The notes under the pieces were generated by a model that was not told the origin of the DNA, ran no database searches, and saw only the letters and a program-made list of their open reading frames with translations. From an uncultured Acidobacteriota bacterium (GTDB lineage Bacteria > Acidobacteriota > Thermoanaerobaculia > UBA5066), in NCBI GenBank assembly GCA_937888435.1, contig CALAQS010000223.1:1-38687 (forward strand): 38,687 nucleotides of DNA. The letters run 5' to 3'. Each line of letters opens with the position of its first letter. The stretch's first letter is position 1. The position numbers and the translations under genes were made by a program. Shown one piece after another: positions 1 to 38,687 of this stretch.

Positions 1-2
1 TG

Positions 3-356
3 GTGGGCGAGTTCTCGCGGTTTCCATCCGGTCGCCGCTTTGCGAGTTCGCTCGGCCTGACACCGAAGGAACACTCCAGTGGCGCGAGGCGGCAGCTCGG
101 TGCGATCAGCAAGAGGGGCGACACGTACCTCAGGACGCTTCTCATCGGCGGGGCACGGTCGGTGCTGCTCTGGGCACACCGCACAAAGAAACCGCATCGG
201 CTGCAGGAGTGGGCGCTAAACGTCGAGAGAAGGCGCGGGCGAAACCGCGCCTCCGTCGCCGTGGCGAATAAGCTCGCGCGAATCGTCTGGGCCGTCTCGA
301 CGCGAGGCGTTCCCTTCCATCCGATCCCGCTCGCACCACAAAACGTTCCCGCCTGA
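3..356 (+). mobile_element. IS110/IS1111-type transposase, C-terminal part (N-terminus outside window)
   Basis: Translation GLTPKEHSSGARRQLGAISKRGDTYLRTLLIGGARSVL...VAVANKLARIVWAV matches the C-terminal Transposase_20 (IS116/IS110/IS902) pattern. Confidence 0.9.
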
Positions 357-680
357 AAGCCACAAACGAAAGGAGTCCGTCAGAGTCCTCCCGCCCAAGA
401 ACGCGAAAGATGCGACAGATGAGCTCGGTCCGACCGACACGGGGGAAAGCCGATAACCCCGCTGGCCCCAAGAGGCCGTTGTTCAGCGATTGGCTCCCCG
501 TGTGCGGATTTTCATCCTGGCCCGGAGCCCATGCCGGCTCCAACTTCAAAGGCCGTAGATACGAGTGCCGTCGCGACCCCCGCTCATCACCATCGAGCCC
601 GTTCAAACGCGGCAAGCACCCCGACGACCGAGAGCTTGTGTTCTCTTAAAAGGAGAAGATTAGAGACCGCCCGTGTTTGA
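357..680 (+). ncRNA. Putative 3' non-coding region of an IS1111-type element; candidate location of a seekRNA/bridge RNA. Right boundary uncertain
   Basis: About 300 nt with no convincing CDS directly downstream of the transposase; IS1111-type elements carry their guide RNA 3' of the transposase. Confidence 0.35.
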
Positions 681-707
681 CGGAGGGGAGGAGTCCAGAT
701 ACGAGGG

Positions 708-714
708 GTTAGAC
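708..714 (-). other. attC-like R'' core site (RYYYAAC = GTCTAAC on minus strand), possibly a disrupted attC
   Basis: Minus-strand GTCTAAC fits RYYYAAC exactly and contains the TAA stop of the upstream cassette-like ORF; no partner GTTRRRY found before the IS-like sequence. Confidence 0.45.
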
Positions 715-1125
715 GGCCGCAATATCGGTGGGGTAAAGAGACAGGCGAGCCGTGAAGCCGTACGCCCCAGCGAGCTTGAGGAGTTGCGGAGGCAGCCGGT
801 AGGAGTGGGTGTACGTTTCTGGTGGAGCCGTGACCCAGATACTGAAGTCGAGCTCAGGCGAGCTGCGCGGAAAGGCCGCACTTATACGACGAAGCTCGCG
901 TGCATGTTTCCTGAAGAAGACGAGAGTTTCCTTAACCTGCGCGGGTAGGTCGGACCCCGGAGCGTCGCTGACCGAAATGTTGAGGCCGGTGACGCGGGTC
1001 AGACGGTTGCTGCCGGGCCAGATTGGTTCGCCGGCGATGAAGACGCGACAGACGGGCAGCGAAGTGCGGGCCGCAAACTTGCGGACGGCTGACTTCGAGC
1101 CGGCGACACGAAGAACGCAGCTCAT
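709..1125 (-). CDS. Conserved hypothetical protein; likely integron gene cassette
   Basis: 138 aa, MSCVLRVAG...VCRVFIAGEP...GLNISVSDAPGSDLPAQVKETLVFFRKH...LPPQLLKLAGAYGFTARLSLYP; resembles a widespread uncharacterised family with a conserved PPELLxLAGxLGIxxELSxYP-like ending. Confidence 0.7.
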   Translation of the reverse strand: MSCVLRVAGSKSAVRKFAARTSLPVCRVFIAGEPIWPGSNRLTRVTGLNISVSDAPGSDLPAQVKETLVFFRKHARELRRISAAFPRSSPELDFSIWVTAPPETYTHSYRLPPQLLKLAGAYGFTARLSLYPTDIAAV

Positions 1126-1138
1126 TTCTGTTTCGGCT

Positions 1139-1145
1139 GGCTAAC
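1139..1145 (-). other. Possible cassette-insertion (attI/cassette junction) core, GTTAGCC on minus strand
   Basis: One mismatch to GTTRRRY; 13 nt upstream of the cassette ORF ATG and downstream of the integrase module. Confidence 0.35.
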
Positions 1146-1185
1146 TAGTATTCGGCTGCAGGACGGGTTTGTACGTGCGGAAGCT

Positions 1186-1617
1186 TCATGACGGAGTCCC
1201 GGGGGAGGTTTCCGCAGGTGGGTGCTCTTCGGTTTCCGCAGATGGGAGCTTTCTGGTGGTGGTTTCGAGGCTCGACGCGTCGATTCGGATCCGCCGGGAG
1301 AGTCCGAGTTTGACGGCGCGGTCGTAGCGGATCTCCCACAATCTCTTCTCTGGCGACCACCTGCCGCCGGCGTTTCGCATCGCCGCCCTGAGCCGAACCT
1401 CCCCGTATTTCACGTCGACGAAGACGCGCCGCGCGGAGCCGGGAATCCACGGCACTTCCTCGACGACGAGCTCCACGGTTTTCATCCTCGTGCGCTTTCT
1501 CTCATCATAGCGGTAGCGGACGCAAACGAGTCGGGGGCCGAACTCGCGGAGGAGCTTTCGCGTGCCCTTGCGGCCCGGCTTGAGGCACGAACCGACCACG
1601 CCCGAAGAGGAGCTCAC
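1186..1617 (-). CDS. Integrase-associated conserved hypothetical protein
   Basis: GTG start overlaps the integrase TGA (GTGA, 1614-1617); sequence ...[44 protein letters not shown]...[23 protein letters not shown]. Confidence 0.75.
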
Positions 1618-2603
1618 ATCCGGTCCAGCGGGCTGGTGACGCCGAGGCCGCCGCGGTTCAGGACGTGTGTATAGATCATGGTGGTGGCAACGTCGCGGTG
1701 GCCGAGCAGCTCCTGGATGGTGCGGATGTCCGAGCCGCTCTCGAGGAGGTGCGTGGCGAAGGAATGCCGCAGGGTGTGGCAGCTTGCGGGCTTTCCGAGG
1801 CGGGCCTCGCGCACGGCGCGCTGGACGGCGCGTTGGACGAGCGTTTCGCCCAGATGGTGGCGGCGCAGGGGAGAGCCTGCGCCCGCTCGCGGGTCGGCGC
1901 TGCGCGACGCGGCGGGGAAAATCCACTGCCAGCCCCACCACTTGGCCGCGGCCGGATACTTCCGCGCGAGGGCGTCGGGCAGATAGACGCTGCCGAAGCC
2001 CTCGCGGAGGTCGGCCTCGTGGAGGGCTTTGACGGCCACCAGGTGGCGCTGGAGCGGCTGCCGGAGGGCGACGGGAAGCATGGTAAGTCGGTCCTTCATG
2101 CCCTTGCCGTCGCGCACGAGGATCTGGTTGAGCGCGAAGTCGACGTCCTTCACTCGCAGCCGCAGGCACTCCATGAGGCGCACGCCGGTGCCGTAGAGGA
2201 GCGTCGCGACGAGAAGGGGCGTCCCGTCGAGCCGCGCGAGGACGGCCCTCACCTCGTCCCGCGTGAGGACGACGGGCAGGCGCTCCGGGCGTTTCGCGCG
2301 GACTACGGCGCCGAGGGACTCGACGGGCCTCCCGAGGACTTCGCGGTAGAGGAAGAGAAGCGCGCTCAAGGCCTGCGTCTGGGTGGAAGCGGCCACCCTC
2401 CCGCGCGTGGCGAGATCCGAGACGAAGGCGTTGATCTCGGCTTCGCCCATTTCGTCGGGATGCCGTTTACCGTGGAAAACGACGAACCGCCGAATCCAGC
2501 CGACGTAGGCCTCTTCGGTACGGATGCTGTAGTGGCGCGTGCGGAGCGCGGCACGCACGAGGTCGAAGAGCTTCATCGGCTTTCGCAAAGAAGATAGGGC
2601 CAC
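1614..2603 (-). CDS. intI: Integron integrase (IntI-type tyrosine recombinase)
   Basis: Tyr-recombinase motifs ([58 protein letters not shown]) plus the IntI-specific insert region ([24 protein letters not shown]); start may be the internal ATG at 2573. Confidence 0.93.
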
Positions 2604-2701
2604 GGCGAGCGCAAGTCAAGCGTAAGTTTCGCTCTGGAATGAGCCGCCATTCAGTTTTTCCATGACGCGCGGGGAAAGGCGTGCTAGGTTTCCGGGTTGC
2701 C

Positions 2702-3490
2702 ATGAACCACATCGTCTGCATCGCCTACGTTCCCGACACGGAAACGAAAATCCGCATCGCCGCCGGGGGCGTCTCGATCGACGAGGCGGACGTGAAGTGG
2801 ATCGTGTCCCCCTACGACGAGTACGCGCTCGAGGGAGCGCTCCAGATGAAGGAGGCAAAGGGCGGCACGGTCACGGCCCTAACATTCGGGCCCGCGCGCG
2901 CCGACACGGGCCTGCGCGAGTGCCTCGCCCGCGGCGCCGACGACGCAATCCGAATTGCCTCCGAGGGCCTCGGCGAAGTGGACTCGCTCGGCGTGGCGCG
3001 CCTCCTCGCGGGCGCCATCAAGGCGCTGCCGCACGACGTCGTGTGGATGGGCAACAAGGGCGTCGGCACGGACGCGCAGGTGCTCGTGCCGATGCTGGCC
3101 GAGCTGCTCGACCTGCCGCACGTGAATCTCGTGACGAAGCTCGAGTGGAAGGACGGCGCGGTCCTCGCCTACCGCGAGATCGAGGGCGCGCGGGAGATCG
3201 TCGAGATGCCGCTGCCCGGCGTCATCGGCGCCACGAAGGGCCTGAACGAGCCGCGCTACGCGTCGCTGAAAGGCATCATGGCCGCGAAGAAGAAGGCGAT
3301 CGCCGTGAAGACTCCGGCCGACGCCGGAGTGGACCCGGTTACGGTGGCGGGAGAGGCCGCGCACGTGCGCTGGACGAAGCTCGAGCTGCCGCCCGCTCGG
3401 CAGGCCGTGAAGCTGGTCCCCGGCGACGACCCGGCGAAAGCGGCGACGGAGCTTCTCCGGCTGCTGCGCGACGAGGCCAAAGTCCTTTGA
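2702..3490 (+). CDS. etfB: Electron transfer flavoprotein beta subunit
   Basis: MNHIVCIAYVPDTETKIRI...VKWIVSPYDEYALEGALQMKE...GNKGVGTDAQVLVPMLAELLDLP. Confidence 0.93.
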   Translation: MNHIVCIAYVPDTETKIRIAAGGVSIDEADVKWIVSPYDEYALEGALQMKEAKGGTVTALTFGPARADTGLRECLARGADDAIRIASEGLGEVDSLGVARLLAGAIKALPHDVVWMGNKGVGTDAQVLVPMLAELLDLPHVNLVTKLEWKDGAVLAYREIEGAREIVEMPLPGVIGATKGLNEPRYASLKGIMAAKKKAIAVKTPADAGVDPVTVAGEAAHVRWTKLELPPARQAVKLVPGDDPAKAATELLRLLRDEAKVL

Positions 3491-3511
3491 AGATTTTCTT
3501 AGAAGGTTAAG
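3489..3511 (-). repeat. Dispersed AT-rich repeat, copy a
   Basis: Minus strand CTTAACCTTCTAAGAAAATCTTC; overlaps etfB stop, lies in etfB-etfA gap. Confidence 0.7.
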
Positions 3512-3525
3512 AGGGAAGGACAGCC

Positions 3526-4506
3526 ATGGCGAATGTCCTGGTCTTCATCGAGCAGCGCGATGGGAAGCTGAGAAAGTCCTCCCTCGAGGCGCTCAGCCTC
3601 GGCTATTCACTTTCTAGGAAAATCAGCGGCACCCTTGGAGCGGTGGTAGCAGGCTCTGGAATCTCTTCGCTGTCTTCCGAGCTCGCCGCGTACGGCGCCG
3701 CGAAGGTGTTCGTGGCCGACAGGCCCGAGCTAGCGCTCTTCTCCTCGGAGGGTTATACGGCGGCCCTCGACGCCGCCGCATCCGCGTTCAAGCCGTCCAT
3801 CGTCCTCGTCTCGGCGACGGCGATGGGGCTCGACGTCGCCGCGCGGTTCGCCGCGCGCCGCGGCGTGGGCGTGCTCTCGGACGTGATGACTCTGGACGTC
3901 GAGAACGGCCGCCTGGCGGGCGAGCGACCGGTGTATTCGGGCAAGGCGCGCGTTCTCGTCACGGCCGCGCCGAGCGCCGGGATCCAGGTCGCGACGCCGC
4001 GCCCGAACGTGTTTCCAGCTTCGAGATCGGATACGCCGGGCGCGGGCGAAGTCGTGAACCTCGACCTTCCGGCGCTGAAGATCCGCGCGAAGGTCGTGAA
4101 AGTGGAGGCAGCCGAGGCCGGCGAGATCGACGTGGCCGAGGCGGACAAGATCGTCTCCGGCGGGCGCGGCATCAAGGGGCCCGAGAGCTGGCCCATGCTG
4201 CGCGCGCTGTGCCACGAGCTGGGCGCCGCGCTGGGCGCCTCGCGCGCCGCGGTGGACGCGGGCTGGATCGGGCACGAGCACCAGGTTGGGCAGACCGGCA
4301 AGGTCGTGTCGCCGTCGCTCTACATCGCGTGCGGGGTCTCCGGCGCGATCCAGCACCTCGCGGGCATGGGCTCGTCGAAGGTCATCGTCGCCATCAACAA
4401 GGACCCCGAGGCGCCGATCTTCAAGGTGGCGACGTACGGCATCGTGGGCGACCTTTTCCAGATCGTGCCCGCGCTGACCGAAGCCGCGAAAAAGCTAAAG
4501 GCCTAG
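3526..4506 (+). CDS. etfA: Electron transfer flavoprotein alpha subunit
   Basis: C-terminal FAD-binding signature [52 protein letters not shown]. Confidence 0.95.
3603..3627 (+). repeat. Dispersed AT-rich repeat, copy b (inside etfA)
   Basis: CTATTCACTTTCTAGGAAAATCAGC. Confidence 0.65.
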
Positions 4507-6305
4507 TTGACCGTCGCCGTGAACACAGCGAACATGAACCCGCAGCCATTCGAGTAGAAGACGCGGACGATGTCTACTCCGGGGCGGAAACCCGGAACGT
4601 AGGCGTAGACCCCGGGTGTCTCCGTGGTCTGGAAGAGGCTGCCGGATTGGTTCTGGATAAAGAGCGTCCGGAGGTTCGTCGGGTCGGGGACGCCGGTGAC
4701 CGTGACGAAGACCGTGGCCGAGTTCGCCAGCACGGTTTTGTTATTGGGCGTCAGCACCGGGATGTACGGCTGCGAGTCGACCGGAACGGTGAGCGACTGC
4801 TGGGCGGGGTCCCCCCCGAGAAGCGGGAAGGCGTTCAGCGTGAACGTCGTCGCGCCGGTGATCGTCGTGCCGACCGAGCCGTTCGGCGCAAGGCCGAAGG
4901 GCGCGGTGACACCGTTGATCGTCACCATTCCCGTGTTCTCGGTCTGCCACGACAGGACGATGTTCGACGACGAGCCGCAACCGCGCGCCGGATCGGCCGT
5001 GAAGGAGTCGATCACCGGGTCGCCGGGCACGATGACGGTGGCCGTGAACGTGGCGGTCGCGGGCCCGCAGGCGCCGCCGGGCACGGTGAGGCGCACGATA
5101 TCGGTGCCGGTAGCCGAGCCGGCCTTGTACGTGAACTGGTTGCCGCTCACGATGAACGTCGAGCCCGTGGACTCGTGTTTGTCGAACGTGATCGTGACGA
5201 GGGTCCCGGTGTAAGCCGCGGGGATCGAGCCCTGCACGACCTGGCTGGTGCCCACCGTCGCCGTGGCGGGCGTCGGCGTGGGCGGTGTCGTGGGCGGCTG
5301 AAGCGTAGCCTTGCGCGTCGCCGTGGAGGTGACGCCCGAGAGCGCGACGGCCGTGAGCGTGATGTCGCCCGCCGATACGACCTGGAAGTTGGCCGTGCCG
5401 GAGGTTGCGAGGTCGCCCGCGGCGCCCGTGATGTTCACGTGGTCCGCGCCCGTCGTCGTCCATGTCGCGGTGACGGCAAGCGGCGGGCAGCCCGTGGAGG
5501 GCGAGATCGTGAAGGAGGTGATGACCGGCGCCGTCGAGAAGGCGCCGCGCGAGACGGACAGCGCCAGGCTGCTGCCGTCGCTCGTGAGGTTGTCGTTCTT
5601 GATGGCGTACGGCAACCCCGCTCCGGTGAGCATGCGGAAGCGCAGCGCGAGTTGCGATTTCTCGGCCGTCGCAGGCACCAGCGAGGCGAGCGACTGCTGC
5701 GCGGCCGAGCCGGGGACGGCGAAGATCTGGGCGTCGCCGATGGGGGCGCCGCCGTCGAAGGGCGTGACTTCGACCGTGCAGCCCTGCGCAGAGAGCGGGC
5801 TGCACAGGACGCCCACGTTCGTGCGCGCGCGGCCGGGGTCCGTAGACGACGACGCGTCGGCGCCGCCGCCCCACGACTCGTCACCCGCCGCGAGGAAATC
5901 GGAGACAGGGAAGGCGGTGGTCACGGTGCCGAAGCGGCCGCCCGGCGTGTCGTTGAACGTCTCGGACCAGGCGTTCACGGGGGAGTCGCTCCTGAGGTGG
6001 TACAGGAAGGTCCCCATCCCGTCGACGGCCGCGGGCGCGGGGATGACGGCGACGCCGCGGGTGGACAGCGTGAACGGCACGCTCGCGAGCGTGGCGCCGC
6101 CCACGAGGAAATCGATGGAGCAAGTCGCCGGGGCGACGCTCGAGACGTAGATGTTCGTGTCGTAGCGCGCATTCGTGCCCACGCCCTTCACTGCCGGGCC
6201 GCCCCAGAGATCCGTGCCCGCGGGCGCGGCGGCCCGAAGGGCGCCGGCGGGGGCCAGCGCGAACACGATCGAAGCGGCCCAGAGGGACCTTCGGAGGCGC
6301 GTCAT
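4503..6305 (-). CDS. Secreted protein with Ig-like repeats
   Basis: N-terminal signal peptide (MTRLRRSLWAASIVFALAPAGALRAAA), two related segments (PVITSFTISPSTGCPPL / PVIDSFTADPARGCGSS), beta-rich composition; an upstream GTG at 6323 is also possible. Confidence 0.75.
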   Translation of the reverse strand: MTRLRRSLWAASIVFALAPAGALRAAAPAGTDLWGGPAVKGVGTNARYDTNIYVSSVAPATCSIDFLVGGATLASVPFTLSTRGVAVIPAPAAVDGMGTFLYHLRSDSPVNAWSETFNDTPGGRFGTVTTAFPVSDFLAAGDESWGGGADASSSTDPGRARTNVGVLCSPLSAQGCTVEVTPFDGGAPIGDAQIFAVPGSAAQQSLASLVPATAEKSQLALRFRMLTGAGLPYAIKNDNLTSDGSSLALSVSRGAFSTAPVITSFTISPSTGCPPLAVTATWTTTGADHVNITGAAGDLATSGTANFQVVSAGDITLTAVALSGVTSTATRKATLQPPTTPPTPTPATATVGTSQVVQGSIPAAYTGTLVTITFDKHESTGSTFIVSGNQFTYKAGSATGTDIVRLTVPGGACGPATATFTATVIVPGDPVIDSFTADPARGCGSSSNIVLSWQTENTGMVTINGVTAPFGLAPNGSVGTTITGATTFTLNAFPLLGGDPAQQSLTVPVDSQPYIPVLTPNNKTVLANSATVFVTVTGVPDPTNLRTLFIQNQSGSLFQTTETPGVYAYVPGFRPGVDIVRVFYSNGCGFMFAVFTATVN

Positions 6306-6361
6306 CGGGCTTCGAGCTACCACAACTTATCTTACAACATGCTGCGCTATCCTCCCTTGCG

Positions 6362-8473
6362 ATGACGATCACGCCGGCCCAGGCCACGTATTTCGGGTTC
6401 TCCGGGACCCTCCTCTTCGCGCTTCTGCTGCTCGGCGCCCTTACCCTTTTCACGTACACCGCGTCGCGCCGCATCCAGCTCCTCACGCTCGGCGGGCCCC
6501 CCGAAGACCGCCTCGACCATCCGCTCGCGCGCCTGTGGCACATGGCCGAGTACGGGCTCCTGCAGCGGAAGATGTTCCGCGACCCGTACGCGGGCCTCTA
6601 CCACGCCCTCATCTTCAGCGGTTTCCTCGTGCTGCTGCTGCGCACGCTGATGCTCGTCTTCGAGGGCCTCTTCCCCGGGGCCGGGCTGCCGTTCCTTCCG
6701 ACGGGCTTCTGGCAGGGCTATCTCCTCGTCAAGGACCTCGTCCTCGTGACGACCTTCGCCGGCGTTGTCCTCGCGCTCGCGCGCCGCCACGTCGCGAAGA
6801 AAGAGCGGCTCGACCCGTCCTTCGACGCGGACCTCATCCTCCTGCTCATCGGCTTCCTGATGGTGACGGATCTCGGCGCCGGCGCCGCGAAAATGGCGCT
6901 GGATGCGGCGAAAAGCGCGGCTCTCGGCGCGACGCCAAGTACCGCTCTCGCCCAAAACGCTCTCTGGGAACCCCTGACCTATTCCCTTTCTAAGCAATTC
7001 TCTTTTCTTTCTTCGTCCTCTTTGCAGGCTATTTATTTCGGTGCGTGGTGGGCGCACCTCGTCGCGATCTTCGTCTTCGGGAACTACCTGCCCTTCGCGA
7101 AGCACTTCCACGTGATCACGGCGCTCCCGAACTTGTTCTTCGCGAAGCTCGAGCCCGCCGGGAAGATGGCGACGTTCGACATCGAGAGGGCGGCCGAGGC
7201 CGAGAAGTTCGGCGTGTCGAAGATCGAGGACTTCACCTGGAAGCAGAAGCTGGACATGTTCACGTGCACCGAGTGCGGGCGCTGCCGCGAGGTGTGCCCG
7301 ACTCACCTCACGGGCAAGCCGCTCACGCCGAAGGGCTTCATGGTGGACCTGCGCAATGCGCTCTACGCGGACGCGGACGCGCTGATCGACGCCGACGCCG
7401 GCCGCGGCGACGGCTCGGCCGAGGTGGCGCTCGCGGCGCGAAGGCCGCTCATCGGAGGCTGGATCGACGAGGAGACGATCTGGGCCTGCACGACGTGCCG
7501 CTACTGCGAGCACGCGTGCCCCGTGGGCATCACGTTCGTCGACAAGATCACCGACCTGCGCCGCCACCTCGTGCTCGAGAAGAGCTCGTTCCCGAAGGAG
7601 GCGCAGACGGCCTTCAACGGCATGGAGCGCCAGGGCAATCCGTGGAACCTCGCGGCTTCGGACCGCGCGGCGTGGACGGTGGACTTGCCGTTCCCGGTGC
7701 TCACGATGGCCGAAGCGGCGGACGCGAAGTTGGCCGGCGGAGTCGAGGTGCTTTTCTGGGTGGGCTGCGCGGGCTCGTACGAGGAGCGCGGCAAGCGCGT
7801 GTCGCGGTCGCTCGCGCGGCTGCTCCACGAGGCCGGCGTGACGTTCGCGATCCTCGGCACGGAGGAGACGTGCACGGGCGACGCGGCGCGCCGCCTTGGG
7901 AACGAGTATCTCTTCCAGACGCTCGCGCGGCAGAACGTCGAAACGATGAAGGGCTACGGCGTGACGAGGATCGTCACGAACTGCCCGCACTGCTTCAACA
8001 CGCTCGCGAACGAGTACCCCGACTTCGGCGGCACGTTCGAGGTGATGCATGGGACCGAGCTCGTGTCGCGGCTCGTTCGCGAGGGGAGGATCCGTCTCGT
8101 GAACGGCGAGGCCCGCTCGCTTTCCTTCCACGATCCCTGCTACCTCGGGCGCCACAACGGCGTGTACGACGCGCCGCGCGAGCTCCTGAACGCGATCCCG
8201 GGGATCGTGCTGAAGGAGCTGCCGTTGAGCCGCGGGAACGGCATGTGCTGCGGCGCGGGCGGCGGGCGAATGTGGCTGGACGAGACGATCGGCGCGCGCG
8301 TGAACCAGGCGCGGTTCGCCGAGATCGAGGCGAACGGGACGGACGCGGTCGGCGTCTCGTGCCCGTTCTGCATGGTGATGCTCGGCAACGCGAAGACCGA
8401 GCTCGCGGGCAGGACCGAGGCTTACGACGTCCTCGAGCTGGCCGCACAGGCGTTGCCCGCCCATCCGGGCTGA
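6362..8473 (+). CDS. Membrane Fe-S oxidoreductase, EtfD-like / ETF:(mena)quinone oxidoreductase (EMO) type
   Basis: N-terminal TM helices, two ferredoxin-like clusters (CTECGRCREVCP, CTTCRYCEHACPVG), CCG motifs (NCPHCFNTLANEYP, MCCGAGGGRMW); close to etfBA. Confidence 0.85.
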   Translation: MTITPAQATYFGFSGTLLFALLLLGALTLFTYTASRRIQLLTLGGPPEDRLDHPLARLWHMAEYGLLQRKMFRDPYAGLYHALIFSGFLVLLLRTLMLVFEGLFPGAGLPFLPTGFWQGYLLVKDLVLVTTFAGVVLALARRHVAKKERLDPSFDADLILLLIGFLMVTDLGAGAAKMALDAAKSAALGATPSTALAQNALWEPLTYSLSKQFSFLSSSSLQAIYFGAWWAHLVAIFVFGNYLPFAKHFHVITALPNLFFAKLEPAGKMATFDIERAAEAEKFGVSKIEDFTWKQKLDMFTCTECGRCREVCPTHLTGKPLTPKGFMVDLRNALYADADALIDADAGRGDGSAEVALAARRPLIGGWIDEETIWACTTCRYCEHACPVGITFVDKITDLRRHLVLEKSSFPKEAQTAFNGMERQGNPWNLAASDRAAWTVDLPFPVLTMAEAADAKLAGGVEVLFWVGCAGSYEERGKRVSRSLARLLHEAGVTFAILGTEETCTGDAARRLGNEYLFQTLARQNVETMKGYGVTRIVTNCPHCFNTLANEYPDFGGTFEVMHGTELVSRLVREGRIRLVNGEARSLSFHDPCYLGRHNGVYDAPRELLNAIPGIVLKELPLSRGNGMCCGAGGGRMWLDETIGARVNQARFAEIEANGTDAVGVSCPFCMVMLGNAKTELAGRTEAYDVLELAAQALPAHPG
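6979..7003 (+). repeat. Dispersed AT-rich repeat, copy c (inside EtfD-like gene)
   Basis: CTATTCCCTTTCTAAGCAATTCTCT. Confidence 0.65.
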
Positions 8474-8510
8474 TCCGGAATCCAAGGGCGTGGGTGTAAT
8501 CTTTCCGCAT

Positions 8511-8945
8511 ATGGCGGACGAGCCGAAGGCCCCGGGCGCGCCGACTCCGGCGGGCGGCGTGCGGCCGGCGCAGCGCATCGTCGGGCCCGTGGCGCCGCCG
8601 GTCTACACGGCGGGGGCGAAAGCGGGCGCGGCGCGCATCGCCTCGGAGAGCGCCGAGCCGCTCGTCACCGAGGGCATGAAGGCCCGGCAGCGCGATATCG
8701 AGAAGAAGCGCCGCGTCGTGGCTACGCTCCGGCAGGTCGAGGAGGAGGAGGCGTCCGAGCGCTGGCGGCGCGTCCGCGCGTGGATCTTGAGGTTCGTGGG
8801 CGTCCTCGTCGCGCTCGGCGTTTACGCGAAGATCCAGTCGATGTACGGCAATAAGTGGCCGATGCTCGCCGTGTGGATCTTCCTCACCGTGATGCTCGGT
8901 GTGGCCGCGACCTGGCTCCTCTGGTACCTGGATTACTCCGACTAG
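8511..8945 (+). CDS. Hypothetical protein with two C-terminal TM helices
   Basis: MADEPKAPGAPTPAGG...RAWILRFVGVLVALGVYAKIQSMYGNKWPMLAVWIFLTVMLGVAATWLLWYLDYSD. Confidence 0.65.
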   Translation: MADEPKAPGAPTPAGGVRPAQRIVGPVAPPVYTAGAKAGAARIASESAEPLVTEGMKARQRDIEKKRRVVATLRQVEEEEASERWRRVRAWILRFVGVLVALGVYAKIQSMYGNKWPMLAVWIFLTVMLGVAATWLLWYLDYSD

Positions 8946-9235
8946 TCGTCGTCGAAGATCCCCTTCGGTTTTCCGTGGTCTTTCTGCGCCTTCTCGAGCG
9001 CCTGCCGGAACGTCTTGTCGAGGATCTCGCTCTTGTGCTTCTCGCGCTCGACCGTGGCCGCGAAAAGGTCCTCGGCGCGGTCCTTGCGCCGCTGGTTCTC
9101 GCGCGACGCTTCCTCGAGCGAAGAGGGCTTGGTCTTCGAGGTCGCGGATTCGTGCGACAGCACGGCGCCGGTATCCGGGTCCACCTTCAGCGTGGAGCCG
9201 CAATCGGGGCACAGGACGAGGACATGGTCGCTCAT
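8942..9235 (-). CDS. Small hypothetical protein with N-terminal Cys pair
   Basis: MSDHVLVLCPDCGSTLKVDPDTGAVLSHE...; coiled, charged C-terminus; stop overlaps that of the convergent gene. Confidence 0.65.
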   Translation of the reverse strand: MSDHVLVLCPDCGSTLKVDPDTGAVLSHESATSKTKPSSLEEASRENQRRKDRAEDLFAATVEREKHKSEILDKTFRQALEKAQKDHGKPKGIFDDD

Positions 9236-9259
9236 GGCGGCCCGGATTATCCTCCCGTC

Positions 9260-9724
9260 GTGAATTCCTCCGAAGGGGAAGACTGGAAGAAGCACCTGAA
9301 GTCGCTGGGGATCGTGCGCAAGAGGCGGCCGAAAAGGACGAAGGAAGAGAAAGAAAAAGAGAAAGATCTTAGAAAAGTCGAAGGCGGCCGGATCGGTGAA
9401 GACATCGCCTGCTCGTTATTCAAAGAAAATTCTCTTCGGATTCTCGATCGAAATGTCCGATACCCGGACGGAGAGATCGACATCGTCGCCCTAGACGGCG
9501 AGACGACCGTCTTCGTCGAGGTCAAGCGCCGCCGGGACGGGGCGTTGGGGACGCCGGCCGAGGCCGTGACGCGGACGAAGCGCGCGCGGGTCGTGCGGGC
9601 CGCCCGCCGCTGGCTCGCGGCGCACCCGGCGCGGGCGGGCTCCGTGCGGTTCGACGTCGTCGCCATTCAGGACGATTCCACGGCCGTCGAGTGGCTGCGC
9701 GGCGCGTTCGATGCGTCACGGTAA
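9260..9724 (+). CDS. YraN/UPF0102-family endonuclease-like protein with lysine-rich N-terminal extension
   Basis: GGRIGEDIACSLFKENSLRILDRNVRYPDGEIDIVALDGETTVFVEVKRRRDGALGTPAEAV; GTG start. Confidence 0.85.
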   Translation: MNSSEGEDWKKHLKSLGIVRKRRPKRTKEEKEKEKDLRKVEGGRIGEDIACSLFKENSLRILDRNVRYPDGEIDIVALDGETTVFVEVKRRRDGALGTPAEAVTRTKRARVVRAARRWLAAHPARAGSVRFDVVAIQDDSTAVEWLRGAFDASR

Positions 9725-9754
9725 ACTGACTGCGCGAGTGTTCCGTCCGGAGAT

Positions 9755-11689
9755 GTGTCCGTGAGCGATTATGTCGGGAGATCGCTGGGCCGTTACCGGC
9801 TCGAGAAGCTTCTCGGGCAGGGCGGGATGGCCGAGGTCCATCAGGCCACCGACACGAAGCTCGCGCGCACGGTGGCCGTGAAGGTGATTCTCGCCACACA
9901 CGCCATCAAGGGGGACTTTTTGGAGCGCTTCCTGCGCGAGGCGCGCATGGTGGCCTCGCTCGAGCATCCGAACATCCTCCCCGTGTACGACTTTGGCGAG
10001 GACAACGGCGTGCCGTTCCTCGTCATGCCCTACCTCTCCGGCGGGTCGTTGCGCGAGCGGCTGCGGGCCGGCGCCGTGCCGCTCGCGCTCGCGTCCGCAT
10101 GGATCACGCAGCTTGCCGACGCGCTCGATGCCGCCCACGCCGCGGGCGTGCTGCACCGCGACGTGAAGCCCGCGAACGTGCTCGTCGACAGGAACGACCG
10201 GCTCTTCCTCGCGGACTTCGGCATCGCGAAGATGCTCGAGAACCAGTCGGGCCTCACGACGACGGGTGTCGTGGTGGGCACGCCCATCTACATGGCGCCC
10301 GAGCAGGCGCAGGGACGCCCGGCGACCCCCGCGACGGACCGCTACGCGCTCGCGGTCGTCGCGTACGAGATTCTGTGCGGCCGCCCACCGTTCGACGGCG
10401 ACAACCCGCTTTCGCTCATGCACCAGCACGTCTCGAGCCCGCCGCCGTTGCTCTCGGCGCGCATCGGCGGCCTGCCCGCCGGCCTCGACGCGGTGCTCTC
10501 GCAGGCGCTCGCGAAGGACCCGGCCGCGCGGCCGCCCACGTGCCGCGCCCTCGCGGACGCCGTGGCGGCCCTGCTGCCCGCGGGGATCACGCCGCCGCCC
10601 GCTCTCGCGGGCCGGGGCGCTTCGCCGGGCTCGACGACGTCGCCGACGATGGTCTCGACGCCGGAGATACGGCCCCCCACCGTGGCGCCGGGCACGACCC
10701 CGTGGGCCCCGCCGTCCACGCCTCCGCCCGTGCGGCTCTCCGACGTGCGGCCGTCTCTGACGAGCGATGCGACGGTTCTCATGAGCTCGCGGGGCACGAC
10801 GCGCCGTGCGATGTATCTCGGTGCGGTGGCGGTCGCGGCGCTCTCCGGCCTGTGGTGGGTCGCCGCGCACCGCCCGGCGCGCGAGAGTGTTCCGCTCGCC
10901 GCTCCGCCCGCCGTCTCACCCGCGAGCGCCGCGGCTCCGGCCGCCCCATCGGCCCCCGCGGTATCGGCCTCCGAGCCCGCGTCGGTGGCGGTCGTCGAAA
11001 AAGCGGAGAAGGCGCCGGAGCCGGCGCCGGCCGCGAGCGCGAGGAAGGCAGAGCCGCTCGTGAGAAAGCTCGCCGATGAGGACAAGCGCATCGCGGACCT
11101 CGAAGCCCGCGTGAAGGAGGCCGAGGCCGCGGCCCAGGCCGCGCGGGTCGCCGCGGCCGCGAAGCCGTCCATCCCGCCTCCGCCGAACTCCGAGCGGGAC
11201 GCGGGCGCGGCCGACGACCCGTCTCATCCGTTGCACGCGGCGCGCGAACGCCTCGAGCCGGCGAAGAAGCCCACGCACCGCCTGTCGAGGGCGGACTTCC
11301 AGTTCGCGCTCGACGAGGCCCAGCGCGTTCTGAATGGGCGTCCGCTCAACCCGGAGGCGAAATATCTGGAGACGTACGCCCGGGGCGGGCTCGCGTACGT
11401 GGCGGGGAAGGACGGCGTGGCGTCCGCGGCGCTCGTCGAAGCGTTCACCGAGCTGAGGCGTCGAAAGAAGCGCGAGTCGCGCCCGATCGGAAGCTTTCTC
11501 CTGCGGCCCGACGGCACGATCGGGCAGCCGAACGCCTGGCAGCTCGCGCTCGGATACGGGGACGCGCGGGGGGAGGCGATGGGTCTGATCGAGAAGGAGC
11601 TGGCCGCGAATCCGCGTTCCATGCGCGCCCTGAAGGCGCGCGCCCAGCTCCGGCGGATGCAGGGGCTGGACGAGCCTCGGCCGAATTGA
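9755..11689 (+). CDS. Serine/threonine protein kinase (PknB-like) with TM segment and C-terminal domain
   Basis: Kinase motifs YRLEKLLGQGGMAEVHQATD, VAVKVI, VLHRDVKPANVLVD, LADFGIAKML, GTPIYMAPEQ; TM at MYLGAVAVAALSGLWWVAA. Confidence 0.93.
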   Translation: MSVSDYVGRSLGRYRLEKLLGQGGMAEVHQATDTKLARTVAVKVILATHAIKGDFLERFLREARMVASLEHPNILPVYDFGEDNGVPFLVMPYLSGGSLRERLRAGAVPLALASAWITQLADALDAAHAAGVLHRDVKPANVLVDRNDRLFLADFGIAKMLENQSGLTTTGVVVGTPIYMAPEQAQGRPATPATDRYALAVVAYEILCGRPPFDGDNPLSLMHQHVSSPPPLLSARIGGLPAGLDAVLSQALAKDPAARPPTCRALADAVAALLPAGITPPPALAGRGASPGSTTSPTMVSTPEIRPPTVAPGTTPWAPPSTPPPVRLSDVRPSLTSDATVLMSSRGTTRRAMYLGAVAVAALSGLWWVAAHRPARESVPLAAPPAVSPASAAAPAAPSAPAVSASEPASVAVVEKAEKAPEPAPAASARKAEPLVRKLADEDKRIADLEARVKEAEAAAQAARVAAAAKPSIPPPPNSERDAGAADDPSHPLHAARERLEPAKKPTHRLSRADFQFALDEAQRVLNGRPLNPEAKYLETYARGGLAYVAGKDGVASAALVEAFTELRRRKKRESRPIGSFLLRPDGTIGQPNAWQLALGYGDARGEAMGLIEKELAANPRSMRALKARAQLRRMQGLDEPRPN

Positions 11690-11714
11690 CCCGGGAGGGG
11701 TGGTTTCGCTCCGG

Positions 11715-11743
11715 AAAAAACGAGGCCCGGCTCGTGCCGGGCC
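11715..11743 (-). terminator. Rho-independent terminator downstream of tRNA-Gly
   Basis: Perfect 8-bp stem GGCCCGGC / GCCGGGCC with 4-nt loop, followed on the minus strand by a T6 tract (AAAAAA at 11715-11720). Confidence 0.8.
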
Positions 11744-11756
11744 CCGGGTTCGACTA

Positions 11757-11831
<75 letters not shown>

Positions 11832-11869
11832 TCAGGAGCAGAGGAATATAGGGGACGGGCCTCGAGGCG

Positions 11870-12235
11870 TCAAGAAGAGCCCGCGCGCGGGTCGCGCGGC
11901 GCGGGCGTGAGCATCTCGGAGGGCCCGGGCGTCGGCGGCGGAACGATCTTGTCGCCCGGGTCTCCGCCGGGTGTCCGGCTGATTCCCGGCGTCCGCAGCG
12001 GATCGAGCTTTCCGATTCCGGGAGTGCGCGAAGCGCGCAATTCGGGAGTGGGCAGGGGCGTGGGAAGGTTCTCGGGCGTGGGGGGCGCTGGTGGCGCTTG
12101 TTGCGTGCCGTCCGGCCGCGGCAAAGGCGTCGCCTGGGGATTGACTTCGGGTGTCGGAACGGGCGTCGACTCCTGAAGCACGGCCGCCGTCGCGCCACCC
12201 AGAATCACGGTCAGAATCAACGCTTTGTAATTCAT
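11870..12235 (-). CDS. Proline-rich small exported/disordered protein
   Basis: MNYKALILTVILGGATAAVLQ signal-like N-terminus followed by Pro/Thr-rich low-complexity sequence with RTPGI-like repeats. Confidence 0.6.
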   Translation of the reverse strand: MNYKALILTVILGGATAAVLQESTPVPTPEVNPQATPLPRPDGTQQAPPAPPTPENLPTPLPTPELRASRTPGIGKLDPLRTPGISRTPGGDPGDKIVPPPTPGPSEMLTPAPRDPRAGSS

Positions 12236-12290
12236 GTCCTTCCCGGTGGACGGAAGGTACGGCGCATGCCAGCCACGCCGTTTCCGTGCG

Positions 12291-12713
12291 TCACGCCGCC
12301 GCGCGGACGACGACGACGGGGCAGAGCGCCTCGCAGACGACGCGCATCGCGACGCCGCCGAAGACGAGCCGCGAGACGCCCGTCCGGCCCTGCGTGCCGA
12401 GGACGAGGAGCGCCGCGTTCGCGCGGGCCGCCGCTTCCACAAGCGTGGTGTGCGGCGTGCCGTCGAGAAGCTCGATGCGCACCGTGACACCGGCGGATTC
12501 GGCCCGGCGCCTCAGCGCCTCGAGCTTTTTCAGGCAGATCGCGCGCAGCGGCGCCACTTCGCCGATGCCATGGTCGAGGAGGACGGCGGTCGGGATGACG
12601 TGCGCCACGACGAGCTCGGCCGACCGCAGCTTCGCCTCGTCGACCGCGGTGAGGAACGCACGGTCGGATGCGGGCGAGAAGTCCGTTCCGAAAAAGATGG
12701 TCGCGTCGCTCAT
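12291..12713 (-). CDS. Universal stress protein (UspA family)
   Basis: ATIFFGTDFSPASDRAFLTAV...ALLVLGTQGRTGVSRLVFGGVAMRVVCEALCPVVVVR. Confidence 0.92.
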   Translation of the reverse strand: MSDATIFFGTDFSPASDRAFLTAVDEAKLRSAELVVAHVIPTAVLLDHGIGEVAPLRAICLKKLEALRRRAESAGVTVRIELLDGTPHTTLVEAAARANAALLVLGTQGRTGVSRLVFGGVAMRVVCEALCPVVVVRAAA

Positions 12714-13192
12714 GAGGTTCTCCGATCCCGACCAGGCCACCCGCGGGCCCGGCCGGCCTTCTTCGGCGGCCTGATCTTCACCACTCGCTTCGTCCGGCTC
12801 ACGCGCGCGGGCGCCGGAACCTGCTCGGCGAGAAGCCGCAGGAGGTCGGACACCGTGACGATGCCTGCCAGCTTGCCGTCCGGCTCGATCACGGGCAGAC
12901 AGCCGATGTTCCAGCCGCGCATGACGTTTGCGGCCTGGCGTACGGGCATGTTCGGCGTCGCCTTGACCGCGTAGGCCGTCATCATCGCGGAGATCGGGCG
13001 CAGGCGGCGGATCTCGTCGCGGTCCCGCCCGCCGAGGTCGCGCGCGGACACGACGCCGACGACTTCACCGCCTTCGCCGGTCACGACGAGGTGGTGGATG
13101 CGCTTCCAGCGCATCAGGTTCCAGGCCGCTTCCGCGTTCTCCGTGTGGGAGACGGTCTGGACGCGCCTCGTCATGATGTCCTGGACTCGCAT
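12710..13192 (-). CDS. CBS-domain protein
   Basis: MRVQDIMTRRVQTVSHTENAEAAWNLMRWKRIHHLVV...VVSARDL...IGCLPVIEPDGKLAGIVTVSDLLRLL; ATGA overlap with uspA. Confidence 0.9.
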   Translation of the reverse strand: MRVQDIMTRRVQTVSHTENAEAAWNLMRWKRIHHLVVTGEGGEVVGVVSARDLGGRDRDEIRRLRPISAMMTAYAVKATPNMPVRQAANVMRGWNIGCLPVIEPDGKLAGIVTVSDLLRLLAEQVPAPARVSRTKRVVKIRPPKKAGRARGWPGRDRRTS

Positions 13193-13321
13193 GAACCCTC
13201 CCCTCATACGATCGGGAGGCGACGAGCCCCGCGCCATGAGCCACCTGAATCAGATTCTGGCAAAGCGGCTTTTGGCCGGTCGGGCGCACGCCGTATCATT
13301 CGAGGTGGGAAGAGGAGTTTC

Positions 13322-13750
13322 ATGCCGACGGCCGAGGGCCGGAAGGACGTTCACGGCCTTCCGGAGATAGAGAGGGAGCACGAGCTCCAGATCGCGCTCG
13401 TGGACGCCTTCGAAAGGGCCGCGGGCGCGAATGAGCGCGTCGAGGCCGGGAGGATCCTCGAGGAGATGGCCGACCTTTCCGAGAAGCACTTCCTCGCCGA
13501 GGAGCTCGTCATGCGGCTGCACCAGTATCCCGCCTTCGAGGAGCACGCCGCCGAGCACGTGAGGCTGATCCGGGAGATGAACGAGCTGCTGCGCCAGAAC
13601 GCGGCCGGCACGCTGGAGATCACCCTGGAGCTCGCCGACCGCCTCCGGCGCACGCTCACGAACCATCTCCGCGGGACCGACCACGCCCTCGCGGCGTTCA
13701 TGCGTCGCGAGGCCGCCGCGGCGAAGCCTCCGGGAGCGCCTTCGGTCTGA
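13322..13750 (+). CDS. Hemerythrin-like (cation-binding) protein
   Basis: EREHELQ...LSEKHFLAEELVMRLHQYPAFEEHAAEHVRLIREM...HLRGTDHALAAFM matches the hemerythrin Fe-ligand pattern. Confidence 0.88.
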   Translation: MPTAEGRKDVHGLPEIEREHELQIALVDAFERAAGANERVEAGRILEEMADLSEKHFLAEELVMRLHQYPAFEEHAAEHVRLIREMNELLRQNAAGTLEITLELADRLRRTLTNHLRGTDHALAAFMRREAAAAKPPGAPSV

Positions 13751-13771
13751 CGCTCCCGGGCTCGGCTCCGC

Positions 13772-15070
13772 TCAAACCCCGCTTGGCTCGTTCGCAAGGG
13801 CCTTTTGTCTCCTCCCGAGGGCGAGCGCATTCGCGACCCACACGGCGGCCACGGGCAGGAAGAGCCATGCGAAGCCGAGGGGCGAGAGGCCGAGGAAGGC
13901 CACGAGCCGGTCGGCCAGCGCGCCCAGCGCGTCGCCGCTCCGGTACACGAACGTGTCGATGAAGCTCTTCGCCGTGTACTTCTCCTCGCGTGGGACGACG
14001 GTGAAGAGGGCCTCGCGCGCGGGCTTCACGAGCGCGAACTCGGCCGCGCGCCGGAGGACCTGCACGGCGAAGAGCGTGCTCGCGGTGGACGAGACGCCGA
14101 GCGCGAAGAAACCCGCCGCCGTGACGGCCGGCAGCAGCGCGAGGGCGGGCCCGAGGCCCACGGCCGGCAGGATGCGCCCCGTCAGGAAGAGCTGCGTGAG
14201 GGCCGTGAGGACGTTGACGACGAGGTCGGCCTTCGCGAAGAACGCCGTCCGGGCGCCGGCGTCGTGGAAGGCGCTTCGCACGATGCGCGCCTGCGCCAGA
14301 TAGAGGAACGTCGAGCCGACCGTGAAGAGAAGGAGGAACGCCGCGATGCCGAGGAGGTAGCGCGACTTCGCGAACAGCGTCAGGCCCGAGAGCGCGCCCG
14401 TGCCGGGCGGGACCCCGTCGGCGCTCCCGGCCGCCCGCTCGGCGGCGCCCACGTCCACATGGTAGATCCCCGCGAGCCGGTGCAGGCAGAGGACGCCGGC
14501 CTCGAAGAGAGCCGCTGCGACGAGGAGCAGCGGCACCGGGCCGATTCGCCGCGCGAGCGCGACGGTGACGGCGCCGCCCAGGATACCGCCCACCGTGCCG
14601 CCGAGGCCGATGAACCCGAAGAGGCGCTTCGCCTGCTCGGAACGGAAGAGGTCGGCGAGGAACCCCCAGAAGACCGACACGACGAGGAGGTTGAAGACGC
14701 TCGCGTACACGAAGAAGAACCGCCCCGCGGCGAGCCGCGCGGGGCCGTCGAGAAACGTGAGGAGTCCGAAGAACGCCACGAAGCTCGCGGCGAACGCGTG
14801 CATCACCGCCGGGACGAACACGCGGCGGGGCGTGCGCGCGACGAGCGCTCCGAACAGCGGATTGACGACGAGCGTGCCGGCGAGCGTCCCGAAAAAAAGC
14901 CAGTTCAGGGCGAAACCGCCTCCCGCCGACGCGCCCATCTCGTCGCGGAGCGGCCGGATGACGTAATAGCCGGCGAGGATGAAGAAGAACGAAAGCGCGG
15001 ACCAGAGGAGGCCCGCGCTTTCTCCGGGCTCGACCCGCACGAAGCGGGAAAGCGCGCTCCGCCCCCCCAC
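13772..15070 (-). CDS. NTP/NDP exchange (ATP/ADP translocase-like) or related MFS transporter
   Basis: Multiple TM helices; motifs FFFILAGYYVIRPLRDEMG, FWGFLADLF, KRLFGFIGLGGTVGGILGG, REALFTVVPREEKYTAKSFIDTFVYRSGDALGA typical of the Tlc/MFS-like group. Confidence 0.8.
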   Translation of the reverse strand: MGGRSALSRFVRVEPGESAGLLWSALSFFFILAGYYVIRPLRDEMGASAGGGFALNWLFFGTLAGTLVVNPLFGALVARTPRRVFVPAVMHAFAASFVAFFGLLTFLDGPARLAAGRFFFVYASVFNLLVVSVFWGFLADLFRSEQAKRLFGFIGLGGTVGGILGGAVTVALARRIGPVPLLLVAAALFEAGVLCLHRLAGIYHVDVGAAERAAGSADGVPPGTGALSGLTLFAKSRYLLGIAAFLLLFTVGSTFLYLAQARIVRSAFHDAGARTAFFAKADLVVNVLTALTQLFLTGRILPAVGLGPALALLPAVTAAGFFALGVSSTASTLFAVQVLRRAAEFALVKPAREALFTVVPREEKYTAKSFIDTFVYRSGDALGALADRLVAFLGLSPLGFAWLFLPVAAVWVANALALGRRQKALANEPSGV

Positions 15071-15074
15071 GCCG

Positions 15075-16181
15075 TCAGCCGGCCTTCGGGGGCTTCTTCG
15101 CCTGCGCCTCGTGCCACGCGGCGAGGACCTCGGCTTCGCGCTCGGGCGAAAGGCCGCTCTTCAGCTTGGAAGTCCGCTCTTTCGGGAGCGTCTTCCACCA
15201 GTCGAGCGTGTCCTTCGCGGTGGCCTTCACGGGCCGGAACGCGAGGCCCTTCGCGACCGCGCGCGCGTTGCTCACGCGGCCGGCTCCGGCGTCGGAGCCC
15301 GCGGGCGAGGTCCACACGGGAAGGTCGCTCCACTCCTCGACCTTCTGAGCGGCGAGGAAAGCGGCCTCCACCCACGTGAAGCGCGCGTCGCCGCCGCCGG
15401 CGGCCTTGCAGGCGTCGAGAACCTCGCCCATTCGGAGCGGCGCCGACGTCGCGTTGAAAACGCCCATGGTCTTCGTGTCGATCGTCTTCACGATCCACGT
15501 CGCGAGGTCGCGGACGTCGATGAACTGGACGAGGTCCTCGGGCGCGTCCGGCGCGAGGACCTCGCCGCCGCGCGCGACCCGGACCGGCCAGTACGTGAAG
15601 CGATCCGTGCCGTCGTTCGGCCCGGCGATGAGGCCGGGGCGCACGTTCGTGACGCGGCCGGGCATGGCGGCTTCGGCGGCTTTCTCGCACAGCGCCTTGA
15701 GGCCGCCGTACGTTCCCTCGCCCACGTTTTCGACAGCCGGATCCTCGAGGATCGCGACCGGTCCTGTCTCGTCGACGCCCGGCTTCGACAGGTCCGAGAA
15801 CACGGAAATCGACGAGATGAAGACGTACTGTGAAACGCGCGGAGCCAGGAGCGTCGCGGATGCCTTCACCTGGCGAGGCACGTAACCCGAGGTATCGACC
15901 ACCGCGTCCCAGGCGCGGCCCTCGAGCGACTTGAGGTCGCCGTTGCGATCTCCCTGCAGCTTCTCGAGGTCGGGGAAGAGGCCGGGGTTGGTCTTGCCCC
16001 GGTTGAAAAGGGTGATCGTCCAGCCGCTCGCCTTCGCGGCGTCGACGATCTCGGGCCCGAGGAAGCGGGTGCCTCCGAGGATGAGGAGGGTTTTCCTCGT
16101 TGCGGAGGACGCGGGGAACCCACCCGCCAGAAGACCCGCGGAAGCGGCCGTTTTCCAGAGAAAATCGCGTCTCGTCGTCAT
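15075..16181 (-). CDS. NAD-dependent epimerase/dehydratase-like protein with Tat-type signal
   Basis: N-terminal TTRRDFLWKTAASAGLLAGG then Rossmann motif LLILGGTRFLGPEIVDAAKASGWTITLFNRGKT. Confidence 0.82.
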   Translation of the reverse strand: MTTRRDFLWKTAASAGLLAGGFPASSATRKTLLILGGTRFLGPEIVDAAKASGWTITLFNRGKTNPGLFPDLEKLQGDRNGDLKSLEGRAWDAVVDTSGYVPRQVKASATLLAPRVSQYVFISSISVFSDLSKPGVDETGPVAILEDPAVENVGEGTYGGLKALCEKAAEAAMPGRVTNVRPGLIAGPNDGTDRFTYWPVRVARGGEVLAPDAPEDLVQFIDVRDLATWIVKTIDTKTMGVFNATSAPLRMGEVLDACKAAGGGDARFTWVEAAFLAAQKVEEWSDLPVWTSPAGSDAGAGRVSNARAVAKGLAFRPVKATAKDTLDWWKTLPKERTSKLKSGLSPEREAEVLAAWHEAQAKKPPKAG

Positions 16182-16235
16182 GTCTCTTCTCCTCGTCCCG
16201 AGAGATACGAGCGCGCCCGGGCCCCGGTTGCGTCC

Positions 16236-17108
16236 TCAGTCGACTCCGTCCTCCAGCATCCGGAGAAGGTAGCGGCCGTAGTCGCTCTTCATCTGCTGCG
16301 CGAGCCGGGACACGTCGGCCGCGGAGATCCAGCCGGCCTTGTGGGCGATCTCCTCGGGGCACGCGATCTTCAGCCCCTGGCGCGCCTCGATGGCCTGGAT
16401 GAAATTCGAGGCCTGGAGGAGCGCCTCGTGGGTGCCCGTGTCGAGCCACGCCATGCCCCGGCCGAGAAGCTCGACGTGGAGGTCGCCGGTTTCGAGGTAC
16501 GCCCGGTTGACGTCCGTGATCTCGAGCTCGCCGCGCGGCGAGGGTTTCAGCGCCGTCGCGATGTCGAGCACGCGGTTGTCGTAGAAATACAGGCCGGTGA
16601 CGGCGTAGCTCGAGCGCGGCTCCTTCGGCTTCTCCTCGAGGCCGATCGCGCGCCCTTTCCCGTCGAACTCCACGACGCCGTAACGCTCGGGGTCGAGCAC
16701 GCGGTAGGCGAAGACGGTCGCGCCCGAGGCGCGGCCCGCCGCGCGCTGGAGCATCTCCGGCAGGCCGTGCCCGTAGAACAGGTTGTCGCCGAGCGCGAGC
16801 GCGACGGCGTCCTCGCCCACGAACGGTCGGCCGATGAGAAACGCCTGCGCGAGACCCTCGGGCTTCGGCTGCGCCGCATAGGAGATCCGGATGCCGAACT
16901 GCCCGCCGTCGCCGAGGAGGCGCCTGAAGCCGGTCTGGTCCTCGGGCGTCGTGATGACGAGAATGTCGCGCAGGCCCGCGAGCATGAGCGTCGAGAGCGG
17001 GTAATAGACCATGGGCTTGTCGTAGACGGGGCAAAGCTGCTTCGAAACCGCGAGCGTGAGCGGATAGAGGCGCGAGCCCGAGCCTCCCGCGAGGATGATC
17101 CCCTTCAC
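16236..17108 (-). CDS. rmlA: Glucose-1-phosphate thymidylyltransferase
   Basis: [57 protein letters not shown]...; GTG start overlaps the preceding gene stop (GTGA). Confidence 0.95.
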
Positions 17109-18232
17109 GCGCGGACTCCGCCCGCGCGGGGCGCGGACGCGGCGGGGCCGAGGCCGAGCCGCTCGCGGTCGTAGTTTCCCGCCTGGATCGTCGCGCACCA
17201 TTCGAGATTCGACAGGTACCACCGCACCGTCCGAAGAAGACCTTCTTCGAATGAGTAAGAGGGGCTCCACCCGAGGTCGCGGCGGATCTTGGTTGCATCG
17301 ATCGCATAGCGGCGATCGTGGCCTGGCCGGTCTGGAACGAACGTCATGAGTTGCGCGTATCCCCCCTTGCCCTTCGAAGAGATCCTCGGAATCTTCGGGT
17401 TCTTCTCGGCCGGCCGCTCCTGCTCCAGCGCCGCGCAGAGCGCGTCGACGATCTGGAGGTTCGTCCGCTCGTTTCCGCCTCCGATGTTGTATTTGCTTCC
17501 GGGCGCGCCCTTCTCGAGGACGAGGAGGATGCCGCGACAGTGGTCCTCGACGTGGAGCCAGTCGCGCACGTTGCCGCCGTCGCCGTAAATCGGGAGGGGC
17601 TTTCCCTCGAGGGCGGTCAGGATCATGAGCGGAATGAGCTTTTCGGGGAATTGGTACGGCCCGTAGTTGTTCGAGCAGTTCGTCAGGAGCGTCGCGAGGC
17701 CGTACGTCTCGCGCCAGGCGCGCACGAGATGGTCCGCGGCGGCCTTCGACGCGGCGTACGGCGAGTTCGGCGCGTACGGCGTCTCCTCGGAGAAGAGGCC
17801 CGTCTCGCCCAGCGTGCCGTAGACCTCGTCGGTGGAGACGTGGAGGAACCGGAAGGCCTCGCGAGCGGCGGGCGGGAGGGCCGCGGCGTGCGCGCGCGAG
17901 GCCTCGAGCAGCTCGTACGTGCCGTTGACGTTCGTGTTGACGAACGCGCCCGGGCCGTCGATCGAGCGGTCGACGTGCGTTTCGGCTGCGAAGTTCAGGA
18001 CGGCGCGCGGCCGGTGGGCCGCCATGGCCGCTCGCATGGCGTCGCGGTCGGCGATGTCCGCCTCGATGAAGGCGAAGCGCGGGTTCCTCTCCACGTCGGC
18101 GAGGCTCGCGCGGTGCCCCGAGTACGTGAGCTTGTCGACGACGACGACGCGGTCGGGCGTTTCGGCGAGCGCGAGTCGCACAAAGTTCGAGCCGATGAAA
18201 CCGGCCCCGCCGGTGACGACGATGGACTCCAC
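17105..18232 (-). CDS. rmlB: dTDP-glucose 4,6-dehydratase
   Basis: [22 protein letters not shown]...[15 protein letters not shown]...[11 protein letters not shown]...[17 protein letters not shown]. Confidence 0.95.
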
Positions 18233-18302
18233 GCGGCGGCAAGGATATCGGAGTCGGCCGGAGACTGCGCTATCGTCGCGCCTTTCCGAAAGGGGAGGAC
18301 CC

Positions 18303-19673
18303 ATGGCGGAGACCGCGAGATTCCTGTTGGACGAATCGCTCCTGCCGAAGGCCTGGTACAACGTGAACGCGGACATGCCCGTGCCCCCGTCCCCGGTCCT
18401 GCACCCAGGGACGATGGAGCCGGTCACGCCGGACTTCCTGTCCGTCCTCTTCCCGATGAACATCGTGATGCAGGAGGTCACGCCCGAACGCTGGGTCGAG
18501 ATCCCGGAGCCCGTGCGCGAGATCTACCGGCTCTGGCGCCCGACGCCGATGTGCCGCGCCCTGAGGCTCGAGAAGGCGCTCGGGACACCGGCCCACATCT
18601 ACTACAAGAACGAGAGCGTGAGCCCGGTCGGCTCGCACAAGCCGAACACGGCGGTTCCTCAGGCCTTCTACAACAAGGAGGCCGGGACGAAGGCGCTGAC
18701 GACGGAGACGGGCGCCGGGCAGTGGGGGTCGGCCCTCGCGATGGCGTGCAGCTTCTTCGGGCTCGACCTCGAGATCTTCATGGTGAAAGTCTCGTACGAC
18801 CAGAAGCCTTACCGCCGGTACATCATGGAGAATTTCGGCGCGCAGGTCTTCGCGAGCCCGACCGACCGGACGCAATTCGGCAGGAAGCTCCGCGCCGAGT
18901 CGCCCGACTCGCCGGGCTCGCTCGGGATCGCGATCTCCGAGGCGGTCGAGGTGGCGGCGACGAGCGGCGGCGCGAAGAAGTACAGCCTCGGCTCGGTCCT
19001 CGGCCACGTCCTGATGCACCAGACGGTCATCGGGCTGGAGGCGCTCCTCCAGATGGAGATGGCGGGCGAGTATCCCGACGTCGTGATCGCGTGCGCGGGC
19101 GGCGGGTCGAACTTCGCGGGCTTCGCGTTCCCGTTCGTCCACCGCAACCTCACGGAGGGAAAGAAGACGCGGATCGTGGCCGTAGAGCCCGCCTCCTGCC
19201 CGACCTTGACGAAGGGTCGCTATACGTACGACTACGGCGACACGGCCGCGATGGCTCCCATCGTGAAGATGCACACGCTCGGGCACACGTTCGTCCCGCC
19301 GGGGATCCACGCGGGCGGCCTGCGCTATCACGGGATGGCGCCCTCGGTGAGCGCGCTCGTCGCGCACGGCGACGTCGAGGCCCGCTCTGCCCAGCAGCTC
19401 GAGACGTTCGACGCGGCCGTGCAGTTCTCGAAGGCCGAAGGGATCATCCCGGCGCCCGAATCCGCGCACGCGATCCGCGCCGCGATAGACGAGGCGCTTC
19501 GCTGCAAGGAGACGGGGGAGAAGAAGGTCATCGCCTTCAACCTCTCGGGCCACGGCCACTTCGACATGACCGCCTACCAGAGCTACCACGCGGGGCACCT
19601 GCAGGACTTCGAGTACCCCGACCACGCCGTCGAGGAGGCGATGACGCACCTCCCGAAGGTGCCGGGCGGCTGA
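18303..19673 (+). CDS. Tryptophan synthase beta-like (TrpB2 type)
   Basis: [39 protein letters not shown]...[13 protein letters not shown]...[10 protein letters not shown]; no trpA in window. Confidence 0.9.
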
Positions 19674-19732
19674 CGCGAAAAATTCCGGCCCGCGGTCCTC
19701 ACGCGGAACCGCCCGCCCGAGGACGACGGGCC

Positions 19733-21589
19733 CTAGGCGGCCGCTTCCCGGTCCTTGAGCTGCAGCGTGTAAAGGCGGGCGTAGAGCCCGTCCTTCGCGA
19801 GCAGCTCCGCGTGCGTGCCGGACTCCTTCACCTCGCCGTGCGAGAGGACGAGGATCTCGTCGGCGCGCACGATCGTCGAGAGGCGGTGCGCGACGACGAT
19901 CGACGTGCGGCCCGCCAGCAGACGGGCGACGGCGCGCTCGATCGTCTTCTCCGTCTCGGGATCGACGGAGGACGTGGCCTCGTCGAGGATGAGCACGCGC
20001 GGGTCGCGCGCGAGCGCGCGGGCGAAGGCGACGAGCTGCTTCTCGCCCACGGAAAGGCCGCCGCCGCGCTCGGAGAGCTTCGCGTCGAGCCCCCCCGGAA
20101 TGCGCGCAAGGAGCGGCGCGAGGCCGACCTCGATGCAGGCTTCCTCGATACGCGCGCGCGGGAGTCCTGGATCGAAGAAGGAGACGTTCTCCGCGATCGT
20201 CCCGGTGAAGAGGAACGTGTCCTGCAGGACGATGCCGAAGTGCTCGCGCAGGCGCACGGGGTCGTACCGGCGCACGTCCGTGCCGTCCACGAGGACGCGC
20301 CCTTCCGTCACGTCGTAGAAGCGCAGAAGGAGGTTCAGGACCGTGGACTTGCCCGCGCCCGTCGCGCCCACGAGCGCGACCGTGCGCCCGGGCGGCACGT
20401 GGAACGAGACGCCATTCAGAATCTCTTCGCCCTTCTTATAGGAGAAGCGCACGTCCTCGAACGCGACATCGCCGTGAAGGGGCCCCTTTGGGGCGACCGG
20501 ATCGGCCGGCGCGGTGATGGAGGGCTGCGCATCGAGGAGATGGAAGATCCGCTCGGAGGAGGCCATCGCGGCCTGCAGGATGTTGTACTTCTCCGAGAGG
20601 TCCATGAGCGGGCGGTAGAAGCGCTTGCTGTACTGGAGGAACGCCACGACGGCGCCGAGCGTCATGCGGCCGCGGAGCACCTCGCCGCCGCCGTACCACA
20701 CGATCGACGCCATGCCGACCGCCGACAGGAAGTCGAGGGCCGGATAGAAGACCGAGTAGTAGAAGATCGAGTCGAGGTTCGCCCGCCGGTGCGCGTCGTT
20801 CACGTCGGCGAAGCTCCGGCGCGAAACGGGCTCGTGGCGAAAGAGCTGCACGACGTTCATTCCGGAGATGTGCTCCTGGAGGAACGCGTTCACCCGGGCG
20901 ATCTTCACGCGCACGTCGCGGTACGTGTCGCGTGCGCCCTTCCGGAACCAGTTCGTCACCCAGAGCATCGGCAGGAGGATCGCGAACGTGATCGCCGCGA
21001 GCGTCGTGTCGAGGGCGAAGAGGATGGCCACGATTCCCGCGAGGATCGCCACGTCGCCGAGGAGCGCGACGAAACCCGACGTGAAGAGCTCGTTCAGAGC
21101 GTCGACGTCCGTCGTCAGGCGCGTCATGAGCCGGCCCACGGGCGTGCGGTCGAAGACGGCGATGTCGGCGCGCTGGAGGTGGGAGAAGATCCGCGTCCTC
21201 AGGTCGTACATGACGCCCTGGCCCATCTGCGAGGTCCACGCGACCATGACCACCATGAAGACGAACGCGAGCGCGGCCATGAGGATCGAAAGCCCCGCGA
21301 TCCACTCGATGCCGTGCCCCGCGCCGAGGTCGATGCCAAAGATGCGAAAGAAGCCGTCCACGCCGCGGGAAGCCGGGCCGGCCCCCGTCCCGCCTTTCGT
21401 GAACAGGAGGTCGATCGCCGCCGCCATGAGCAGCGGCCCCGCGAGCTGGGCGACCGACTCGAGGAGCAGGGCGACGACGGACCCGACGACGTAGCGCCGG
21501 TACGGGCGCACGAGGGAGAAGAGCCGCTTGGCGAGGCGCGGCTCGAAGGCGCTCCCCAGGATCTCTTCCTCGTGAGGAGTTTCGGCCAT
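19733..21589 (-). CDS. ABC transporter, TM + ATPase (consensus Walker B Glu; signature LSVGE)
   Basis: VGATGAGKST Walker A, LSVGEKQLVAFARAL, VLILDEATSSVD, AHRLSTI. Confidence 0.93.
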   Translation of the reverse strand: MAETPHEEEILGSAFEPRLAKRLFSLVRPYRRYVVGSVVALLLESVAQLAGPLLMAAAIDLLFTKGGTGAGPASRGVDGFFRIFGIDLGAGHGIEWIAGLSILMAALAFVFMVVMVAWTSQMGQGVMYDLRTRIFSHLQRADIAVFDRTPVGRLMTRLTTDVDALNELFTSGFVALLGDVAILAGIVAILFALDTTLAAITFAILLPMLWVTNWFRKGARDTYRDVRVKIARVNAFLQEHISGMNVVQLFRHEPVSRRSFADVNDAHRRANLDSIFYYSVFYPALDFLSAVGMASIVWYGGGEVLRGRMTLGAVVAFLQYSKRFYRPLMDLSEKYNILQAAMASSERIFHLLDAQPSITAPADPVAPKGPLHGDVAFEDVRFSYKKGEEILNGVSFHVPPGRTVALVGATGAGKSTVLNLLLRFYDVTEGRVLVDGTDVRRYDPVRLREHFGIVLQDTFLFTGTIAENVSFFDPGLPRARIEEACIEVGLAPLLARIPGGLDAKLSERGGGLSVGEKQLVAFARALARDPRVLILDEATSSVDPETEKTIERAVARLLAGRTSIVVAHRLSTIVRADEILVLSHGEVKESGTHAELLAKDGLYARLYTLQLKDREAAA

Positions 21590-23316
21590 CAGGCGGCCTC
21601 CATCTCCTCGGCGAGGCGCTGGCGCTCGGCGATGGCCGCGTAGACGCCGCCCTTTTCGAGCAGCTCCGCGTGCGTGCCCATCTCGACGATCCGGCCGCCG
21701 TCGAGGACGGCCGCGACGTCGGCGTTCTGGAGCGTGGACAGGCGGTGCGAGACGAGAAAGACAGTCCGCCCCCCGGCCGCGGCCTTGAGAGCGTCGAGGA
21801 TCTTCGCCTCCGTCTCCGTGTCGACGGACGAGAACGCGTCGTCGAGGACGAGGACGGGCGCGTCCGTCAGGAGAGCGCGCGCGAGCGCCGTGCGCTGCTT
21901 CTGCCCTCCGGAGAGCGTGATGCCGCGCTCGCCGACGAGCGTGTCGAGGCCCCTCGGGAACCGCGCGACGTCGGGCGCGAGCCCCGCGGCCTGAACGGCG
22001 CGCTCGATCTCCTCGCGCGTGGCTGATGGACGCCCGAAGGCCACGTTGTTCGCAAGCGTGTCTGAAAACAGGAACGTCTCCTGCGGCACGACGACGACGT
22101 TCCGCCGGAGGACGGGCAGCGGGATTTCCGTCAGATCGCGGCCTCCGATGAAGATCGTACCCACCGGCGGGTCGTCGAGCCTCAGGAGAAGATTCAGGAG
22201 AGTGGACTTGCCGGCGCCCGTGCGGCCCACGACGGCGATCGTCGTGCCGGGCGTGACACGGAACGTGACGTCCGAGAGGATGGCCCGCTCTCCATGCGCG
22301 AACGAGAGCCCCCGGAACTCCACGTCACCGGAGAGGCGTTCGCCGCTGTCCGCCTGGGCGGGCTGCGGCGCGGCCTCCCAGATGTCCACCATGCGATTCC
22401 ACGAAGCCGACCCCCGCTGCCACAGGTTCACGACCCAGCCCAGCGCGGTCGCCGGCCAGATCAGCTCGATCATGTACAAGTTGAACTCCACGTACCGCGC
22501 GACCGTGAGCTTCCCCGCGAGGATGAAGCGGCCGCCGGCCCAGAGCGTGAGCGCGAAACCGACGCCGACGAGGAGCTGGAGCAGCGGGAAGTAGAGGGCG
22601 TTCAGGCGCGCCAACCCCAGGTTGCGGCGCTTGAACTCGCGGTTCTTCGCGTCGAATCGGGATTCCTCGCTCGCCTCGCGCGCGAAGGCGCGCACGAGGC
22701 GGGCGCCGGAGAAGTTCTCCTGCGCCTCGGCGGAAATCTCGGCGAAGAACTCCTGGATCTTCGTGAAGCGCCGGTGCGTGGCCTGGCCCATGACCTTCGT
22801 CGCCACGGCGACGATCGGCAGCACTGCGAGGGCGACGCCCGTCAGCGCGGGCGACACCATGAACATGAGCGCAAGCGCCACGACGCCCACGAAAAACGTA
22901 TTCGCGGCCTGCATGATCCCGGGTCCGAGCAGCATGCGCACGGCCGAAAGGTCGTTGACGGCGCGGCTCATCAGGTCGCCCACGCGGTTCTTCCGGTACC
23001 ACGTCACGGGCAGGCGCAGCAGGTGCTCGAACAGGTCCTGCCGCATCTCGTACTCGATGTGGCGCGAGGCGCCGATCAGGATGCGCCGCGTGAGGAAGAG
23101 GGCGATCGCGTCGCCCACGGCGAGGAGGACGATGAGCGCCGCGAGGCGGAAGAGCCGCTCTTTGGTCACGCCCACGCCGAGCTCCTCGATCGCCCTCCGC
23201 ACGATGCCGGGCATCGCGAGAAAGAGGCCCGTCGAGGCGAGGATCGAGGCGAATCCAGTCAGATAGGCGCCGGGGCGGCGACGGAAATAGCTCAGGAAGC
23301 GGGGGAGGTCTCTCAT
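21589..23316 (-). CDS. ABC transporter, TM + ATPase (degenerate catalytic Glu to Asp; signature LSGGQ)
   Basis: VGRTGAGKST, LSGGQKQRTALARAL, VLVLDDAFSSVD, SHRLSTL; TGATG overlap with the next gene. Confidence 0.92.
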   Translation of the reverse strand: MRDLPRFLSYFRRRPGAYLTGFASILASTGLFLAMPGIVRRAIEELGVGVTKERLFRLAALIVLLAVGDAIALFLTRRILIGASRHIEYEMRQDLFEHLLRLPVTWYRKNRVGDLMSRAVNDLSAVRMLLGPGIMQAANTFFVGVVALALMFMVSPALTGVALAVLPIVAVATKVMGQATHRRFTKIQEFFAEISAEAQENFSGARLVRAFAREASEESRFDAKNREFKRRNLGLARLNALYFPLLQLLVGVGFALTLWAGGRFILAGKLTVARYVEFNLYMIELIWPATALGWVVNLWQRGSASWNRMVDIWEAAPQPAQADSGERLSGDVEFRGLSFAHGERAILSDVTFRVTPGTTIAVVGRTGAGKSTLLNLLLRLDDPPVGTIFIGGRDLTEIPLPVLRRNVVVVPQETFLFSDTLANNVAFGRPSATREEIERAVQAAGLAPDVARFPRGLDTLVGERGITLSGGQKQRTALARALLTDAPVLVLDDAFSSVDTETEAKILDALKAAAGGRTVFLVSHRLSTLQNADVAAVLDGGRIVEMGTHAELLEKGGVYAAIAERQRLAEEMEAA

Positions 23317-23445
23317 CTCGGAGAAGCGGAGCGCGAGGAAACGAAGCCGTTCCGGCGCCGCCGGGACGAAATATACAGGACGCCGTTGATGCCGACGCAT
23401 CATGGACGCCGAGCCGGGCCGGCCTCAATAGAGAGGAGGGTGCCT

Positions 23446-24000
23446 ATGAGTGTCCCGCTCGTCCTGCTCGCCTTCCTCGCTCTCGGCCTCCTGACGGCGT
23501 TCGTCGTGATCCCGGTCGTGCGCGTCTACCGCGGCACGCGCCTCGTGGCGTGCCCCGAGACGAAGCGGCCCGCCGCCGTGGAGCTCGACTCGATGCGCGC
23601 GGCCTTCACGCGGTTCGGGAACGAGCCGGGACGGTTTCGCCTGACGAGCTGCTCGCGCTGGCCCGAAAAGGCGGGGTGCGGGCAGGAATGCCTCGCCGAA
23701 GTTACGCGCGACCCCGGGGCCTGCCTCGTCCGGACGATCGTGGCGGGCTGGTATCACGGCCAGTCCTGCGTCTTCTGCGGGAAGCCGATGCCCGAGGTGA
23801 CGTGGACCGAGCATCGCCCGGCGCTCCTCGCGCCCGACGGGGTCACCGTTTCGTGGAAGGACGTGAAGCCGGAGACGCTCCCCGACCTCTTCTCGACGCA
23901 CAGGCCCGTCTGCTGGGACTGCCACGTCGTGCAGAGCCTCATTCGCGAGCGCCCGGACACCGTGACCGTGCGCCCGGACCGGGAGCATCTCTGGAGCTGA
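23446..24000 (+). CDS. Cys-rich single-TM hypothetical protein
   Basis: MSVPLVLLAFLALGLLTAFVVIPVVRVYRGTRLVACPETKRPAAVELD...CSRWPEKAGCGQECL...CVFCGKP...CWDCH. Confidence 0.8.
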   Translation: MSVPLVLLAFLALGLLTAFVVIPVVRVYRGTRLVACPETKRPAAVELDSMRAAFTRFGNEPGRFRLTSCSRWPEKAGCGQECLAEVTRDPGACLVRTIVAGWYHGQSCVFCGKPMPEVTWTEHRPALLAPDGVTVSWKDVKPETLPDLFSTHRPVCWDCHVVQSLIRERPDTVTVRPDREHLWS

Positions 24001-24025
24001 AAAAGCGGAGCTCGGGAGGTTCGCC

Positions 24026-24295
24026 ATGACCATGCTCGGAGCGGGAGCGATCATTCTGGTGATTGCGTTCTCCGCCGTCGGCTTCCTGTGGGTCCTGCCG
24101 GCCTGGCGCGGATACCGGGGAAAGCGGATCGTGACGTGCCCCGAAACGGGGCAGTCCGCCACAGTGGAAGTCGATGCCGCCCGCGTCGCGACTTCCGCGT
24201 GGGGCGGCGTGCCCGACGTCAGGCTGAAGGTCTGTTCGCGGTGGCCGGAGCGGGCCGGATGCGGACAGGACTGCCTGATCCAGTTGGAGGGGTAG
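24026..24295 (+). CDS. Short Cys-rich single-TM paralog of the preceding gene
   Basis: ...LPAWRGYRGKRIVTCPETGQSATVEVDAARVA...LKVCSRWPERAGCGQDCLIQLEG. Confidence 0.8.
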   Translation: MTMLGAGAIILVIAFSAVGFLWVLPAWRGYRGKRIVTCPETGQSATVEVDAARVATSAWGGVPDVRLKVCSRWPERAGCGQDCLIQLEG

Positions 24296-24326
24296 CAGCT
24301 CCTCGGCGGGGCCGAGCGCGGCAGTC

Positions 24327-24626
24327 CTATCGCCCCGGCACCCCGAGCCAGCCGCGCGTGCCGTAGTCCGCGGCCAGGAACAGGAAGAGGAGGAACAGGA
24401 AGAACAGGCCGGACAGGATGACGACCGGCACGAGCTTCGTGTTCCCCTTCACGTGCATGAAGTAGAGGATGACGAGCGTGGCCTTCGCGGCCGCGATGCC
24501 GAGGGCCACGAAGGTGTTCGCGGGCCCGAGGTTCACGAACGCCGCGGAGACCGTGAGCGCGGTGAACGCCATGAGCGCCAGAAAGACGCCGAAGTAGACC
24601 TTGAGAGGCTGAACGTGCGCCGGCAT
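24327..24626 (-). CDS. ctaF: Cytochrome c oxidase subunit IV (caa3-type)
   Basis: YFGVFLALMAFTALTVSAAFVNLG...AAAKATLVILYFMHVKGNTKL; operon position. Confidence 0.88.
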   Translation of the reverse strand: MPAHVQPLKVYFGVFLALMAFTALTVSAAFVNLGPANTFVALGIAAAKATLVILYFMHVKGNTKLVPVVILSGLFFLFLLFLFLAADYGTRGWLGVPGR

Positions 24627-25315
24627 CAGTGCCTCCCGATGAGGTAGAGGAGCGGAAACAGGAAGATCCACACGAGGTCCACGAAGTGCCAGTAGAGGCC
24701 CGTGCCCTCGAGGAAGTTGTGGTTCTCGGGCGTGTAGGCGCCCCCCCAGGCCCTTTTCGCGACGTAGGCCACGAGGACGATTCCGATGACCATGTGGAGC
24801 GCGTGCAGCCCCGTCATCAGGAAGTAGAGGCTGAAGAAAAGCTGAGCGTGCAGGGCGTCAGGCCCCTCGAAGTGGAAGCTCGCGCCCGGGACGTGGTGCT
24901 CGACGAATTTCTCGTGGTATTCGAACCCCTTCACGACGAGGAAGACCGACCCGAGGATCAGCGTGAGGACGAGGAGAGCGGCCGCGAGCTTCCCCTTACC
25001 CGTCTGGCCTCCGCGCACGGCGAGCGCCATCGTGAGCGAGCTCGCGATGAGGACGACGGTGTTGAACGTGCCGAGCTGGATCGACAGCGTATGGCTGGAG
25101 GCGCGGAAGGCCTCGGGGTAAAGCGAGCGGTAGACGCCGTATGCCGCGAAGAGGCCGCCGAAGAACAGGATCTCGGTGACGAGAAAGGTCCACATCCCGA
25201 GCGTCGCGGAGTCCTTCTGCTGCTCGTAGCTGTCGAAATGGTGGGCGAGGCCCGCCCCATGGCCATGCTCGGCCGCGTCCGCGCCGAGCGGAGTCCCGTG
25301 CGCGTCAGACGCCAA
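24626..25315 (-). CDS. ctaE: Cytochrome c oxidase subunit III
   Basis: [25 protein letters not shown]...[15 protein letters not shown]...[20 protein letters not shown]. Confidence 0.95.
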
Positions 25316-26945
25316 CGGTCACCTCCGGGGCTCGCTTCGGGGCCGGATACGTATACGGCGGCCCCGTCACGATGGGCTGGGTCAGGAAGTTCTCGACGGG
25401 CGGAGGTGACGTCGTCTGCCACTCGAGGCCCGTCGCCCCCCAGGGATTCGAAGGCGCCTTCGGGCCGTAGCGCATCGACCAGATGAAGTAGACGAGAGGC
25501 ATGAGATAGCCGAGGCCGAGAACCGTCGCGCCCGCGGACGACATGACGTTCAGGACCTGGAATTCGGGCGGGTACGAGTGGTAGCGCCGTGGCATGCCGA
25601 GATAGCCGAGGATGAACTGCGGGAAGAACGTCACGTTGAAGCCGATGAAGATGACGATCGCCGACAGCTTCGACCAGAACAGCGGGTACATGCGGCCGGT
25701 GATCTTCGGCCACCAGAAGTGCAAGCCTCCGAGATAGCCCATGATCGCGCCGCCGACCATGATGTAGTGGAAGTGCGCGATGATGAAGTACGTGTCGTGC
25801 ACGTGCGCGTCGATGCCGAGCGTCGCGAGCATGACCCCCGTGAGGCCGCCGATCGTGAAGAGGCCGATGAAACCGAGCGCGTAGAGCATCGGCGTGTCCC
25901 ACGAGATCGAGCCCTTGTAGAGAGTCGCGGTCCAGTTGAAAACCTTGATCGCCGAGGGCACCGCGACGAGCATGGACAGGACCGAAAAGATGACCCCCGC
26001 GTAGATCGACTGCCCGGAAACGAACATGTGGTGTCCCCACACGAGGAAGCCGAGGACGGCGATGCCGATGGACGCGAAGGCGACGAACTTGTAGCCGAAA
26101 ATGGGCTTGCGCGAGAACGTGGCCACGAGCTCGCTGACGACGCCCATGGAGGGCAGAATCATGATGTAGACGGCGGGGTGCGAGTAGAACCAGAAGAGGT
26201 GCTGGAAGAGCACCGGATCGCCGCCGAGCTTCGGATCGAAGACCCCGATGTGAAGCGTGCGCTCGGCCGCGACGAGGAGGATGGCGATCGCGATGACCGG
26301 CGTTCCGAGGATCTGGATGAGGCTCGTCGCGTAGGCGCTCCACACAAAAAGCGGCAGCCGGAACCACGTGAGGCCGGGCGCGCGCATGCGGTGGATCGTG
26401 ACGACGAAGTTCAGGCCGGTGAGAATCGACGAGAAGCCGGCGATGAAGATCCCGACGCCCACGGTGATGACGGACGTGTTCACGTAGTTCGTCGAGAGCG
26501 GCGTGTAGAACGTCCATCCCGTATCGACGCCGCCGTGCAGGAGCGCCCAGAGCGTGAAGAGGCCGCCGATCGAGTAGAGGTACCACGAGAGCAGGTTGAT
26601 GCGCGGGAAGGCGAGATCCCTCGCGCCGATCATCAGCGGGATCAGGAAGTTTCCGAGGACGGCCGGAATCCCGGGAATCAGGAAGAAGAAGATCATCAGC
26701 ACGCCGTGCATCGTGAACAGGCGGTTGTAGATGTCCGGCTGGAAAAGGTCGCCTTCCGGCGTCGCGAGCTCCATACGGATGAGAACCGCCATGAGGCCGC
26801 CGAGCGCGAAGAAGACGCTGATCGAGACGAGATAGAGAAGCGCGATTCTCTTGTGGTCTCTCGTCAGGAGCCACGACTTCAGGCCGTAGGCGGCGTTGAG
26901 ATAATGCGTGCGCGGGCTGCCGTCGGGGTTCGTCGTCCCGGTCAT
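25305..26945 (-). CDS. ctaD: Cytochrome c oxidase subunit I, A2-type
   Basis: Heme-copper oxidase motifs [40 protein letters not shown] (YS motif in place of Glu), [22 protein letters not shown]. Confidence 0.97.
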
Positions 26946-27913
26946 TTCCCCGCCTCCGCCGTCGTGGCCGATGCGGCCTTGAGCGACTTGACGTAGTTGA
27001 CGAGCTGGATGAGCTCCTCCTCGGAAACCTGCCCCTTGAACGTAGGCATGATGGGCTGGTAGCCGGTCACGACCTTCGCGGCGGGGTTCAGGATCGACTC
27101 GCGGATGTAATCCTCGTTCACGAGGGCCTTCGTGCCGTCGTTCAGGGAAGCCTGTGTCCCGAAGACCCCGTTCAGGATCGGCGCGCGCGCCGAGCTGTCG
27201 GGCCGATGGCAGGTGTTGCAGGACTTCGCAACGAACAGCTCCTCGCCGGAGGCGATCGCGGACGGCCCCGTCTTCTCGCCCGCGAGCCACGCCTCGTAGG
27301 CACGCGGCTCCATCACGATGACGTGGCCGACCATCTTGGAGTGCTCGGTGCCGCAGTACTGGCCGCAGAAGAGGTGGAACGAGCCGGTGCGGTTCGCCTT
27401 GAACCAGTAGGTCGTGTAGCGCGACGGGAGGACGTCCACGTGGATACGGAACGCGGGCACGAAAAAGTCGTGAATGACGTCCTCGGAGATCATCCGTAGC
27501 TGGACGGCCCGGCCGACCGGCACGTGGAGCTCGTTGATCTCGCGGCGGCCGTCGGGATGCTGAATCTTCCACATCCACTGTCGGCCCGTGACCCAGTACT
27601 GCTCGGCGCCCGCGGGCGGACGGTTCTGGTCGAAAAAGACCTTCGTCCCCCAGCCGAAAAGGACGAGCAGGAGGGTGAGCGGGATGACGGACCACACGAG
27701 CTCGAGGACGTGGGACTTCGGGTTCGTCTCGTAGATGTCGATCCCGACCTCGTCGTCGCTCCGGCGTCGGTACTTCACCATGAAGACGAGGACGAGAATC
27801 GCGATGAGCGCCGAGAAGAAGACGAGCCCCGAGAGGGCGAAGAGCATGAGGTGGTCGACGGACCGGGCGACGTCCGAGGCCTGATCGGGGAGAAGGGGAG
27901 AGCTCGGGATCAT
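26942..27913 (-). CDS. ctaC: Cytochrome c oxidase subunit II with fused cytochrome c domain (caa3)
   Basis: CuA motif [13 protein letters not shown] and heme c motif CNTCH. Confidence 0.96.
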
Positions 27914-28767
27914 CGCGGCGCTTTCCCGGCGTTCGCGCGCTCGCGCCGCAGCATGATCGTCACGAAACCCGCGAGGAGAACGAACGTGATCACCCCGCCG
28001 GCCCGGACGAAGTTCTGCACCGTCGTCGTGTACCGACCCGCCTTCGGGTCGTAATGGAAGCACAGGAGCAGGAGCTGGTCGACGACGTTGCCGATCTTCT
28101 CCTCCGCCGCCTCGATGAGCGCGAGGCGAAGGTCCTTCGCCGGGTATTCGATCCCGAAGAGGACCTTCGCGATGCGGCCCTGCGGGGTGAGGACCGTGAT
28201 GCCGGTCGCGTGGGCGAACTGCTTCTGCTCCGCGTCCCACACGTACCGGAATCCGACGGCCTTCGTGAGGGCGGCGATCGAGGCGGCGTCGCCCGTCAGG
28301 AAATGCCAGCCTCCCGGCCCGCTCTTCCGCCCGTATTGCGCCATGACCGTGCGCTTCTTCTCGGACGCCGCCTCGGGGGCGTCGCGCGGGTCGAAGCTCA
28401 CGGTAAGGATCTCGTAGTCGGTCCCCGGCTCGAATTTCAGGGCCCGCACGCTGCGCACGAGGCCGTCCATCGTCATGCCGCAGAGCATCGGGCAGGTGAA
28501 GTAGACAAGCGACAGGACGACAGGGCGTTTTCCGAAATACTTCGAGAGATGGACGCTCTCGCCGGCCTCGTCGCGGAATGTGAGATCGAGGGGAATCGCC
28601 TCGCCGAGCTTCTGATCGAAGCCGACGTCCTTGATCGGGGGGGGCGGCAGCGGGGCGTCCGGCGGCGGAGAGCCCGGAGCTCCCGACGCGCGCAGGGGCA
28701 CGGCGGGAGCGAGCAGCAGCGCGAGGAGTGCGATCCGGGCGAGTAAGACGACAGACACGTGCTTCAT
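27910..28767 (-). CDS. Sco1/SenC-family copper chaperone
   Basis: [22 protein letters not shown] (CPxxxC-type copper site), [15 protein letters not shown]. Confidence 0.92.
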
Positions 28768-29198
28768 GGGGCGGTCTCTCCGGCCGGCGCGGGCGGCGGC
28801 ATGGGTGGCGGCGCGGGCAGGCCGCGTGAGGCGACGATCTCGAGAGCGCGTTCGACCGGCACGCGCGCGACGGCCTTCTCCCTTTCGACCCAGGCCCAGG
28901 TCGCGAGCTCGGTCTCTTCGGCGGCGCGGAAAGCCGCGAGGTCAGCCGAGGGATTCGGCTGCAGGTTCGGCCCGGGAGGCACGCCCGGCACGCGGGCCTC
29001 GGCGAGCGCGGGCGGCGCGGGGTCCTTCCGCGCGAGCGAGCCCTTGAAAAGGACCGCGACGCCCCACATGAGGCCCATGACGACGAGCGTGACGGCCAAA
29101 AGTCCGCCGACGAAGACGAGAATGCCGCGGAAATCCAGCTCGTGGTCGACCGGGCCGCCGCCGGCTTCGGGAGCGCCGGAAGCCTGCCGCTCAGCCAT
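28764..29198 (-). CDS. Single-TM hypothetical protein in ACIII-caa3 operon
   Basis: DFRGILVFVGGLLAVTLVVMGLMWGVAVLF then Pro-rich linker; ATGA overlap with sco and 8-nt overlap with actF. Confidence 0.75.
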   Translation of the reverse strand: MAERQASGAPEAGGGPVDHELDFRGILVFVGGLLAVTLVVMGLMWGVAVLFKGSLARKDPAPPALAEARVPGVPPGPNLQPNPSADLAAFRAAEETELATWAWVEREKAVARVPVERALEIVASRGLPAPPPMPPPAPAGETAP

Positions 29199-30378
29199 GG
29201 GCGTGCACCTCGAGCGCGACCGCGAGGTTCGGGTCGTTCGCCGGAAGGAGGGATCGCGTTCCCAGCTCGCGCGCGAACGCCGCGAGCCACAGGCCGAAGA
29301 GAGCGACGGGCGTCGTGAGGTCGAGCCAGTGGACGCTCAGCCTGCCGGGATGAAAAGCCGGAGAGGCGAGCCAGAAGAGGTCCACCCAGCGCATGAAGAG
29401 GAGGAGCCCCGCGGCCCAGGCCAGCTTCCCGATGTCGCGCTTGAAGTCGCGTGACAGGAGGAAGACGAACGGTACGGCGAAATGAAAGAGGGCGAGGAAC
29501 ACCGACAGAACGCCCCAGCCGCCCCCGAGGCGGTCGTGGAAGAAGCCGATCTCCTCCGGCAGGTTTCCCGACCAGATGATGAGGAACTGCGATAGCGCGA
29601 AGTACGCCCAAAGCATCGTGAAGGCCAGAAGAAGGTTTCCGAGGTCATGCACGTGGCGCGGCTGGAGAACCCCTCGCATCGCCCCCTTCCGCACGAGGAA
29701 CAGGCTCACGAGAAGCGTGAATGCCATGCCCGAGATGGCCTGGCCGCCGACCACGTACACGCCGTAGATCGCCGAGTACCAGTGCGGGTCGAGCGACATG
29801 AGGAGGTCGACCGAGGCGATCGTGACGAGCAGGCAGTAGACGGCGAGGCCGGGCGCCGCGACGAGCTGCATCCGGCGCTCGAGGCCCGGTGCGGGCGCGT
29901 CGTCCTGCTTTTTCGAAAGGCGGCTCAGCGCCTGCGCGAAGACCGTCCACAGGAGCAGGCAGACGGCAAGCCGGACCGTGAAGAAGGTCGGGTTCATGTA
30001 GATCGCACGGTGCCGCAGGATCTCGTCGCCAGCGACCCGGGCCGGATCGGCCCACGGGTAGAGATGCCTGAGCCCGAAAAGGAGCGGGACCGCGAAGAGA
30101 GCGACGAGCGGGAGCGTGCGCGACGACGCCTCGAGGATGCGACGGATGACGAGGCCCCACGCGCCGCCCGACATGTGGTGGAGCATCGAGATCGCGAGGC
30201 TTCCCAGGGCCACGCCGAGGACGAAGACGAACGCCACGAGGTACGAGCGGTAGAACTGGGCGGGGTTCAAAACGAGGCCGGCCGCCGAGACGACGCCGGC
30301 AAGCGCCCCGACGACGAGGCCGCGCCGGCCGAGAACGGCGAGATCGGCGAGGGGGGGGGCCCAGGGGGATTCGGTCAT
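29191..30378 (-). CDS. actF: Alternative Complex III subunit ActF (quinol:cytochrome c oxidoreductase membrane protein)
   Basis: Polytopic membrane protein with MSGGAWGLVIRRILEASSRTLPLVA, WADPARV, KAIYMNPTFFTVR-like segment; operon order. Confidence 0.92.
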   Translation of the reverse strand: MTESPWAPPLADLAVLGRRGLVVGALAGVVSAAGLVLNPAQFYRSYLVAFVFVLGVALGSLAISMLHHMSGGAWGLVIRRILEASSRTLPLVALFAVPLLFGLRHLYPWADPARVAGDEILRHRAIYMNPTFFTVRLAVCLLLWTVFAQALSRLSKKQDDAPAPGLERRMQLVAAPGLAVYCLLVTIASVDLLMSLDPHWYSAIYGVYVVGGQAISGMAFTLLVSLFLVRKGAMRGVLQPRHVHDLGNLLLAFTMLWAYFALSQFLIIWSGNLPEEIGFFHDRLGGGWGVLSVFLALFHFAVPFVFLLSRDFKRDIGKLAWAAGLLLFMRWVDLFWLASPAFHPGRLSVHWLDLTTPVALFGLWLAAFARELGTRSLLPANDPNLAVALEVHAHG

Positions 30379-31031
30379 TTTGTTTCGGAAGAAGAAAGAG
30401 AAGATTTCTTAGAAGGGGAATGTCCGGAGGCGGCGGGTTCCGGCTGGCTCGCGAGCGCCGCCGTGTCGAGGTGTTCCCGATCTCCCTTTTCCAGAAAATC
30501 CCCGGGCATGTGCTGCGAGGCCTGGAGCGTGCGGATCCACGCGACGACGGCCCAGCGGTCCTCGGGGGTCACCTGCACGGCGTATCCCGACATCTGGCCG
30601 AAGCCGTTCGTGATGACGTCGAAGAAGTAGCCCGCGCGCTCGGCTCTCAGGCGGTCCGCGTGGAAGGAGGTCGGGCGCTTGAAGCCGCGCTGCACGATCA
30701 TGCCCTGGCCCTGGCCCGTTCGGCCGTGGCACGGAGAGCAGAAGACGTTGAAGCGCTCCTGGCCGCGCAGGAGGAGCGCGCGCGTGAGCGGCACGGGGAT
30801 CTGCTCGACGAACTTGCCGTCGGGGCCATGGCCGCGCCAGAGCGCGGAGTCTTCGCGGAGGAAGCCGCGGGCCACGGTGCCTTCGGGCAGCGCGCGCGCC
30901 GACGCGCCGTCCGCGAAGAACTTGCTCTCGCGAAAGGGCTTGATCTTGGCCTGATGGTGCATGTCGTTCCGGCAACCGGAAAGAGCGAGCGCGAGAACCG
31001 GTCCGCCTGCCAGGAAGAGAAGCCGGCGCAT
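30375..31031 (-). CDS. actE: Alternative Complex III subunit ActE (monoheme cytochrome c)
   Basis: Lipoprotein-like signal (LALSGC), CSPCHGRTGQGQGMIV, MSGYAVQVTPEDRWAVVAWIRTLQ. Confidence 0.92.
   Translation of the reverse strand: MRRLLFLAGGPVLALALSGCRNDMHHQAKIKPFRESKFFADGASARALPEGTVARGFLREDSALWRGHGPDGKFVEQIPVPLTRALLLRGQERFNVFCSPCHGRTGQGQGMIVQRGFKRPTSFHADRLRAERAGYFFDVITNGFGQMSGYAVQVTPEDRWAVVAWIRTLQASQHMPGDFLEKGDREHLDTAALASQPEPAASGHSPSKKSSLSSSETK
30400..30422 (-). repeat. Dispersed AT-rich repeat, copy f (end of actE)
   Basis: Minus strand CATTCCCCTTCTAAGAAATCTTC. Confidence 0.7.
30481..30503 (+). repeat. Dispersed AT-rich repeat, degenerate copy q (inside actE)
   Basis: TCTCCCTTTTCCAGAAAATCCCC. 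Confidence 0.45.
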
Positions 31032-31641
31032 CAGTCCTCCACGTCCGAGACGAGGCTCGCGCCGAGCGTCTCCATGAAGCGGAACGTGTCGCCGGCGCGG
31101 AAGCGCGGGTCGCGCGCGAGGATCAGGAGGAAGTACCGGTCGCGCGAGGCGAGCTGGAAGCGCGGCACGGAGAACACCGGGTGGTACGGCATCGGCAGGC
31201 CGTTCAACACGAGCATGCCGAGCACCGCCGCGATGCCCGCGAAGAGGATCGTGCACTCGAACGTGATCGGGATGAAGGACACCCAGCTGTTGTATGGGCG
31301 CCCTCCGACGTTCAGCGGGTAAGCGACGACCGAGGTCCAGTACTGGAGAAAAAACCCGAACAGCCCGCCCACGATCCCGCCGATCAGGACGAGGAGCGGC
31401 ACGCGCGAAGGGCCGTGGCCGATCGCGTCGTGCAACTCCTCGATGGGATAGGGCGTGTAGGCCTCGATCACCTGGTACCCCTCCTTGCGGGTCGCGTGAA
31501 CCGCGTGAACGAGCGTCTCCGGTTTCCCGAACTCGGCGATGACGCCGTAAAGGTGCGGGGGCAGGTCTCCGCCCTCCTGGCGCGGGCCCGGCTTGCCGAA
31601 CTCCGGCTTGACGTGGCGCGCGAACAGACGGGACAGGACGC

Positions 31642-31645
<4 letters not shown>
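31031..31645 (-). CDS. actD: Alternative Complex III subunit ActD
   Basis: YGVIAEFGKPETLVHAVHATRKEGYQVIEAYTPYPIEELHDAIG...PYNSWVSFIPITFECTILFA; GTG start overlapping actC stop. Confidence 0.92.
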
Positions 31646-33018
<1,373 letters not shown>

Positions 33019-33059
33019 CAGAAGAGATCCGGAAAATTCTGCTTCGGAAAAGAGAAGAA

Positions 33060-33084
33060 GAAGATTTTCTTAGAAGGGCAATAG
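33060..33084 (-). repeat. Dispersed AT-rich repeat, copy g (actB-actC gap)
   Basis: Minus strand CTATTGCCCTTCTAAGAAAATCTTC; shares the exact 18-mer GAAGATTTTCTTAGAAGG with copy a. Confidence 0.75.
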
Positions 33085-33150
33085 GGCATTGCCCCGACCG
33101 CCGAGGTGCATGAGAAGCATGCGGGGACCGACGACGACGGCATGGGAGCT

Positions 33151-36063
33151 CTATCCCTCTTCCTTTCTAAGCAAATCCTCATTCGGATTCGTCAGCTTGG
33201 CGAGATAGGTCGTGCGCGGCCGCGTGTTCAATTCTTCGAGCAATCCGTAATTCAGCTTTTCATTCCTCAGCTTCGCGACCTTCGAGGTCGGATCGTTGAT
33301 GTCGCCGAAGACGAGCGCTTCCGTCGGGCACACCTGCTGGCAGGCCGTGAGGATCTCGCCGTCCCGGAGAGGCCGGTTCTCCTTCTCTGCGTCCATGCGC
33401 GCGCGGTTCACGCGCTGAATGCAGTAGTTGCACTTCTCCATGACGCCCTTCTGGCGGACCGTGACGTTCGGGTTCGCGAGGAGCGTGAGGACGGGGAGGT
33501 GCTTGTCCTTGTTGTAGTCGAAGAAATTGAAGCGGCGCACCTTGTACGGGCAGTTGTTCGAGCAGTACTTCGTCCCGATACAGCGGTTGTAGGTCATCTC
33601 GTTGATGCCTTCCTCGCTGTGCGTCGTGGCGGCGACCGGGCAGACGACCTCGCAGGGCGCCTGCTCGCAGTGCATGCACATGACGGGCTGGTTGTGCACG
33701 AGAGGGTTGTCGGGGGAGCCCTCGTAATAGCGGTCGATCCGGATCCAGTGCATCTCTCGGCCGCGCCGCACTTCCTCCTTGCCGATCGTCGGGATGTTGT
33801 TCTCGGACTGGCAGGCGACGACGCAGGCGTTGCAGCCGGTGCAGGACGACAGGTTCACCGCGAGGCCCCACGCGTGCCCGTCGTACTTGAACCCGGGGTA
33901 CAGGCTGATCGTGGGAACTTCTTCGAGCCTGCGGGCGAACTCGGGGTCCTTGCGGTACTCCTCGAACGTGCCCGTGCGAACGAGGTGGCGCCCTTCCATG
34001 TTGAAGTGGTGCTGCGTCGTGGCGAGTTCGGTGGTCCCGCCGGCCTTCTGCACCGAGGCCGTCGCGAGCCAGAGGCCCGTGGCCGCGCGTAGGCGGTAGG
34101 CGTTCACGCCGGTGCCGTTGCCGACGCGGCCGGCGCGCGTGCGCCCGTGGCCGAAGTGCAGCGTCACGACGTCGTCGGGCTGGCCGGGGAGGATCCACAC
34201 CGGGGCCGTGAGCGTCGCGCCCCCCGCGGTGATGGCGACGAGGTCCTCGTTCTTCACGCCAAGCCTTTTCGCCGTCGCGAGGCTAACGTGCGCGGCGTTG
34301 TCCCACGTGAGCTTCGTGAGGGGCTTCGGGACTTCCTGAAGCCAGCCGTTGTTCGCGAAGCGGCCGTCGAAGATGCCGGGATCGGTTCGAAAGACGACTT
34401 CGAGACCGGCCGCGTCCGCCGCCGCGGCTGGAGCCGGGACGTTCGCCACGGGCTTGAAGGCCCTGGCCGGCAGCGCGCTGCCTTCGACGAAGCCGTCGTG
34501 AAGCGACTTCCGGAAAAAAGCGTCGAAGCCGTCGGGGTGCTGCTTCTGCCAGTGCGCCCGGAGAAGGTCGAGCCCCTTCGCGGCCGGCTGCCCGAGCGCC
34601 GCCGCGAGCACCTCGAGCGCCGTCTTTCCGCCGTAGAGAGGCTCGATGAGAGGCTGGAGGATCGTGACGGTGCCGTCGAAGGCGCGCGCATCGCCCCAGG
34701 CCTCGAGCTCGTGCGCCTCGTTCACGTGCCACGGGCAGTATTGGCTCGTCTCGTCGTCGTAGAGCCCGAGGCGCGCGCGGAAAGCGACCTTCTTCAGCCC
34801 CTCGACGAAGCCGAGGTCCGCTGGCGCGTCGAACGCGGGGTTGCCGCCGAGGATGAGAAGCGTGTCGACGCGGCCCGCCTTCATGTCGGAGACGAGAGCG
34901 GTGAGAGAGGCGAGCTGGTCGACGGGCTCGGCCTCGACGGGATCCGTGAGGATGGCGGTCGCGCCGAGGTTGGAGAGCGCGTCGTTGAGAAGGTGCGCGA
35001 GCGCGTGGACCTCGGCCGGCGCGTGCTCGCCGGGGATTACGAGGCTGCGGCCCGCGTGCGCGATCAGGTCGGCCGCGCACGAGGCGACCCACGGGAAGCT
35101 TGAATCCGCGCTCTTCCCGGCGACGGCCGCGAAAAGGGCGGCGGCCGCGGCGTGAAGCTCGGACGGCTTCAGGGAGATCCGATGGTCGGCGAGCGCCCCG
35201 GAGCTCGTGGGCGTCGTCTCGATCGCGTAGTAGCGCGGGGGGGCGAAGGACCCGGTCGCAGCCTCGCGCCTTCGCCGTGCGAACGCGCGGGCGTAAACGA
35301 GAGAGCCGGGCCCGAAGGTGAAGGGATCCGCGTCGAGGGACACGATGACGTCGGCCTTGCTGAAGTCGTAGCGGGTCTCGATGGGCTGACCGAACGCAAG
35401 GCGCGCGCCGGCGCGCACGAGGTCGCGGCCCGCCGGCTCCCACTGGTGCCAGCGCGCCTTCGGGAGAAGCGCGTTGAGCTCCCTGATCTTCGCGGCGAGA
35501 GCAGGCGACGTGACCGTCGGCGTCAGCAGGCGGAAACCCTCGCCGAAGATCGCCCGGTGCGTCTTCACGCGCGCCTGAAGCTCCTCGGCGAACGCCGGCC
35601 ACGTGCGGATCTGGCCGAGCTTCGTGATCGTCTGCGAGCGGTCCGGGTCGTACAGAGAGAGAATCGACGCCTGCGCGAAGAGGTCCGTCGCGCCGAGGCT
35701 CGCGGGGTGCTCCGGGTTGCCTTCGACCTTCGTGGGGCGGCCCGTGTGGCTTTCTACGAGGATGCCGGTTGCGTACCCTGAGAGCGTCGACGCGGTCGCG
35801 AAGAAGAGCGGCCGGCCCGGAATGACCTCCTCGGGCTGCTTGACGTACGGGACGAGGCCCTCGCGCGGCTGCTTCACACAGGCCGTCAGGCCGGCGAGCG
35901 CGAGCGAGGCGCCCGAAAGCTCCAGGAAGCGCCGGCGACTCACGCCTGCGTCCCACTCGGAAGCGTACTGCGGGAACTCGCGGCCGAGCTGCTCGGCGAA
36001 CTCGGGCGTGTCGGCGTACTCCTCGAGGCTGCGCCAGAAATCGGGACCGTCGAGTGTCTTCAT
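33151..36063 (-). CDS. actB: Alternative Complex III subunit ActB (molybdopterin-oxidoreductase-like plus Fe-S domain)
   Basis: Tat-like SRRRFLELSGASLALAGLTAC, Fe-S motifs SSCTGCNACVVACQSENNIP, CMHCEQAPCEVVCPV, CIGTKYCSNNCPYKVRRFNF. Confidence 0.95.
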   Translation of the reverse strand: MKTLDGPDFWRSLEEYADTPEFAEQLGREFPQYASEWDAGVSRRRFLELSGASLALAGLTACVKQPREGLVPYVKQPEEVIPGRPLFFATASTLSGYATGILVESHTGRPTKVEGNPEHPASLGATDLFAQASILSLYDPDRSQTITKLGQIRTWPAFAEELQARVKTHRAIFGEGFRLLTPTVTSPALAAKIRELNALLPKARWHQWEPAGRDLVRAGARLAFGQPIETRYDFSKADVIVSLDADPFTFGPGSLVYARAFARRRREAATGSFAPPRYYAIETTPTSSGALADHRISLKPSELHAAAAALFAAVAGKSADSSFPWVASCAADLIAHAGRSLVIPGEHAPAEVHALAHLLNDALSNLGATAILTDPVEAEPVDQLASLTALVSDMKAGRVDTLLILGGNPAFDAPADLGFVEGLKKVAFRARLGLYDDETSQYCPWHVNEAHELEAWGDARAFDGTVTILQPLIEPLYGGKTALEVLAAALGQPAAKGLDLLRAHWQKQHPDGFDAFFRKSLHDGFVEGSALPARAFKPVANVPAPAAAADAAGLEVVFRTDPGIFDGRFANNGWLQEVPKPLTKLTWDNAAHVSLATAKRLGVKNEDLVAITAGGATLTAPVWILPGQPDDVVTLHFGHGRTRAGRVGNGTGVNAYRLRAATGLWLATASVQKAGGTTELATTQHHFNMEGRHLVRTGTFEEYRKDPEFARRLEEVPTISLYPGFKYDGHAWGLAVNLSSCTGCNACVVACQSENNIPTIGKEEVRRGREMHWIRIDRYYEGSPDNPLVHNQPVMCMHCEQAPCEVVCPVAATTHSEEGINEMTYNRCIGTKYCSNNCPYKVRRFNFFDYNKDKHLPVLTLLANPNVTVRQKGVMEKCNYCIQRVNRARMDAEKENRPLRDGEILTACQQVCPTEALVFGDINDPTSKVAKLRNEKLNYGLLEELNTRPRTTYLAKLTNPNEDLLRKEEG
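33157..33180 (+). repeat. Dispersed AT-rich repeat, copy h (3' end of actB, antisense)
   Basis: CTCTTCCTTTCTAAGCAAATCCTC. Confidence 0.6.
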
Positions 36064-36716
36064 CGATGGCACGTGCTGCAGTTCGTGAGCGCGACCGTCG
36101 ATCGGAGGTGGTTCTGTTTCGCGAGGTCTCGTCCGAGCGTCTCTTGATCGGCCGCCGCCCAGGTCAGGTCGAAGATCCTGTCTTTCGGGCGCAGGAATTT
36201 CTCCGGGTTGCGGTGGCAGGCGATGCACCACTCCATCTGGAGCGACGGGAACTGCGCCGTGAGGCGCATCTTGTCGACGCGGCCGTGGCACGAGACGCAC
36301 CCGACTCCCTTCGCCACGTGAATGCTGTGGTCGAAGTACACGAAGTCGGGCAGGTCGTAGACCTTCCTCCAGTTCAGCGGCTTTCCGGTTCGGAAGCTCT
36401 CGCGGACGGGCTCGAGCATGGGGCTGTCGCTCCAGATGAGCTTGTGGCAGTTGATGCAGGTCGCCGTCGGCGGGATGCCGGCCGAGGCGCTCTTCTCGAC
36501 GAAGGAATGACAGTAGCGGCAGTCGATGCCGAGGCCGGCCACGTGATGCTCGTGGCCGAAGGGCACGGGCTGCTTCACCGTGACGCCCTGGTTCGTGTTG
36601 TAGGCGGAGCGATTCAGGATGGACGCCGCCCACCCGACGCCACCGAGGATGAAGACCGCGCCCCAGATCGAGAGGCGCGCGATGGCGTTCGTGCTCCGAT
36701 TGAAGATCTGTGACAT
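36060..36716 (-). CDS. actA: Alternative Complex III subunit ActA (pentaheme cytochrome c)
   Basis: Five CXXCH motifs (CRYCH, CINCH, CVSCH, CIACH, CSTCH); ATGA overlap with actB. Confidence 0.95.
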   Translation of the reverse strand: MSQIFNRSTNAIARLSIWGAVFILGGVGWAASILNRSAYNTNQGVTVKQPVPFGHEHHVAGLGIDCRYCHSFVEKSASAGIPPTATCINCHKLIWSDSPMLEPVRESFRTGKPLNWRKVYDLPDFVYFDHSIHVAKGVGCVSCHGRVDKMRLTAQFPSLQMEWCIACHRNPEKFLRPKDRIFDLTWAAADQETLGRDLAKQNHLRSTVALTNCSTCHR

Positions 36717-36830
36717 CTCGATTTGTTCTTGAGTCTCTCTCGCCCGGGCGCGGGGAATTTACCAGATAAAGGAAGTGCCGCCGGTCGCCCGGCGGCCCTT
36801 CGAGAAAGCACACGCCTCTAGAATCCCCGT

Positions 36831-38549
36831 GTGCTCTCCCGCGCCACCCGCTCGCGCGTCACGGCGCCCCTCGCCGTGTTCGCGCTCGTCCTCGCGTTGC
36901 GCGCCGCCTCGCTCGCGTCGCTCGTCGCGACGCCGCTCGCGTCGTGGCACCTCTGGATGGAGACGGACGAGCACGCGTACGTCGAGTGGTCGGCCCGTCT
37001 CGCGGCCGGGAACTGGGCCGACGTTCCCGCGTACCGGGCGTACTTCAACTGGCAGAAGGGCTACGGTCCGCCAGAAACGTGGGAGCGCTGGTATCAGAAG
37101 AACGCGTACTACGCGGGACCGCTGTACCCGTACGGGCTCGCGCTCGTGCGGGTCGTCTTCGGGTCGCCGTTTCTGCCTGCGCGGCTCCTGCAGCTGCTCC
37201 TCGCGTGCGCCGCCTCGGCGCTCCTGGCGATGGCGGTGCAAAAACTCATAGAAGATTCTCTTCGAGATGGGAGAGAGGGTGGCGTTCGCGTCGCGTTCTG
37301 GTGTGCCCTGGCAGCGGGCGTCTTCTACGGCGCGTACGGCCCGCTCGTCTTCCACGACTTCTTCCTCTACCGCGACGGGCCCGTCGCGCACGTGTCGACC
37401 CTTCTGGTCGCTCTGCCGCTGATTGCGAGGGGGAGGTCCGAGGAGAAGAAAGAAAAGAAAGAGATTTCTTCGAATGAGGAAAGCGGGAGATGGATGCGCC
37501 GCGCCGGCTGGTCCGCGCTTCTTCTCGGGCTCCTCGGCGGCCTTGCGATGCTCCTCAAGCAGACCACGGCGCCGCTGGCGCTCGCCTCTCTCTATTCACT
37601 CTCTAAGAAATCCCCGGTCGGCGGCGGTCGCCGCCGCTCTCTCGTCTTCGGGCTCCTCGGTCTTGCGATCCCGCTCAGCGTCCTCGCGGCGCGGAACGTC
37701 TCCGCCGGAGTCCCGCCGCTCACGTTCGACACGCGGCAGGCGATCGGCCTCGCGTGGGGCAACGGCCTCGGCGCGGACGCGACGACGAACCCGCCTCCGG
37801 ACATGAAGGAGATCCTCGAGGAGGCGGGCGGGTCGACGCTGAAGACCGCGAAGCTCGTCCTCGAGGAATACCGGCAGGAGCCGTTCGAGATGCCGAAGCT
37901 GCTCCTCAAGAAGCTCGCGACGTTCTTTAACGCCTACGAGGTCCCGGACAACGCGAACTTCTACTTCTTCCGGGACCGGCTGCCGCTGCTGAAGGCGCTG
38001 CCCGTCTTCCCCTGCCTCCTCGGGATCGGGGGAGTCGGACTTTGCGCGGCGCTCGCGCGCCGCGTGCTCAGAAGGGAAGAAGGACTCCTGGCGTTCGTCG
38101 CGATCCTCGCCCCTCTCGCGGCGTGTCTCCTCGTCCAGACGACGTCCCGTTACCGGGTGGGAGCGATCGGGCCGCTGGCCCTTGGGGCCGGCCTCTTTCT
38201 TTTCTTCGCATTCGAAGAAATCCGCCGGCGCCGCTGGCGAGCTGCCTGCACTCTTGCCGCGGCGGCGGGTGCGCTGTCCTTCGTCCCAATGCTTCCCTCC
38301 GTCATTCCCGTGGAAAGGCACCGCTTCTCGGACACGCTCGTCTACGCGACGATCGTCGAGGGGCAGGACGGGCCGGCCGCGGCGGCGGTCGAGGTGCGCC
38401 GCTACCTCGAGGAGGGGGGCGACGACACGCGACGGCAGGTCGGCATCGCGGCCGTGCGGTACTGGGTCGAAAGCGGCGACCGCTCGAGCTCGCTCGTCGA
38501 GCCCTCCGGCATCGCGCCGCCCGGGAAGAGGCTGCGCGAGAGGAAATGA
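36831..38549 (+). CDS. Polytopic membrane protein, GT-C glycosyltransferase-like (PMT superfamily-like)
   Basis: Multiple TM helices, early acidic loop WMETDEHAYVEWSARLAAGNW and GPLYPYGLALVRVVFG; GTG start. Confidence 0.65.
   Translation: MLSRATRSRVTAPLAVFALVLALRAASLASLVATPLASWHLWMETDEHAYVEWSARLAAGNWADVPAYRAYFNWQKGYGPPETWERWYQKNAYYAGPLYPYGLALVRVVFGSPFLPARLLQLLLACAASALLAMAVQKLIEDSLRDGREGGVRVAFWCALAAGVFYGAYGPLVFHDFFLYRDGPVAHVSTLLVALPLIARGRSEEKKEKKEISSNEESGRWMRRAGWSALLLGLLGGLAMLLKQTTAPLALASLYSLSKKSPVGGGRRRSLVFGLLGLAIPLSVLAARNVSAGVPPLTFDTRQAIGLAWGNGLGADATTNPPPDMKEILEEAGGSTLKTAKLVLEEYRQEPFEMPKLLLKKLATFFNAYEVPDNANFYFFRDRLPLLKALPVFPCLLGIGGVGLCAALARRVLRREEGLLAFVAILAPLAACLLVQTTSRYRVGAIGPLALGAGLFLFFAFEEIRRRRWRAACTLAAAAGALSFVPMLPSVIPVERHRFSDTLVYATIVEGQDGPAAAAVEVRRYLEEGGDDTRRQVGIAAVRYWVESGDRSSSLVEPSGIAPPGKRLRERK
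37592..37615 (+). repeat. Dispersed AT-rich repeat, copy k (inside GT-C-like gene)
   Basis: CTATTCACTCTCTAAGAAATCCCC. Confidence 0.65.
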
Positions 38550-38574
38550 AAACGGCGGGCCCGTGGGCCCGCCG
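38549..38574 (-). terminator. Rho-independent terminator for the minus-strand RGG-protein gene
   Basis: Perfect inverted repeat CGGCGGGCCC-GT-GGGCCCGCCG followed on the minus strand by TTTT; abuts the GT-C gene stop. Confidence 0.7.
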
Positions 38575-38597
38575 CAAGGAATCGAGGAACCCCGCGC

Positions 38598-38687
38598 TCA
38601 GCGCGGGCGGAAGCCGCCGCCACCCGGCCGGCCGCCGCGGAAGCCGCCACCGCCGCCCGGCCGCCGATCGCGGTCGAAGTGGCGGGG
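38598..38687 (-). CDS. C-terminus of an RGG-rich protein (probable RNA-binding protein), N-terminus outside window
   Basis: Minus-strand reading frame PRHFDRDRRPGGGGGFRGGRPGGGGFRPR*, followed by the terminator hairpin. Confidence 0.6.
   Translation of the reverse strand, partial: PRHFDRDRRPGGGGGFRGGRPGGGGFRPR

What the first reader, a model, noticed from the sequence alone, without database searches (positions are those of the whole stretch)
640..1145. Cassette whose attC appears interrupted by an IS1111-type element
The minus-strand ORF 709-1125 ends with its TAA inside GTCTAAC (708-714), an exact RYYYAAC R''-type core, as expected for a gene cassette. No GTTRRRY partner is seen before IS-type sequence is reached. 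A subset of IS1111-group elements is known to target attC sites, so the other half of this attC may lie beyond the IS, left of the window.
Basis: partly seen in the sequence, partly recalled or inferred. Interest (0 to 1): 0.6.

Follow-up and report, generated by a model that had tools for sequence, protein, structure and literature searches.

The report
Jumping gene splits integron cassette site
The first gene cassette of a chromosomal integron has had its recombination site (attC) cut by an RNA-guided IS1111-type insertion sequence whose guide RNA can be read in the window and matches the site it hit; this is a new member of a known group, in bacteria where I found no earlier report of it.

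Summary
The finding holds. Window 1-701 is the right part of an IS1111-family element: transposase C-terminus 3-356, non-coding region 357-698, right end at 701. It abuts the R'' half of an attC (702-714, CGAGGGGTTAGAC). The cassette gene 709-1125 (-) lies between this half-site and an attI (crossover 1139-1145), downstream of an intact integron integrase (1614-2603, -). A second IS copy in the same genome and three in same-genus genomes end at the same place in other attC sites. Same-genus intact attCs continue the half-site unbroken (GCCTAACCCCTCG|TTGCAGCGGAC...GTTAGGY). A same-family genome holds a complete 1435-bp element with both attC halves, and two others show the left half joined to the IS left end. 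The missing half cannot be read in this genome, because the contig starts inside the IS and no left end is in the assembly. The non-coding region holds a seekRNA/bridge RNA (427-578). Its right-guide loop (454-460, UAACCCC) is complementary to the attC R'' core, and across 23 relatives the guides fit their own targets and not one another's (0 of 100,000 permutations). This is a new member of the known IS1111-attC kind.

The parts
3..356 (+). C-terminal 117 aa of an IS110/IS1111-family (DEDD) transposase, cut off by the contig start
   Evidence: PF02371 E 5e-15; NF033542 IS110 family RNA-guided transposase, profile 240-342 of 343; contig starts at window 1
357..701 (+). non-coding region and right end of the IS; sub-terminal inverted repeat arm GGAGGAGTCCA 687-697, right extension ATA 699-701
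   Evidence: same arm and extension in relatives that have both ends; copies in C162, G001, G002 diverge just beyond the attC core
427..578 (+). seekRNA / bridge RNA (precursor region)
   Evidence: covariance model R2 from five family members finds it in the non-coding region of relatives
454..460 (+). right guide UAACCCC, complementary to GGGGTTA of the attC R'' core
   Evidence: guide-target covariation across 23 elements
478..490 (+). left-guide loop strand GTTGTTCAGCGAT (target match inferred, with one G-T wobble to CAACGA)
   Evidence: position fixed by alignment with relatives whose left guide fits the left target
702..714 (-). cassette-side remnant of attC: R'' core GTCTAAC (708-714) plus spacer CCCTCG (702-707)
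   Evidence: differs by one base from the start of the intact attC G002:C61:2504-2564
709..1125 (-). first cassette gene, 138 aa, no Pfam or NCBIfam match; stop codon inside the R'' core
   Evidence: only one weak relative (30%) outside this genome in the 149 genomes searched of its class
1139..1145 (-). attI crossover GTTAGCC; conserved attI flank extends to about 1254
   Evidence: homologous sequence in G053:C287 (91% over 1130-1252), G001:C13 and G000:C109; TAATACTAGTTAGGC in G001:C74
1614..2603 (-). integron integrase IntI, in the same direction as the cassettes (inverted orientation)
   Evidence: TIGR02249 E 1e-141, over cut-off; the only over-cut-off hit in the genome

Best explanation
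A member of the IS1111-attC kind of RNA-guided insertion sequence jumped into the attC of the first cassette of a chromosomal integron. Its DEDD transposase carries a seekRNA made from the non-coding region downstream of tnp. One loop strand (UAACCCC) pairs with GGGGTTA of the R'' core, and the other loop strand is inferred to pair with the neighbouring L'' side, so insertion always falls between the R'' spacer and L'' (TCG|TTGCAGC). The insertion separates R'' from L''-L'-R', so the single-strand hairpin that IntI needs can no longer form there; the cassette should then be locked in place unless the IS leaves precisely (inferred, not tested). Shown: integrase, attI, IS right end, the same junction in five copies, intact sites, a complete element with both halves in a relative, guide-target match. 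Inferred: left junction in this genome, RNA expression, transposition, loss of recombination.
For: IS110/IS1111 transposase. Integrase over cut-off. Second IS end in the own genome at GCCTAACCCCTCG|. Same-genus copies at G001:C13, G001:C74, G002:C65. Intact attC GCCTAACCCCTCGTTGCAGCGGACTCGCTTGCGCTCGCCGCTGAACTCGATATCGTTAGGT in G002:C61. attC covariance model hits in 14 of 15 genomes, with several sites in G002, G053, G001 and G004. Complete 1435-bp element in L200 with both attC halves; the joined flanks fold as an attC-like hairpin, -38.6 kcal/mol by RNA parameters against -41.0 for an intact attC. Left halves at L198 and L199, also found by the attC model. Guide-target matching: right guide mean longest match 6.26 nt to its own target against 3.41 to others, 0 of 100,000 permutations; left guide 4.33 against 2.75, 0 of 100,000.
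Against: The IS left end and the other attC half are not in this genome's assembly. The window's transposase is only a 117-aa fragment, so an intact element here is not shown. Among attC-targeting copies alone the left guide does no better than permuted (10,440 of 100,000). The G002:C65 copy fits its guide poorly on the right (4 nt). Guide strands were delimited by eye from the aligned loops.
Confidence: 0.93

Rival explanations
1. The IS lies next to the cassette end, but no L''-L'-R' half exists on the far side: the attC was already truncated, or was deleted together with part of the IS.
For: The left side is not in the assembly; the G002:C65 relative copy is decayed and its far attC half lies behind scrambled sequence.
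Against: A complete copy and two left-end copies in three other genomes have the expected half at the exact joint.
Confidence: 0.05
2. The GTTAGAC at the IS edge is not an attC half but a chance motif or part of the IS, and 709-1125 is an ordinary gene rather than a cassette.
For: The gene has no recognisable family and no cassette relative was found.
Against: Five IS copies end at the same base and are followed by CGANNNGTTAGRN or TGAGGTGTTAGGC, with different genes behind; unoccupied same-genus attCs contain the same 13 bases; attI and integrase stand on the other side of the gene.
Confidence: 0.02

Closest known systems
IS1111-attC group (Tetu and Holmes 2008; Post and Hall 2009; ISKpn4, ISPst6, ISPa25)
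   Same: IS1111-family element in one end of attC, at a specific location, with a downstream non-coding region that makes the guide RNA (PMC11187229)
   Different: Here in an uncultured lineage with an inverted integron integrase; the nearest relatives found are about 50-62% identical over the transposase C-terminal part. The exact sites of the published elements could not be compared: Tetu and Holmes 2008 is not held.
IS110 bridge-RNA elements (IS621)
   Same: DEDD transposase with a guide RNA that has two target-binding loop strands (PMC11208160)
   Different: In IS621-type elements the guide RNA lies upstream of tnp and long sub-terminal inverted repeats are absent; here it lies downstream and the repeats are long.
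Chromosomal integrons with inverted intI
   Same: intI in the same direction as the cassettes, attI beyond the intI 3' end; inverted IntIs and Acidobacteria integrons are known (PMC8352920, PMC8618304)
   Different: Nothing categorical; the attI flank carries 24-bp tandem repeats of unknown role.

Membership tests
IS1111 family (of IS110/IS1111) | DEDD transposase of the IS110/IS1111 type | tested here: inconclusive
   The C-terminal domain matches PF02371 and NF033542, but below NF033542's whole-protein cut-off because the N-terminal catalytic part lies beyond the contig end
IS1111 family (of IS110/IS1111) | long non-coding region downstream of tnp that holds the guide RNA | tested here: met
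   357-698 non-coding; guide RNA model hit at 427-578 and in relatives. The model was built in part from this copy.
IS1111 family (of IS110/IS1111) | sub-terminal inverted repeats with asymmetric extensions, 7 bp left and 3 bp right | tested here: inconclusive
   Right arm and 3-bp extension present (687-701); the left arm lies outside the contig. Relatives have both.
IS1111-attC group | insertion at one fixed position and orientation inside attC | tested here: met
   Five right junctions at the same attC position; both halves in L200, left halves in L198 and L199
IS1111-attC group | guide RNA matching the attC end | tested here: met
   Right guide matches 7 nt of R'' and spacer; covariation over 23 elements. 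The left guide is not resolved among attC targets.
IS1111-attC group | transposition into attC observed | not testable with these tools
   needs a bench assay
Integron | integron integrase | tested here: met
   TIGR02249 472 bits, cut-off 265
Integron | attI next to intI | tested here: met
   Conserved crossover and flank, found again next to intI in G001:C74; recombination itself not tested
Integron | cassettes with attC sites | tested here: met
   Split attC here; intact attCs in same-genus and same-family arrays

The most novel reading that the evidence does not exclude
attC targeting was gained or lost more than once within one IS1111 clade through changes in the two guide loops of an otherwise conserved seekRNA. 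In this family an attC-targeting element (L200) is sister to one with an unrelated target (L159), so preying on integrons would be an easily evolved state of a general RNA-guided scaffold, and it occurs well outside Proteobacteria.
Probability: 0.55. Interest if true: 0.5.

Novelty: new member of a known kind. Interest (0 to 1): 0.4.

Why it matters
It shows an RNA-guided transposon specialised on the recombination sites of integrons in an uncultured lineage, with its guide readable and matching its target. The natural guide-target pairs collected here (attC and non-attC) could serve as a test set for how IS1111 recombinases are programmed, and the repeated hits suggest that such elements can freeze cassettes in chromosomal integrons.

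Tried and rejected
Own-genome search for the left IS end (TGATGRNATGGACTCC, up to 2 mismatches) gave only scattered 2-mismatch hits, none recognised as an IS left end, and the attC half GAGTCCGCTGCAA occurs once, in a degenerate site in C80 without IS. Own-genome search for the rest of the transposase: only the window fragment. A regular-expression search with a hairpin filter missed many degenerate attCs and was replaced by a covariance model. First idea that both guide strands pair with the top strand: dropped when L159, L063, L074 and L126 showed that the 3' strand matches the top strand left of the joint. Cassette function: no family; one weak relative (30%) of unknown function, not visibly in a cassette. 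Tetu and Holmes 2008 is not held, so its details were not compared.

Full report
What is there. The window is contig C223 of the genome, and window position 1 is the contig start. Reading leftwards on the minus strand: an integron integrase at 1614-2603 (TIGR02249, 472 bits, cut-off 265; the only such hit over the cut-off in the genome), a stretch of about 470 bp with a small ORF and an attI, the crossover GTTAGCC at 1139-1145, then the first cassette gene 709-1125, whose TAA stop lies inside GTCTAAC (708-714). Left of that stand six bases (702-707), then an insertion sequence that runs off the contig: right end at 701, non-coding region 357-698, transposase C-terminus 3-356.

Where the IS ends. 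Relatives with both ends share sub-terminal inverted repeats such as TGGACTCCTCC / GGAGGAGTCCA, a left extension such as TGATGRR and a right extension, mostly ATA. The window has GGAGGAGTCCAG-ATA at 687-701. Everything right of 701 is target: CGAGGGGTTAGAC.

It is an attC half. C162 of the same genome begins in a second copy of the IS (97% over the shared stretch) and passes at the same base into CGAGGGGTTAGGC and another minus-strand gene. G001:C13, G001:C74 and G002:C65 do the same at TGAGGTGTTAGGC, CGAGGGGTTAGGG and CGAGCTGTTAGAC. Unoccupied attCs of the same-genus genome G002 read GCCTAACCCCTCGTTGCAGCGGACTCGCTTGCGCTCGCCGCTGAACTCGATATCGTTAGGT: the remnant in the window continues there without a break. 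An attC covariance model (15 sites) finds sites in 14 of 15 genomes searched, with several sites each in G002, G053, G001 and G004.

The missing half. In G007:C499 (L200) a complete 1435-bp element stands between GCTAACCGCAGCGTCAGCGGCGAGCGG...GAGTCCGCTGGACG and CGGGATTAGGC; the joined flanks fold into a 65-nt attC-like hairpin. In G008:C75 (L198) and G011:C119 (L199) the left half is joined to the IS left end, CTGCAA|TGATGAAATGGACTCC and CTGCACG|TGATGCGATGGACTCC, and the attC model hits at the joint. In the window's own genome no left end or left half was found; a contig break inside a repeated element is the likely reason (inference).

How it finds the site. IS1111-family elements use a seekRNA from the downstream non-coding region, with one stretch complementary to each target strand (PMC11187229; the equivalent bridge RNA in PMC11208160). 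In the window 427-578 folds into a stem with an internal loop. A covariance model from five family members finds the same RNA in the non-coding region of relatives from Planctomycetota, Acidobacteria and Proteobacteria records. The 5' loop strand is GAUAACCCCGC; UAACCCC is complementary to GGGGTTA in the attC core. Other copies vary as expected: UAACACCUC for GAGGTGTTA (L156), UAACAACCG for CGGTTGTTA (L217, L218), UAACAAAUC for GATTTGTTA (L064), and for non-attC targets GACCGAGCG for CGCTCGGTC (L063), UGACGCCUC for GAGGCGTCA (L065), UACCCC for GGGGTA (L159). Over 23 elements the longest match to the own right target averages 6.26 nt against 3.41 to others' targets, and no permutation of 100,000 reached it; the left guides gave 4.33 against 2.75, also 0 of 100,000. 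Within attC targets alone the right guide still discriminates (2 of 100,000), the left does not (10,440 of 100,000). So guiding of the right half is well supported; for the window's left half it is inferred.

Kinship of targets. In a tree of the transposase C-termini the attC-targeting elements fall in one clade of 16, together with non-attC elements and elements of unknown target; L200 (attC) and L159 (other target) are sisters with strong support (97/93). This points to retargeting by guide change, but the fragments are short and many forks are open.

Consequence. Splitting R'' from L''-L'-R' should prevent the attC hairpin, so the cassette should be unable to leave by attC recombination, and later cassettes are joined to it only through the IS. 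This follows from the known folded single-strand mechanism of attC (PMC8352920) and was not tested.

Novelty. attC-targeting IS1111 elements are known (Tetu and Holmes 2008; Post and Hall 2009, cited in PMC11187229 and PMC11089894). Integrons in Acidobacteriota and inverted integrases are also known (PMC8618304, PMC8352920). The find is a new member of a known kind, with a readable guide-target fit and an extension to a lineage for which I found no report in the held library.

Noticed in passing
window 1130-1254; G053:C287 (L161) 2211-2333; G001:C13 (L156) ~1950-2071; G000:C109 (L003) 1501-1533: attI-like sequence occurs at loci with no integrase seen nearby: 91% identical over 123 bp in a different family (G053, beside cassettes), after a gene resembling trmB in G001:C13, and before a LysE-like gene in C109 of this genome. 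How an attI comes to sit away from intI is unexplained.
   Followed up: partly
window 1207-1254; L156 ~1960-2010; L157 ~2965-3015: Two tandem 24-bp direct repeats lie about 65-110 bp upstream of the attI crossover; the period is kept but the sequence differs between loci. They may be accessory IntI sites or promoter elements.
   Followed up: no
window ~1186-1600 (-); L157 2542-3040; L158 and L164 after intI: A small conserved ORF (..[38 protein letters not shown]..) follows intI in several genomes of this family; the window's version had no Pfam match.
   Followed up: partly
L159 (G004:C71) about 1940-3440: A near relative of the window's IS is inserted beside a tRNA-like T-loop sequence (GGTTCGAATCC), not in an attC, and its guide loops differ to fit.
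   Followed up: yes
L203, L204, L205, L206, L155: A repeat TGTAGGGGYGCAATGGGAATTGC recurs many times between genes in this genus, perhaps the ends of a transposon whose integrase-type transposase is seen in L204 (judged by eye).
   Followed up: no
L003 ~2190-2290 and L156 ~2575-2690: The cassette behind two intI-less attI-like sites is followed in both by the same ~100-bp sequence (GGGCACATAGGTAACAC..CACATGGGTRACACTTATCAACAG), apparently an IS remnant at the place where an attC is expected.
   Followed up: no
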